NCBI GenBank assembly: GCA_021738725.1
Contig: JAIPBE010000003.1
Location: forward strand, 1 to 64,000
DNA: 64,000 bases
Origin: Saprospiraceae bacterium
GTDB lineage: Bacteria; Bacteroidota; Bacteroidia; Chitinophagales; Saprospiraceae
Direction of reading: 5' to 3'
Shown here: positions 1 through 64,000 of the stretch, in pieces
Layout: each line of letters begins with the position of its first letter
Numbering within the stretch: the stretch's first letter is position 1
The notes under the pieces: model-generated
The model's database searches: none
What the model saw: the letters and a program-made list of their open reading frames with translations, nothing else
What the model was told of the DNA's origin: nothing
Translations under genes and position numbers: made by a program

Positions 1-121
1 CAATCTCATTGCTTATGTTTTTTGATAATTTGTACCGATAATCTCGTAGTTTGATTCTACTTTGGGATAACCCCTTATATCCCTATCAAGATAAGACAAT
101 TCGCTTAACTAAACGACATTG

Positions 122-147
122 GGTTATGAGGTTATGAGGTTATGAGG
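122..147. repeat. Tandem octamer repeat (GGTTATGA)x3 plus GG
   Basis: Direct reading: ggttatga ggttatga ggttatga gg. Confidence 0.9.
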
Positions 148-185
148 AAAATAAATCCCATTGTCAAACCAGAGTCAGTTCGGAA

Positions 186-216
186 TATTGCGTTATTTCG
201 GTATTGCGTTATTTCG
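186..216. repeat. Tandem 16-bp repeat TATTGCGTTATTTCGG x ~2
   Basis: Direct reading: tattgcgttatttcgg tattgcgttatttcg. Confidence 0.9.
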
Positions 217-360
217 AATTGATTTCTTCGGAAATTCAATTAAATATCGCCTGTTCTGAGGGAAAAAGTGGAGGGGTCAAGGAGTCGAGGAGAGGTTTAT
301 GGGATTATTTGTTTGTGAGTTAATTCGAACTCTTCCAGGATTTAGAAAAAATCCAAGATC

Positions 361-400
361 CCTTTGCGCCTTTCTTCTTCGCGCACCTGGCGCCTTTGCG
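361..400. repeat. Degenerate short-period CCTTTGCG-type repeat
   Basis: cctttgcg cctttctt cttcgcgc acctggcg cctttgcg; first and last octamers identical. Confidence 0.5.
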
Positions 401-429
401 AGAAATTAACTAATCAATGAAATTCTTGA

Positions 430-451
430 AAGGCCATATTCATATGGCCTT
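430..451. promoter_or_regulatory. 22-bp inverted repeat (operator-like or hairpin) upstream of the quinone reductase gene
   Basis: aaggccatat-tc-atatggcctt, 10-bp perfect arms. Confidence 0.5.
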
Positions 452-637
452 GAGATTACAGAAGGCTGGACAAAGCATAAAAAACCATGCCCCTGGAATT
501 TCAGGACAAGGTGTTCAAGAAAAAATCTGACCTTTACCGTCATATGTTATTCATCAAAGAAGTTGTGACCTATCAGAATCACATATCTTGCCCCACTACC
601 CTGAAACCCCATTCACAAAAAGAGCAGATTGCCATCT

Positions 638-1282
638 ATGAAGGTCCTCATCGTTTATGCCCATCCCGAACCAGCCTCCTTCAATGGAGCCATGAAGGAC
701 CAGATCATCGAAACAATGACCCGGGAAGGGCATGATGTCACCCTATCCGATCTGTACGCGATGAACTGGCAAGCGGCTACTGGCCCCGATGACTTTACAT
801 TCCGAGCCAACAGGGAGGTGCTCCGCTTGCAGACCGAACAGGCCCATGCCTGGCGCACCCGATCTTTCGCACCCGATCTGGCCATGGAGATCGATCGATT
901 GGATGCTGCCGAACTGGTCATTTTTCAATTTCCGCTGTGGTGGTGGTCCCTGCCCGCTATACTCAAGGGGTATGTCGACCGGGTCTTTGCTTACGGATTT
1001 GCCTACGGTCAGGGCGCCAGTCTGGCTGGAAAGAAAGCCCTCTGTTGCCTCACGACCGGAGGTCCGGCAGCTTCTTTCGAATCCGACAAACGAGGGACGA
1101 TCCTCACCCTGTTAAGGCCGGTACATCAGGGTGTCTTCGATTTTTGTAACATGCAGGCCCTGCCACCCTTTGTGGCCTATGGTGCCGCTCGCCTGGATGA
1201 CCCACAACGCAGAGAAGTATTGATCAATCTGGATCATTATCTCAGTCAGATCCAAGAAGTACCTGCTTTAACCTTTGACTAG
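638..1282 (+). CDS. NAD(P)H dehydrogenase (quinone) / flavodoxin-like fold oxidoreductase
   Basis: MKVLIVYAHPEPASFNGAMKD start and FQFPLWWWSLPAILKGYVDRVFAYGFAYG motif of the NQO family. Confidence 0.9.
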   Translation: MKVLIVYAHPEPASFNGAMKDQIIETMTREGHDVTLSDLYAMNWQAATGPDDFTFRANREVLRLQTEQAHAWRTRSFAPDLAMEIDRLDAAELVIFQFPLWWWSLPAILKGYVDRVFAYGFAYGQGASLAGKKALCCLTTGGPAASFESDKRGTILTLLRPVHQGVFDFCNMQALPPFVAYGAARLDDPQRREVLINLDHYLSQIQEVPALTFD

Positions 1283-1327
1283 ATAAAGAAGCATGTTGTC
1301 CATCTTTGACCTACAGATATCTGATTT

Positions 1328-1516
1328 ATGAAACCTCTCTACCGCAATATTATATTCTTTACCGTCGGACTCGCATTGCTCACCCTTTCATTAGAAACCT
1401 ATCGAAAAGGAAAGCTGGAACTGGACCATCCGTCCACATTTTTCGTAGCCATCCTCATCCTGGGCATGATCGGTGGATACGTGATCACCTGGGTGCAAAA
1501 GGCGAATCATAATTAG
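1328..1516 (+). CDS. Small two-TM hypothetical membrane protein
   Basis: 62-aa ORF with two hydrophobic segments directly downstream of the quinone reductase. Confidence 0.55.
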   Translation: MKPLYRNIIFFTVGLALLTLSLETYRKGKLELDHPSTFFVAILILGMIGGYVITWVQKANHN

Positions 1517-1529
1517 GATCTTTATCCTC

Positions 1530-1810
1530 TTATCTGAAATACATAGCAGACTGGTCTGTTCAACGTTCAAGTCGCGCTCTGACGAGCACTTGTTCAATGT
1601 TCAATGTGCTACCCAGGAGCTATCCAGTGAATGTGAAGTATAGATCCTCGAATAGCCGTCGTGAATAAGGTAGACAACACCCTCGGCAGGACCTCGTCGA
1701 TACGACCTTCTCCTCCCCTCCTTCCTGTCTGCCAACTGGCGGAAACTCCATGACTTAATTAAGGTTGTATTGTTGGGGTTAATTCGTTTTGGCGGCATTT
1801 TTGCCGGCAC
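1530..1810 (-). pseudogene. Possible decayed GIY-YIG endonuclease-like gene
   Basis: Minus-strand EGVVYLIHDGYSRIYTSHSLDSSWVAH, then in a shifted frame IEH*TSARQSAT*TLNRPV; resembles GIY-YIG core spacing but broken by stops. Confidence 0.3.
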
Positions 1811-1894
1811 CGCAAAAATGATGACAAAACACCCCCATTTCTGATCACATTGATCCTCTCCTCAACTCCTCCCCTCCATAACTCCTTAACTTTA

Positions 1895-3340
1895 TTACGC
1901 CAGATTCATCCAAACTGCAATTGCTAGAAATATAGCCGCCAGCGTGATCAGAATACCGAACAACGGCAACATAAACCGTAACCATTTCCCAAAGGGGATC
2001 TCCGCCAGGGCCAGCATGGCCATCAACACACCGGATGTCGGGATGATGGTATTGGAAAAACCATCACCACAGGTGAAAGCAAAGACTGCCGTGTCACGCG
2101 TAATGCCCAACAGGTCAGCCAGAGGTGCCATCAACGGCATGGTCGTCGCCGCTTGTCCGGAACCCGATGGAATAAAAAAGTTGAGCATAGACTGAAAGAC
2201 CAGCATGCCTTCTGCTGCAATGATTTTCGGATATCCATCCAGCATGTTCGCCGCAAACTGGATGAAGGTGTCCATGATCTGACCATCTTCCATGACCACC
2301 TGGATCCCTTTGGCGAAGCCGACCACCAGGGCGGCAACGACCATCTCTTCCATGCCTTTGACAAAGGAACTCACCGTTTGTTCTGCTGTCAGACCCGCCA
2401 TCCAGGCAGCGATCGCACCCATCAGTAAAAACCCGCCACTCATTTCAGCCAACCACCACCCCTGAGACTGAACGCCATAAATAATAGCCACAAACAGCAC
2501 CGCACACATCGCCGCGATCCAGATATGGCTGCGCTTCAATGTGTAGGTGATCTTGTCCAAACCTTTGATATGAAAATTGTCCACCCCCATGATGGATCGC
2601 TCTGGCTGACCCTTGATCCGGCGGCCATAGGCCAGCATATAGAGGATCGTCGCTGTCATACACACCACATAGAATATGACCCGAAAACCCAGGTCACTCC
2701 CCAGGGGTACCTCCGCGATCCCCTGGGCGATCTGCACCGTAAACGGATTGGTAGTTGCCGCAGCAAACCCTACATCTGCGGCTACCATGACCAGAGCCAG
2801 ACCATAAATGCGATCATATCCCAATTCTTTAGCGACATACAGGAAGATCGGCACCAGAGGAATAAATTCCTCGCCCATACCCAAAGTGGAACCGGCTATC
2901 GAAACGGTCAACATCAGGATAATGGTCAACAGTGGTCCCGAACTGGAATATCGCGTCACCAGACTGTGAATGATCGCGGTGATCATCCCGGTCCGCTGGA
3001 GAATACCAAAGACGCCACCGATCAAAAAGATTAAAAAGATGATATCCGCTGTCTGCTCCAGGCCACGGGGGATGGCGCTGATGAACTGGACCAGGCTGAC
3101 CGGGGCCGCCTTACCCTCCACTTCCTGGGGCAGGATCACCCCTGTGAGGCTATACGCCTTGGGTAATTCTTTGAACGTGCCGGGCACCACCATGGTGCGG
3201 GTCAGATTGCCGATCTGCTTCTCCTCCCGATCGAAGGACCCCGATGGGATGATATAACTGAGGAGACTGCAGAACAGGATGACCCCTGCCAGCAATACAA
3301 ATACATGGGGCATTTTCATGCGTTCAAAGGAAAAGGACAT
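1895..3340 (-). CDS. YfcC family / C4-dicarboxylate carrier-like (AbgT/ArsB-type) transporter
   Basis: Multi-TM; MPHVFVLLAGVILFCSLLSYIIPSGSFDR, GMGEEFIPLVPIF, IPSGSGQAATTMPLMAPLADLLGITRDTAVFAF motifs. Confidence 0.85.
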   Translation of the reverse strand: MSFSFERMKMPHVFVLLAGVILFCSLLSYIIPSGSFDREEKQIGNLTRTMVVPGTFKELPKAYSLTGVILPQEVEGKAAPVSLVQFISAIPRGLEQTADIIFLIFLIGGVFGILQRTGMITAIIHSLVTRYSSSGPLLTIILMLTVSIAGSTLGMGEEFIPLVPIFLYVAKELGYDRIYGLALVMVAADVGFAAATTNPFTVQIAQGIAEVPLGSDLGFRVIFYVVCMTATILYMLAYGRRIKGQPERSIMGVDNFHIKGLDKITYTLKRSHIWIAAMCAVLFVAIIYGVQSQGWWLAEMSGGFLLMGAIAAWMAGLTAEQTVSSFVKGMEEMVVAALVVGFAKGIQVVMEDGQIMDTFIQFAANMLDGYPKIIAAEGMLVFQSMLNFFIPSGSGQAATTMPLMAPLADLLGITRDTAVFAFTCGDGFSNTIIPTSGVLMAMLALAEIPFGKWLRFMLPLFGILITLAAIFLAIAVWMNLA

Positions 3341-3481
3341 AGAGGGTCAGTCGTAGTGGTGAGTAATCCGGTTCCTGCCGCAAAATAGTCGATTGGCCTC
3401 ATTCTTCAGACAGGCCGAGGGGAGCATCGTGCATTAAGCCCAGCCACATAGAAATGAAAAAAGAGGCTGGGTTCGGTTTTG

Positions 3482-3489
3482 TACCTTTG
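3482..3489 (+). promoter_or_regulatory. Bacteroidota -7 promoter element TACCTTTG upstream of prs
   Basis: TAnnTTTG match 16 nt before the inferred ATG at 3506. Confidence 0.6.
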
Positions 3490-3505
3490 CCCAAAGCCCC
3501 GCCTC

Positions 3506-4438
3506 ATGGTCGAAGTCAAACTCTTTTCCGGTACGCAATCTCGATACCTGTCAGAGAAAATCGCTGATTTTTATGGATACAGTCTCGGTAATATCACCGT
3601 CCAACGATTCAGCGATGGCGAAATGCAACCGGTCATCAATGAATCCGTTCGAGGCGCTTATGTTTTCCTGATCCAGTCCACGTTTGCCCCATCTGATAAT
3701 TTGATGGAGCTCCTGCTCACCATCGATGCCGCCAAACGCGCATCCGCGGGATATATCACTGCGGTCATACCCTATTTTGGATACGCCCGCCAGGATCGAA
3801 AGGACAAATCCCGTGTTCCCATCAGTGCCAAGCTGGTGGCCAACCTGCTCCAGGCCGCTGGTGCCCATCGGGTGATGACCATGGATCTGCACGCGGATCA
3901 AATACAGGGGTTTTTCGACATACCAGTCGATCACCTGCGCAGTGAAGCCATCTTCATTCCATATTTGCAAAACCAGAATATGGATGCGGTGATCTTTGCC
4001 TCACCGGATGTGGGGGGTGTCAAACGGGCGCGGACTTATGCCAAATATTTCGGTCGGGACCTGGTGATCTGCGACAAGGAGCGAAAACGGGCCAATGAAG
4101 TCGCTGGTATCACTGTGATCGGTGAGGTCAATGATGCAGATGTGATTCTGGTCGATGATCTGATCGATACCGCTGGCACCCTGTGCAAGGCTGCTGATGC
4201 ATTGATGGCCAAGGGAGCTAGGAGTGTCCGGGCTATCTGCTCACATCCTGTGCTCTCCGGCAAGGCTTTTGAGAATATCGCCAATTCATCCCTCAAGGAA
4301 TTGATCGTTTGTGATACGATTCCGCTGCGGGTAGAGTCCCCGAAGATCAAGGTCCTCTCCACCGCCAAGCTGTTTGCCAAGGCGATTCGAAACACGCACG
4401 AACACCGGTCTATCTCAGCCCTCTTTGTAGAAGGATAG
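3506..4438 (+). CDS. prs: Ribose-phosphate pyrophosphokinase
   Basis: VKLFSGTQSRYLSEKIADFYG, PYFGYARQDRK, TMDLHADQIQGFFDIPVDHL, VDDLIDTAGTL. Confidence 0.97.
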   Translation: MVEVKLFSGTQSRYLSEKIADFYGYSLGNITVQRFSDGEMQPVINESVRGAYVFLIQSTFAPSDNLMELLLTIDAAKRASAGYITAVIPYFGYARQDRKDKSRVPISAKLVANLLQAAGAHRVMTMDLHADQIQGFFDIPVDHLRSEAIFIPYLQNQNMDAVIFASPDVGGVKRARTYAKYFGRDLVICDKERKRANEVAGITVIGEVNDADVILVDDLIDTAGTLCKAADALMAKGARSVRAICSHPVLSGKAFENIANSSLKELIVCDTIPLRVESPKIKVLSTAKLFAKAIRNTHEHRSISALFVEG

Positions 4439-4487
4439 ATTTTTTGAAAAAAGGTCCTCATTATAAGCATATTACCACCTAACCCCT

Positions 4488-4495
4488 TATCTTTG
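4488..4495 (+). promoter_or_regulatory. -7 element TATCTTTG upstream of rplY
   Basis: TAnnTTTG match. Confidence 0.55.
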
Positions 4496-4520
4496 CGTGC
4501 CATTTTACAAAGCGACAGGA

Positions 4521-5156
4521 ATGAATTACATACAAATAGCCGGTGAGTCTCGCGACTTAACAGGAAAGAAAGCATCTAAAGCCGTTCGGAACAATGGAGC
4601 CATCCCTTGTTGCATCTACGGTGAACAGAATATTAACTTCAGTACAACGGAGAAGCACCTTCGCACATTGGTCTATACACCAGATTTCAAACTGGCGGAT
4701 ATCACCATTGATGGGAAGTCTTACAAGTGCATTTTGAAGGACATCCAGTTCCACCCCACATCAGAGGCGATCGTCCATGTGGATTTTCAGGAACTGATCC
4801 CCAAGCGACCCATCAAGGTGGAGATTCCCGTACGTCTGACCGGCGTAGCCAAGGGAGTGAAGAATGGAGGGAAGATGTTGAATCTGTTGCGCCGCATCAA
4901 AGTGAAGACCACCCCAGAGCAATTGGTGGATGAGCTGTTTGCTGATGTCACTCACCTGACACTCGGGCAGGCTATGCGTGTAAAGGAGGTTCAGGTGCCC
5001 GAAGGTATCGAGATCCTTGTTGCTCCGAATATTCCAATCTGCCAGGTGGAGATTCCGAGGGCATTGCGGAGTGCTACTGCTGCAGAAGAAGAAGCCGAAG
5101 CTGCTGCTGCAGCTGGTGGAGAAGCGCCAGCAGAAGTCGAAGCTACCGAAGAATAA
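4521..5156 (+). CDS. rplY: 50S ribosomal protein L25/general stress protein Ctc
   Basis: GESRDLTGKKASKAVRNNGAIPCCIYG, HVDFQEL, acidic Ala-rich tail. Confidence 0.95.
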   Translation: MNYIQIAGESRDLTGKKASKAVRNNGAIPCCIYGEQNINFSTTEKHLRTLVYTPDFKLADITIDGKSYKCILKDIQFHPTSEAIVHVDFQELIPKRPIKVEIPVRLTGVAKGVKNGGKMLNLLRRIKVKTTPEQLVDELFADVTHLTLGQAMRVKEVQVPEGIEILVAPNIPICQVEIPRALRSATAAEEEAEAAAAAGGEAPAEVEATEE

Positions 5157-5181
5157 ACCTCGGGTTTCAAATCATAATCAG

Positions 5182-5213
5182 GACCCTTCCTTCACCGGAA
5201 GGGTCTTTTTTTT
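5182..5213 (+). terminator. Rho-independent terminator after rplY
   Basis: gacccttcc-ttcacc-ggaagggtc followed by T8. Confidence 0.92.
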
Positions 5214-5278
5214 GCCCGTGGTAGAAATTGCCTGCCTGGTCCTGAAGGAAGCCATGGCGATTTGTGTAATTTACAGGC

Positions 5279-6055
5279 ATGAACCCAATGCGCATTGCCC
5301 TCCTCCAGTCTGCTCTCTACTGGGAAGACGCCAAAATGAACCGCCAGATGTTTTCCTGGAAGATCCGGGATCTGGGGGGAGAGGCGGATCTTATCGTTTT
5401 ACCAGAAATGTATACCACCGGATTCACCATGCAACCAGAGCATGTGGCAGAAGATCCAGATGGTCCAACCTCCGAATGGATGAAGGAGCTGGCACATGAA
5501 ACCGGTGCCGCTATCACCGGAAGCCTGGTCATCAGGGAAAATGGTCATTACTATAACCGCCTGTTGTGGGTAGAACCCCATGGACGCATCCTGCAGTATG
5601 ACAAACGGCACCTCTTCGGTATGGCCGGCGAAGACAAGGTCTATCAAGCGGGCACAGAACGCCTGATCGTCGAATGGAAGGAATGGCGGATCTGCCCCCT
5701 GATCTGCTATGATCTCCGCTTCCCGGTCTGGTGTCGCAATGACGATGCGTATGACTTGCTCCTGTTTGTTGCGAACTGGCCCGAACCACGCCGTCTGCAT
5801 TGGCAACAGTTGCTGCGTTCAAGAGCAATCGAGAATCTGGCCTACGTGGCCGGTGTCAATCGACTGGGCAAAGACGAAAACGGATTGGAATACAGTGGCG
5901 ATTCGGCCATCATCGATTATCGGGGAGAGACCCTGGCCGCCTCCTCGCATGGCGAAACAACGCTTCAGATCACCCTCCAATTGGAAGACCTGCACATTTG
6001 GCGAAGCCGGTTCCCCTTCCTCGAAGATCGGGATGCTTTCACTCTGAATCTCTGA
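5279..6055 (+). CDS. Nitrilase-family amidohydrolase (omega-amidase YafV-like)
   Basis: LPEMYTTGF (Glu), KRHLF (Lys), CPLICYDLRFPVW (Cys) catalytic motifs. Confidence 0.92.
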   Translation: MNPMRIALLQSALYWEDAKMNRQMFSWKIRDLGGEADLIVLPEMYTTGFTMQPEHVAEDPDGPTSEWMKELAHETGAAITGSLVIRENGHYYNRLLWVEPHGRILQYDKRHLFGMAGEDKVYQAGTERLIVEWKEWRICPLICYDLRFPVWCRNDDAYDLLLFVANWPEPRRLHWQQLLRSRAIENLAYVAGVNRLGKDENGLEYSGDSAIIDYRGETLAASSHGETTLQITLQLEDLHIWRSRFPFLEDRDAFTLNL

Positions 6056-6151
6056 TTTCAAGCAATTTATACATATCAACACCGTTCTATTCCTTTCTCA
6101 GGAAACCGAATCACGGGTCTTGCGTATACATGGTGACAAACGCAACCCCTG

Positions 6152-6700
6152 ATGATAGCAAAGATTCATTTGACCCCTCTCTTTCGATTTACTCTCCGTC
6201 TGATATTGCCCCTGTCCCTGTTGGTCGGCACAGGATGCCAGGTGTCTCGTTCTGCACAAGCTTCTTCATCCTGGAAAGTATATGATGCCGAATGGACGAT
6301 GCGGGAGGATATCCGCAAAGAAGCAGCACAATACATAGGCACTCGATACAAATACGCGGGTACTTCCCCCGGTTCAGGGTTTGACTGTTCCGGGTTTACA
6401 AGCTACATTCTGGCCCAGTACAAAATTCAGCTTCCGCATCAATCGGGGGCGCAGGCCAATGAAGGCAATGCCGTGCAACTGTCCAGACTGCAACCCGGCG
6501 ATCTGGTCTATTTTTCACGCAAGGGAAAAATTTTCCACGTCGCACTGGTGGAAGAATCCGATGCATACGGGATCACGGTGATCCACAGCACCTCCAGCAG
6601 AGGCGTGATTCGTGAAAATATCAGCCAATCGACCTATTGGAAGGATAAAATTGCAGGAGCTCGCGATGTCGTACGGTCGAATGTCACCGCGTCTCGCTAG
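6152..6700 (+). CDS. NlpC/P60 (C40) peptidase, lipoprotein-like
   Basis: Signal with GTGC lipobox-like site; GTRYKYAGTSPGSGFDCSGFTSYI, QPGDLVYFSR, FHVALV. Confidence 0.92.
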   Translation: MIAKIHLTPLFRFTLRLILPLSLLVGTGCQVSRSAQASSSWKVYDAEWTMREDIRKEAAQYIGTRYKYAGTSPGSGFDCSGFTSYILAQYKIQLPHQSGAQANEGNAVQLSRLQPGDLVYFSRKGKIFHVALVEESDAYGITVIHSTSSRGVIRENISQSTYWKDKIAGARDVVRSNVTASR

Positions 6701-6726
6701 CTGCTTTTTCCCTCAACGATTTTCGC

Positions 6727-6734
6727 TACTTTTG
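6727..6734 (+). promoter_or_regulatory. -7 element TACTTTTG upstream of adk
   Basis: TAnnTTTG match 21 nt before the ATG. Confidence 0.6.
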
Positions 6735-6755
6735 CAGCTTCATTAAAGATCACCT

Positions 6756-7334
6756 ATGATCCATTTAATCCTATTTGGTCCCCCCGGTTCAGGCAAAGGC
6801 ACCCAAGCGGCTAAACTCGTCGAGCATTACGGATTGACCCATATTTCTACAGGAGATCTGTTCCGGTTCGAGATGGAGCATAATACCCCTTTAGGCCTCA
6901 AGGCAAAAGCATTTATGGCAGAAGGACAGCTCGTCCCAGACGAGATCACTATCGGAATGTTGCGCAACAAAGTCGACAGCGTCGAAAAAACTCGCGGCTT
7001 TATCTTCGATGGATTTCCTCGAACTGTCGCACAAGCAGAAGCGCTGGACCATCTCCTGGAAGAACGGGGTGAGGAGATCACCGGTTTGGTGGCTCTGGAT
7101 GTTCATGAAGAAGAAATTGTCAAACGTATCCTCTTGCGCGGCAAAACTTCCGATCGGCCGGATGACAATGACGAATCCATCATCCGCAATCGCATCGAGG
7201 TCTACAAATCAGAAACAACCCCGGTTTCCGATCACTACCATCGGATCGGCAAATCGCATAAAGTACAAGGAATCGGATCTGTAGATGAGATCTTTCAACG
7301 CCTGACAGGGGTGATCGACAGTCTGATAGACTGA
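6756..7334 (+). CDS. adk: Adenylate kinase
   Basis: [37 protein letters not shown]. Confidence 0.98.
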
Positions 7335-7345
7335 TCCCCCAGCAT

Positions 7346-8338
7346 ATGGAACAAAACTTCGTCGATTATGTCAAAATCTGCTGCCGGTCTGGAAAGGGCG
7401 GAGCAGGAGCTGCGCATTTCCATCGGGACAAGCTCACATCGATGGGAGGCCCTGATGGCGGCGATGGCGGACATGGTGGCGCCATCATTCTCAAAGGAAA
7501 TAAACAACTCTGGACCCTCCTCCATCTGAAGTATCGCAAACACGTGATCGCCGAAGATGGCCAGAATGGAGGAAGCGCTCGCAAATCCGGAGCCATGGGC
7601 AAGGACGTCATCCTGGAAGTCCCTCTGGGCACCGTAGCCCGCGATGTGGAAACCGGAAAGGTCCATTTTGAGATCACAGAAGAAGGCGAAACCCAGGTTT
7701 TGGCGCCTGGCGGAAGAGGTGGTTTGGGCAATGCTCACTTCGCCACGCCGACGAATCAGTCCCCACGGTTTTCACAACCCGGTGAACCTGGTGTCGAAGA
7801 ATGGAAGATTCTCGAACTGAAAGTCCTGGCAGATGTCGGACTGGTCGGTTTCCCCAATGCAGGCAAATCTACCTTGCTGGCCGCCATTTCGGCCGCCAAA
7901 CCCGAGATCGCCGATTACCCGTTTACCACCCTGGTGCCCAACCTCGGCATGGTCCCCTATCGGGATCACCGGTCATTCATTATGGCCGATATCCCCGGGA
8001 TCATCGAACGGGCACACGAAGGCAAGGGACTGGGACATCGATTCCTTCGACACATCGAACGGAACGCTCTCCTGCTCTTTATGATCCCCTGCGATGCCGA
8101 CAATATTCGCGAACAATATCGCATTCTGGAGAACGAACTCCAGATGTATAATCCGGAACTGCTGGACAAACCGCGTCTGTTGGCCATTACCAAATCTGAT
8201 CTTGCAGATGATGAACTGATGACCATGCTCCGCCCGGAGTTACCCGAAGGTGTGGATCACATCTTCATCTCCGCCGTATCCGGATTCAATCTGACCCAAC
8301 TCAAGGACGCCATCTGGCAACGTTTGGATCAGGAATAA
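7346..8338 (+). CDS. obgE: GTPase Obg
   Basis: Gly-rich Obg fold, [31 protein letters not shown]. Confidence 0.98.
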
Positions 8339-8621
8339 CCTGGCTTACATCCATCGACTTCCATGGCCCTTCCGTGATCCCTTACCTGTACATTTCCTGA
8401 ATATATTACGAATATCAATTCGCTGATTCGAAACGAAAAACTGGAGCTAAACCTTTGGCAGAGTGATACAATAATCAGCTCAACTTGATTCCATTCCTTT
8501 ACTTCCCAAACGAATAAACTCATAACCGAATAAACCTGGGAACATCAGATCTGTATGGTGATAGAATCTTTAGCACCCTTATTTATGCTGGCCCCCCTCT
8601 TCTAATCCCCGCAGCATCCCG

Positions 8622-8629
8622 TACTTTTG
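8622..8629 (+). promoter_or_regulatory. -7 element TACTTTTG upstream of uvrC
   Basis: TAnnTTTG match 17 nt before the ATG. Confidence 0.6.
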
Positions 8630-8646
8630 GCTACTACCTCAACTTC

Positions 8647-10464
8647 ATGACCAACGCCGACTACCAGGCCATGCTTCCCACCCTCCCGGACGAACCGGGG
8701 ATCTACAAGTACCTCAGTGAGGACGGGATCATCCTGTATGTTGGCAAGGCGAAGAACCTGAAGAAACGCATCGCTTCCTACTTCGGTGAGAAGAAGCAAC
8801 AGTATTATAAGACCAGGGTCATGATCCGTGCAGCAAACCGGCTGGAGTATACCATCACCGAGTCCGAACACGACGCCCTCCTGTTGGAGAACTCCCTCAT
8901 CAAAAAACACCAACCCCGATATAATGTCAATCTGAAAGACGACAAGAGCTATACCTATATCTGCATCAAAAAGGAACGGTTTCCACGCGTCTTTTTTACC
9001 CGCCGAGTGGTCCGCGACGGGTCTACCTATTTTGGCCCTTACACCTCCAAACACCGGACAGCCATCGTCCTGGATCTGATCAAAAAACTGTTTACACTTC
9101 GGACGTGTACATTCAACCTTTCACAAGAGAATATTGAAGCCGGCAAATTCAAGGTCTGCCTGGAATACCATATTAAAAACTGTCTGGGGCCCTGCGAAGG
9201 ACTTGAAAAAGAAGAGGACTACATGGACAAAGTCGCCCAGATCAAAAACATGCTGTCCGGAAATTTTTCGGAAGTCAAACGACATCTGCAACAGGAGCTG
9301 AACCAGCATGTCGAACGACTCGAATTCGAACTCGCCCACCAGGTTAAGATCAAACTTGAAGCATTTGAAGACTATCAGAGCAAATCTGTTGTCGTCAATC
9401 CTTCCATCCGGGATGTGGATGTATTCTCCATCGCTTCAGACGACAAACACGCGTATGTCAATTATCTCAAAGTCATTAACGGGGCCATTATCAATACCTA
9501 CACCCAGGAAATGATCAAGAATCTGGATGAAGAACCGGAAGACCTCCTGGTTTACGCCATCCAACATCTGCGTGATAAATTTAACAGTATCACATCTGAA
9601 GTCATCGTACCCTTTCCGATCACCTACCTTGAAGAAGAGGTAAGTCTGATTGTCCCTAAAAGAGGAGATAAAAAAAAGCTCCTGGATATGTCCCTGAAAA
9701 ACGTGGACTATTTCCTGCTCCAGAAAAAACAACAGGCCCTTACCAAAACAAATAAAAAAACATCTGCCGAACGCATCCTCACCGCCTTACGTGATGCGCT
9801 TCATATGCAGGAAATGCCACTGCATATCGAGTGTTTTGATAATTCCAACATACAGGGTGCTCACCCCGTTTCTTCCTGTGTTGTATTCAGGAATGCAAAA
9901 CCTGCCAAAGGGGATTACCGGCACTATCATGTCAAATCTGTGGTGGGTCCCAACGATTTTGCCAGCATGGAAGAAGTCGTCTATCGACGATACAAACGTT
10001 TATTGAACGAAGAATCCCCACTCCCCCAACTCATCATCATCGATGGTGGCAAGGGGCAGTTGAGCGCAGCTGTGGAAAGTTTGAAAAAACTGGAGTTGTA
10101 CGGGAAGATCACCATCGTGGGAATCGCCAAACGCCTGGAGGAGATCTATTTTCCAGAAGATCCCCTGCCACTCTATATCAATAAGAAATCAGAGGGATTG
10201 AAACTCATCCAGCAGGCGCGAAATGAAGCCCATCGATTTGCCATCACGTTTCATCGGAATTTACGCTCAAAATCATTTCTCCGATCGGAGCTCACAGAGA
10301 TCCCGGGGGTGGGCGAAAAAACAGCACAAAAATTATTGAAGCATTTTGGATCGGTAAAAAAAATCCTGGCGGCATCGCCCGAACAACGGGCAGAGATCGC
10401 CGGTCCATCTGTTGCCAAAAGCATTGAAATCTATATCAACGGAGAGGTGGCTGAGGAAGAATAA
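8647..10464 (+). CDS. uvrC: Excinuclease ABC subunit C
   Basis: GIYKYLSEDGIILYVGKAKNLKKRI, ECFDNSNIQGAHPVSSCVVF, C-terminal HhH. Confidence 0.98.
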   Translation: MTNADYQAMLPTLPDEPGIYKYLSEDGIILYVGKAKNLKKRIASYFGEKKQQYYKTRVMIRAANRLEYTITESEHDALLLENSLIKKHQPRYNVNLKDDKSYTYICIKKERFPRVFFTRRVVRDGSTYFGPYTSKHRTAIVLDLIKKLFTLRTCTFNLSQENIEAGKFKVCLEYHIKNCLGPCEGLEKEEDYMDKVAQIKNMLSGNFSEVKRHLQQELNQHVERLEFELAHQVKIKLEAFEDYQSKSVVVNPSIRDVDVFSIASDDKHAYVNYLKVINGAIINTYTQEMIKNLDEEPEDLLVYAIQHLRDKFNSITSEVIVPFPITYLEEEVSLIVPKRGDKKKLLDMSLKNVDYFLLQKKQQALTKTNKKTSAERILTALRDALHMQEMPLHIECFDNSNIQGAHPVSSCVVFRNAKPAKGDYRHYHVKSVVGPNDFASMEEVVYRRYKRLLNEESPLPQLIIIDGGKGQLSAAVESLKKLELYGKITIVGIAKRLEEIYFPEDPLPLYINKKSEGLKLIQQARNEAHRFAITFHRNLRSKSFLRSELTEIPGVGEKTAQKLLKHFGSVKKILAASPEQRAEIAGPSVAKSIEIYINGEVAEEE

Positions 10465-10484
10465 ATGCCTCATTTTTTCAATGT

Positions 10485-11207
10485 TCACTCCTCTTCTGGG
10501 TCGATCTCCTTCAATGGCAATTCTTTGAATAATCGACGTTTTGCGCGCTCGTACATATTCTGGTCCAGCACATAAAATCGCAATTCTACCCGATTCTTGT
10601 CCATGACGATATCGATGGGTCGGGTCACAATGACCCAGGGATTTGCGTACATCGCATCTTTGATCCGTTGATAGACCGAATCCAATTCCTGAACGTCCAC
10701 CTCAACAGTCAAGGACATAAACTTGACATCCAGCGTACCCTGTTGCTCTATTCGCACTGCAACATTCATCAGCCGATAGGGCAATAGCACCTTTTCACCT
10801 TTTGCGGTCACCAGGTGGACCGCCTGGTAACCAAATTGTGCCACCCGGCCCTTGGTTTCACCGACGACAATATGATCCCCCACTCGGATGTCGCCACTGA
10901 AGGCATAGGTGATACCCAGAAAAAAGTTGCTCCAAAAATCTCGGAATGCGACAAAAACGATCGCTACAAGGATGGTCGCTACCAGGATGTTGTGACTCAG
11001 CAAAATGTATAATACAATAATGGCAAAAACGGACCAGGTAGAGATCTCCACCTGACGAAACAAATGTTGGGTCCGCACTCCCTGTGGCCGTTGCAACTTT
11101 CCAGGAAGAATAAATCGTCTGTATCCCCGAAAAACAATATAAATAACCAATGCACACAGCAGACTGGTGAACATCACTCGAAATGGCAATCCAAATGATA
11201 CACTCAT
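10485..11207 (-). CDS. MscS-family mechanosensitive ion channel
   Basis: FRDFWSNFFLGITYAFSGDIRVGDHIVVGETKGRVAQFGYQAVHLVTAKGEKVLLPYRLM. Confidence 0.88.
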   Translation of the reverse strand: MSVSFGLPFRVMFTSLLCALVIYIVFRGYRRFILPGKLQRPQGVRTQHLFRQVEISTWSVFAIIVLYILLSHNILVATILVAIVFVAFRDFWSNFFLGITYAFSGDIRVGDHIVVGETKGRVAQFGYQAVHLVTAKGEKVLLPYRLMNVAVRIEQQGTLDVKFMSLTVEVDVQELDSVYQRIKDAMYANPWVIVTRPIDIVMDKNRVELRFYVLDQNMYERAKRRLFKELPLKEIDPEEE

Positions 11208-11216
11208 GATTCTAGA

Positions 11217-11663
11217 TTAGTGGAAAAAGCTTTGCTGTTCGAGCCAGAATTCAATTCCAGGTCTCACAATCGGATTGAGTACAAATCCCTGACTCCCCTC
11301 TTTTTGAATGATTTGGCAACGCTCCAGTTCATAAAGAATACCGTTGATCTTATCCAGATCACCTTCGAATAAATGCGCGATATCCTCCTTGCTCAGATAT
11401 CGACTCAAAACCAATTGATAGATCATCCATTTCCAACCTGAACGAATATTTTGCAGGTCGATTGGAGCAATCCGCCGATCGACGGTGATCTCATGATCTG
11501 TACAGGCCGTTATGGACCGCAACCACAGCTGTAGTGCACGTCCAATATTTCCATGACTCTCTTCGACAGATTGTCGGAGGTGCCGACGGAATGCCAGGGT
11601 ATGATACGGATTGGATTCACCTTTGAACACAAGGTCCATTCCACCGATCTGATGCCGTTCCAT
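11217..11663 (-). CDS. C-terminal piece (wHTH-like) of the upstream ATPase-transporter, separated by an apparent -1 shift or re-initiation
   Basis: ORF opens at TGATG overlapping the upstream stop; frame is open upstream of the ATG as LDRIL-MERHQIGGMDLVFKG. Confidence 0.6.
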   Translation of the reverse strand: MERHQIGGMDLVFKGESNPYHTLAFRRHLRQSVEESHGNIGRALQLWLRSITACTDHEITVDRRIAPIDLQNIRSGWKWMIYQLVLSRYLSKEDIAHLFEGDLDKINGILYELERCQIIQKEGSQGFVLNPIVRPGIEFWLEQQSFFH

Positions 11664-14600
11664 CAGAATACGATCAAGGATTCATCAGCCATGGGTGTCA
11701 GAAGGATCGTAGAGGTGATCACCCTTCCTATCTGGCGGTGCTCCCGCAAGGCAGCCAGGGCAAAGAGGTTTACATTCAGAATAAAGAAGTGTTTCTTTTG
11801 ATACTTCTCAATCAGATCCATCAATTGACCGAGCGCATCCTCCGAAGAAGTTCGACTCCACCAGATCTCCAGATCATGGACCAGTATAACAGAATGGGCG
11901 GGCAGTTGATCTAGACACTCTTCCGGACTCCCCTTCAGGTTTTGTGAGCCGCTGATCAATCGCTTCAATTCCGGAAGACGGCCCTGTCTGCCCGACAATT
12001 CCAGCAGTTCATTGTTCTTGGAGATGAGTTGTTGTGCTACGTACTTGCTGAAATGCGTTTTTCCAGAACCACTTTTTCCTGCGATCAACAGGGCCCCACG
12101 GCTCTTTTCATTTTTCCATAGCTCGAACTCACGGAGTTCCCGATCTCGTCCTGTGTATTCATTCTGTACGGGCAAATGTTTACCAAGAAAAAGTTGTTTA
12201 TAATAGAAAGGCAGCTTGTTGAGGATCTTCTTTTGTGGCAATAGATCCTGGACATATAAAAAGCCCTTTTCCAGATCGGTCTTGTGCTCATACACGGTGA
12301 GAAATTCGGAAACATCAGATTCATGTCGCTTTGCATGAAAGACCCGGGTCAGGTCTTTCATCCCCTTCCGAAGGGAGGCGCGCACACGATTTACCAGGAT
12401 CTGAAGTCCGGCTTTTCGCTTGGATATCGTGATAAAACGATCCCAATTTTCGGCATGTTCCACCAGATATCGACTATCCATCTCCAAATGGAGTTCATAA
12501 AGGATGCTCCGAATGCCCTCCTCCAGTCGGGCTACTTTTAATTGGAATTCTTCCAACTCGATCTGGTTCCGCTCCTTCATTGTCTGAAACAGCTTCCGGA
12601 TCTCCTTCCTCGTAATTTTGGAAGCTTTTTCCTCCGCCAGAGTCGATCTCAACAAAATGACCCGATTCGATTGCAGATCCTGGAGGGAGGACACTTCTTG
12701 CAAATAGCGTTCGACCAGTCGTCTTACAGGTTCATATAACTTCGTCTCCAGAATAAAATCCAGGATCCGAGGCATATCCAAAGTGATCGGTGATGCACCC
12801 TCCAATTGATTCCCTTGGAAATCCTCAAAAAGTATAGGATTCAATACCGAAGTATCCCCATGTAATAAAGGTTGAATAGCACTGGTGACGCCATTCAATT
12901 CTGACATGAACACATTGACATCCCACAGGGGCCCCTCAGAAGATAGACCTGTCTCAAAGCCACTGAGGTCCATCGTCTCTGCGCCCGCCTCAGACAATTG
13001 GGATAAGTCACGATGATGCTGATGCAATTGCTCTGAAACCCTTGCATTCACTTCTGCTTGCAGCCGCGCCAACATCAATTCCAGTTGCTGACCGATCTTC
13101 AGATTCGTACGGGCGAGGGTCAGATTCAATTCACACGTGGAATGTAAGACGTGTTGGTTCTCACCCCACAGTTGAGGAAATTGCGCCAGGTACTGGCCTT
13201 CGGCCCGGACTCTTCGAGTATCCAGATTGGATCGGATCTGACGCAGCTCTGCAACCGGATCAGACGATTGACAATTCAGAAGTATATCATTGGTCAATTG
13301 ACGTATTGCCCGTTGACATTCATCGCGAAGATGACTTTTCAATCCCTCGAAATAAGCCGTATGATCCCGCCATAATTGAACGATCTCGGTTCTTGTCTGC
13401 TCAGCAATTTCAGCTGAATATCGCTCCTCTGCTGAAAAGCTTTCACACTGAAACAAATGATAGATCTTCGATATGGTATCACTGGTACTTTTAGATATGT
13501 GGACATAACAGCCATTTCCAAAATCGCGATATGCTTTCAAGATCATGGGCACAAGCGTGCGCTGCATTTGCACATCCCCTAATAATCGAAATGGTATTCG
13601 CACCTGTACGCCCTCCACCGAATAGCGAACACGTTTAGGAAGCGCACTCAACACTGTATTCATTTCCTCCATGCACAACTGGTTGTGCTCCGTTAACAAT
13701 TCTACCAGTATATGTAGATCGCCCATTCGGAATTTCTCCAAATGTTGCTCCAGCTTTTGCAGTAATTCTTCATAAGAGGCCATGACCTCCTGAACATCGG
13801 ATCCAGTGGAAGCCTTCTCTTCCCACTCCTGAAGAACAACTTGAAACAATCCCAGATATTTATCCTGGATCGGACCAAACGCCTCCTCCGTAAAACGATC
13901 GCTGATAACACTCAAGTCCGTATCCAGCTGGACCAAGCGTTCGCGCAAGTGCTGGTCGTCAAATTCGACCATTTCAGGAACGGACGTTTGCCCCTCATCC
14001 TGGACCTCTACCTGCTTAGACTGGGGAGACAAAAAAGCGATTTCTTTGAATTGGGAAGAAGCCTTCACCAGCAATGTTGTACCGATCGTCCGAACCAGAT
14101 CGTTCGTATGACTGACAAACGTTCCTGCTTCCTCCAGTTGCACTTCCGGAATACCGACCAATACCAGGTCGGTATCAGAAGAATAGATCTTCATCAGTTC
14201 ATACAACGCCCGATTGTCGGTCGCATTTCCGATCACTTTGATCGATGCGCTCACCCGCTGTTCCTCGAGGATGTGCCTGATCTTTTTCCCTATTATTTTA
14301 ATATTGCTATTAGTATCATCGACGAGTAAAATGCGAATCTGTGCACTCCTCCACAACTCTGAAGCTACCAGAAACTTGGAGATATTCAACATCAATTCGG
14401 CATTGCTGTCTACCCCCCTCCACCAGAGGTCGATCTGGGCATATTCGCGGAATCCGAAACGGTCATCATAGTCCAGATAGAGCACATTGTAATCCAGATC
14501 CATCAATTTCTGCGTCATCTGCGCAAACCAGACCGGATCTGCAGTATTTTTCGCCCAACCCATCAAAATGGTGTTTGGCTCGATCCCCGAAAACCCAAAG

Positions 14601-16192
14601 GTGGAGGCAATTGATTCGATCCCCTTGAAAATATTCTTGACCTCCAACCGACGGCCAAAAACGCCATATTTCTTCAGCACCTCATCATTGACACTCTGTT
14701 GATTCTTGGGGAATAATAGCGTGGCCTCCTGGTTTTCATAAAGGTCAAAATTGGTCACGATACCCCGATGTCCCACCAGTTCTTTGCTGAATTCCAACAG
14801 ATGAGGACGGTGGGTTGTCCCTCCACTGAATAAGAGCACATTCGGCTTCCAGTTGCGTTGAGAATCCTGCTTGTCATCCATTCGCCGTAATCCGGTCTTC
14901 ACTACAGATGACCAGACACTCCCCCACACATCTCCGGAGCCCAGCGCCAGTTGTTTTTTCGCCAACCAGAAATAGATCCCACCGATCACCACAAATGCCG
15001 CAACCATGGCCAGCATATCCAGCCGGAACATTACGACGAACGTCGCAATAAATCCAGCCAGCCCTACCCATTTCTTGGCCTTGAAGGAAGGATTGAAATC
15101 CGAACTCGCCCAGCTCTCCAGAAAGAAGGACAGGTTGATAAAGCCGTAGGCAGTCAGATAAAACATAGAACAGATCCTGGCGATCGTATCCAGTTCGCCG
15201 ATCAGAATACCCGCCTCTGCGATCAGAACGGTGAAGATCAGCGCGTTGCGGGGGTCGTTCCCTTTGCCGACTCCTTTCGCGAAAAATTTAGGGGTGATCT
15301 TATCCACAGACATCGCCTGCAGAATGCGAGGGCCTCCCAAAATACCGCCCAGCGCCGAAGACAGCGTCGCGCCCCAAATACCGGCTACCACAGCCGGTGC
15401 GAACAGAGCCAATTTGAGCAGGATATTATTATCCGTCCGTAATAACTCCTGGTCGACCGAATAAAAAATAAAGACCGCCAGACCCAAATACACGGCAAAG
15501 CCGACGGCGATGGCCCATAAAGTGCCCATGGGTATGGCCTTCTTGGGGTCCTTCAGATCCCCCGACATGGCGATCCCCGCAGTGAATCCGGTCACGGCCG
15601 GGAAAAAGACGGCAAAGACGGTCTCCATGGAGACACTCCCCTCTCCGGGGACAAAAGATAACGTCTCCGGAACACCGGGCGATACACCAAAAAAGATAGA
15701 AATCAGGGACAGAGCGATCGCTGCCATGATGAAAAACTGCGTCTTCAGGGCAAACGAAGTACTGATCAGTGCAATGATGGTCATGACCAACAAGGCCAGA
15801 GAACCACCCAGTCGCAAGCCGTTGATCCCGGCATCCAGCCCTAAATAGGGATTGAAACTCTCGGCAAAACCGATCAGATATAGAGCTATACTCAACGCAG
15901 TACCAGTGAACAGCGTCATGCCGATCGCCCCTCCAATGGGCAATCCCAGGCTCCGGGAAAGGACGTAATAGACACCCCCTGCACCGACCTTCTTATCTGT
16001 TGCGATAGACGAGATGCTCAGTCCCGTCGTAATAGAGATCACATGGGCGATCAGAATGATCATGATGGTTCCCACCAATCCGGCGTTCCCCACGACCCAC
16101 CCGAGTCGCATATACATGATCACCCCCAGGATAGTCAGCAACGAAGGTGTGAAGACACCTGCAAACGCACCAAATTTTTTCTGATTGGACAT
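11663..16192 (-). CDS. SLC12/cation-chloride-cotransporter-like APC permease fused to coiled-coil region and P-loop ATPase
   Basis: N-term GVFTPSLLTILGVIMYMRLGWVVGNAGL (CCC family); SLC12-like cytoplasmic domain; late GKSGSGKT Walker A at 12056-12079 and VILVHDLEIWW Walker B-like. Confidence 0.88.
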   Translation of the reverse strand: MSNQKKFGAFAGVFTPSLLTILGVIMYMRLGWVVGNAGLVGTIMIILIAHVISITTGLSISSIATDKKVGAGGVYYVLSRSLGLPIGGAIGMTLFTGTALSIALYLIGFAESFNPYLGLDAGINGLRLGGSLALLVMTIIALISTSFALKTQFFIMAAIALSLISIFFGVSPGVPETLSFVPGEGSVSMETVFAVFFPAVTGFTAGIAMSGDLKDPKKAIPMGTLWAIAVGFAVYLGLAVFIFYSVDQELLRTDNNILLKLALFAPAVVAGIWGATLSSALGGILGGPRILQAMSVDKITPKFFAKGVGKGNDPRNALIFTVLIAEAGILIGELDTIARICSMFYLTAYGFINLSFFLESWASSDFNPSFKAKKWVGLAGFIATFVVMFRLDMLAMVAAFVVIGGIYFWLAKKQLALGSGDVWGSVWSSVVKTGLRRMDDKQDSQRNWKPNVLLFSGGTTHRPHLLEFSKELVGHRGIVTNFDLYENQEATLLFPKNQQSVNDEVLKKYGVFGRRLEVKNIFKGIESIASTFGFSGIEPNTILMGWAKNTADPVWFAQMTQKLMDLDYNVLYLDYDDRFGFREYAQIDLWWRGVDSNAELMLNISKFLVASELWRSAQIRILLVDDTNSNIKIIGKKIRHILEEQRVSASIKVIGNATDNRALYELMKIYSSDTDLVLVGIPEVQLEEAGTFVSHTNDLVRTIGTTLLVKASSQFKEIAFLSPQSKQVEVQDEGQTSVPEMVEFDDQHLRERLVQLDTDLSVISDRFTEEAFGPIQDKYLGLFQVVLQEWEEKASTGSDVQEVMASYEELLQKLEQHLEKFRMGDLHILVELLTEHNQLCMEEMNTVLSALPKRVRYSVEGVQVRIPFRLLGDVQMQRTLVPMILKAYRDFGNGCYVHISKSTSDTISKIYHLFQCESFSAEERYSAEIAEQTRTEIVQLWRDHTAYFEGLKSHLRDECQRAIRQLTNDILLNCQSSDPVAELRQIRSNLDTRRVRAEGQYLAQFPQLWGENQHVLHSTCELNLTLARTNLKIGQQLELMLARLQAEVNARVSEQLHQHHRDLSQLSEAGAETMDLSGFETGLSSEGPLWDVNVFMSELNGVTSAIQPLLHGDTSVLNPILFEDFQGNQLEGASPITLDMPRILDFILETKLYEPVRRLVERYLQEVSSLQDLQSNRVILLRSTLAEEKASKITRKEIRKLFQTMKERNQIELEEFQLKVARLEEGIRSILYELHLEMDSRYLVEHAENWDRFITISKRKAGLQILVNRVRASLRKGMKDLTRVFHAKRHESDVSEFLTVYEHKTDLEKGFLYVQDLLPQKKILNKLPFYYKQLFLGKHLPVQNEYTGRDRELREFELWKNEKSRGALLIAGKSGSGKTHFSKYVAQQLISKNNELLELSGRQGRLPELKRLISGSQNLKGSPEECLDQLPAHSVILVHDLEIWWSRTSSEDALGQLMDLIEKYQKKHFFILNVNLFALAALREHRQIGRVITSTILLTPMADESLIVF

Positions 16193-16563
16193 AAGGATCT
16201 CTTACCTGTTCATAGCAAAGCCAGCAGTTCACCACACGACATCATTCCTGTTCCATTCCGATCCTGCTTGAAGAACCAGCCAGATCAGGGCCATAACCAG
16301 TGCCGTCAACGGATTGGCTTCGCTGGATCATCTGATTGCCTTCCATTCTGAAAGAGCACGCGACCCGTATGGTGTTGAAAGGTGCCAAAGGACAGACGTC
16401 CCCAATATACAGCGATTCAGATCGATCTCATGAATAGCCTGAATACGCTATCTCCCGCTTGTCCGGGTTCATCCATAGTTAAATGGATAGAGTCACATCT
16501 AATCACGATACAAATGGAAAACGGAACGGTCCCAGAATCCAGGATCATTCTGGAAGAGATGAA

Positions 16564-16605
16564 AAGCCCTGCCTGAAAAGAGGATGGTCTTTTCGGGCAG
16601 GGCTT
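16564..16605 (-). terminator. Strong hairpin downstream of sprA (putative terminator)
   Basis: aagccctgcctgaaaag / cttttcgggcagggctt, 17-bp stem with one wobble; lacks a clean T-run. Confidence 0.6.
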
Positions 16606-16633
16606 GATCCCGGCTGTCAGGATGGAGACATGA

Positions 16634-19600
16634 TCAATTCAAGGTGAAGATCACATTGATACCACCCACATTTGTGGTGGTCTTGAATCCGTTAAACGTC
16701 TTCGGTTTGTTCTGTGTGTACTCGTACCGCAATTGCAGACGCAATCGAGAATTGATCGGATAATCGATCGTCGGATTGATCCGGATGGCGCGATTCCCTC
16801 GAGCTGGAATGGAGATACTACCGTCAGCTGGATCATCGACCGCATCCAACTGGTGGTTGATCTGAATATCATCCCGGAAACTGAAACTCAGATTCAGGGT
16901 CAGATCCTGACCTGGCATGTTCTTCTTATCCTTCTTATTCACACCAAATAGCAAGAACGGAATTTTCACCTTCGGGATCACATATCCCAGATTAAAGGTC
17001 AACTCACTGGCTTTGGTTTCGGGCAACTGGGGATCATTCAGCAACAATTGCAGTTTCCTGCTCTTGTTCCAGGTGAAGGCCAGATTAATGTTGTTCTTGG
17101 TTCGAAGATCCACACCGATCAAGGGTGCAAACTGCTCATCGATGACCACATCCGGAATGATGAATTCGGAATAGAAATTCAGACTCTCCTGATTCAGCTT
17201 GGTTGGATTGTTGGGATCATAATCCGTGTAATCTGTTTGAAAACTGTTCACCGTCAACGTGGAACGATACCCATGTGTCAGTCTGAAACTGCTGAAGACC
17301 TCTTTCATGCCTGGCAGTTTGGCCAAACCGTCATAGGTCATCTTCCAGTTGGGACGTGGAATATAGTTGAACAATCCATTCAATAAAGGTGTAGTGTTTG
17401 GATCCTTACCGGTATAGGTGGCGATAAAGGATGGTACCAATACCTCCAACTGCCGCTTACCATACCCTTCGGTATAGCCAGGTTCCAAAGCATGTGTGCC
17501 CATTCCCAATCGCTTGGATATGATTTCCCGATTGGTTTGGAAGGACTCGAATAGTTTTTTAACCCCATCATCATTCCTGAAAATGGTATTCAGAGACATA
17601 AATGAGATGGAATAGGAGCCAATATTCTGGATGGGGTTGTGACTGAAATCATCACCCGCTGTCCGCACCTTGAACAACTCGAAGGAGCTCTCCGAATAAT
17701 TCCTGTTCAGGTCCACATCAACCCGCAAATTATTGACAGGTTCCAGGGTCAGTGTTCCCCGAAGAGATTGTTGATAGGTGCGTTCCACATTCTGGTTGAG
17801 CCAGACATTCCGGGTGATCCAGTCATTCGAAGCCGCATTGTCCAGCCACTTTGTATTAGGCGCGTCCAGACCGGAGATGAATCCCCACCCGGGAGCTGTA
17901 AAATCTTGCATCCCCAGCAGCTGAGACTCCGGTGTGAATCCGGGAACCGTGTTTGTAAATTGCTCCTGATAATCGATTCGGGCCCGGCGCAAACTCAACA
18001 AGGGGCGTATGATAATCTTTTCCGCCAGGGAGGGCCCGGTCCGCTTTTTCTTTTCCTTCTTTTTGTCATCCTGGCTCTTCGGATCATTTGGATCGGCAGG
18101 GTCAGTCTGATTTTTTGGATCATCCGGATCTTGTGGGACTCCTGGCTTGCTTCCCCGGACATTCGCCGGCTCTCGCTTGACCCGATTATTTCCTTTATTC
18201 CCCTGGATCTGATTTAAATAGGACCACTGTCCATACAGACTTTCAAAATTCAAGTCGGCATTCAACCTCCTGGTTTGACCGTTCCGGATCGTATTACCCA
18301 GGGTGTCCACATTCAATGATGCCGTATTATAACTGTACAGACCATCATACTGTGCACGTAAATTGACCCAATCCATGAACGGAATATTCTTGGTGGGTAC
18401 AGTATAGTTGGCACTCAGGTTATGGTTGTAATCTTTTGTCCGGCCCAGATTTTTAATATTCTCCCACACGTAGTCCTTCTTGGTCTGAGAAGGAGTAGGC
18501 TGACCGCCATCATCGAATTCGGGAAGTTCATCGATCACCGCGCGATTCAAGGCACTGAAGGTGAATTTCAAAGCCTTGGTCAAGTCCCACTGTAAATTAT
18601 AATTCCTGTCCCACCACCATTGCTTGTTATAGAACGTGTTCAGCTTGGGGTCCGGTCCCGCAAATCGATAAGTCGTCACACCAAATCGCCGATCCATGAT
18701 CGTATTAAACGTAAAGTTGTTCGGAACCGGATTGAAATTAAAATTCTTGATCAGATTGAAATACTCTTTATTCTCGATCAAATTCTTGAACGGTTCAATA
18801 TATTTTACCTTGATCCCGTAATTATAATTAAAGCCACCATTCTGGTTTTTCAACACATCGCTGGCGATAATCGGATCTCGTTTAGCCGTTTCAGACCAGG
18901 CATAGTTGAAACTGAAATTCTCAATGTCCCAGGGCATGGGCTTGCGATCGGTATTGGTCCGATCCTTTCGCACATTGGTAAAATTATAACTCCGGATGGT
19001 AGTCAGAGTCAGTGCCGCCTCTTTGACAGAATCACGAACTGCGGTTTCCTGAATAGCTGCCAGCTTTTCTTTTAAAGGTACATCCAGATCATACGGATCG
19101 AATTGCGGTGTACTGGTGGTATTGCTGTACTGCGCGTAGAACGGGATTTTAATACCTGTCTTTTCGGGCAGGAATTTGCCCAATTCGAAAGAACCTGCAA
19201 TATCATAATTCAGATCTTCCTGTCTCGATCGGGCCTGGACGCGCTGATCCAATGCACCATACCCGATACTACTATAATTGGTCGAGACATCAATTCGTCC
19301 AAAATCGGCCAACTGCATTTGCATGCGCGCAGTGGCGGCATATCCGGCCCGGTCATCCAGTCCGGACAAACGCAACTCATTCACCCATACGGAGGCACAG
19401 TGCTCCTTTGAATCTTTGTTTCGCACGCCGATCAGGACACCACGGACCAGACCAATATTCGGATTGCCCTTGACACGGGCATATTGGGTATAGTTCACCC
19501 CATTGATCTCCTTGATGATCGCCTGTTCATATTCCGTCTGCAGATCCGCGCTGGAGTCTCCATTCCGATCGATCTTGAGATCTTTGAATATGGACAGATC

Positions 19601-22600
19601 AAAATCAAATTCATTCTCCAGGGGCCAGATGTATCGCCTGTAGGTGTTGTCCCCAAGCATGGGCGCGCCTTGCGGATCAGAAACTTTCAACGGTATTTCG
19701 TATTCGTAATAGTTGTTCTCGAAGTCGCTACCAAATCGAATGAACATACTCAGATCCCCATCTTCGATCTGATCGGTTAGTTCACCCAGTCCTGGCAGTT
19801 TGCCCTCTTCGACGTGCACGAACATTTTCATCTTCTTATAGACTCGCATGTCCAATTGGAAGAGCTTGTAAATACCGATGAAATCGCCAATATTCTGCTT
19901 GAGTCCACAAAAGTCCAGACTCAGGGATTGCTCGTTCTGCAATAGATTGGGATAGAGACCGGCATTGTTTTCCCGTTCGATCCCCGGAGGCAGATCGTAT
20001 CCAAATGGATTGTCATTGGAGTTCCGTTCGACATTGATCGCATTGATATCAAATAAAGTGGTCGTAAAATTCGGCTCACCCACGGAAGGCTGGATCCGCT
20101 CATATTCACGCCACTGGTTGCGGACCATGCTGATCTCGGCAAAACGCAATGTCACCGGCTGACGGAATTCGGTGAGATACATCCGGATAAAACGCATAGC
20201 GCGATAATCGGAAATACTACCCACCCGTTTAGTGAATTGGTCGATCGGAATTTTCACCCGATACCACATCCGTCCTTGTTCACCTGGAACGGCATCAATA
20301 ATATACTGGTTGAATTGTAGTTCGCCATTCGGACCTTCATCTAGCGGGATCTCATATTCAAAATAGGATTCCGCTTCATTCATGGTGCCATCCCGGTTGA
20401 TATCCTCCATATCTGGAAGGAATCGGCTGGCTGTGGTAAATCCGTCATTGCTAGGAGGCTGAGCGGAGTTGCCCTGCACCCCGTTAAAACCGGAATATCG
20501 GCTGTAAATATTATCCTGCGAACCATACCGACTGTCCCGATAGGCGACATAGTCGTCATTCGAAGGGTCATTCTGGACGTAGGCAAGGAAATCCGGTTGC
20601 GCCCCACCAGATACAAGATTGGCCAAATATTCCTTGAATATGTCTGTTTCACCAGCATTGTCCAGGCCGTCCAGACCAACATCCTGTAGTATCTGATCAC
20701 CCTGATCCGGATCCAGTGAGGTATTGATCTGACGGTTGGCCGGGATTCGTCCCCATTCCGTTGTATCGACGGTGGCCGGGTTGTCACTGGTAGGTAATCC
20801 CTGCTCGAAGGATTTCCGGCTGTCCCGAAGAATATCCTCCGAGATATTACCAATATTGATGACCAGCTTTCCCGGATTGCCCGGGCTTCCCCCGTTATCC
20901 AGATAAGGGGTCAACATCCACATTTCGATATACCCGATATTCGCCTGCTCCCAGTCCGTCGTGGTCAGATCTCGCATGATCCCACCCCATCGGGATTCCG
21001 GGTCAGCCAGGCTACCGTTGGGGAGAACACCTGCAGAATAAGGGGTGCCTCCGATCTCGTCAAAATTGTAGGGCCCTTTGGCTTCCGGGTAGTATCGAAG
21101 GTCCAGGGTCCGAATTTCCGTATTGGTCCCTAAGGGTAATTGCTGATTGGGGAACACCTCGGTCCGATCAACATAGGACTGATAGGGGTCCTTCCGCGCA
21201 TCGTCATTCCGTACACTTGGGTCGATCTGATACCAGTTGAGCATTGCCCGATTGACACCACCAAGGGTGCTGTTGATCTTTTTGGATTCTGGAAACCGCT
21301 CTACGGATTTGTTTCCCGCATCCTGAGGTACACTGGCGATCACCCACTGGGTGCTGGGAATATGGATCGGCAAATTGGCCGTACTGCCTTCAAAGTCATC
21401 CAGATAGACGATTCCCTCTTTTTCACTCCCTTCATTGATAGCCCTTGCATGACCGGGTTGGAGATAGGCTCCTTCCGCTGCCACCTGAATGGAGGACTTG
21501 GCCTTGGTATCGATGAATGGGATCTTATCTACGGCCCGGGTCAACCAGGGAGCATCTTTATTGAAGGTAAAGTCCAATCCATAGACGCGGTTGTTGATGG
21601 GGTCGTCCCCAATGTTCACCTTGAAGGTCTGGGGTCGTTCAAAAAGCTGGAGGTAGGTCGCTCCGACGGTGAAGTCTTTACTGCGTTCGTAGTCCGCTCG
21701 AAGGCCGAGCATGGTCCGGGTTTGAAACCCGAAGAGTGTATTATCTTCAAAAGAGACCCGGATCGGGGTCGCCGCTTTCAGGTATGCCTCGTTGAGGATG
21801 GTGATCTGGCCCACGTTGTAATCGACGATATAGTCTTCATTCTCTCTCAGTGGAGTACCACCCGCCGTCACCTTCAGCGAGTTTCTGGGCAGGTTGAAGG
21901 CCCCTAATGATATTCGGCTGGTGACATTGGTCTTGTAGGTTCCCTTGATGACAAAACGGTTCTTGTCGAGCACCTCCCGGGCGCGAACCAGGGTTGTATC
22001 GTACAGATCCTGATAGCTGTAGAATTCCTGAAGTTCAGGATCGTCGATCCGATCGGTCAATGAACTGCCAAATGGCTCGAGGACCGGGAACATGATCCGT
22101 CCATTTTGGGGGAAAATGGTCAAGCCGGGGACGTAATCGAAGATACCATCCGGCTGTGGATCACCCTGCACATTCAGGTTATCCATATTGAATACCCGGA
22201 TCAATGGAATAGCCGCCAGATTGGAGGAAGGCAGGAATCGCTTCAATCCCTCTCCTGGATCTTCATAGTAGATGTCCAGTTTGAAATCCTCCTTACTGAC
22301 ATTATAGGCGCCAATATTGTAGACGTTCTTCATCATCAGGTCCCACAGTGGGATATCCACTCGCTGAGTGATGCTCTTCAGCATTTTAACAAAGAGAACG
22401 TTGGGTTGCTGCTGGTTATATGGTATATCATCCGCAAATTCTCCGACCTGATAATGCCGACCGTTGTAGGTGTATTCATAACTGATACCCAGGACATCCT
22501 GTGGCTTCAGGTTGGTGGTGATCGAGATGAATCCCAGTTTCGCCATGTTGGCATCCAGGGTATATTCTGTGGCAGAGAGTAACCGTGCTGTAATCTTTTC

Positions 22601-23917
22601 AAAATCACGTGTTTGCTCCATCTGAAATAGACCGGAGGTCAAGGTCGACACAGATCCCTCCAGGGTTCGCGATTCCTTGTTGGCCTGGATCAATTCAAAG
22701 AACCGGTTCGATTCATTGGTGGGCAATTCCTTGCCCAGAAGATCCAGTTGAACAGGTCCGGACTTTCCGTAGGCTGACTTACCATTGGGGTTAGTGAAGC
22801 GATCAAATTCGCCGATATCTGCAACCGCCACGATATCGCGGATGTTTTCCGTTTCGTTTCGGTCATTGGTCACCCACACCTGGACACGGGTCACCTGAAA
22901 GAGGCTGTTGACCTGGGGCAGGTTCCGCAAGACCTGTTCGAAGGCATCCCGGTTATACTGCGACAACAGGAAGTTCCTGTTCTCATCATATTGATCGGCC
23001 TTCACTTCAAAGTCCTGGACCTGGGCGCCTCCCTGGATGGTCAGCTCCTTCCGGTTGGATTGTTGCTGAGATGCCAGCGCCGTCAAACGGAGATAACCGA
23101 ATTTCAGTTCCGTCTTGATCCCGAACAACGCCTGGCTTCCCTGGATCAGATTGCTCCGCAGTGGCAAACTGACGTTACCCGCTTCGATCTTTTGAATGAT
23201 ATCATCCTCACTGAATTCCTGACCACTGTAATCCAGTTTGACCTTGTTGTCAAAACTGAAGGTGGCCTGGTTGTTAAAGCTCGTTGAGAGATTGAGTTTT
23301 TCGCCGATCTTACCCGTGACATCTACCTGGATACCCATGCGAAAATCAAAGCCACCCTGGAGGCGCTGCCGGATGGGTAAAACAGGGTTATCGGTCTTGT
23401 TGTAATTGACACCAAAGAAGAGGTCGACCTGCCCTTTTGGCGTGATTTCGATCTTGTTTCCACCAAAGAGGCGATCCAGCAAACTGCTTTTCAAGTCGAA
23501 GCGTGCAATGGGATCCAGCCGATCAGAAAGGCTGTTTTTGGCCGAGCTGAGGCCACTGAGTTTGTTGAAATATTCTTGTTCCAGTTCTTTACTGCGGTAA
23601 TCCATATATTCCTGGAAACCCATTTGACTGGGAGCGTGGTAGTATTCGCTCCCCATTTTTTCGGAGATCAGGTAGTTCCCACTGGCAGGATCATATTCGA
23701 TATTCTTCTCCACAAATCCGGGATCGCTCAATTGGATGGGGTCTTTACCCTCACCATTCTTCCAGAAGCCATAGTCCGGAAGCGTGTCTTTTTGCATAGG
23801 CCAACCGGAAATGTTCGTCGCCGAAACAGCGGTCATCCCCAGGAATACCCAGAATATCCATACAAACAAATACCTCATAGCCAATAGCCTGTCTCTAATC
23901 GAAGAGCTCGAAAACAA
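16634..23917 (-). CDS. sprA: SprA/Sov, T9SS outer-membrane translocon (start may be 23878)
   Basis: 2427 aa; GINVIFTLN C-term, KVNIGDDPINNRVYGLDFTF and GIVYLDDFEGSTANLP motifs, adjacent to ruvA. Confidence 0.95.
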   Translation of the reverse strand: MFSSSSIRDRLLAMRYLFVWIFWVFLGMTAVSATNISGWPMQKDTLPDYGFWKNGEGKDPIQLSDPGFVEKNIEYDPASGNYLISEKMGSEYYHAPSQMGFQEYMDYRSKELEQEYFNKLSGLSSAKNSLSDRLDPIARFDLKSSLLDRLFGGNKIEITPKGQVDLFFGVNYNKTDNPVLPIRQRLQGGFDFRMGIQVDVTGKIGEKLNLSTSFNNQATFSFDNKVKLDYSGQEFSEDDIIQKIEAGNVSLPLRSNLIQGSQALFGIKTELKFGYLRLTALASQQQSNRKELTIQGGAQVQDFEVKADQYDENRNFLLSQYNRDAFEQVLRNLPQVNSLFQVTRVQVWVTNDRNETENIRDIVAVADIGEFDRFTNPNGKSAYGKSGPVQLDLLGKELPTNESNRFFELIQANKESRTLEGSVSTLTSGLFQMEQTRDFEKITARLLSATEYTLDANMAKLGFISITTNLKPQDVLGISYEYTYNGRHYQVGEFADDIPYNQQQPNVLFVKMLKSITQRVDIPLWDLMMKNVYNIGAYNVSKEDFKLDIYYEDPGEGLKRFLPSSNLAAIPLIRVFNMDNLNVQGDPQPDGIFDYVPGLTIFPQNGRIMFPVLEPFGSSLTDRIDDPELQEFYSYQDLYDTTLVRAREVLDKNRFVIKGTYKTNVTSRISLGAFNLPRNSLKVTAGGTPLRENEDYIVDYNVGQITILNEAYLKAATPIRVSFEDNTLFGFQTRTMLGLRADYERSKDFTVGATYLQLFERPQTFKVNIGDDPINNRVYGLDFTFNKDAPWLTRAVDKIPFIDTKAKSSIQVAAEGAYLQPGHARAINEGSEKEGIVYLDDFEGSTANLPIHIPSTQWVIASVPQDAGNKSVERFPESKKINSTLGGVNRAMLNWYQIDPSVRNDDARKDPYQSYVDRTEVFPNQQLPLGTNTEIRTLDLRYYPEAKGPYNFDEIGGTPYSAGVLPNGSLADPESRWGGIMRDLTTTDWEQANIGYIEMWMLTPYLDNGGSPGNPGKLVINIGNISEDILRDSRKSFEQGLPTSDNPATVDTTEWGRIPANRQINTSLDPDQGDQILQDVGLDGLDNAGETDIFKEYLANLVSGGAQPDFLAYVQNDPSNDDYVAYRDSRYGSQDNIYSRYSGFNGVQGNSAQPPSNDGFTTASRFLPDMEDINRDGTMNEAESYFEYEIPLDEGPNGELQFNQYIIDAVPGEQGRMWYRVKIPIDQFTKRVGSISDYRAMRFIRMYLTEFRQPVTLRFAEISMVRNQWREYERIQPSVGEPNFTTTLFDINAINVERNSNDNPFGYDLPPGIERENNAGLYPNLLQNEQSLSLDFCGLKQNIGDFIGIYKLFQLDMRVYKKMKMFVHVEEGKLPGLGELTDQIEDGDLSMFIRFGSDFENNYYEYEIPLKVSDPQGAPMLGDNTYRRYIWPLENEFDFDLSIFKDLKIDRNGDSSADLQTEYEQAIIKEINGVNYTQYARVKGNPNIGLVRGVLIGVRNKDSKEHCASVWVNELRLSGLDDRAGYAATARMQMQLADFGRIDVSTNYSSIGYGALDQRVQARSRQEDLNYDIAGSFELGKFLPEKTGIKIPFYAQYSNTTSTPQFDPYDLDVPLKEKLAAIQETAVRDSVKEAALTLTTIRSYNFTNVRKDRTNTDRKPMPWDIENFSFNYAWSETAKRDPIIASDVLKNQNGGFNYNYGIKVKYIEPFKNLIENKEYFNLIKNFNFNPVPNNFTFNTIMDRRFGVTTYRFAGPDPKLNTFYNKQWWWDRNYNLQWDLTKALKFTFSALNRAVIDELPEFDDGGQPTPSQTKKDYVWENIKNLGRTKDYNHNLSANYTVPTKNIPFMDWVNLRAQYDGLYSYNTASLNVDTLGNTIRNGQTRRLNADLNFESLYGQWSYLNQIQGNKGNNRVKREPANVRGSKPGVPQDPDDPKNQTDPADPNDPKSQDDKKKEKKKRTGPSLAEKIIIRPLLSLRRARIDYQEQFTNTVPGFTPESQLLGMQDFTAPGWGFISGLDAPNTKWLDNAASNDWITRNVWLNQNVERTYQQSLRGTLTLEPVNNLRVDVDLNRNYSESSFELFKVRTAGDDFSHNPIQNIGSYSISFMSLNTIFRNDDGVKKLFESFQTNREIISKRLGMGTHALEPGYTEGYGKRQLEVLVPSFIATYTGKDPNTTPLLNGLFNYIPRPNWKMTYDGLAKLPGMKEVFSSFRLTHGYRSTLTVNSFQTDYTDYDPNNPTKLNQESLNFYSEFIIPDVVIDEQFAPLIGVDLRTKNNINLAFTWNKSRKLQLLLNDPQLPETKASELTFNLGYVIPKVKIPFLLFGVNKKDKKNMPGQDLTLNLSFSFRDDIQINHQLDAVDDPADGSISIPARGNRAIRINPTIDYPINSRLRLQLRYEYTQNKPKTFNGFKTTTNVGGINVIFTLN

Positions 23918-24044
23918 CCGAACCGTTCGATGATGTTTTTATCTATCTATTCCAACCCGGTACGAAGAATTTCTACGTGACCAGTCTAACGACATCCCTC
24001 GTTATACGGGAAAAACCCCGCTGAGTTGCCTGTTCCCGGATCCA

Positions 24045-24641
24045 TTAACCCTGAGACAAAGCACGGAGAGCCTGCCGGATAAGTGCTTCCACACTGGATG
24101 GCCCATCTGCAGAACCACTGATCCTGGAAAGGGCCTTCTGAGCCTGGGCGCGGGGGAATCCCAGGGCCAACAGAGCAGATAACGCCTCCTCTTCCATTGT
24201 ATTGTTTGTCTGCGTCGGGATTAAATGGCTTTCGCCCATCCCTTTGCGAACCTTATCCTTCAAGTCGATCAATATGCGACGGGCGGTTTTATCACCCACT
24301 CCTTTTACCTTCTTGAAGGCGCTCAGGTCTTCACTCATGATCGCGATCTCTGTTTCCTGCGGACTCATATACGACAGGATCAGCTGAGCAGTATTCGGCC
24401 CCACCCCCGAAACAGAGATCAGATGAATGAACAATTGCTTTTCTGCCTCCTCCGTAAATCCGAACAATGCCTGATGATCCTGTGAGAAGTGGTGGTACAC
24501 TGTTAGCCCAACCTCTTCTTTGCCCTCGATTGCCGAAGCCGTGTAGAGACTGATACGGACTTCATATCCCACTCCAGAACACTCCACAATCACCGACGTC
24601 GGACTTCGCCGGATCACCTTTCCACGTAATGATGCAATCAT
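24045..24641 (-). CDS. ruvA: Holliday junction DNA helicase RuvA
   Basis: MIASLRGKVI, VGYEVRIS, LISVSGVGPNTAQLILS, GVGDKTARRILIDLKDK. Confidence 0.97.
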   Translation of the reverse strand: MIASLRGKVIRRSPTSVIVECSGVGYEVRISLYTASAIEGKEEVGLTVYHHFSQDHQALFGFTEEAEKQLFIHLISVSGVGPNTAQLILSYMSPQETEIAIMSEDLSAFKKVKGVGDKTARRILIDLKDKVRKGMGESHLIPTQTNNTMEEEALSALLALGFPRAQAQKALSRISGSADGPSSVEALIRQALRALSQG

Positions 24642-24829
24642 GCTGCGAAGGTAGGAAAACCAAGGGATTGCCTCACCGTGATGACGCACCTAAAAGCCTG
24701 TCTCCAATCGCTTTACAGGATCATCAAATTCCACACATGAACATGCAAACGAATCCCGGGGAAGGAATGTGGGGCTACTGACCAACATGAACTATCCGGA
24801 CGGCAAGGATCAGAGAAGAAGAAGGGCGA

Positions 24830-27004
24830 TTATTTCATCAATTTCCAAAGGATTTCCTGAGCAGCTTTGGCAATGACCGTACCCGGACCGAAGATGGCAT
24901 CCACCCCTGCTGCATACAGTTCATCATAGTCCTGTGCCGGGATCACCCCACCGGCGACCACCAGAATATCTTCCCGGCCGAGGTCGCGAAGCGCTTTGAT
25001 CGCCTGAGGAACCAGGGTTTTGTGCCCCGCTGCCAGGGAGGAAATACCCAGAATGTGGACATCATTTTCCGCGGCCTGTCGGGCGGCCTCTTCCGGGGTT
25101 TGAAAGAGGGGGCCGATGTCTACATCAAAACCGAGGTCGGCAAAACTGGTCGCGATCACTTTTGCACCCCGATCATGCCCATCCTGGCCCAGTTTGGCCA
25201 CCAGGATACGGGGTCGGCGGCCTTCCATTTCTGCAAAGGCATCCGACAAACGGAGGGCTTCCTGATAATCTTTGTTCTCACTCATTTCTCGTGCAAATAC
25301 ACCACTAATGGCCAGGGAACTGGCCGTATAACGTCCAAAGGATTTTTCCATAGCATCCGAGATCTCCCCCAGCGTCGCCCTGTGCCGGGCGGCGGCAATC
25401 GCAGCCTCCAGCAGGTTTCCTTCACCACTTGCTGCACATACCGTGATCTTCTCCAGAGCCTCCTTTACCTTGTCCGGGTCCCGTTGTTTTCGGACTCTGT
25501 CCAACCGTTCTATCTGCGATTCGCGGACGGCGGAATTATCCACTTCCAGAATATTGAAATTCGGCTTTTCGTCGGTCTGGAATTGATTAACACCCACAAT
25601 ATGGTCCTGGTTGCTATCAATTTTCGCCTGCTTTCTTGCCGCTGCCTGTTCGATACGCATCTTGGGGATGCCACGTTCAATCGCCTTGGTCATGCCACCC
25701 AGCTCTTCCACTTCGCGAATGTGTTCCAACGCACGATCCACCAATTGCTGGGTCAGCGATTCAACGTAATAGGATCCGCCCATAGGGTCGACCACCTTGT
25801 TGATTCCGATCGATCGTTGCATGAACAATTGGGTATCCCGGGCAATCCGTGCCGAGTAATCTGTAGGTAGAGCAATGGCTTCATCCAGAGAGTTGGTATG
25901 CAGTGACTGGGTCCCTCCCTGGACTGCGGCCATCGCCTCCAGACAGGTCCGGGCGATATTGTTGTAAGGATCCTGCTCTGTCAGACTCCAACCAGAGGTC
26001 TGACAGTGCGTCCGCAATGCCATCGATTTTTGAGAGGTCGATCCGAATTGTTGGATGATACTGGACCACAGCAATCGGCCGGCCCGCATTTTGGCGACTT
26101 CCATCAGGTGGTGCATGCCGATCCCCCAGAAAAAGGAAATTCGGGGAGCGAAATCATCCAATGCCAATCCGGATGCAATACCCGTGCGGAGGTATTCGAT
26201 CCCATCAGCCAGGGTATACGCCAGTTCTAGATCGGCAGGAGCACCCGCTTCGTGCATATGATAACCAGAGATACTGATGGAATTGAATTTGGGCATCCGC
26301 CGACTGGTATAACCGAAAATATCCCCGATGATCCGCATACTGGGAGCCGGCGGATAGATATAGGTGTTGCGCACCATGAACTCCTTGAGAATATCGTTTT
26401 GGATGGTGCCACTGAGTTCTTCAGGCGTGACTCCCTGCTCTTCAGCAGCCACAATATAAAAGGCGAGAATGGGGATGACTGCTCCATTCATGGTCATGGA
26501 AACAGACATCTCACCCAGAGGGATCTCATCGAAGAGGATGATCATATCCTCCACTGAATCGATGGCTACGCCGGCTTTGCCGACATCTCCGACCACCCGT
26601 GGATGATCCGAATCATACCCCCGATGGGTCGCCAGATCAAAGGCCACGGACAAACCCTTTTGTCCAGCTTCCAGGTTCCGACGATAAAAGGCATTGCTCT
26701 CTTCCGCTGTGGAAAAACCGGCATACTGCCGGATGGTCCAGGGACGGACGGCATACATGGAGGCATAGGGTCCTCGGAGATAGGGTGCCTTGCCGGCACC
26801 AAAAGCTGTCATCTCCGGATGGGTAAGATCGGCATGTGTGTAGGCGGAATGCACCTGGATCCCCTCCGCAGTCGGCCATTGCTGTTCCCCGGGTAAAGTC
26901 GAGGGTTTACGGATCAGTTGTGGTTGAAAAGGGATCTTCTTGAATGCCACGTGGTGCGCTTGGGTGATGCCCCAAATTACGAGCCTTGGGAGGAGATTTC
27001 CCAA
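24830..27004 (-). CDS. Methylmalonyl-CoA mutase (true start probably a downstream GTG at VAFKKIPF)
   Basis: [65 protein letters not shown]12-binding [15 protein letters not shown]. Confidence 0.97.
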
Positions 27005-27097
27005 TCCTGTGCATTAAATACCTGCTGTACGCAGATCTTTGCATCTTCAAGGCTTCTATCCGATTCTTCACTACGGCATTCCACCTACCTTTAACCT

Positions 27098-28330
27098 ATG
27101 GTTCACTTTGAACGCCACACTCTTTCCAACGGTCTGCGCGTGATCATCCATCGGGATCCCAGTACACCGATCGCTGTGCTGAATGTCCTGTACAATGCCG
27201 GCTCCCGGGTAGAATCACCTCACCAGACGGGACTTGCCCATTTGTTTGAACATCTCATGTTTAGTCAGTCCCTGCATGTCGATGATTTTGATGAAGCCAT
27301 CCAGCATGCGGGTGGAGATTGCAATGCATTCACCAACACCGATATCACGAACTTTTACGACATGGTCCCGGTAGAAAACCTGGAGACAGCATTCTGGTTG
27401 GAATCCGACCGGATGATGGGGTTGAAGTTCTCGCAGGAGGAACTGGATATTCAGAAAAAGGTGGTGATCGAGGAATTCAAGGAAACCTCCCTGGATCAGC
27501 CATACAGTAATCTATGGCATCTGATGGCCGATCTGGTCTATAAAGAACATCCTTACCGATGGCCTACCATCGGGTTGATCCCCGATCATATCGCCCAGGT
27601 CTCCCTCCCGGAGGTCAAAGACTTTTTTCATCGCTGGTACAGGCCCAATAACGCTATTATTTGTGTCGCCGGTGATGTGGATCCTCAAAAGGTTCTGGCC
27701 AGGATAGAGGCCTGGTTCGGGCAGATACCCGCAGGGCCCCGGATCGAACTGCCCCCCTTTCAGGAACCTCTCCAAACACACAGAAGAGAGATCATTCGCA
27801 AGGATACAGTGCCATTACCCGCACTGTATATGGGCTTTCGCTGTCCTGGCCGACTGGAACCAGGGTACTATGCCGCTGACCTGATCACCGATATCCTGGC
27901 CAATGGCCCATCCTCCAGGTTGTACCGGCGGCTGGTCATGGATCAGGAGCTGTTCAGTCATATCGACTGCTACCAAACGGGAACCCTTGATCCCGGTGTC
28001 ATTATGATCGAAGCCAAACCTGCTCCTGGCCTGGGATTGGAAGAAGCCGAAGGGATCATCTGGAAGGAATTGGAAGACCTCGCCTCCAGTACCATCCCGG
28101 ACAGGGAACTGGAGAAGATCAAAAATAAAAATGAAGCCGCGATCGCTTTCTCAGAGGTCGCGATCGTCCACAAGGCCATGAATCTCGCTCATTGTGAATG
28201 GCTGGGGGAACCTGATCTGATCAATCAGGAGATCGATCATTATCGCGCCGTGAGTGTCCAACATGTCAGAGATACAGCAACCGAACTCTTTCAAAAACAG
28301 CGAGCAAACGTCGTTTTCTATCAAACCTGA
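27098..28330 (+). CDS. M16 family (insulinase/pitrilysin-like) zinc peptidase
   Basis: GLAHLFEHLMF (HxxEH) motif and R/Y C-terminal M16 motifs. Confidence 0.93.
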   Translation: MVHFERHTLSNGLRVIIHRDPSTPIAVLNVLYNAGSRVESPHQTGLAHLFEHLMFSQSLHVDDFDEAIQHAGGDCNAFTNTDITNFYDMVPVENLETAFWLESDRMMGLKFSQEELDIQKKVVIEEFKETSLDQPYSNLWHLMADLVYKEHPYRWPTIGLIPDHIAQVSLPEVKDFFHRWYRPNNAIICVAGDVDPQKVLARIEAWFGQIPAGPRIELPPFQEPLQTHRREIIRKDTVPLPALYMGFRCPGRLEPGYYAADLITDILANGPSSRLYRRLVMDQELFSHIDCYQTGTLDPGVIMIEAKPAPGLGLEEAEGIIWKELEDLASSTIPDRELEKIKNKNEAAIAFSEVAIVHKAMNLAHCEWLGEPDLINQEIDHYRAVSVQHVRDTATELFQKQRANVVFYQT

Positions 28331-28457
28331 GGCCTGGAATGATGACTGGAAGCCGACAATTCCGGTTTTAATTTCTGAATTCATCTAAAAAGTACAGCCA
28401 GATGACCTGCAATACCTATTTTTGTTAGATATCCTTCCATCAAAGCCCTTTTTAATT

Positions 28458-30368
28458 ATGAAGAAACTATTACTCCTCTTATTCCTCGCTTCGACGTTCA
28501 CAATAGCAAATGCTCAAGTGGATATCTTCTACTACGAGGATTTTTCAAATGGTATGCCTGCCGATTATTCACTCTATGATGTGGATGGCAAATCGCCATA
28601 TTACACAGTTTTTCAAGGTGCAGATTCCTGGATCGTACTGCCATCATTTGCGGATGCTGCGATCAGCACATCCTACTATTCACCCGCCGCCTCTTCGGAT
28701 GACTGGATGGTGACAGGTGGCATTGATATACCATCTGCCTCTGTTCCTGAGAACAAGGTTTTGGCTTCCTGGTATGGTGCGTGTACAAACTCCACTTACC
28801 CTGATGGCTATGAAGTGTATATCTCTACAACGGGAAATACCGTAGCAGACTTTACAACCAAGATCTTTACGACTGCAAATGCAACCGTAGCCGGTAGCAC
28901 TCAGAGTTATGATCTATCGACCTATGCCGGTGAAACCATCTGGTTAGCCTTCCGGAACAACTCCTATGACGGAGACATCCTGTTGATCGATGACATCCTC
29001 GTTGGTGAATTCGCTCCACGCGATGTAGCCGTCGTGGATATTACCAACCGCGGATATAATCCTGTCGGGAATGTCAGCCTGAAAACGGAGGTGTATAATG
29101 CAGGACATGAAACCATCGCTTCTCTGGAGTTGAACTATACCATTGATAATGGTACGGTGGTAACGGCTACAGTATCTGGTTTGAATATCAAGCCATTCAC
29201 CACAGGAATCGTGACGCATCCAACCCCCTGGACTGCTGATGGTGGTCTTCACGAGGTCGGTATGTCAGTCAGTATGATCAATGCTGGCGATGATGCCAAT
29301 CCGGCAAACAACGATTTCAATCTGGAAACCTCGATTTACGAATCTGCTAATACAGTGAGTAGAAAAGTAATGACAGAAACTTATACCAGTTCGACTTGCC
29401 CTCCATGCCAGCCTGGTAATGCAAATCTGCATAATATCCTCAATGGCCTGACACCAGCAGAATATCCTGTTGTTTTGAAGTGGCAACAGAACTTCCCAGG
29501 TGTAGGCGATCCATATTGCACAGACGAGACGGTGACACGCCGTGATGTCTATGGTATCAATTCAATCCCGGACACTCGTGTGGATGGTAACTATTGGTTT
29601 GGGAACACCAACAATATTACCAAGAACAATATCGTCGGTGGCTCCAGCAGAGCTGGCCTGGTCGAATTCGATGCTACATATAGCGTAGATGAAGCCACTC
29701 AGACGGTCCACATCCAAGGCAAATTGACGCCAAAAACGCCTACACTTTATGGCACACGCCTGATGATGGTGATCAAAGAGAAGAAGACCACCAAGAACAA
29801 GAAGGACAACGGTGAAACTGAATTCCTCGATGTTGTGAAAAAGGTGATCAATGGTCTGGATGGTGTTGATGTCGGTGGATTGGCTATTGACGAAGAATTT
29901 CCATTTGACGTCACATATGAGTTCATGGGCGACTACCGTCTTCCAGTGGATGGACAGGCTGTAAACCGGATCAAGCACGACGTTGAACATTCAGTTGAAG
30001 ATTTCAATGATCTTTCTGTTTCTCTCTGGTTGGAATATCCACGCGACGAGTATGTCCTGAATGCGGCTGATGCAGAGTTAGAAACCGTAAGTACGGATGC
30101 TCCTGTTGCATTGTCCAGCTTCCAGATCTTCCCGAATCCAGTATCCGATCAATTGCAGGTTAACCTCGAATTGTCAGAAAACCTGGATTGCAGTCTGATG
30201 CTGTACAGCAGTGATGGAAAAGCAGCTTTGCCTGTGTTCAATGGTACATTGACCCAGGGATCACACAAGATCGGTGCTGCCGTTGGCGACCTCGCTGCCG
30301 GTACGTATTTCTTGCACCTGCGTTCAGCTGCCGGTTTGAGTATTCAAACCGTACAGATCAACCGATAG
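28458..30368 (+). CDS. Secreted protein: choice-of-anchor J-like N-terminus, CPPC thioredoxin-like (Omp28-like) region, T9SS type A sorting domain
   Basis: Signal peptide; EDFSNGMPADYSLYDVDG; SSTCPPCQPGN; C-term FQIFPNPVSDQLQVNLE...GTYFLHL. Confidence 0.85.
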   Translation: MKKLLLLLFLASTFTIANAQVDIFYYEDFSNGMPADYSLYDVDGKSPYYTVFQGADSWIVLPSFADAAISTSYYSPAASSDDWMVTGGIDIPSASVPENKVLASWYGACTNSTYPDGYEVYISTTGNTVADFTTKIFTTANATVAGSTQSYDLSTYAGETIWLAFRNNSYDGDILLIDDILVGEFAPRDVAVVDITNRGYNPVGNVSLKTEVYNAGHETIASLELNYTIDNGTVVTATVSGLNIKPFTTGIVTHPTPWTADGGLHEVGMSVSMINAGDDANPANNDFNLETSIYESANTVSRKVMTETYTSSTCPPCQPGNANLHNILNGLTPAEYPVVLKWQQNFPGVGDPYCTDETVTRRDVYGINSIPDTRVDGNYWFGNTNNITKNNIVGGSSRAGLVEFDATYSVDEATQTVHIQGKLTPKTPTLYGTRLMMVIKEKKTTKNKKDNGETEFLDVVKKVINGLDGVDVGGLAIDEEFPFDVTYEFMGDYRLPVDGQAVNRIKHDVEHSVEDFNDLSVSLWLEYPRDEYVLNAADAELETVSTDAPVALSSFQIFPNPVSDQLQVNLELSENLDCSLMLYSSDGKAALPVFNGTLTQGSHKIGAAVGDLAAGTYFLHLRSAAGLSIQTVQINR

Positions 30369-30396
30369 ACCTTCGGTTCGCAGAACACGTCTAATA

Positions 30397-30432
30397 AGAG
30401 GCTGACCATTTGGTCAGCCTCTTTTTTTTTGT
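30397..30432 (+). terminator. Rho-independent terminator
   Basis: aagaggctgacca-tt-tggtcagcctctt followed by a T-run. Confidence 0.92.
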
Positions 30433-30564
30433 TTTTACTATCCTGTTTTCTGGAAGTCCACACCCTTCAATCCATCGGGCGGTCGGATGTATCAGAATTC
30501 TGTAAACATCCTTAATCAATGAAAAGGGAGCTCCTTCGCATAGCTCTGGAGGATGTTCTGCGCC

Positions 30565-31683
30565 TTACACCGTTTGGAAACCGCCGTGTCGCTGGGACCA
30601 ATAGAGCACGTGGTCGATCTGATCCCTATCCAGCACCCCGTATACCGAACCATCTTCCTCCAGAACGAGCAACAGGGCATGCGGATCACGTTGAAAGAAT
30701 GCGAAGAGATCAGGCAACGCCACATCCCATCGAACCACCCCACTGATTGGCTTGGCAACATACGTCACGGAAAGGCCACTATGCCCGCTGGCGTTTGCTT
30801 TGAGCAGGTCATGGGCCCGGACATACTGGGTGATCTGTCCTTTCCCCTCATCCAGGGGAAAATGTGTTTCCAGGCTGTGTTGCAGCAGAAGGATTGCATC
30901 CGAGATCAACGTGTCACTTGTGAGGCGGATCATCTGTCGACGTGTCACTTGACCAGCTGTAAACTGACGATAGAGGTGTTCACTTTTGACCATTTTCAGC
31001 TCCTGGGTGGCCATGAAGTAGACAAACAAGCCGATAAGCCCCAGAAAGAGTTCTTCTTGCCATATGGCAATGATCATAAACAGAATGGCTATTCCACGAC
31101 CGATCCCGGCTGCAAAGGTGGTTGCCTTCAATCGGCCCATCCGCAATGCCAGCAAGGACCGCAATACACGTCCGCCATCCATCGGGAAGGCCGGGATCAT
31201 ATTGAACAGGACCAGATATAGGTTCATCCAGAATAAAAGCGGTATAAAATTCCCAATCCTGAAGACAGCCGTCTCGGATTCTCCCTGGATGTCGAGCCCT
31301 CGCGGAAGGAAAAGCCAGGCGATGATACCCAATAAAGTGGCGATGACCACATTGACAGCCGGACCAGCCAGCGCGACCCATAACTCCTGAGTGGGCTTTT
31401 CAGGGATCTTGTTCAACCGGGCTACTCCACCAATCGGTGACAGGATAATGTCCCGAGTGGCAATACCATACCGCTTGGCAGTCAATGCATGACCAAATTC
31501 ATGCAGTACCACACAGGCAAACAGACTGAGAATAAGTAACCCCAAAACACCAATGGCAGGCCAATCCATACCGTATCGCATACCTGTATACCAGACCCAC
31601 AATAGGAGTAGTCCAAAACTCCAATGAATACGCACAGGAATACCCCGAAAAGTAAAGATCAATATGGAGCCTCGTTCAGCCAT
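30565..31683 (-). CDS. Site-2 protease family (M50) metalloprotease with CBS-like domains
   Basis: VVLHEFGHALTAKRYG (HExxH), NMIPAFPMDGGRVLRSLLA. Confidence 0.93.
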   Translation of the reverse strand: MAERGSILIFTFRGIPVRIHWSFGLLLLWVWYTGMRYGMDWPAIGVLGLLILSLFACVVLHEFGHALTAKRYGIATRDIILSPIGGVARLNKIPEKPTQELWVALAGPAVNVVIATLLGIIAWLFLPRGLDIQGESETAVFRIGNFIPLLFWMNLYLVLFNMIPAFPMDGGRVLRSLLALRMGRLKATTFAAGIGRGIAILFMIIAIWQEELFLGLIGLFVYFMATQELKMVKSEHLYRQFTAGQVTRRQMIRLTSDTLISDAILLLQHSLETHFPLDEGKGQITQYVRAHDLLKANASGHSGLSVTYVAKPISGVVRWDVALPDLFAFFQRDPHALLLVLEEDGSVYGVLDRDQIDHVLYWSQRHGGFQTV

Positions 31684-31711
31684 AGAGCTGGGTAAAACCG
31701 GAACTCACCGG

Positions 31712-32875
31712 CTAGAGGACACCCACATAGGGGTTGCCCGACAAGATACTTCTGGAAATGACCAATCGCTGGATCTCAGAGGTACCCTCGTAGATCTGGG
31801 TGATCTTGGCATCCCGCATCATTCGTTCCACATGATATTCCTTGACGTAGCCATACCCTCCGTGCACCTGCACAGCTTCAGTAGCTGTACGCATCGCCAT
31901 TTCAGAGGCAAACACCTTAGCCATGGAGCTGGCGGTATCATAATCCTTCCCCTGATCTTTCAACCAGGCAGAACGGTAGACCAGCAATCGAGCGGCTTCT
32001 ACCTCCGTCGCCATATCCGCCAATTTGAACGCAATGGCTTGATGCTGACTGATGGGTTTGCCAAACGCTTCACGCTCCTGCGCATACGCCAGAGCCAGTT
32101 CGTAGGCTCCCGCTCCGATGCCCAGCGCTTGCGCTGCAATACCGATACGGCCTCCGGAAAGCACCTTCATGGCGAATTTGAATCCAAACCCGTCCTCACC
32201 AATACGATTGGCCTTCGGAACTTTGACATCCGTATACATAATGGTATGGGTATCCGATGCCCGGATGCCCAGCTTGTCTTCTTTGGCACCGATCGTTACA
32301 CCTTCCCAGCTGGTCTCTACAATAAATGCATTGATCCCCCGGTGGCCTTTCTCCGGATCGGTTTGAGCGATCACCAGATGGACCTGTGAGGTCCCCCCAT
32401 TGGTGATCCAGTTTTTGGTGCCATTGACCAGATAGTGATCACCCATATCCACTGCCGTCGTCCGCTGACTGGTGGCATCGCTCCCTGCTTCGGGCTCCGA
32501 CAGGCAAAATGCGCCGATCCATTCTCCTGTTGCCAGTTTGGTGAGGTAATGCTGTTTCTGGTCTTCTGTACCGAAGGTTTCCAAACCCCAGCAAACCAGC
32601 GAATTGTTGACCGACATGATCACCGAACAGGAAGCATCCACCTTGGAGATCTCCTCCATCGCAACCACATAGGAAATAGCATCCATCCCACCACCTCCAT
32701 AAGCAGGGTCCACCATCATGCCCAGAAATCCAAGCTCCGCCATCTTCCGAACTTCCTCCCTGGGATAACGCATCTCGCGATCGCGATCAATCACCCCGGG
32801 TAAAAGTTCTTTCTGAGCAAATTCTCGTGCTGCTTCCTGGACAGCTAACTGTTCTTCAGTCAAGTTGAATACCAT
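31712..32875 (-). CDS. Acyl-CoA dehydrogenase
   Basis: FCLSEPEAGSDATSQRTTA, GGYGYVKEYHVERMMRDAKITQIYEGTSEIQRLVISR. Confidence 0.97.
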   Translation of the reverse strand: MVFNLTEEQLAVQEAAREFAQKELLPGVIDRDREMRYPREEVRKMAELGFLGMMVDPAYGGGGMDAISYVVAMEEISKVDASCSVIMSVNNSLVCWGLETFGTEDQKQHYLTKLATGEWIGAFCLSEPEAGSDATSQRTTAVDMGDHYLVNGTKNWITNGGTSQVHLVIAQTDPEKGHRGINAFIVETSWEGVTIGAKEDKLGIRASDTHTIMYTDVKVPKANRIGEDGFGFKFAMKVLSGGRIGIAAQALGIGAGAYELALAYAQEREAFGKPISQHQAIAFKLADMATEVEAARLLVYRSAWLKDQGKDYDTASSMAKVFASEMAMRTATEAVQVHGGYGYVKEYHVERMMRDAKITQIYEGTSEIQRLVISRSILSGNPYVGVL

Positions 32876-32968
32876 GTTCCTTCAATTTCAAAAGTGGAAG
32901 ACAAAGATAGGCCTTCCGAGTGAACCCGTTTACATTTCAGAGTGAGAAGCCTCTTACTGGACATTCCA

Positions 32969-33283
32969 TTATTTCGTCGATCCGCCGACCCTCTCCAAAA
33001 GGGTCCGAAAGGCTACAAATTTGCCGTCGTAACGATCGCGATGAGATGCCTGAAGAGCCGGAGCATGATTTGCCTGATAAAGAGCCAGCTGATCCATGCC
33101 CTGACACAGGTACTGGACCGCAAACGTGCTCACTTCCGGTTTGTCATCCATCAATCGGAGCAATTGATACTCCTGAAAATGACCCGTCTCCATGACTTCC
33201 GGAATATGTGTTTGTTGCATCCATTCCAGCCAATCTGTAACGATCTCCTGGTTCAACTGTATGGTCACATTATAGATGAGCAT
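32969..33283 (-). CDS. DUF4286 family protein
   Basis: MLIYNVTIQLNQEIVTDWLEWMQQTHIPEVMETGHFQEYQLLRLMD. Confidence 0.75.
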   Translation of the reverse strand: MLIYNVTIQLNQEIVTDWLEWMQQTHIPEVMETGHFQEYQLLRLMDDKPEVSTFAVQYLCQGMDQLALYQANHAPALQASHRDRYDGKFVAFRTLLERVGGSTK

Positions 33284-33301
33284 AAGACTCCTTGTTGATA
33301 G

Positions 33302-35107
33302 CTACTGCAATTTATCCCCTCTCAGGGCACGAAATCTCTTTCGAGCATCAATGGCAAACGTGCTTCCCGAATAGTCGGTAAAGATGCGCTCGTACATACT
33401 CATGGCCTGTTGCGGATCCGCCAATGGCCCTTCATACAGGCTTCCCAATTGAAAGAGGGCATTGTCTGCCCGAATCTCATCCGGAAACTCGGTGATGATC
33501 CGCTTCAGCACTGTCTCTGCGCGTTTCCACTCCCTGTCCTTGATATAAATGGTACTCTTCAGATAGAGGACATCATCTTCCAGTGAATGGAATGGAAAAG
33601 CGGCTACCAGGCTGTCCAGTTTGCGCAATGCATCCTCATGTCTGTTTTGAAAGACCAGCATTTCGGCATCCGCATAAGCGGCCATGGCCAGGGTCGACGT
33701 ATCCAGTCCCAGGTTGTCCATGATGAAGACCGACAGGTCCAGTGCATCGTTGGCGATCAGTTTGGATGTCGAGGCTTTCAGGATATCAAACTGTGCTTGC
33801 GCCCATTGAAAATCACCATTGTAGTATGACAATTTGGCATTTCGATATCTGGCCTCATGCCCGAGAGCATCGTCCTTGTAAAGTTTATCGACCTGTGAAT
33901 AGAGCAGAGTCGCCTCCCAGATCTCACCCTCCATCAGGTAATAATCACCCAATTGCAATTTCGCCCTGGACTGTAGATCCTGTTCCATTCCGGGGAGGGA
34001 AACCACTTCCAGCAGGAGTGCAATGGCCTTGGGCAGGTCCTGAAGATACAGGGCTTCCAATTCTGCTTGTTCCATGATCAATGGAGCGATCAGCCGGTTG
34101 CGATTGTCACCGGTCAGAAACTGTTCATATTCTGCCTCCAGATCGAGCAGATCCTGACGGGTATAGGTCGGTGATTGTACCAATCGCTGCCGTTTTGCAT
34201 TTAACAGCTGCTTTTTGGCCTCGTAGTAATAGATGGATTCCGGCCCTTTCTGTTCGATCAGGTATTGGAATGCCTCGATTGCTGGCTCGTAATCATGTTC
34301 ATTGGCAGCGATCTGACCCAAATGAAAGATCCGGTTTCCATTTTCACCCAGCTTCAGGTCTAGTGCCTTGGTCTGACGCAGGGCATTCCGATAATCCTTC
34401 TTCTGAAGAAATGACCAGGTGAGCAACTCGATCAAGGCTACATCCTCGGGCTGCTCATTGATCCTGCCGTACAGCTGGGCCTGCAATTCATCCATGAAAT
34501 CTTCAGGAAGATATCGTTGGATATTCATCTGGATCTTGCCCTGTTGCCGCGGATTTTCACTGAGATAATCAAGGTAATAGGTGATCATACGGGGGAAATC
34601 CCCGGTTTGCAACTGAATATTTCCCTGATATTCTGCAAAAATGGCTGGCTGGTTGAGCAGCTTTGCTCCCTTGGTATAAACCTCCATCGCCAGGTCGTAT
34701 TTCTGATCTCGGGTGAGCGCATTTCCCAGGAGGATGATCTGATATTGGTCAGCAGGCATTTCCCGAATGGCTGTCTGATATTGAACTTCTGCCTCGTCAT
34801 AGCGTTCCTGACTCTCCAGCAATTTCCCCAGGCTGACGTACAACTTGACCGCCCGCGAATTTTTTTTCAACTCACGCTTTAACACCTTCTCCCCTTCCTC
34901 AAATTGCTTCAACTTGAGCAGGCAATCCACATAGCGATCGAGATAGTATTCACTGCTGGACTGGGCATCGTACAGGCGTTGGAAGAGCTGTCCTGCTTTC
35001 TCGTATTCACCATTTTGATAATACTGCTCAGCGAGTTTGGACTCCTGGGCCAGGAGGGGGACCAGCAGAAAGAAAGTCAAGACAAAGAGGGATATAGCTT
35101 TTGACAT
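33302..35107 (-). CDS. Tetratricopeptide repeat protein with signal peptide
   Basis: MSKAISLFVLTFFLLVPLLAQ; multiple TPR-like helices. Confidence 0.85.
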   Translation of the reverse strand: MSKAISLFVLTFFLLVPLLAQESKLAEQYYQNGEYEKAGQLFQRLYDAQSSSEYYLDRYVDCLLKLKQFEEGEKVLKRELKKNSRAVKLYVSLGKLLESQERYDEAEVQYQTAIREMPADQYQIILLGNALTRDQKYDLAMEVYTKGAKLLNQPAIFAEYQGNIQLQTGDFPRMITYYLDYLSENPRQQGKIQMNIQRYLPEDFMDELQAQLYGRINEQPEDVALIELLTWSFLQKKDYRNALRQTKALDLKLGENGNRIFHLGQIAANEHDYEPAIEAFQYLIEQKGPESIYYYEAKKQLLNAKRQRLVQSPTYTRQDLLDLEAEYEQFLTGDNRNRLIAPLIMEQAELEALYLQDLPKAIALLLEVVSLPGMEQDLQSRAKLQLGDYYLMEGEIWEATLLYSQVDKLYKDDALGHEARYRNAKLSYYNGDFQWAQAQFDILKASTSKLIANDALDLSVFIMDNLGLDTSTLAMAAYADAEMLVFQNRHEDALRKLDSLVAAFPFHSLEDDVLYLKSTIYIKDREWKRAETVLKRIITEFPDEIRADNALFQLGSLYEGPLADPQQAMSMYERIFTDYSGSTFAIDARKRFRALRGDKLQ

Positions 35108-35183
35108 ATTGTGCGGACCTGGATCAATCACAAGGTAGAACGCAACAATCATGCAAAAGTTATTTTGCCCACATTCCTACTCT

Positions 35184-36152
35184 TCACTTCAGCTTGAATT
35201 TGACAGGCAGATTGAACATTACCCGCACAGGCTTTCCTCTCTGTTTACCGGGGGTCCATCGTTTTCCTTCTGTATTCATGAGCTCCACAACACGCAGAGC
35301 CTCGTCTCCACAACCGGCACCGATCTCCCGAACAATCCTGGTCTCCTTCACTTGCCCATCTTTTTCGACCACGAAGGAAATTACCACTGTTCCTTCCACC
35401 CCGTTTTCACGCGCAATGGCCGGGTATTGTATGTTCTTGTAGATAAATTCCAGGAGCTGCCCCTTGGCACATTCCTCTTTTTCTTTTTTACTTCCCAAAT
35501 TTTCACAACCCGGGAATCTGGGCATGTCCTCAGCAATCACAAAAATCTCTTCTTCCTTGGGAGGTGGCGGCGGAGGCGGAGGCGGAGGGGGTGCTTCTGT
35601 TTTAACCGGTTCAGGTGCACGAACCTCCGTTTCCCTTTCAATACTCTGGTCAACAAATTCCGGTTGATCCAGATCTTCGATAAACTCTTCCGGGACTTCC
35701 TGTATCATGGGCGGCGGGGGAGGAGGTGGCGGCGGAGGAGGTTCTGCCGAACGAGGCACCTCCAAGGTGATATCCTCCGTCAGATCCAGGGCATTGTCCG
35801 GGATCAGCACCTGCCGTTCGAAGGTGGTCCAGTTCAAAGCTGCAACGACGACAAACAATGTAGCCAACAGGCCATACTGGAGGAAAGTCTGACTATACCG
35901 AAAGGTATCCACCTCAGGAAATTTGTTTCGGCCGGACAACAGATTCCTTCCCTGTCGATGACCAAAACGAGCCTTCAATTCATCACGGTTGAAATGACTC
36001 ATCCGATAGCGAAAAAAATAGATGATTCCGATGGTCAGCACAAAGATGCCACCCAACAGGAAGAATGTCATGTTACTCGTGAAGGCAACGTTCATGACCC
36101 GTGTATTTGGTTTTCCAATGTACCCTTGGTTCCAATGAACTTCCGATGACAT
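35184..36152 (-). CDS. TonB-family energy transducer (paralog 1, poly-Pro linkers)
   Basis: Two TM segments, P11 tracts, C-term YPAIARENGVEGTVVISFVVEKDGQVKETRIVREIGAGCGDEALRVVELM. Confidence 0.93.
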   Translation of the reverse strand: MSSEVHWNQGYIGKPNTRVMNVAFTSNMTFFLLGGIFVLTIGIIYFFRYRMSHFNRDELKARFGHRQGRNLLSGRNKFPEVDTFRYSQTFLQYGLLATLFVVVAALNWTTFERQVLIPDNALDLTEDITLEVPRSAEPPPPPPPPPPPMIQEVPEEFIEDLDQPEFVDQSIERETEVRAPEPVKTEAPPPPPPPPPPPKEEEIFVIAEDMPRFPGCENLGSKKEKEECAKGQLLEFIYKNIQYPAIARENGVEGTVVISFVVEKDGQVKETRIVREIGAGCGDEALRVVELMNTEGKRWTPGKQRGKPVRVMFNLPVKFKLK

Positions 36153-36286
36153 CGGTCAGTCTGGATACTGCTTTCCATCCATGCTCTTGGAGACTGATAT
36201 CTCCCGGGATCAGGTCGGGCATGTCTGCACCTTCCTTCATTTTGGTTGGAACATGATCGATTCACCTGCGCCTAAGCAGGACCAGC

Positions 36287-37249
36287 CTATTGCAGCTTGA
36301 ATTTCACAGGTAGATTGAATTGGACCCGAACGGGTTTCCCCTGTTGTTTACCGGGGGTCCATCTAAGTTCGTTTACAACCATCAACTCGATCACGCGCAA
36401 GGCTTCCTGCCCACAACCGCCTCCGATATCGCGGAGCACTTTTGCTGACTGGACAGAACCATCTTTTTCAATAATAAACGTGACAACTGCAGTTCCTTCA
36501 ATTCCATTTTTACTGGCCAATGCGGGATATTGAATATGCGAATAGATGAAAGAGAGAAGTTTTTCCTGCGCGCAGGCCTCCTTTTCTTTCTTACTGCCCT
36601 GGTTTTCGCACCCGGGAAACCGAGGCATATCCTCTGCCACTACCCACAAAGGTTCTTCCTCCAAAGGGATGATGGGGAGCGTCACAGGCATAAATGGACC
36701 ATTGTCACCACCTGTTTCTGAGTCACCTGGCTCTGTCTTCGCATCATGCTCCAGAGGTGGTATTTCCTCGTCCCCTACTTCAGCCTTCAACTCCGGATCT
36801 GGGACGATCTCGCGCCATTCAGCAGGAACCTCCGGAAGAGGAGGGCGCTGGTGGGTGGTCATTGGAATGTCCTCCAGATCAATGAACTCAAAATGCACTT
36901 CCGGGTCTTGTCCGGCATCAGGCTGACGCTCCCCATTGGTCCATTGCAACAATCCGTATACAAGGGTGATGGAGAGCAACAATCCCACCTGGAAGAAGAG
37001 GGTACGATGCCGAAAAACATCCACCTGTGGATAGGTTCGGCGGCAGTAGTCAGTATCCCTCACTGGACCTCTCTTTTTTATCTTTTGGAGATGTGCTTGC
37101 CGGAAAGTCTTGAACCTGTACTTGATGATGTGAATGATCCCGAATACAGTGGCAATCAAGCCCAAAACGACACATGCTATTTGCAATCCTGTGATCCCCA
37201 TGGCTGTATCTTTTTTGACGATGAGGAAGGCTTCCTTGCTGGAGGACAT
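36287..37249 (-). CDS. TonB-family energy transducer (paralog 2, no poly-Pro)
   Basis: Same C-terminal domain: YPALASKNGIEGTAVVTFIIEKDGSVQSAKVLRDIGGGCGQEALRVIELM. Confidence 0.92.
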   Translation of the reverse strand: MSSSKEAFLIVKKDTAMGITGLQIACVVLGLIATVFGIIHIIKYRFKTFRQAHLQKIKKRGPVRDTDYCRRTYPQVDVFRHRTLFFQVGLLLSITLVYGLLQWTNGERQPDAGQDPEVHFEFIDLEDIPMTTHQRPPLPEVPAEWREIVPDPELKAEVGDEEIPPLEHDAKTEPGDSETGGDNGPFMPVTLPIIPLEEEPLWVVAEDMPRFPGCENQGSKKEKEACAQEKLLSFIYSHIQYPALASKNGIEGTAVVTFIIEKDGSVQSAKVLRDIGGGCGQEALRVIELMVVNELRWTPGKQQGKPVRVQFNLPVKFKLQ

Positions 37250-37390
37250 CTATGTTCCATGCCAGAAGCACTTCAATACCAAATAGATGCGCTCAGGTCT
37301 GCACTGGGTGTTTTGACTGCCAATTTTGTTTTATAAAGGAGTGCCGGATCGATCGACCCGGTGCAGCGATGGCAACTGATATTGGGCAAT

Positions 37391-37431
37391 AAAAAAAGGT
37401 GGACCGGAATTGCTTCTGATCCACCTTTTGA
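37391..37431 (-). terminator. Terminator for TonB paralog 3
   Basis: Minus strand: aaaaggtgga...tccaccttttttt. Confidence 0.75.
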
Positions 37432-37447
37432 ACTGGGCAGGTTTATC

Positions 37448-38356
37448 TTATTGAAGTTTGAACTTCACTGGCAGGTTAAACTGTACCCGGACCGGTTTTC
37501 CCCGTTGTTTTCCAGGGATCCATTTGAGACCCTTTTTGTTCATGAGTTCAACGACACGAAGGGCTTCCTGTCCACAACCGGCACCGATTTCCCGGACCAC
37601 TTTAGCGGATTTGACGGAGCCATCCTTTTCGACGACAAATGTGACTACGGCTGTTCCTTCAACCCCGTTTTCACGGGCGATGGGAGGATATTTGATATTG
37701 GCATAAATGAATTCCAACATCTTCTTCTGAGCACAGGCTTCCTTTTCTTTCTTGCTGCTTTCGTTCTCACAACCAGGGAAGCGTGGCATGTCCTCCGCGA
37801 TCACAAAGATCTCTTCTTCCTTGGGGGGAGGTGGAGGCGGTGGTGGTGGTGGCGGAGCAGAAGGAGGCGGTGCAACAACCTCTTCCTCCTTGTCCAGACT
37901 CTGATCCACAAATTCAGGTTGGTCCTCATCTTCGATCAGCTCCTCGGGCACCTCCTCAATGACTGGTGGCGGTGGCGGCGGCGGTGGGGGCGGTGGCTCT
38001 GCAGTTCGGGGTGGCTCGATCTCAATATCTTCGGCCATATCTAAAGCCCCTTCAGGAATAAAGACCTGCTCCTCGAATGTCGTCCAGTTAAATGCCAGCA
38101 AAACGACTAACAAGGATGTTAGGAGGCTGAATTTTAAGAATGTATCACTCAAACGGAAGGCATCCACCTCCGGGTATTTCGTCCGGGTGGCCAAAAGGTC
38201 AGACCGCTCACGTTGGGCATGTTGATCACGTAAATGCTGAATGTCGTAACCATTCAGCTTCCTGCGAAAGAAGAGGATCAGTCCGATCACAATGGCCAGC
38301 AATACGACCATAAGCATAATGACGGTGGTTCCTGAAAACGCCAGATCCATAGTCAA
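37448..38356 (-). CDS. TonB-family energy transducer (paralog 3, poly-Pro linkers)
   Basis: P11 tracts and C-term YPPIARENGVEGTAVVTFVVEKDGSVKSAKVVREIGAGCGQEALRVVELM. Confidence 0.93.
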   Translation of the reverse strand: MTMDLAFSGTTVIMLMVVLLAIVIGLILFFRRKLNGYDIQHLRDQHAQRERSDLLATRTKYPEVDAFRLSDTFLKFSLLTSLLVVLLAFNWTTFEEQVFIPEGALDMAEDIEIEPPRTAEPPPPPPPPPPPVIEEVPEELIEDEDQPEFVDQSLDKEEEVVAPPPSAPPPPPPPPPPPKEEEIFVIAEDMPRFPGCENESSKKEKEACAQKKMLEFIYANIKYPPIARENGVEGTAVVTFVVEKDGSVKSAKVVREIGAGCGQEALRVVELMNKKGLKWIPGKQRGKPVRVQFNLPVKFKLQ

Positions 38357-38734
38357 CTAGTTTTTATTCAATAAGATAAAAATGCCATAGCTCGCGAAAG
38401 CACCGATAATATTAGCAACAATATCCGGTACCTCAAAATATCGGTCCGTATGAATGGTCGACTGGAGGATCTCCAGTACAACACCATACAAACTCATGAG
38501 GAGCAATCCGAGGATCGTCCATCTGACGGGGTGGGTCTTTCTCCGCTGAGATACCCATCGGATCCAAAGGAAAGACCAACATCCATAAACGAACGCGTGG
38601 GCCAGTTTATCAGTGCCGATCCAATTCCAGATATCGATCACCGGCAACGATTTGCCCGGTAGCAGTGAAAGCACTGTGATCAAACCTCCCCACAGCCAGA
38701 TGGATAGACCAGGCTGTCGTAAAGGAGATGCCAT
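38357..38734 (-). CDS. VanZ-like family protein
   Basis: LLPGKSLPVIDIWNWIGTDKLAHAFVYG; between gcvH and tonB. Confidence 0.85.
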   Translation of the reverse strand: MASPLRQPGLSIWLWGGLITVLSLLPGKSLPVIDIWNWIGTDKLAHAFVYGCWSFLWIRWVSQRRKTHPVRWTILGLLLMSLYGVVLEILQSTIHTDRYFEVPDIVANIIGAFASYGIFILLNKN

Positions 38735-38768
38735 CAATTGAGAAAATGGTGGATGTGACTCAAAAAAA

Positions 38769-39158
38769 TTATCCGACCAGTGACTGATAGGCCGCAGCAT
38801 CCATCAGCGCATCCAGTTCAGATGGGTCTGTCATCTCGATCTTGATCACCCAACCCTTGCCATAAGGGTCTTCGTTGATGATGGCAGGATTGTCCCCTTC
38901 CTTCTCATCGATCTCCTCATTAAAGGCAATGATCTTGCCGCTGACCGGCATGAACAGATCAGAGGTGGTCTTTACGGCTTCTACGGTACCGAATACCTCA
39001 TCGATGCCGATCGTCTCGCCGACGGTGTCCACTTCTACGTAGACGATCTCGCCCAATTCGGATTGAGCAAATTCGGTGATACCAATGACAGCTTTGTTAC
39101 CCTCTACGAGGATCCATTCGTGTTCCTTGGTGTACTTCAGATTATCCGGATACTGCAT
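38769..39158 (-). CDS. gcvH: Glycine cleavage system protein H
   Basis: YTKEHEWILVEGNKAVIGITEFAQSELGEIVYVEV, FGTVEAVKTTSDLFMPVSGKI. Confidence 0.97.
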   Translation of the reverse strand: MQYPDNLKYTKEHEWILVEGNKAVIGITEFAQSELGEIVYVEVDTVGETIGIDEVFGTVEAVKTTSDLFMPVSGKIIAFNEEIDEKEGDNPAIINEDPYGKGWVIKIEMTDPSELDALMDAAAYQSLVG

Positions 39159-39247
39159 ATTCTCTTCGCGTATGAATGATGAATGGCCCAAAAATAATCG
39201 AAAGGACCGTGGTTGAACCGCTGTTTTCGATGTTTTTCGCCGATTGA

Positions 39248-40561
39248 TCAGCTATTTTCACTTTCCAGGAATTCCTTGACCCATTCGATGGTCACAGATT
39301 TTGGCCGTTCGAGCGGCAGACTCAGGGCTCGACTCCAGCAAAGTGCTGAAAGGACTCCCAGTGCGCGACTGACCCCAAAAAGAACCGTGTAGAAGCTGTA
39401 CTGGTCCATTCCGTAGTGCACCAAAAGCGCACCGGAATGAGCGTCCACATTGGGCCATGGGTTTTTCACCTTTCCCAATGACTCCAGGATCGGGGGTACT
39501 ACTTTGAATACTTTCCAGATCGTTTCGACGATCTCTGAATTGGGTGTATACTTTTTGGCAAACTCCATTTGCGCTATAAACCTTGGATCCGGTTTACGCA
39601 ACACAGCGTGTCCATACCCGGGGATCACCTTACCTGCAGAGAGTGTTGATTTCACATAGTCTTCAATCTGCTTCTCGGTCGGGGTGTTGGTCTCCAGAGC
39701 GTCATTCATCTTGAAGATCCATTTGATCACCTCCTGGTTGGCCAATCCATGCAGAGGCCCTGCAAGAGCGTTCAAGCCGCCGGCCAGTGACAGATAGGCA
39801 TCACTCAAGGTGGATCCGATCAGGTGCGTGGTATGCGCAGACGCATTTCCACCTTCATGATCGGCATGGATCGTCATATATAATCGCATCAGGCTGCGGA
39901 AGTCCGGCTTGTTGATACCCAGCATATGGGCAAAATTGCCGGCCCAGTCCAGGGAGATATCCGGAGCGATATGATCGCTGTCAAAATAGGTGCGACGATA
40001 GATATATGCAGCGACACGCGGGAGACGTGCAATGAGGTTCATCGTATCCTCATAAGTGGCATCCCAATATTCGTTGCGGTTCATTCCTTCCGCATATCGT
40101 CGGGCAAATACACTGGTTTGTTGCATGGCCATTACAGCTGTGGACAGCTGTGTCATGGGATGCGCCTCCAGAGGTAAGGCATCAAGCGTCTTGAAGACAT
40201 AAGAAGGAACATTGCTACGACGGGTCCATTGGTCCGTCAGCCAGCGCACTTCTTCAGAGGTAGGGATCTCCCCGACCAGCATCAGCCAGAATAGTCCTTC
40301 AGGAAGAGGCTCATCATCGCCTTCTGCAGTGGGCAGGAGTTTGCTCAATTCCGGTATGGAATACCCCCGGAATCGGATGCCTTCCTGAGGGTCCAGTGCC
40401 GATGGTTCCCAGACCATAGCCTTGATGCCACGCATCCCTCCGAAGATCTGGCCGATATCAACCGTGCCGATCTGTGTTTCGGAATGATCCTTCAACATTT
40501 CCTTCACTTCCTGCCCTGCGGCGGTGGCTTTGGCTATAAATTTTTCCTTGAGCTGATCCAT
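39248..40561 (-). CDS. gltA: Citrate synthase
   Basis: GGMRGIKAMVWEPSALDPQEGIRFRGYSI, HADHEGGNASAHTTHLIGS, GYGHAVLRKPDPR. Confidence 0.95.
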   Translation of the reverse strand: MDQLKEKFIAKATAAGQEVKEMLKDHSETQIGTVDIGQIFGGMRGIKAMVWEPSALDPQEGIRFRGYSIPELSKLLPTAEGDDEPLPEGLFWLMLVGEIPTSEEVRWLTDQWTRRSNVPSYVFKTLDALPLEAHPMTQLSTAVMAMQQTSVFARRYAEGMNRNEYWDATYEDTMNLIARLPRVAAYIYRRTYFDSDHIAPDISLDWAGNFAHMLGINKPDFRSLMRLYMTIHADHEGGNASAHTTHLIGSTLSDAYLSLAGGLNALAGPLHGLANQEVIKWIFKMNDALETNTPTEKQIEDYVKSTLSAGKVIPGYGHAVLRKPDPRFIAQMEFAKKYTPNSEIVETIWKVFKVVPPILESLGKVKNPWPNVDAHSGALLVHYGMDQYSFYTVLFGVSRALGVLSALCWSRALSLPLERPKSVTIEWVKEFLESENS

Positions 40562-40683
40562 GACTATCCTATTTGTATCGAAACCCGTCAAAATTCATTC
40601 GGTTGACGGATGGTCGGCAAAAATAGAATTTAACCATCATCTTTGCCACTGGTTCTCATTATTTCCATGGTGGGACCGTTCAT

Positions 40684-41295
40684 TTGTCAAAACAGGATGG
40701 ACCGGTGCATTTGATCGAAAACATACTGGTCAGTGATGATATACTGACTGCTGCATTTGCCTGTGATCTCGAAGCTTGCAAGGGCGCCTGCTGTTGGGAG
40801 GGGGATTATGGTGCACCTCTGGATCCTGAAGAGATTGAAACGCTCAAGGCTATCCTGCCGGAGATCCAGGACTTTCTCAGCCCGGCAGGTCTCGCCGTCA
40901 TTCAGTCCAAAGGAACGTCTGTTTACTATCAGGATCTCAACAAGGAAGGGACACCACTGATAGATGGTGGACCTTGTGCCTATATGCGATTTGACAGCCA
41001 GGGTGTGGCGCAATGTGGCATAGAAAAAGCCTGGGAAGCGGGTGAGACCCAGTTTCGAAAACCCATCTCCTGCCATTTGTATCCCATCCGGGTACTGGGC
41101 CGACCGGAAGAAGGTTTTGAAGCCCTGAACTACGAAAGATGGGAGATTTGTTCAGCAGCATGTCACCGGGGTGAACAAACCCGTATGCCCCTGTATGTCT
41201 TTGCACGAGAAGCCCTCATTCGCAAATACGGACCATCATTCTACGATGCCCTCCAGGCTGCCGCTCTGCATTTAACCGAAGAATCCACCGAATAG
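40684..41295 (+). CDS. DUF3109 family Cys-rich protein (TTG start in the ORF track; start uncertain)
   Basis: CDLEACKGACCWEGDYGAPLDPEE, KPISCHLYPIRV, CSAACHRG. Confidence 0.88.
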   Translation: MSKQDGPVHLIENILVSDDILTAAFACDLEACKGACCWEGDYGAPLDPEEIETLKAILPEIQDFLSPAGLAVIQSKGTSVYYQDLNKEGTPLIDGGPCAYMRFDSQGVAQCGIEKAWEAGETQFRKPISCHLYPIRVLGRPEEGFEALNYERWEICSAACHRGEQTRMPLYVFAREALIRKYGPSFYDALQAAALHLTEESTE

Positions 41296-41376
41296 CCACC
41301 TTTTGTGCAACTTCCCTTGCCCCCTTCCGTATGAAAGGAGGATACCTTGGGATTGGATTATATGGTCCAAACCCAT

Positions 41377-41384
41377 TACCTTTG
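41377..41384 (+). promoter_or_regulatory. -7 element TACCTTTG, candidate promoter for the ppiD-like gene
   Basis: TAnnTTTG match ~160 nt upstream of the ATG. Confidence 0.45.
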
Positions 41385-41434
41385 CATGGCTTTTTCCAAA
41401 AAGGGCGTCTTATTTATTGAAATAGTTTGAATAC

Positions 41435-41466
41435 AATAATAATTCTCTTTATAAGAGGTTGTTATT
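41435..41466 (+). promoter_or_regulatory. Hairpin in AT-rich 5' leader of the ppiD-like gene
   Basis: aataataattctct-ttata-agaggttgttatt; about 13 pairs with one bulge and two GU. Confidence 0.4.
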
Positions 41467-41543
41467 CAAATATTTACAATAAGACTCTTTTTAAAAAAGC
41501 GTATACATTGATTTTTTTGAAATATTTAAATACTCGTTGATCT

Positions 41544-43652
41544 ATGGGATTGATGAATACCATCCGGAAGAATCCAATCATTCTTCTCCTCTCAATCGGC
41601 CTGGCCATGGCCGGTTTCATCTTGATGGACATGATGAGTTCCGGAGGACCGGCATCTGCCAACCAATTCACCCTTGGTAAAGTGAACGGCCAACGAATTG
41701 ACTGGCAGATCTTTAGCGATACTGAAAGTCGATTGTTTGGCAATAGTGGCTCTGACGTATTCCAACGCAAACAGCAGCTCTGGAACTATTTTGTCGAAAA
41801 GATCCTCATCGACGAAATTGCCGAAGACCTCGGTCTCGGTGTCGGTAAGGAAGAACTGGTCGATCTCGAATTCGGAACGAACCTGAGCCCGATCATCCAG
41901 AGAAACTTCATGGATCCCAACACACGTCAGGTGGACCGCCAACAGCTCAACAGCCTGCGACAGGCGATCGATGCTGACCAGCTACCTCCAGACCTGCGCA
42001 CCTTCTGGGCCGAACAAGAAAAGGAGATCGTCAAAGATCGTCTTCAGTCCAAGATCGTGGCCATGGTGTCCAAAGGCATGTACCTCCCTACCTGGCAGGC
42101 AGAAATGATGAATAAGGACCGTGCAACCCAAAGCGAAGTCGCCTATGTGCGCATTCCTTTTGATGTTGTCAGTGACGGGGATGTCAACGTGACAGACGAT
42201 GACCTCAATGCCTACCTCAAGCAACATCGGGCAAAGTTCCACCAGGATGAAGAAACCAGAGCGATCAACTTTGTCAGCTTTGAGGTCAAACCAACCAGTG
42301 AAGATTCAGCTGACATCTTTAAAGGACTTGCTGATCTGGTCGTTCCTTTCCAGGAATCAACCAACGATACACTATTCGTTGAAAACAACTACGGCTTCAT
42401 GGATGGAGCCTACTATCAGGATGATTTCTTTACCTCACCAGAAGCGGACACGCTGTTTAGCATGTCCAAAGGATCTGTATACGGTCCTTTTGTCGAAAAC
42501 GGACAATATCTGGTGGTGAAAATCCTGGACAGAATGATCGTTCCCGATTCAGTACGGGCCCGTCATATTCTAATCCAGGCGAAAGATCCGGATGCTATTG
42601 CACAGGCCCAGATCACTATTGACAGTTTGAAAGGACTGGCCGAATCGGGCGCTGTTTCTTTTGATACCCTGGCTTTGCAATATGGTCAGGATGCCAGTCG
42701 GACATCAGGCGGAGACCTGGGCTTCTCGGCACAAGGGGCGATGGTCAAGCCATTTAATGACCTGATCTTCTACCAAGCCACCCCGGGTAAATACTATACG
42801 GTCACCACCCAGTTCGGAGTCCATCTGGTACAGGTAACAGATCGTAAGTACATCAAAAATAAGGTCGGACTGCGCATGGGAATCCTCAACGAGGCGATCA
42901 TCCCTTCCGAAACCACGCAAAAACGCGCCTATCAGAAAGCTTTGGAGGCTGTCAGTAAATACCGGGATATAGCCAGTCTGGAACAAGCAGCTACCGAAAA
43001 CAGTGATCTGGTCGTGCAGACCAGTGCTGCCTTCCGTGCTAATGATTTTGCACTGGGTGTTCTTGGACAGGGATCCTCCATTCGGGATATCATCCGATGG
43101 GCATTCAAGCAGAATGCTGTTGGCAACATATCTCCAGAAGTGTATGCCTTCGAGGATGAACAGGGTGGCTATACCAACAAATACCTGGTCGCCGGCTTGG
43201 CTTCCATTCGCCCTGAGGGCGATGCAACATTGGAGTCTGCTCGCACAGATCTCGAACCGCTGGTTCGAAATCAACTGAAGGGAAAAAAGATCGCAGAACA
43301 GATCGGATCCAATACAGATCTGACCAGCCTCGCTCAAACTTTCTCCACCTCTATCGATACCGCCAAGACTATGAGTTTTGCCAGTTCCTTCCTCACTGGA
43401 ATTGGAAATGAGCCGAAACTGATCGGTACTGTTGTGACGCTGGACCCGGGTGCCACCTCTGCGCCTATCGTCGGCAGCAATGGCGTTTACGTGGCCAAGG
43501 TGATCAGCCGTCCGTCAGAAGTACCCCCAGCAAATGTGGATCTGATCCGGCAATCGATGAAGATGCAGAAATCAAATTCGTTGAGCTTCAGATTTGTGGA
43601 ATCCCTGAGAAAGGGTGCAAAAATGGAAGACAACCGATCCAACTTCTTCTAA
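41544..43652 (+). CDS. PpiD-like periplasmic peptidylprolyl isomerase (SurA_N-like + parvulin)
   Basis: N-term TM MGLMNTIRKNPIILLLSIGLAMAGFILMDM; VRARHILIQAKD, GGDLGFSAQGAMVKPFND. Confidence 0.93.
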   Translation: MGLMNTIRKNPIILLLSIGLAMAGFILMDMMSSGGPASANQFTLGKVNGQRIDWQIFSDTESRLFGNSGSDVFQRKQQLWNYFVEKILIDEIAEDLGLGVGKEELVDLEFGTNLSPIIQRNFMDPNTRQVDRQQLNSLRQAIDADQLPPDLRTFWAEQEKEIVKDRLQSKIVAMVSKGMYLPTWQAEMMNKDRATQSEVAYVRIPFDVVSDGDVNVTDDDLNAYLKQHRAKFHQDEETRAINFVSFEVKPTSEDSADIFKGLADLVVPFQESTNDTLFVENNYGFMDGAYYQDDFFTSPEADTLFSMSKGSVYGPFVENGQYLVVKILDRMIVPDSVRARHILIQAKDPDAIAQAQITIDSLKGLAESGAVSFDTLALQYGQDASRTSGGDLGFSAQGAMVKPFNDLIFYQATPGKYYTVTTQFGVHLVQVTDRKYIKNKVGLRMGILNEAIIPSETTQKRAYQKALEAVSKYRDIASLEQAATENSDLVVQTSAAFRANDFALGVLGQGSSIRDIIRWAFKQNAVGNISPEVYAFEDEQGGYTNKYLVAGLASIRPEGDATLESARTDLEPLVRNQLKGKKIAEQIGSNTDLTSLAQTFSTSIDTAKTMSFASSFLTGIGNEPKLIGTVVTLDPGATSAPIVGSNGVYVAKVISRPSEVPPANVDLIRQSMKMQKSNSLSFRFVESLRKGAKMEDNRSNFF

Positions 43653-43670
43653 GAAACCAGAATGGAATAA

Positions 43671-43707
43671 AAAAAGCCGGAACAGGAGACCTGTTTCGGC
43701 TTTTTTT
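43671..43707. terminator. Bidirectional terminator between convergent genes
   Basis: aaaaagccggaacagg-aga-cctgtttcggcttttttt. Confidence 0.9.
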
Positions 43708-43753
43708 ATGGGCCTCATACAACTGATACACCCATGTAAATCTGATAGAGAAC

Positions 43754-44344
43754 CTACTTCTGGTTCTGGACAATGGACCGAATGGCCGCATGCAGAGCCT
43801 CTTCATCACCGGGTCGGTACTTGCGTTTGTGATACACGATCTCTCCCGTACCATCCAGGATGAACGTTTGAGGCAAGCCATTCAATCCTCCGGGCAGGAT
43901 CCGGCTGAATTCCCGATGTACATCGTTATAAGCCATCCAGGGCCATTGACTCTCCTCCACTCTTCGGGTAAACGCATCAAAGTTCTTTTCAAAATCCGTC
44001 GATATGGCGACGATGTTAAAATCCGATTCCTTCAACCACTCGGGGACCCCCTTTTTCAAAGCCTCCAGCTCCATGCGACAGGGAAAACAGGTGGTCAACC
44101 AAAAGAGCAGGACCGTCGGTTTTCCATTGTTTGGAAACACCTGATCGGAGGTGATCAACGTGCCATCAGCACGCTTCAATTCAATATCATACGGATACAC
44201 CGACAGGATATCCACAGCCGGCCGGGCGGTATCCATGATATAGTTCGGTGTATGCGCATTCAGGGCAGTTTCCTCCCCTTCCTGAGCAAACAGGTTCAAG
44301 GCCAACAGGCCAAACACGAGACTGGGGATCCATCGCTTATTCAT
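43754..44344 (-). CDS. TlpA/thioredoxin-like redoxin family protein
   Basis: PTVLLFWLTTCFPCRMELEALKKG, LPQTFILDGTGEIVYHKRKY. Confidence 0.92.
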   Translation of the reverse strand: MNKRWIPSLVFGLLALNLFAQEGEETALNAHTPNYIMDTARPAVDILSVYPYDIELKRADGTLITSDQVFPNNGKPTVLLFWLTTCFPCRMELEALKKGVPEWLKESDFNIVAISTDFEKNFDAFTRRVEESQWPWMAYNDVHREFSRILPGGLNGLPQTFILDGTGEIVYHKRKYRPGDEEALHAAIRSIVQNQK

Positions 44345-44347
44345 AGG

Positions 44348-45349
44348 TTATTTGGTTTGCTGCAATTGGGCCAGAGCTTTTTTCGCCCTCTCCATAGAGG
44401 GATCCAGTACCAAGGCCTGTTTGTAATCAGATATGGCACCATTCAAGTCGCCCAGTTGTTCCAACACATTTCCTCTGGCAAAATAGGCGAGTGAACGAGT
44501 GGGATCGACCTTCAACGCCAGGTCAAATTGCTTTCTGGCATCCTGCAGGCTGTCCATTTCCAAATAGATCAAACCCGAATTATAGATCGCATCCGCATAT
44601 TGAGGATTGCGCAATACCAGATCACGGTAAACATCCAATGCATCCTGATATCGACCCTGATCCTGTAAATACTCCGCCAGTGCATGACGTGCATGATCAC
44701 TGGTCGAATCCAGACGAACGGCCGTCTCAAAATAGCGCAAGGCTAGTGGTTTCTTCTCCTGGCTCAACAGTTTACCACATTCGATCCAGGCATCAATGAG
44801 ATCCGGATCTTGCTCCGTCGCCTCCTGAAATCGTTTGATCGCTTGCACATTGTTCCCCTCCTCCCGATGGATCATTCCCGCCCAAAAGAGGCCTTCTGCA
44901 TTCTGCGGATCCAGGGTCATAATGCGGGCTAATGTTTCTTTTGCGGGGTCGTAGAATTTCAGAATGAATTGGAATTCGACCAACTTCAACAACGTGGGAA
45001 TGCGATTTGGAAAGCGCTCAACCGCACTATAGAGCGTATTGATCGCCATTCGGGAATCATAGTAGTCCAGATAGACATCGGCCAGCAAGTGATAGCTCTC
45101 AATGTCCATACTATCCAGAGTCAGCACCCGCTTGAGATCCAGAATCGCCTGGTCATATGCTTCCCGGTCGGCATAAGCGACAGCCCGTTGGCGATACAAG
45201 CGATGGTCTTCAGGATGCTCCTGAATGGACATGGTGATCTGGTCGATATCCGGATAACCGGTCAGCGATACTGTAGTATCGGTAGAATCAGAGGATTGAC
45301 AGCCGGCGATGAGGATGGTCATCGCCAGCAAGACAGGATAGATGCGCAT
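44348..45349 (-). CDS. TPR lipoprotein
   Basis: MRIYPVLLAMTILIAGCQSS lipobox, repeated TPR units. Confidence 0.9.
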   Translation of the reverse strand: MRIYPVLLAMTILIAGCQSSDSTDTTVSLTGYPDIDQITMSIQEHPEDHRLYRQRAVAYADREAYDQAILDLKRVLTLDSMDIESYHLLADVYLDYYDSRMAINTLYSAVERFPNRIPTLLKLVEFQFILKFYDPAKETLARIMTLDPQNAEGLFWAGMIHREEGNNVQAIKRFQEATEQDPDLIDAWIECGKLLSQEKKPLALRYFETAVRLDSTSDHARHALAEYLQDQGRYQDALDVYRDLVLRNPQYADAIYNSGLIYLEMDSLQDARKQFDLALKVDPTRSLAYFARGNVLEQLGDLNGAISDYKQALVLDPSMERAKKALAQLQQTK

Positions 45350-45510
45350 ATGTTACAAAAATAGACCTTTTGCAAGATCCTAGTATTTCTATCACCAATC
45401 CTCATTTTGAAACAGATATCCGTTGAATTGACCGGATATGGCCAAAAACAGAGGCAATGAGGCAGCGAATGCTAGTCTCATTCCGTTAAACGCAGTACCT
45501 TGTCTATGGT

Positions 45511-46062
45511 ATGGATGTTTCTCTTCATCTGTCTGTAGACGAGCCCGATCTGATCGCCGCTTGTGTCCGGCAAGAGCGCTGGGCACAGCAGCGGGTGTAT
45601 GAGGAATATTACGGCAAAATGATGAGCGTATGCCTTCGTTATGCCAGTTTGGAAGACGAAGCACTGGATATGTTACACGAAGGCTTTATCAAAGTCTTCC
45701 GGTATATCTCCAGATACAAGCCAGGGACTTCCCTTCAGGCCTGGATCCGGACCATTGTCGTCAACACCTGTATCGATCATTATCGTCGGAACAATCGACG
45801 GCGGACAGATGACCTGGACCAGATCCAGACCCTGTCCAACGGAGACACCTCGGCGCTGGATATGATCTCTGCTGAAGAGATCCTGACTCTGGTACGGGAA
45901 TTGTCACCAGCTTATCGGATGGTGTTCAACCTGTATATCCTCGAAGGATATTCCCATAAGGAGATCGCCGAAATGTTGGATATTACGGAGAGCACCTCTC
46001 GGTCCAATCTGGTGAAAGCCCGATTGAAATTGCAGGATGCGATTAAAAAGAAATGGCATTGA
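45511..46062 (+). CDS. ECF-type RNA polymerase sigma-70 factor
   Basis: YGKMMSVCLRYASLEDEALDMLHEGFIKVFRYI, sigma-4 YSHKEIAEMLDITESTSRSNLVKARLKLQ. Confidence 0.95.
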   Translation: MDVSLHLSVDEPDLIAACVRQERWAQQRVYEEYYGKMMSVCLRYASLEDEALDMLHEGFIKVFRYISRYKPGTSLQAWIRTIVVNTCIDHYRRNNRRRTDDLDQIQTLSNGDTSALDMISAEEILTLVRELSPAYRMVFNLYILEGYSHKEIAEMLDITESTSRSNLVKARLKLQDAIKKKWH

Positions 46063-47471
46063 TGAAGAACTTTGACCGCTGGATAAAAAGTGAATTGGAC
46101 CAACATGAGGCATCCCGCCCGGATGCTGCCTGGGACCAGTTTGCCTCCAAGCTGGAACATGCCGAAGTTCAGAGTACCCAGAATGCTCAATTCGACCGCG
46201 AACTGAAGACCAAACTCGAACAATTTCAGGCCCAGTACGAACCATCCCACTGGCAGTTGTTCCGCCAGACGTTGGAAAGACAGGCCCGTCAGCGGGCAGA
46301 TATGCTTCGACTCAAAGTGGTTGAAGCAGCCCTCTTTCTGCTCATTCTGCTCACCCTGTGGAATCTGAACGGCCCGGAATACCGACCCGGTACCACTCAT
46401 TTCCCCATCGCCAGTTTGCCGGACACCCATCTGATCCTACCGGAAACCACCCAGGCACTTCAACAAGAAATGGTTTCTGTAGATCCTTTGCACAGTTCTT
46501 CAGCGCAATCGCCATCCCAACCATCTGCTGCCCTGGCTGATCGAGCGCCGGTCCGCATGACCGCTCCGCTACAAGTCATCCAAGCCTTCCACCCTGTAAT
46601 AGAGATAGAGAGTTCTCCGGTCACTTCCAGACAGGATCTGGAGTCAATGAACACGAAAGCTGGTGATCCGGTATGGATTGATCGGCAGATAGAATCCGGG
46701 GTAGAACACCTCGCAGCCAACCAACCCCAGCTTGAACGAGAGCCCAGCGTTGATTTATTGACACTTCCAGTTTCTACGAAGCCGAATATTCGACACTGTG
46801 TGAGTATGGGTATCAATGGCGACATCAACTATGTCATGACGCCTTATGATCAATTACTGGTAAAAAAAGGATATGATCAGTTGGTCTCCGGTTATGGCGC
46901 CACGATGGGCTATTCGCTCGAAGGACCTCGATGGGGTCTCCGGACTTCATTGACCTACCATCGCAAATACTATTTGCCAAAACCGTACACAGAGGTTTTT
47001 GACGGAGATATCCAACGGGGGTATTTCAGTGAAACCTTGCGGGATATCGAACTCAATTTGTTGAGCCTTTCTGTCTTGGCACAGCGGACTTTTGTCCGAG
47101 TCAATCGGTGGCACGCCTATGGCTTGATCGGCGGTACTGCCCACCTGGCGTTTCAGGCCAACTACGACAGAAAGCTATCATATACCCCTGGAGCGGACCC
47201 GAATCCGAATGGCATAACACCTGAACCCACTACAGAATCCAAAACAAGCCTGAAACGGTATGCAGATGGATTTTTCGAAGGGGGAAGCCTGGCCGAAAAC
47301 TCCTATCTGACCGTCGACCTGGGAGTCGGTTTGGAACGACACTTGACAGGTCGTACCAACCTTTTTATAGAACCTGTTTACCAACACAACCCGTTCCAGA
47401 AATCACTGGGACCCAATAAGGACAGGATCAATACCCTAAGTATCTCCGTCGGCGCAAGGATCAACCTCTAG
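46053..47471 (+). CDS. Putative dual-membrane anti-sigma-like protein: cytoplasmic domain, single TM, outer-membrane beta-barrel-like C-terminus
   Basis: Overlaps sigma gene by 10 nt; N-term amphipathic repeats, TM LKVVEAALFLLILLTLW, C-term alternating beta strands ending LSISVGARINL. Confidence 0.75.
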   Translation: MALMKNFDRWIKSELDQHEASRPDAAWDQFASKLEHAEVQSTQNAQFDRELKTKLEQFQAQYEPSHWQLFRQTLERQARQRADMLRLKVVEAALFLLILLTLWNLNGPEYRPGTTHFPIASLPDTHLILPETTQALQQEMVSVDPLHSSSAQSPSQPSAALADRAPVRMTAPLQVIQAFHPVIEIESSPVTSRQDLESMNTKAGDPVWIDRQIESGVEHLAANQPQLEREPSVDLLTLPVSTKPNIRHCVSMGINGDINYVMTPYDQLLVKKGYDQLVSGYGATMGYSLEGPRWGLRTSLTYHRKYYLPKPYTEVFDGDIQRGYFSETLRDIELNLLSLSVLAQRTFVRVNRWHAYGLIGGTAHLAFQANYDRKLSYTPGADPNPNGITPEPTTESKTSLKRYADGFFEGGSLAENSYLTVDLGVGLERHLTGRTNLFIEPVYQHNPFQKSLGPNKDRINTLSISVGARINL

Positions 47472-47494
47472 GGATCGGATCCACTCCCATTGCC

Positions 47495-47502
47495 TACCTT
47501 TG
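47495..47502 (+). promoter_or_regulatory. -7 element TACCTTTG upstream of purD
   Basis: TAnnTTTG match ending 10 nt before the ATG. Confidence 0.6.
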
Positions 47503-47512
47503 ACAAAAAGTT

Positions 47513-48787
47513 ATGAAGGTCCTTCTGCTCGGTAGTGGTGGGCGAGAGCATGCCCTCGCCTGGAAGATTTCTGCCAGTCCTTCCTGTACAGAACTCTACA
47601 TTGCTCCCGGAAATCCGGGAACTGCACAATGCGGTCAGAATGTCTCCCTCAGTCCCCTTGATTTTGAGGCTGTAGCTACCTTTTGTGTGTCCAAACAAAT
47701 CGATCTCGTCCTGATAGGACCGGAAGAACCTTTGGTCAAAGGAATCACTGACTTTCTGCGATGGGACCCTGCCCTGGCCAATTTGATCATTTGTGGACCC
47801 GATGCCGCAGGCGCTTGCCTGGAAGGAAGCAAGGCATTTGCCAAAGCATTCATGTCAGAATTTGACATTCCCACTGCCCGGTATGGGGAATTCAACCGGG
47901 ATCAGGAAACAGAGGCCATTCAATTTTTGGACTCATTTACCCCCCCGTACGTTATCAAAGCCGACGGTCTGGCAGCAGGCAAGGGTGTCCTGATCTGTGC
48001 CCAAAAAGAAGAAGCGGCGGCTGCCATTTCAGGTATGTTCGCCGGTGAATTCGGTGAAGCGGGTCATACCATCGTACTCGAAGAATTCCTGGATGGGATC
48101 GAGTTTTCCGTTTTTGCCCTGACTGACGGAAAACATGCCTGCCTTCTTCCCATCGCCAAGGATTACAAACGGATCGGAGACGGTGATACCGGACCGAACA
48201 CCGGTGGGATGGGCGCTGTCAGTCCGGTTCCTTTCGTAGATGAGTCCCTGTTGGAAAAAGTACGTACACGAATCGTCACACCCACCGTCCAGGGACTGGT
48301 AGCAAGAGGCATCGTCTACCAGGGCTTTTTGTTTATCGGTCTTATCCTTGTCAAAGGGGAACCCTATGTGATCGAATACAATTGCCGAATGGGTGATCCG
48401 GAAACCGAGGTGGTCATGCCCCGACTGAAGACCGACTTGCTCGAATTGATGGTTGCCATGCATGAACAGCGATTGGATAAGATGCAGATCGAGATGGACC
48501 CCCGTACAGCCATGACCGTTATGCTTGTTTCAGGAGGGTACCCTGGATCCTATAAAAAGGGAATGACCATTGAGGGATCCACAATCGAAACCCCATTGGA
48601 TACAATGGTCTTTCACGCAGGTACGCGGATGGATGAGAGAAGACTGGTAACCAATGGCGGACGGGTCCTGGCCTGCACTGCATATGGGCAGAATCTGGAG
48701 CATGCCCGCAGAAGTGCGTATGAACTGGTGAAGAAGATCAGTTTTGACCAGATGAACTATCGCAACGATATTGGATCGGACCTCTAA
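47513..48787 (+). CDS. purD: Phosphoribosylamine-glycine ligase
   Basis: MKVLLLGSGGREHALAWKI, GPEEPLVKGITDFL, GDGDTGPNTGGMGAVSP. Confidence 0.98.
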   Translation: MKVLLLGSGGREHALAWKISASPSCTELYIAPGNPGTAQCGQNVSLSPLDFEAVATFCVSKQIDLVLIGPEEPLVKGITDFLRWDPALANLIICGPDAAGACLEGSKAFAKAFMSEFDIPTARYGEFNRDQETEAIQFLDSFTPPYVIKADGLAAGKGVLICAQKEEAAAAISGMFAGEFGEAGHTIVLEEFLDGIEFSVFALTDGKHACLLPIAKDYKRIGDGDTGPNTGGMGAVSPVPFVDESLLEKVRTRIVTPTVQGLVARGIVYQGFLFIGLILVKGEPYVIEYNCRMGDPETEVVMPRLKTDLLELMVAMHEQRLDKMQIEMDPRTAMTVMLVSGGYPGSYKKGMTIEGSTIETPLDTMVFHAGTRMDERRLVTNGGRVLACTAYGQNLEHARRSAYELVKKISFDQMNYRNDIGSDL

Positions 48788-51243
48788 TGGAACGCGTACT
48801 GGACAGTGGACATATTTCCAATGGTCAGTGGTTGCCTGCCGCGCCGGAACGACTTGTTTTCAGCCGGGTGTCAACTGACAGCAGGACCTTATTCCAACCT
48901 GCCACCACCTTATTCTTTTGCCTGAGAGGACCTCGACATGATGGGCATCTCTACCAACAGGAAGCCTGGGAAAAAGGGGTCCGGCATTTTGTTGTGGACA
49001 CCATTCCTGAGAACCCGCAACCGGATACGGCCTATTTGTTGGTTGAGGATACGCTGCATGCCTTACAGCAAATGGCGAAGGGCCATCGGGAACAATTCCA
49101 TTACCCCGTCATTGGCATCACAGGAAGCAACGGCAAAACCACGGTCAAAGAATGGCTTTACCATGTGCTGAAAGAGGAGGAAGGCATCATTCGCAGTCCC
49201 CGCAGTTTTAACAGTCAGATCGGGGTACCCCTTTCACTGACCATGATGGGTCCTGAACATCAACGCGCCCTGATCGAAGCCGGGATTTCCAGACCTGGCG
49301 AAATGATCAAACTGGAAGCATTGATCCAACCGGATATGGGTATCCTCACCAGCCTGGGCAGTGCGCATGATGAAGGATTTTCAGATCTGGAAAGCAAGCT
49401 GCAGGAGAAACTGATCCTGTTTAAAAACAGCACCACCCTGATCGTGCCCGCAGCCATCCTGAAAGAATATCCGGCATCCTTTTCCACCCTTTCAGCTCGA
49501 TTGGTCACCTGGTCCACATCCGGACCAGCTGATCTCCAAATTTTCAGCAGGAGGGATCTGGAACATCGTCAAGAGGTCACGTTCCGATATCATGAACGAG
49601 ATAACAAGGTCATCATTCCACAAAGTGACGATGCATCTTTTGCCAATGCGATGACCTGTCTGCTCACCGCCCTGACCTGCGGAAGGGACATGAAACAGAT
49701 CTGCGATCGAATCCAAACCCTGTCTGGATTGTCCATGCGTCTTGAATCGAGAGAGGGATGGAATGGAAATCTGATCATCAATGACTACTACAATGCTGAT
49801 CTGGAGGGCGTTCGCATTGCCTTGTCCTTCCTGCATCAACGGCGTGGCAATCGTTCTGCGTGGATCATTCTTTCCGATCTGGATGATACCGGGCTGCGGA
49901 CATTTGAACTGGTACAACGCATTGCCGTGCTGTTGCAGGATACACCGTTCCAGCGTCTATCCTGTATTGGCAGTCAGGGGCCAGAGTTGATCCGTGAATT
50001 GGGTAACCCCCTGGAAGCTACCTGGTATCCGGATGTGCGAACATTTCTGGAGAACAATGATTTCCAATCCGTTCGAGACACTGCCATTCTGATCAAAGGC
50101 GCACGCCGATTCGCCCTGGAAGAGATCAGTCGAACACTGACGCGATTCGTCCACCGTACAAGGCTGGAGGTCAATCTGACCGCTCTGTCCAACAATCTGA
50201 AAGCATATGCAGAGCAATTGCGCCCGACCACCAAGATCATGGTCATGGTCAAAGCTTCGGCTTATGGGAGTGGTAGTGCAGACATTGCCCGGTTATTGGA
50301 CTTCCAGAAAGTGCATTACCTCGGAGTCGCCTACGCGGATGAAGGCGTTGAGTTGAGACAAGCGGGGCTTCAGTTGCCCATCATCGTCATGAATCCGGAT
50401 GAATCGAGCTTTGCCAGCATCATGCAGCATCGTCTTGAACCGGAGATCCATTCCATCGATCAGCTCCGACAGTTTATAAACTTCCTGAGCCCTGCAGATC
50501 CGGTGACACCGATCCATCTCAAGATCGAAACCGGCATGCATCGACTCGGCCTCACAGAATATGATCTCCCAGTGCTTATTGACCTGCTTTCCGGCCTGGA
50601 CCAGATCTATGTTTCTTCGTGCTTTTCCCATTTGTCCGCCAGTGAAAACAAAGAGCACGACGCATTCACACACCAACAAACTGCTCACTTTTTACGGTTC
50701 ACCGACCAGTTGTTCAAGGTCCTGGGATATTCGCCTATGCGCCATATCCTGAATTCAGCGGGAATCCTCCGTTTCCCGGAGTATCAATTTGAGATGGTCC
50801 GTCTGGGAATCGGCCTGTATGGGCTGGAACCATCTCCGACTGGATCCTATCAATCCGCCCTGACACTAAAGACACACATCGCCCGTATTCACCAGGTCCC
50901 TGCAGGTGATTCTGTAGGTTATGGAAGGAAAGGGAGTTCCTCGACTGAACGAACCATCGCTACGTTGGGTATCGGTTATGCAGATGGATTGCTCCGTCTG
51001 GCTGGTGAAGGACGGTTTTCTGTACAGATTCACGGGCAGTTGGCACCTACTGTCGGGGCCATATGCATGGATATGTGCATGGTCGATATCAGCCACATCC
51101 CGCACGTATATGCTGGCGATGAAGCCATTCTGTTTGATGAACACTACCCTATCAGCCATTTGGCTAAAAGCTTGCAAACCATCCCATATGAGGTTTTGAC
51201 CAACATTTCGTCACGTGTGAATCGTATCTACTATCACGAATAG
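48787..51243 (+). CDS. Bifunctional UDP-N-acetylmuramoyl-tripeptide:D-Ala-D-Ala ligase / alanine racemase
   Basis: MurF part VIGITGSNGKTTVKEWLYHVL; Alr part MVMVKASAYGSGSADIARLL (PLP Lys), C-term ISSRVNRIY. Confidence 0.97.
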   Translation: MERVLDSGHISNGQWLPAAPERLVFSRVSTDSRTLFQPATTLFFCLRGPRHDGHLYQQEAWEKGVRHFVVDTIPENPQPDTAYLLVEDTLHALQQMAKGHREQFHYPVIGITGSNGKTTVKEWLYHVLKEEEGIIRSPRSFNSQIGVPLSLTMMGPEHQRALIEAGISRPGEMIKLEALIQPDMGILTSLGSAHDEGFSDLESKLQEKLILFKNSTTLIVPAAILKEYPASFSTLSARLVTWSTSGPADLQIFSRRDLEHRQEVTFRYHERDNKVIIPQSDDASFANAMTCLLTALTCGRDMKQICDRIQTLSGLSMRLESREGWNGNLIINDYYNADLEGVRIALSFLHQRRGNRSAWIILSDLDDTGLRTFELVQRIAVLLQDTPFQRLSCIGSQGPELIRELGNPLEATWYPDVRTFLENNDFQSVRDTAILIKGARRFALEEISRTLTRFVHRTRLEVNLTALSNNLKAYAEQLRPTTKIMVMVKASAYGSGSADIARLLDFQKVHYLGVAYADEGVELRQAGLQLPIIVMNPDESSFASIMQHRLEPEIHSIDQLRQFINFLSPADPVTPIHLKIETGMHRLGLTEYDLPVLIDLLSGLDQIYVSSCFSHLSASENKEHDAFTHQQTAHFLRFTDQLFKVLGYSPMRHILNSAGILRFPEYQFEMVRLGIGLYGLEPSPTGSYQSALTLKTHIARIHQVPAGDSVGYGRKGSSSTERTIATLGIGYADGLLRLAGEGRFSVQIHGQLAPTVGAICMDMCMVDISHIPHVYAGDEAILFDEHYPISHLAKSLQTIPYEVLTNISSRVNRIYYHE

Positions 51244-51473
51244 TGAGATACCAAACAATCATAACGCTGGAATACATCTCTGCACAAGACAATTTCAAAG
51301 GTGATCAAATGAGACTCATCTACTCAGAATATTTGCATGTCCTTGCGAAAGGTATACTCGATAGCCCTGCGACCCTTCAGGTATGAGCGATGTCGCATGT
51401 AGGTTATATACAGGTAAATGACTGATATACAATGAGATATTGCATTGGCAGCCTGAAGATAAAAGCTTATAAA

Positions 51474-51496
51474 TCGCCATTTGGCCAATAAGGCGA
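51474..51496. promoter_or_regulatory. Imperfect 23-bp palindrome upstream of the foldase operon
   Basis: tcgccatttggccaataaggcga. Confidence 0.35.
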
Positions 51497-51571
51497 GTTG
51501 ACCGCCATACGCAGCAGTGTAAATACAACGTTATCGAGGCTAAAATTGTCGTGTCAGCAGGGCACATTTCG

Positions 51572-51579
51572 TACTTTTG
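51572..51579 (+). promoter_or_regulatory. -7 element TACTTTTG upstream of the foldase operon
   Basis: TAnnTTTG match 33 nt before the ATG. Confidence 0.6.
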
Positions 51580-51612
51580 CCGCTTGTCTGTTCGAACAAA
51601 ACCGTAGTTATC

Positions 51613-53595
51613 ATGAAACACATTCGGATTGCCCTTTTGGGGCTCCTTTTTCTTGGCCAAATGGTCAGCGTGCAAGCTCAGAGTCAGCCGGATCCCATCC
51701 TTTTCAGTGTTGACAATGACCAGGTCCCTGTCAGTGAATTCGTGTATATCTATACCAAGACGAATGGCCAGAAAGCCGATTTCGGCAGACCCTCACTTTC
51801 GGAGTATCTGGACCTCTACAAAAAGTTTAAAATGAAGGTTCGCAGAGCTCGGGAAATGAAGTTGGACACTATCCCTTCTCTGAAAAATGAACTGGCAGGA
51901 TATCGCAAACAATTGGCCAGCAACTATCTGATCGATAAGGAGGTGACCAACCAATTAATCCAGGAAGCCTACACGCGGACTCAAGAAGATGTCCGAATTA
52001 GCCACATTCTGGTCAAGCTGGATGCAAATGCCAGCCCTGAGGACACCATCATCGCCAGAAAGAAGATCATGGAAGCCCAGAAAATGCTGGCTTCAGGCAA
52101 GAACTTCCTGGAAGTCTGCCGGACATTCAGCGAAGACGAAACCACTGCCAGCAACGGCGGAGATCTCGGCTTCTGGACGGCCCTGTTCCCATCCGGATTT
52201 TACAGCATGGAGACAGCGGCCTATCAAACACCCGTTGGGAAGGTCAGCGGTGTGATCCGCACCAAATTGGGGTACCATCTGATCAGAGTCACAGAACGCC
52301 GACCTGCACGCGGTGAGATCGAAGTGGCCCATATTCTGGTCCGCAAGATCAAAGGCGACCATTCTGCCGATGCCCGTACCAAGATCGACAGTATCTATTA
52401 TGCCCTGAAGGCCGGTGCTTCATTTGAGGATTTGGCCAAGGAATTTTCCGAGGACAAGTTGTCCGCATCCAAGGGCGGTAATATTGGCTTCTTTGGCATC
52501 AACCGGTACGAGTCCGCTTTCGAGGAGGCTGCTTTCGGACTATTTGAGGACGGATCCTATACTAAACCATTTGAAACATCCAGTGGCTATCATATTGTCA
52601 AGCGTATCAGCAAACGGGGTGTCGATGCAGAAGACCTTGCCAAGCGCCGGTTGGAACCATTGGTCAAGCGCGATGAACGATTTGAGTTGGCAAAGACCAG
52701 CATGATCGAAAAGATCAAGTCCGAGATCGGGGTACAGGTGCAGCTGGATGTCCTGAACAAGTATACCCAAATGCAAAATGACTCCTTCTATACTTTTTTG
52801 TGGCGCCCATCTTCTGGCCGACTGAGCACAAAAACTATTCTGAAACTGGGCAAATCCAGAGAAATCCCAGTCTCAGAATTCGAGGATTTTCTCCTTAAAA
52901 ACGCGGGAAAACGAGTCAATCAAAAGCGCAGCAATGACCTGGTATCCGGTATCCATGTATTGTTTGATGAATTCACCAAGGATGAGTGTATCAAATACGA
53001 AGAGTCTCAGCTGGAAGACAAGTATCCGGATTTCAAAGCGCTGATGCGTGAATATGAGGAAGGCATTCTCCTATTTGAAGCCACCAAGCGGGTGGTCTGG
53101 GATCGTGCCGGTCAGGATACAATCGGACTGGAGAAATACTTCGCTAATGAGGCTAAGGACCGATATCAATGGGGAGAAAGAGCCCGGGTGACATACTATA
53201 CAGTAAAAAGCAGTGATATCAATCTTCTCGAGGACGTCCGCAAGTATACGAAAGGCCAATCCAGCGAGAAGGTTTTGAAGAAGTTCAACAAAGGCAATGA
53301 GCCAGTTGTAAGTGCTCGTGAACTTATCTATGAGCACGGTAAAAACCCGGCGGTAGATGAAATGGTCTGGGAGCCAGGCTCACTTTCCTATAATGAAGAG
53401 GACAAGCGTTCGAAAGGTTGGAACTTCATGAAGATCGAAGAGGTCCTTCCGCCTGCCCCGAAAACACTGGACGAAGCACGTGGTTATGTGATCGCTGATT
53501 ATCAGGATAAATTGGAGAAGGACTGGATCCTCGAATTGAAGGCACGTTATAATGTGAATGTCAATCAGCAGGTCTTTGAATCCCTGATCAAGTGA
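51613..53595 (+). CDS. Peptidylprolyl isomerase with two parvulin domains
   Basis: Signal peptide MKHIRIALLGLLFLGQMVSVQAQ; VRISHILVKLD...GGDLGFW and VAHILVRKIK...GGNIGFF. Confidence 0.93.
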   Translation: MKHIRIALLGLLFLGQMVSVQAQSQPDPILFSVDNDQVPVSEFVYIYTKTNGQKADFGRPSLSEYLDLYKKFKMKVRRAREMKLDTIPSLKNELAGYRKQLASNYLIDKEVTNQLIQEAYTRTQEDVRISHILVKLDANASPEDTIIARKKIMEAQKMLASGKNFLEVCRTFSEDETTASNGGDLGFWTALFPSGFYSMETAAYQTPVGKVSGVIRTKLGYHLIRVTERRPARGEIEVAHILVRKIKGDHSADARTKIDSIYYALKAGASFEDLAKEFSEDKLSASKGGNIGFFGINRYESAFEEAAFGLFEDGSYTKPFETSSGYHIVKRISKRGVDAEDLAKRRLEPLVKRDERFELAKTSMIEKIKSEIGVQVQLDVLNKYTQMQNDSFYTFLWRPSSGRLSTKTILKLGKSREIPVSEFEDFLLKNAGKRVNQKRSNDLVSGIHVLFDEFTKDECIKYEESQLEDKYPDFKALMREYEEGILLFEATKRVVWDRAGQDTIGLEKYFANEAKDRYQWGERARVTYYTVKSSDINLLEDVRKYTKGQSSEKVLKKFNKGNEPVVSARELIYEHGKNPAVDEMVWEPGSLSYNEEDKRSKGWNFMKIEEVLPPAPKTLDEARGYVIADYQDKLEKDWILELKARYNVNVNQQVFESLIK

Positions 53596-54461
53596 CCCGG
53601 ATCTTGTTGCATATCGGGTTTGGTCTTCTGACCAGTACGTTAATGATCACCAGTGCGTGCCAGTACACAGAAGAACCTGATCGGAGCGAAGATCAACTGC
53701 TTGCCGAAGTGTTTTCCCGCCAACTGTATTACAGCGATATGGCCAGTATGATCTACGATGGTGTGACGCCTGAGGATAGCATCCTGATCGTCAATGCCTA
53801 CGTGGAAAGATGGGTCAGGGAACAACTGCTGATGCAAAAAGCGGAACAAAACATTCCCAAAGATCTGAACCTGAACAAGTTGGTGAATGACTATCGAGAA
53901 TCCCTGATCCTCAATAACTATGAACGCTTATTGATCGATTCACAATTGGATTCCACGGTGTCCGAAGCACAACTCATAGAATTCTATGAAGCGAACAAGG
54001 ACCAATACCACCTCGAAAAACCCATCGCCCACATCTTCTTCCTTCAGATCAAGAATGATCGACCCAAGCTGGACCATGCCCTGAGTTGGTGGAACGACCC
54101 CAAGCCGGAAAACTTGAAGAGATTGAAACGGTATGCAAAACGATACGCTGACAAATCCATGCTGGCAGACAGTACATGGATGCCGTTGGAAGATGTGGTG
54201 CATATGTTGCCACCGGGTGTGATGAGCGAGAACAGTGCGACACCAGGTAAGGAAATTCGATTTCAGGACCAGGATGTCAACTACCTCCTGAAGATCCGGG
54301 ACATTCGCTCCAGCCTGGAAATCGCACCGTTAGCTTATATCCGGGATCAAGCGACGCGTGCGATCCTGCATCGTCGTCAAATTGACCTGATCAATCGGGT
54401 AAAAGATCAGCTTTATGAGCTGGAGATTCGTAAAAACAACGTTAAAGTATACACCCGATAG
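53592..54461 (+). CDS. SurA-like lipoprotein lacking an obvious parvulin catalytic domain (GTG start)
   Basis: Lipobox TSAC; SurA_N-like helices; GTGA overlap with upstream stop. Confidence 0.75.
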   Translation: MTRILLHIGFGLLTSTLMITSACQYTEEPDRSEDQLLAEVFSRQLYYSDMASMIYDGVTPEDSILIVNAYVERWVREQLLMQKAEQNIPKDLNLNKLVNDYRESLILNNYERLLIDSQLDSTVSEAQLIEFYEANKDQYHLEKPIAHIFFLQIKNDRPKLDHALSWWNDPKPENLKRLKRYAKRYADKSMLADSTWMPLEDVVHMLPPGVMSENSATPGKEIRFQDQDVNYLLKIRDIRSSLEIAPLAYIRDQATRAILHRRQIDLINRVKDQLYELEIRKNNVKVYTR

Positions 54462-54473
54462 GTCCGGAACCCA

Positions 54474-55877
54474 TTGGGAACTCGTTTCTTTATGACTATG
54501 TCCAATATGTGCAGAATTTTCCTTTCTCTTTTTTTGGTTACCTGCTTGTGTATAACTGCCCAGGCCCAGGAAAAAAAATTGATCGATAAGGTCACCGGAA
54601 CGGTGGGCGCGGAGATCATTCTTTTGTCCGATATCGAATCACAACTAGCGTATATGCAGGCTCAGCGCGGGGCCATCCCGCCCAATGCCCGTTGTATGAT
54701 CCTCGAGAACCTGCTCGGTCAAAATCTATTGCTTCATCAGGCACGAGTAGATTCGATCCAGATCACAGATGATGAGGTAGAAGCCCAGATCTCGGCCCGA
54801 GTGGATCGAATTCTGGCATTGATGAACAATGACTACCAGCAGTTCGAAGATTACTACGGAAAAACCGTTTCCGAGATCCGAGGTGAGTTTCGTGAACCGA
54901 TCCAAAACCAGATCCTGATTGAAAGGATGCAAAACAAGGTGCTTTCCTCTATTACCATCACACCGGCTGAGGTCCGTTCCTTTTTCGAACGAGTGCCCAC
55001 AGACAGCCTGCCCTATTTCAACTCCGAGGTAGAAATGGCGGAGATCGTCTATTACCCCAAGGTCAACGATGAACAAAAACAGAAAGCCTACCTCCAGATC
55101 TCCCGGATGAAAAAGATGATCACCGAGGAAAAAAAGGATTTTGCAGAGGTTGCTTCGGAGTATTCAGATGATGTGGGCTCTGCACGACTGGGAGGTGACC
55201 TTGGATGGCAAAAACGCGGCACATTTGTACCCGAATTTGAATCTGTTGCCTACAATCTTGAACCTGGCGAGATCTCCGATATTTTTGAAACTCCTTTCGG
55301 ATATCATGTCGTTCAGTTGCTGGAGCGTCGTGGAAACCTGCTGCACACCCGTCATATCCTGATCATTCCAAAGATCGAACAGGTCGATCTGGATCTGGCT
55401 ATTCATGTGCTGGATTCATTGCGTACGGCCATTTCCGTAGATTCACTCCTCACTTTTGAGGAAGCGGTCAAAGCATACAGTGATGAAAACACGACCAGTT
55501 TTAACAATGGCGGTCGCATGCTCAATCCGAAATCCGGAAATACCTTCTTCGAGATTGGAGATCTCGACCATCATCTGTTCTTTGTGATCGATACCTTGAA
55601 AGTCGGCCAGATCAGTTCACCCATCGCCGCCAAAGACCCCACCGGAAAGGTCAGCTTTCAAATGATCAAACTATTATCCCGTTCACGCCCGCACAAGGCA
55701 AGCTTGAAAACGGATTATTCACGCATCAGAGAAGCCGCTCTGGCAGAAAAAAAGAATGCTCACCTCGACAAGTGGATCGAATCGCACATTGCCCGGACGT
55801 ATATTGAGGTTGATCCCACTTACCACACCTGTCCTTCAATGGACCGGTGGATTACATCATCAGATCCAAAGCCCTGA
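54474..55877 (+). CDS. surA: Periplasmic chaperone/peptidylprolyl isomerase SurA-like
   Basis: IDKVTGTVGAEIILLSDIESQ, ARLGGDLGWQKRGTFVPEFE, HTRHILIIPKI. Confidence 0.92.
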   Translation: MGTRFFMTMSNMCRIFLSLFLVTCLCITAQAQEKKLIDKVTGTVGAEIILLSDIESQLAYMQAQRGAIPPNARCMILENLLGQNLLLHQARVDSIQITDDEVEAQISARVDRILALMNNDYQQFEDYYGKTVSEIRGEFREPIQNQILIERMQNKVLSSITITPAEVRSFFERVPTDSLPYFNSEVEMAEIVYYPKVNDEQKQKAYLQISRMKKMITEEKKDFAEVASEYSDDVGSARLGGDLGWQKRGTFVPEFESVAYNLEPGEISDIFETPFGYHVVQLLERRGNLLHTRHILIIPKIEQVDLDLAIHVLDSLRTAISVDSLLTFEEAVKAYSDENTTSFNNGGRMLNPKSGNTFFEIGDLDHHLFFVIDTLKVGQISSPIAAKDPTGKVSFQMIKLLSRSRPHKASLKTDYSRIREAALAEKKNAHLDKWIESHIARTYIEVDPTYHTCPSMDRWITSSDPKP

Positions 55878-55947
55878 TCCCGCCATTGGTATAAAGCCCC
55901 GCGGCTTCACCATACCGCCTTGGCGGTAACCGGTGCCTGTGCCCATC

Positions 55948-56379
55948 CTAAATAGACTGGATCTTGTAATCTCGTTGAAAGAGAGCCCAGTTGGATTTTT
56001 GACTGTAGTACAAAGCAAATCCAAAGGCGAAGATCCAGAGGTAGTCGACATTACGCGTCACCATAAATGCGATCAGGGTAACCATGTTCGCCCCTTCACA
56101 CAAGACCCATCCAAAAAAAAGAGGTGCCCGATAGTGGGTGATTTTTTGCTCTATATCCCATTCCAACCGGATCTGAGTACGGCGATTGCGGTACCAGATG
56201 AAAGGTACTGCTGCAGCGATCAGTAAAAAGATGATACAGGTGACAAAAAGCGTCTGACCGCCAATATCCTGAACCGGCAATCCCTTACGGAAAACCCATA
56301 ATGCCGGGATCAACAGGATCAACTGGCTCATGCCCAGGATCATCCAGACAAATTGTAAGACTCGGAACTGTGGATGCAT
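55948..56379 (-). CDS. Four-TM hypothetical membrane protein
   Basis: Hydrophobic segments, ordered within minus-strand run. Confidence 0.65.
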   Translation of the reverse strand: MHPQFRVLQFVWMILGMSQLILLIPALWVFRKGLPVQDIGGQTLFVTCIIFLLIAAAVPFIWYRNRRTQIRLEWDIEQKITHYRAPLFFGWVLCEGANMVTLIAFMVTRNVDYLWIFAFGFALYYSQKSNWALFQRDYKIQSI

Positions 56380-56444
56380 AGGGCAAAAATAACAAAGGCC
56401 AGGACCCATTCGGATCCCGGCCTCTGTTTATCTTCAAAAGATCT

Positions 56445-58382
56445 TTATCTCAGACCATGCATCCATCGGGTAACCATTGGCCCCAGGATGAACAACAACA
56501 GGCCGCAGCCCATGGCAAAGAAGCCCAACATCCGGAAAACACCCAGACTCAGACTCAAAGAATCCCCTTTCAGACAGGAGATCACTTCGCCAGTGGAACT
56601 GTTATCAACAGCCTTCGCCACCTCTTCTTTTGGCAGCACAGTGACACCCTGAGCCAGGGCAGCATCTTTGGTCAATACCGTGACAAGGGACTTGCTCAGT
56701 TCCTTATCCTTCAGAGCCTGATTTGCAATGCCATCTGCTTTTTCCTTCATCTCCTGAATTTGCAAGTGGGCGACATAGTATGGTGTAGAAGAATTCGCAT
56801 TCAATTCAGCTACAAACCCGTCACTGATCAATGCCTCTTCCAGGGAATGATCCCCCAGGAAGTCTCCCTTTTGCATTTGCCGTTCCAGAACATCGTCTGC
56901 GAAACATCCGCGGAAGCTCTCACTCTGGACGATCTTCAGTTCATCCACAGCTGTAAAGTTGGCAATGTGCTTACCTGCCTGGTGAGCGATAGATGATGAC
57001 AGGAACCAGATTCCCATCAAAAATCCGACGATCTGTGAAGGCGCCAGTTTGGTGACCAGTGACAACCCGACAGGAGATAATGTCAATTCGCCCAGGGTAT
57101 GCAAGAGGTACAGGGTGATGAGGAAGATGGCTGGAACCATTCCACCGATAGCACTCCCTTTACCAAGGGTCAGAACTAAAAATCCCAGACCGAGGAGGAG
57201 TAGACCAATACCAAATTTATATGGGGCGGCAGGCTCTTTCCCTGAATTGGCCAGTTTGATCCACATCCAGGAGTAGATCGGAGCAAAAATCATGATAAAC
57301 AGAGGGTTCACGGCCTGGAAAAAGGTCGTGGTCAACTCCGCCCCCATGATATTCTTATTCACATTTCGATCGGTGAACAGGTTCAGGGCGGACCCTGCCA
57401 ACTCGAAGAATGTCCAGAACACCGTGGTGAACAGGAGTAATAACAGGATCACCCAGATCCTTTGCTGTTGTTCCCGGGAGTACTTTCCGGACAGGACGAG
57501 CAGATAGATGATTACTCCACCGCCGATAATGGCCAGGACATAATCTACTACATCATCGTTCTTGATCAGCAACCAGGAAATACCAACCAGTAGGATCGTA
57601 GCCAGATAAGGCATAATCTTGCCATTGATACCTGCAACTCCACCTTCCCGACTGTCTTCCGGGATGAGCCCGATAGGTCGATAGGTGTCCATCTGATTGC
57701 CCTCCTCATCGACATCAGTCATCAGCCATCCGGCTTTTTGTGCCCAAAGCATGATTAGTAGCCCTATGACCATTCCTATACCGGCTGTCAGGAATCCATA
57801 TTTCCAACCTTCGATCTCTCCGATGGCGCCACAGGTCAGCGGTGTCAGGAAAGCGCCGATGTTGATCCCCATATAGAAGATGGTAAACGCACCATCCCGG
57901 CGACCATCACCAGTTCTATAGAATTTACCGATCATCGAAGAGATGTTCGGTTTGAAGAAGCCATTCCCGACGACCAGCAGAGCCAGACCGATAAAGAAGG
58001 TGACCTGATCATCCATGAAGAGGGTGAATTGCCCCAATGCCATCAGGATGGAACCCCAGATGATGGCATTTCGGAAACCCATCATTTTGTCGGCGAAATA
58101 CCCTCCCAGAATAGGGGTCAGGTATACCAATGCACCATACGCAGCGTATATACCAAAGGCTTTCTCGTCTTCATAACCAAACCCGCCATTCAACAGGGTA
58201 GAGGTCATATACAACACGAGAATGGCACGCATGCCATAGTAACTGAAGCGTTCCCACAGCTCGACCATGAACATGGCAAACAAAGCCTTGGGATGAACCT
58301 TCCTGTTGGAGAATATGACGAAGGCCACCCAGGCCGCCACAGCCACCCAGGAGATTAACATGAGTTTATACGCAGGATGCAT
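56445..58382 (-). CDS. POT-family peptide MFS transporter
   Basis: MFMVELWERFSYYGMRAILVLYMT, GGYFADKMMGFRNAI, GFFKPNISSMIGKFY. Confidence 0.95.
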   Translation of the reverse strand: MHPAYKLMLISWVAVAAWVAFVIFSNRKVHPKALFAMFMVELWERFSYYGMRAILVLYMTSTLLNGGFGYEDEKAFGIYAAYGALVYLTPILGGYFADKMMGFRNAIIWGSILMALGQFTLFMDDQVTFFIGLALLVVGNGFFKPNISSMIGKFYRTGDGRRDGAFTIFYMGINIGAFLTPLTCGAIGEIEGWKYGFLTAGIGMVIGLLIMLWAQKAGWLMTDVDEEGNQMDTYRPIGLIPEDSREGGVAGINGKIMPYLATILLVGISWLLIKNDDVVDYVLAIIGGGVIIYLLVLSGKYSREQQQRIWVILLLLLFTTVFWTFFELAGSALNLFTDRNVNKNIMGAELTTTFFQAVNPLFIMIFAPIYSWMWIKLANSGKEPAAPYKFGIGLLLLGLGFLVLTLGKGSAIGGMVPAIFLITLYLLHTLGELTLSPVGLSLVTKLAPSQIVGFLMGIWFLSSSIAHQAGKHIANFTAVDELKIVQSESFRGCFADDVLERQMQKGDFLGDHSLEEALISDGFVAELNANSSTPYYVAHLQIQEMKEKADGIANQALKDKELSKSLVTVLTKDAALAQGVTVLPKEEVAKAVDNSSTGEVISCLKGDSLSLSLGVFRMLGFFAMGCGLLLFILGPMVTRWMHGLR

Positions 58383-58508
58383 AGTGCAGAATAGTTAGAT
58401 GATTTGGTGAATAGATTACTACCAAATATATCGCTTTTCTACGTTCGGCCACCGTATTCTGTTCACAGGCCAGCGGGATGCCACCTGATCGGTCCGTAAT
58501 AGCGACCC

Positions 58509-58799
58509 TCAGGTACCGATACCTCCCGTGAGATTGAGCAAATTGAGATCTGGAAATTGGTTTTGCAGTCGCTGAATCGCGATCTGGCTGCGAATACCTT
58601 TACGGCAATACAAGACAATGGGCAGCTCTGGATCAAGTTCATCCACGCGCTTTAGAATTTCTCCCAGTGGTATATGAATGCCTCCGATATGGAAGCGTTT
58701 TCGCTCATGTTCCTCCCTGACATCAACCAGTTGAAAGGCAATGGCCTGCTCCGTCCATGAAGTCAGGGTCGGCTGATCGATCGATCCAATTGGTGGCAT
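58509..58799 (-). CDS. Rhodanese-like domain protein
   Basis: VDVREEHERKRFHIGGIHIPLGEI, IVLYCRKGIRSQIAI (active Cys), LTGGI. Confidence 0.92.
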   Translation of the reverse strand: MPPIGSIDQPTLTSWTEQAIAFQLVDVREEHERKRFHIGGIHIPLGEILKRVDELDPELPIVLYCRKGIRSQIAIQRLQNQFPDLNLLNLTGGIGT

Positions 58800-58825
58800 A
58801 TGGCAAGATAGCTCTCCTATCGCTG

Positions 58826-59425
58826 TCAAGGCAGGTCCTTGAGATGCAACTGATCTCGGTAACGAATTTCCCAACCGGAACGCTCACCCAAAGTCCGCAG
58901 CGTTTTGAAAAAGAGATCAGCGCGTTCGTCCGCTTTGCGGAGAAGGTCACTTTCCATGACTTTTTTTCGAAGATCCTGGCGTATATCCGACTCCATTCGA
59001 TTCATATCAGCGGCCTGAAAGGAATTGAAGGTTCCTGATTCCAGATCATAATAATCAAGATTGATCTCTAAAGCCAGGATCTGCGGGGACGGAAGGGCAC
59101 TGAGAATGAACATCCTGTCTGCCTCTCTGATCTCAACATCGATCTGATCCAGATCAAATCCGACCAGCGCCCGAGCTTTTGCCCGGATCAAGGCCTTTTT
59201 CCTCAACGGGGAAATATCAACCCCCCAATAATCTTCATACTTGTAAATCTCCAGAAAATCTCCTTCATTCGTCACGAGCTTGGCCACATCCCGATATTGC
59301 TCCAGCAGAACATCTGCATCCGTTTCGATATTGGTTTTCAATGATCGCTGTCCATACCACCATCCGAGTAAGAGAACGAGGCTTAGCAACAGCAGGCCGA
59401 TAAATAGATTCCGTAAGGATCGCAT
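58826..59425 (-). CDS. DUF4230 domain-containing protein
   Basis: N-term TM then VTNEGDFLEIYKYEDYWG...KKALIRAKARALVGFDLDQIDVEI. Confidence 0.8.
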   Translation of the reverse strand: MRSLRNLFIGLLLLSLVLLLGWWYGQRSLKTNIETDADVLLEQYRDVAKLVTNEGDFLEIYKYEDYWGVDISPLRKKALIRAKARALVGFDLDQIDVEIREADRMFILSALPSPQILALEINLDYYDLESGTFNSFQAADMNRMESDIRQDLRKKVMESDLLRKADERADLFFKTLRTLGERSGWEIRYRDQLHLKDLP

Positions 59426-59434
59426 ATGTTGTCC

Positions 59435-60301
59435 TTATTCGTTGATGCGTGAGGTGACCGGGTAACGCAGCCCTTTGTAGCTCTTCAACACGGCTTTCAC
59501 CGATCCTACAGATACAGGTGATTCGATCAGGAGAGGGATGTGGTTCGAATCATCTGATGCATATATTTTCATCTCATTTCCTTCCTCAAAAACATGTCCT
59601 GGAATGGTTTGGGGTGTAAAGCTGAGGGCTTTGAAAAGACCCTGTCCTCTCACATCCAATTGATGCACTTTCCCGTCAAACGCAACCTTCAGAGGATACT
59701 CTTCCCGATCCAAAAAGACTCTGACAGGGAATATGAATCCACTCTTGCGATCATTAAAATTCTGATTTCGGGTATAATAGATAGAGGAGAGGATGTCATG
59801 AGCACATCCGGACAGATCAAACTGGCGTACCTCGAGTGGATGCTTGCCTCGCTTTCGCCGGGAGGTAACCGCATGGGTAGTTGGAGAATAACTCACTTCT
59901 TCATGCAGCGAATAGTTTCCCTCTTTGACATCTCTGATCGTATGAATGGGCTGGAGTGTTTGCTTGTCCACAATGGCCTCGTAGTAGTCACGAACCTTAA
60001 AAAACCACTCGTAACTCGAATACGTACGTCCTTTCGCAGACAGCTTGTAGGTGCTTCCTTGATCCTCAACCTTAAATGTTACTTCTCCTGCGGACAGCCA
60101 GACAAAATTCCAGTTGTAGTAGATCTTGTAAACGACCTCCTCTCCACCCAGAAAGGCAATATTCTCCGTCGAACACAGATCAAATTCTTTGGCTTCGGTG
60201 GTATCTACCTGTTGATCCACCTGTCCGTTTGGTTGGATGGGCAGAAAAAACAAGAACCCCAGTAACAGGATATTAGTGAAGACGGTATGTAGTACGTACA
60301 T
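59435..60301 (-). CDS. DUF3108 domain-containing protein
   Basis: GGEEVVYKIYYNWNFVWLSAGEVTFKV, RVFLDREEYPLKVAFDG. Confidence 0.82.
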   Translation of the reverse strand: MYVLHTVFTNILLLGFLFFLPIQPNGQVDQQVDTTEAKEFDLCSTENIAFLGGEEVVYKIYYNWNFVWLSAGEVTFKVEDQGSTYKLSAKGRTYSSYEWFFKVRDYYEAIVDKQTLQPIHTIRDVKEGNYSLHEEVSYSPTTHAVTSRRKRGKHPLEVRQFDLSGCAHDILSSIYYTRNQNFNDRKSGFIFPVRVFLDREEYPLKVAFDGKVHQLDVRGQGLFKALSFTPQTIPGHVFEEGNEMKIYASDDSNHIPLLIESPVSVGSVKAVLKSYKGLRYPVTSRINE

Positions 60302-61244
60302 CTGGTAGTTGTTTATAAAGGTTATTACTGAAGAGGATAGTGCCTCCAATGAAACCTGGAATCAGCAAGTTGATCAGCCACAAGAGGAGAGAAGCTGTCG
60401 CTGCCTGTACAGGCTCGATCACCATGATCCCACCCAATATGACAGCAAATTGGATCCGGGCCATCCATCCCAATGCCGGGGGAAGAGGTAGGACGGTTTG
60501 TAAAAAAAAGATGGCGAAGGCAAAAATGAACAGATGTGTAACCGGTAGGTCCAAACCGACAAAAGACAAAAGCAACACAAACTGGATACTATAGGTAGCA
60601 TACCTTAATAACGCCCAACCCCCTGCACTCGTTACAGCTGCAGTTCCTAAAATATTCCTAAAATGTTCGATGGTTTCCTTAAAGAATCGATTCAAATGCT
60701 GGTTATAACGCAAAAAGATCAACCCTATGATCAGGACTGCCAAACAGACAACGACAGACACCCAGGACCATTCCACCAGGCCTCTGACCATATCCATTTG
60801 CCCGGAAAACAATACGATACATAGGCCAATCATAGTGATCCAGATGGTCTGAAGCAGACTGCCGGTCATCGTTGCACTGACTACTGCGGGGCGCTCATCT
60901 GCCGGAAAAAACAACATTCTTCCTGCAAATTCGCCCATTCGATTGGGTAGAAACATCGACACGGTAATACCTGCCAGCACACTCTGGCAGGTCTTTAATA
61001 GGGGAAATGCACTGGTTTTGCCTAATAACACATGAAATTTTTTCATCTCCAGGCCCCAATTCACCGGAACCAGGAGGATCGCCCATATCAGGGATGGCCA
61101 GGACAGAGGCCAGGTCTCCACATTCAATGGCCAATTTGAAGGTTCCAATCGATCAATGATCACCATCGCAAATCCGAAGGTCAACCCCAGAAATAACCCG
61201 ATGCGGATGTACTTCATTGCAGATGAGGGCATGCCAAGCTCCAT
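60273..61244 (-). CDS. Lysylphosphatidylglycerol synthase TM-region/UPF0104-like membrane protein
   Basis: Multi-TM; LVPVNWGLEMKKFHVLLG, FLPNRMGEFAGRMLFF. Confidence 0.8.
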   Translation of the reverse strand: MELGMPSSAMKYIRIGLFLGLTFGFAMVIIDRLEPSNWPLNVETWPLSWPSLIWAILLVPVNWGLEMKKFHVLLGKTSAFPLLKTCQSVLAGITVSMFLPNRMGEFAGRMLFFPADERPAVVSATMTGSLLQTIWITMIGLCIVLFSGQMDMVRGLVEWSWVSVVVCLAVLIIGLIFLRYNQHLNRFFKETIEHFRNILGTAAVTSAGGWALLRYATYSIQFVLLLSFVGLDLPVTHLFIFAFAIFFLQTVLPLPPALGWMARIQFAVILGGIMVIEPVQAATASLLLWLINLLIPGFIGGTILFSNNLYKQLPDVRTTYRLH

Positions 61245-61273
61245 AAGGTTAAAAGTATAACTAATTTTAGGCG

Positions 61274-61837
61274 ATGAGTCACTCACCCCTTCGAATCCTG
61301 GGAATCGACCCCGGTACCAATTTTCTCGGATATGGCGTTCTGGATGTAAAAGGGAAAACCCTGCATGTCCTGGAATCGGGTGTACTGACCTTAACGCATC
61401 TGAGTTCATCTTCAGAAAAACTCAAGCGTATTTTTGAACGGACACGGACGTTGATCCTGCAGCATGAACCGCATGAATTGGCAATTGAAGCTCCGTTCTT
61501 TGGAAAGAATATTCAATCCATGCTCAAACTTGGAAGAGCCCAGGGTGTGTCCATCGCTGCGGCGCTTTCACAGAATATTCCCTACACGGAATATGCACCC
61601 CGACGGATCAAACAAGCGGTCACCGGGAAAGGAGGGGCCACCAAGGATCAGGTGGCTGCCATGCTGGAACATATCCTGAAGATCCCGGTTCGTGGTGAAT
61701 TGAGTGAAGATGCCAGCGATGCACTGGGGGTTGCTGTGTGTCACTACTATCAGTTGACTGGGAAGTTTTCAGCCCCTGAAAAAGGCAACAGCTGGTCCTC
61801 TTTCATCAAACAAAACCCGAAACGGCTCCTGCCCTAA
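61274..61837 (+). CDS. ruvC: Crossover junction endodeoxyribonuclease RuvC
   Basis: RILGIDPGTNFLGYGVLD, AIEAPFFGKNIQSMLKLGRAQG, DASDALGVAVCH. Confidence 0.97.
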   Translation: MSHSPLRILGIDPGTNFLGYGVLDVKGKTLHVLESGVLTLTHLSSSSEKLKRIFERTRTLILQHEPHELAIEAPFFGKNIQSMLKLGRAQGVSIAAALSQNIPYTEYAPRRIKQAVTGKGGATKDQVAAMLEHILKIPVRGELSEDASDALGVAVCHYYQLTGKFSAPEKGNSWSSFIKQNPKRLLP

Positions 61838-62235
61838 TTGGAAAGTATTCGGGCTTGTATCTTCTCCGCCAATGCCTGCATCTCTTCCGGCGACACTTCG
61901 ACGGGAGGGTTTTTGAAATTGATGTCACTGACCTGGTTGATAGGAACAAGATGAATGTGGGTGTGGGGGACTTCCAAACCGATCACAGCCACACCGATCC
62001 GAGCACATGTCACCTCCTGCTCCAGGGCCAGAGCCACCTGCTTGGCAAAGAGCATCAAACCGGAAAGCTCGCCATCCTCCATACGGAAGATATAATCAGA
62101 CTCCTTTTTAGGAATGACCAGCGTGTGACCTTTGGCCAGGGGACGAATATCCAGAAACGCGAGATAAGCATCGTTCTCTGCGACCCGATAACAGGGAATC
62201 TCCCCTTCAATGATTCGTGTAAAAAGGGTAGGCAT
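61834..62235 (-). CDS. HIT family protein
   Basis: TRIIEGEIPCYRVAENDAYLAFLDIRPLAKGHTLVIPKKE; HTHIHLVP. Confidence 0.96.
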   Translation of the reverse strand: MPTLFTRIIEGEIPCYRVAENDAYLAFLDIRPLAKGHTLVIPKKESDYIFRMEDGELSGLMLFAKQVALALEQEVTCARIGVAVIGLEVPHTHIHLVPINQVSDINFKNPPVEVSPEEMQALAEKIQARILSN

Positions 62236-62239
62236 GACC

Positions 62240-62722
62240 TTATTGCGGTTTGGCAGAAATGTCCTTGATCAAAAAAGACACTGTACCTGCCGGCGTTTCC
62301 ACCAGAGCTGTATCGCCGACGGCTTTACCAAGCAAGCCTTGTCCGATCGGTGAGCTGGCGGAAATCTTTTTCAGTTTGAGATCAGCTTCCGATTCAGAGA
62401 CCAATTGGTAGGTCATTTCCTTGCCCGTTTTTTCATTGGCAATCGTCACATAAGCCAGAAGAACGACCTTGCTGGTATCCAGCTGGGTTTCATCCAGAAT
62501 GCGGACGTTAGCCAGGACCTTTTCCAACTCGTTTATCTTCATTTCGAGCATACCCTGAGCATCCTTGGCCGCATCATACTCTGCGTTCTCTGAAAGATCT
62601 CCTTTCTCCCTGGCTTCAGCGATGGCCGTCGAAATTTCCTTCCTACCGGAAGTTTTCATCTCTTCAAGCTCGCCTTTGAGGCGATCGTAACCCTCTTGTG
62701 TGAGGTAGGTAATTTGAGACAT
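62240..62722 (-). CDS. greA: Transcription elongation factor GreA
   Basis: YLTQEGYDRLKGELEEM, EAREKGDLSENAEYDAAKD, SPIGQGLLGKAVGD. Confidence 0.97.
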   Translation of the reverse strand: MSQITYLTQEGYDRLKGELEEMKTSGRKEISTAIAEAREKGDLSENAEYDAAKDAQGMLEMKINELEKVLANVRILDETQLDTSKVVLLAYVTIANEKTGKEMTYQLVSESEADLKLKKISASSPIGQGLLGKAVGDTALVETPAGTVSFLIKDISAKPQ

Positions 62723-62831
62723 AACAAAATCGTTCAAATGGTAAAAACCGAATAGAATGTACGGAACTTCTGTGAACCTTGAATAAATGGGGCTCAAAAA
62801 GACCACATTCGTCGGCTAGACATATAACACA

Positions 62832-62863
62832 AAGAACGCTTCTGCCTGGACAGAAACGTTCTT
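62832..62863 (-). terminator. Hairpin downstream of the PorV/PorQ-family gene
   Basis: aagaacgcttctg-cctgga-cagaaacgttctt, 13-bp stem with one wobble. Confidence 0.5.
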
Positions 62864-62893
62864 CACGACCCAAAATTAGGGTTTATTTAGTTC

Positions 62894-63940
62894 TTATAGG
62901 TTGATCCGTACACCTAAGTTGTGCGTTCCCTTATAGATCTTGGTCACGCGATACCCATAGTCGATTGCCAACATATGCTCGGGATTATCCCGGTTGATGG
63001 GTAGCACAAGACTGGCTCCTGCAGCAACACCGGTATAAAGGGGGCTGCTATCAGCTGTTGTAGAAGTAGTGCCAATTTCATAACGGTATGCGCCCCGAAC
63101 AATGAACATCTCCCGGATCGCCAGTTCAATGCCACCACCGAGGTTATCCCGGGAGAAGGAATTTGAAGTGAAATTACCCAATGCAGTCAGTCGGTTACGC
63201 TCTCCCAGGTAAAAATCATAAGAGAGACCGATATTCAGCATGGATGGCAATTCAAACCGAGAAACCCGTTGCAGGATACGGATGGTGGTTCCATTCGAAT
63301 TTGGATTGGGTACTTCCAATGAAAGACCTTCTCCATTAAAACGAAGTGGTCCTCCGACGTTACGAAGGGAGATTCCCATCTTGAAGTTATCACGTTCGCC
63401 AGTCACGTACTGTACACCTGCATCCAGCGCAAATCCAAAGGCACTCACGTTGGAAAGACCTTCGGAAACACCGCGGCCAAGAATACCGACAGATACTTTA
63501 TTGGCAAACATATGGGAGTATCCCATTCCGATATTGAAATAGGAAGGCGAGAAGGTCGCACCCGTACCACCAGGTTGTGCATCTGTGGTTACGTTAATAT
63601 CGCCAAAACTCATGCTCATCAAACTCAGTCCGAATGCACCATTCTTACCAACCTTTTGAGCCAATCCTACAGCATTAAAACTGATGTCTGCACCTTCCAG
63701 ATAGCGCGTATGTGCAATATTGACCTCTGTGCGATTGATTCGTGACAATCCGGCTACATTCAACCGCATTGCCTCAACTCCAGTAACGAAACTGGTATTG
63801 AGCCCATGAACTCCGGCCATCCGGGCCCAAGGCACCATCAACAACTGCGCAGCTCCGGCCTCTCCCTGACGATCAGGGTTGCCGGCAAACAGGAAACTGG
63901 TCAGGCAGATCCCAAACAAGGCAGCGTATAACTTCTTCAT
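62894..63940 (-). CDS. PorV/PorQ family outer-membrane protein (T9SS-associated)
   Basis: Signal peptide; NPDRQGEAGAAQLLMVPWARMAGVHGLNTSFVTGVEAMRLNVAGLSRIN; FadL/PorV-like barrel. Confidence 0.75.
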   Translation of the reverse strand: MKKLYAALFGICLTSFLFAGNPDRQGEAGAAQLLMVPWARMAGVHGLNTSFVTGVEAMRLNVAGLSRINRTEVNIAHTRYLEGADISFNAVGLAQKVGKNGAFGLSLMSMSFGDINVTTDAQPGGTGATFSPSYFNIGMGYSHMFANKVSVGILGRGVSEGLSNVSAFGFALDAGVQYVTGERDNFKMGISLRNVGGPLRFNGEGLSLEVPNPNSNGTTIRILQRVSRFELPSMLNIGLSYDFYLGERNRLTALGNFTSNSFSRDNLGGGIELAIREMFIVRGAYRYEIGTTSTTADSSPLYTGVAAGASLVLPINRDNPEHMLAIDYGYRVTKIYKGTHNLGVRINL

Positions 63941-64000
63941 AGAAACCCGTTTTCTGGTTTTGCTTTGAGGGGTATAAAGAGGACTGGGAGCATTCTGGCA

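Follow-up and report, generated by a model that had tools for sequence, protein, structure and literature searches.

The 64,000-nucleotide window, the whole stretch of DNA analysed here, encodes a cation-chloride cotransporter (CCC) that is fused in a single reading frame to long helices and a P-loop NTPase core, and that is directly followed by a gene of the MscS family. The fusion is conserved, the ATPase is paired with an MscS relative in its homologs, and the carrier associated with this pair is exchanged. On balance, we lean towards a locus in which an NKCC-like cotransporter is combined with a regulatory module that works with the downstream MscS-family protein, the carrier itself being swappable.

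The source genome (Bacteroidota) has a size of 4.18 Mb. The locus contains the following features:

16192..11663, minus strand, ORF of 1509 aa with CCC permease, cytoplasmic domain, helices and P-loop NTPase core
14960..16156, minus strand, transmembrane permease domain, aa 13–411 (SLC12/CCC, LeuT-fold class; Pfam, NCBIfam)
14033..14872, minus strand, SLC12-like cytoplasmic domain, aa ~441–720 (weak Pfam match, PDB matches)
12323..14032, minus strand, long helical region, aa ~721–1290 (~570 aa; AF2 model of the L008 homolog)
11666..12322, minus strand, P-loop NTPase core, aa ~1291–1509 (weak Pfam matches, AF2, Foldseek)
12079..12056, minus strand, Walker A motif GKSGSGKT (sequence)
11890..11858, minus strand, Walker B motif VILVHDLEIWW (sequence)
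11663..11217, minus strand, 148-aa ORF corresponding to lid and winged helix (homolog frames; profile match, 3.3e-35)
11207..10485, minus strand, MscS-family gene, 240 aa, with a divergent pore helix (Pfam, AF2, Foldseek)

Both ORFs of the fusion are present as in the initial annotation, Walker A lies exactly where it had been placed, and Walker B has the annotated sequence. The adjoining MscS-family gene and the family-wide pattern had been overlooked.

The first ~440 residues of the 1509-aa ORF match AA_permease (Pfam, 1.3e-47), and the K-Cl cotransporter family TIGR00930 spans both halves of the CCC part (NCBIfam, 9.5e-110), with a score below its curated full-length cut-off of 953 bits. 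The top PDB matches of the CCC part are NKCC1 and KCC4 (E ~1e-70), with NKCC1 being the nearest solved structure. The cytoplasmic domain has a weak Pfam SLC12 match (21.9 bits, below the cut-off of 27), and SLC12 matches in the PDB reach residues 578–660, well into this domain. These matches bear out the CCC permease and SLC12-like cytoplasmic domain of the initial annotation and, at the level of sequence, identify the N-terminal half of the ORF as an SLC12/CCC cotransporter with its cytoplasmic domain. The latter is 92% identical to that of L008 and 38–59% identical to those of more distant fusions.

The ion-binding sites were compared by alignment with human NKCC1, whose Na+, K+ and Cl- site residues were taken from PMC7889885. 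Equivalent residues are present at the K+ site (Y105=Y383, P198/T201=P496/T499), the Na+ site (A275/S278/S279=A610/S613/S614) and the tyrosine of the second Cl- site (Y349=Y686). Y105, P198, T201, S278, S279 and Y349 are common to 10/10 fused proteins (the window protein and nine relatives), and A275 and the gate pair R29/E111 are kept in the window protein and in 9/9 fused relatives examined. Since these ion-site and gate residues are conserved, an NKCC-like Na-K-Cl transport mode is our best guess for the fused carrier.

Many homologs keep permease and ATPase together in the domain order that the initial annotation had proposed. The whole arrangement is found in one polypeptide among homologs at 36–80% identity, and at least nine independent contigs from several families encode the same order in one frame; the fusion is therefore not due to chance. 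All CCC-fused ATPases fall into one clade (support 89/81) of a tree built from 38 ATPase cores, and in 85% of the bootstrap trees they arise only once, which indicates an old and retained fusion. Thus, the CCC-ATPase fusion is real and old. L008 and the Ww120 genome share the neighbouring genes, in the order sprA, locus, uvrC, obg and beyond, which fits a stably maintained chromosomal locus. The uvrC gene adjoins the CCC-type locus (window 8647–10464) and elsewhere lies ~3 kb from a CPA-type operon (L019:1-880), which may reflect either a shared site or coincidence. Stand-alone CCC genes (L052:8042-10237 and L053:7729-9921), which are ~60% identical to the window permease, have no ATPase or MscS neighbours; these possibly represent loss of the module or the state before fusion.

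A single ORF of 1,639–1,703 aa runs from the permease through the helices and the ATPase to the equivalent of the 148-aa ORF in L008, L011, L013–L015, L017 (from Lewinella cohaerens) and L055–L057. L012 and L009 are truncated by contig ends and otherwise agree with this one-frame arrangement. A frame break at the junction is seen in the window copy and in no other homolog: relative to L008 (80% identical), a one-base deletion results in a stop and a TGATG stop/start overlap. The 148-aa ORF was rejected as an independent gene, as it is the C-terminal end of one protein in all intact homologs, and a programmed frameshift at the GATCGTATTCTGATGG junction was rejected because it has no recognisable slippery site and the relatives are all in one frame. 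The dN between the window and L008 is 0.186 for the displaced C-terminus and 0.185 for the ATPase core, and there are no further stops. Three explanations would therefore fit: a recent change at the junction, an error of assembly, or a break tolerated by means of coupled translation, which the TGATG overlap could allow for the 148-aa ORF. The deletion might also mark the window copy as a decaying gene, in which separation of the lid and winged helix has left an ordinary transporter that carries a functionless tail. Its restriction to this copy would fit, but decay is improbable given the equal dN values and the otherwise open downstream frame, and the break may be an assembly error or be bridged by coupled translation. 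Moreover, decay of this copy would have no bearing on the intact homologs.

A profile built from CCC-fused and operon-type modules only (A2; pair-type and CPA2-fused loci were left out) matched the module with E < 1e-20 in 68/396 sampled Bacteroidota genomes, the range of the search, and 20 further loci were inspected. Four architectures were found. The first is the CCC-module fusion followed by MscS. The second consists of a module of ~750–805 aa, MscS and an Na_H_Exchanger carrier for Na+/H+ or K+/H+ exchange (L018–L022, L070, L071, L064). In the third, a CPA2 Na_H_Exchanger carrier is fused to the module (~1,500 aa) and is accompanied by MscS, TrkH (2.9e-59), TrkA (6.6e-25) and a protein with 7–12 TM segments (L077–L081; L082 is similar). 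The fourth consists of a module of ~1,000 aa and MscS alone, with no adjacent carrier. The source genome itself contains a second module copy on the same contig (L064:5379-9847, at ~127–132 kb, outside the window), where an ATPase of 805 aa, an MscS-like protein of 252 aa and an Na_H_Exchanger of 430 aa form one operon. The carriers in the scanned loci are supported by Pfam, one being nearest to K+/H+ antiporters (NCBIfam, below cut-off), and all partner carriers found are monovalent-cation (K+/Na+) carriers. In the tree, the CPA-operon ATPases form a separate clade (100/99), and the pair and CPA2 types cluster together; L083, labelled there as CPA2-fused, has an ORF without TM segments (a GC-rich, over-extended frame) and is best counted with the pair type.

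The L077–L081 loci represent a complete K+ transport cluster around the same ATPase. The carrier-free pair is widespread (L072–L076, L084–L089), with an ATPase of ~930–1,100 aa and a degenerate Walker B. Two of these loci contain shortened ATPase ORFs before MscS (L074:6037-6933 and L075:7349-8245; 298 aa from the first start) without Walker A in the listed frame, possibly as a result of decay or frameshift.

The ATPase region has weak Pfam matches to NPHP3_N, AAA_16 and AAA, all below gathering cut-offs, and sequence-profile comparison with known ATPases gave weak matches throughout. An AF2 model of the L008 homolog (aa 701–1658; pLDDT 78.9, pTM 0.52, indicating moderate global confidence) displays long helices (47–365 and 393–600 of the modelled fragment), a P-loop α/β core and a terminal winged helix. 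The top Foldseek matches of this model are RuvB, Orc2 and Cdc6/Orc1 (E ~6e-7 to 1e-6, probability 1.00), with modest TM-scores, and Apaf-1 is found lower in the list. The predicted fold matches an Orc/Cdc6/RuvB-type AAA+ (AAA+/STAND-like) domain plus winged helix, in agreement with the C-terminal P-loop NTPase that had been assigned after the helices from motifs.

The P-loop (GKSGSGKT in the window) is kept in almost all family copies, with a few GR[ST] variants. Walker B in the CCC clade is mostly HDLE, NDLE or DDLE (HDLE in the window), with an invariant Asp and a conserved Glu (DLExWW), and is DDLE in the CPA-operon type. Most pair and CPA2 types have E-N, E-G or E-S in place of D-D/E, and ATP hydrolysis may have been lost in these branches since the acid pair is incomplete. 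In profile A2, no invariant Arg is found at AAA+ arginine finger or sensor-2 positions, and a GN[IV]GxAL motif is present without the sensor-2 Arg. The degeneration of Walker B in some branches speaks for a nucleotide switch rather than for an ATP-driven pump, and a regulatory switch fits the module better than a motor. A hybrid primary/secondary pump, in which ATP hydrolysis energises transport, would make use of the intact Walker A and the conserved Walker B acids of the CCC clade. We nevertheless give it hardly any credence: all NKCC1 ion-coupling residues are kept, so that the carrier is already Na+-energised, the fold is that of Orc/RuvB/STAND switches rather than of ABC or P-type pumps, and the sister branches have a degenerate Walker B. 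An ABC-type or pump assignment was rejected, as neither Pfam nor Foldseek returned such a domain or fold.

The helical arm of the CCC fusion displays weak profile similarity to the N-terminal helices of pair-type ATPases (hhalign prob 86, E 5e-6), and its homology to the CPA-operon arm is not clear (hhalign prob 20). It is the fastest evolving region, with 65% identity to L008 versus 94% for the membrane part.

The MscS-family gene lies directly after the ATPase module in the window. Its product matches MS_channel_2nd (Pfam, 1.7e-7, above cut-off), and its AF2 model matches MSL1, MscK and MscS (Foldseek, E 4e-11). The Gly/Ala-packed pore helix TM3 is replaced in carrier-linked members, including that of the window, and a canonical VGFAAQDILKNIFGG-like pore helix is kept in pair-type homologs (L072/L085); judging from this helix, the carrier-linked subunit may not sense tension. 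An MscS gene is found within two ORFs of the module in 35/37 loci (leave-one-out profiles), compared to 0/7 for stand-alone CCC loci. The presence of MscS is thus tied to the ATPase rather than to the carrier, and an association of CCC with MscS in the absence of the ATPase was rejected on the same count. The two exceptions are L071, with a short divergent ORF in the MscS position, and L083, which is GC-rich and where ORFs are poorly called. As the source genome contains only 6 MscS matches, chance adjacency would be expected at ~0.3% per locus. Additionally, the MscS gene is upstream rather than downstream of the module in L088 and L089, so that the link to the ATPase has outlived rearrangement. 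The constant evolutionary unit is the ATPase+MscS pair, with an exchangeable carrier. Conserved adjacency can, however, mean co-expression rather than contact.

The pair could instead form an envelope or osmotic-stress complex of its own, with the carriers as co-regulated cargo and the fusion serving dosage or localisation rather than gating. The many genomes in which the pair occurs without a carrier and with a canonical MscS pore helix, and the grouping of the pair and CPA2 types in the tree, are in line with such a complex. We consider it rather unlikely, since two separate fusions of the ATPase, to CCC and to CPA2, point to a direct physical link with different carriers, and every carrier found belongs to K+/Na+ homeostasis. 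That the module is an anti-phage or cell-death effector, made of a STAND protein and a pore protein, which has taken up a carrier is very unlikely. MscS-type pores are effectors in some conflict systems, and the ATPase has STAND-like features; against this stand the broad chromosomal spread in the phylum and the housekeeping synteny (sprA, locus, uvrC, obg) shared with relatives. PADLOC matches to known defence proteins were limited to weak generic AAA (best 2.6e-5), and a defence system was rejected on this result together with the synteny.

The genetics of the module is well supported; the mechanism we infer. In our preferred reading of a regulated NKCC-like cotransporter, the fused module would comprise the long helical arm, the AAA+/STAND-like nucleotide-binding domain and the winged helix, and the MscS-like subunit would sense membrane tension or ionic state, or serve as a membrane scaffold. 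The nucleotide state of the ATPase would report or relay the MscS-like signal via the arm, and the relayed signal would switch the attached carrier on or off. Cytoplasmic K+/Na+ (and Cl-), and with them turgor, would thereby be controlled, the module being attached to whichever monovalent-cation carrier a lineage uses. The sensing of nucleotide and tension is deduced from the domain identities; that nucleotide is bound in vivo and that the MscS relative acts as a sensor is presumed, as are physical contact and the sign of control. The initial annotation had suggested ATP- or stress-gated control of ion flux, a conjecture that is strengthened because the ATPase+MscS pair is also joined to two other kinds of monovalent-cation carrier.

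More tentatively, Bacteroidota may possess a general, swappable controller of volume and ion homeostasis, made of an AAA+/STAND-like NTPase and an MscS relative turned from channel to sensor, and shared by three or more types of carrier (NKCC-like cotransporters, CPA1-type exchangers and Trk-linked CPA2). NKCC and KCC proteins set cell volume in animals, where CCCs are controlled by WNK/SPAK phosphorylation, and flux control by their cytoplasmic part is still debated. Such a controller would be a bacterial functional counterpart of this kinase control. The coupling of nucleotide state and membrane tension to ion transport could be studied in compact form in an NKCC-like protein of bacteria that has its own nucleotide switch and an MscS partner. 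These data also suggest that K+/Na+ balance in a large phylum involves a previously undescribed regulator, and MscS relatives may act as subunits of transporter complexes.

Prokaryotic CCCs, MscS, CPA, Trk and AAA+ proteins are each already known; neither the fusion nor the ATPase+MscS module was found described in the open-licence papers searched, which gave background on prokaryotic CCCs and general work on STAND NTPases. The window protein shares its permease core, cytoplasmic domain and Na+/K+/Cl- sites with SLC12 CCCs such as NKCC1 and KCC4, but to our knowledge known members stop after the cytoplasmic domain and contain no P-loop ATPase. A prokaryotic CCC is that of Methanosarcina acetivorans (Warmuth et al. 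2009, as cited in PMC4230888). There is a precedent for nucleotide control of a CCC, since ATP is bound by animal KCC1 and adenine nucleotides stabilise other CCCs (PMC8280820), although the ATP site of KCC1 lies in the cytoplasmic domain of the carrier itself rather than in a fused NTPase. The P-loop core, lid and C-terminal winged helix of Orc1/Cdc6, RuvB and Apaf-1 are also present in the module model, and part of the family has a similar D-D-like Walker B. Unlike these proteins, the module falls below Pfam cut-offs, is fused to or in an operon with carriers, and has no DNA or effector domain. The partner has the predicted beta domain and C-terminal alpha/beta domain of MscS and MscK, but differs in its length of 240 aa, its divergent pore helix and its near-constant ATPase neighbour. 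K+ carriers under the control of a cytoplasmic nucleotide-binding module are also known from Trk/Ktr (RCK subunits) and Kef (KTN domains), and the combination of carrier and module is the same here. However, RCK and KTN are Rossmann domains, whereas the ATPase of the module described here is AAA+/STAND-like and comes with a helical arm and an MscS partner.
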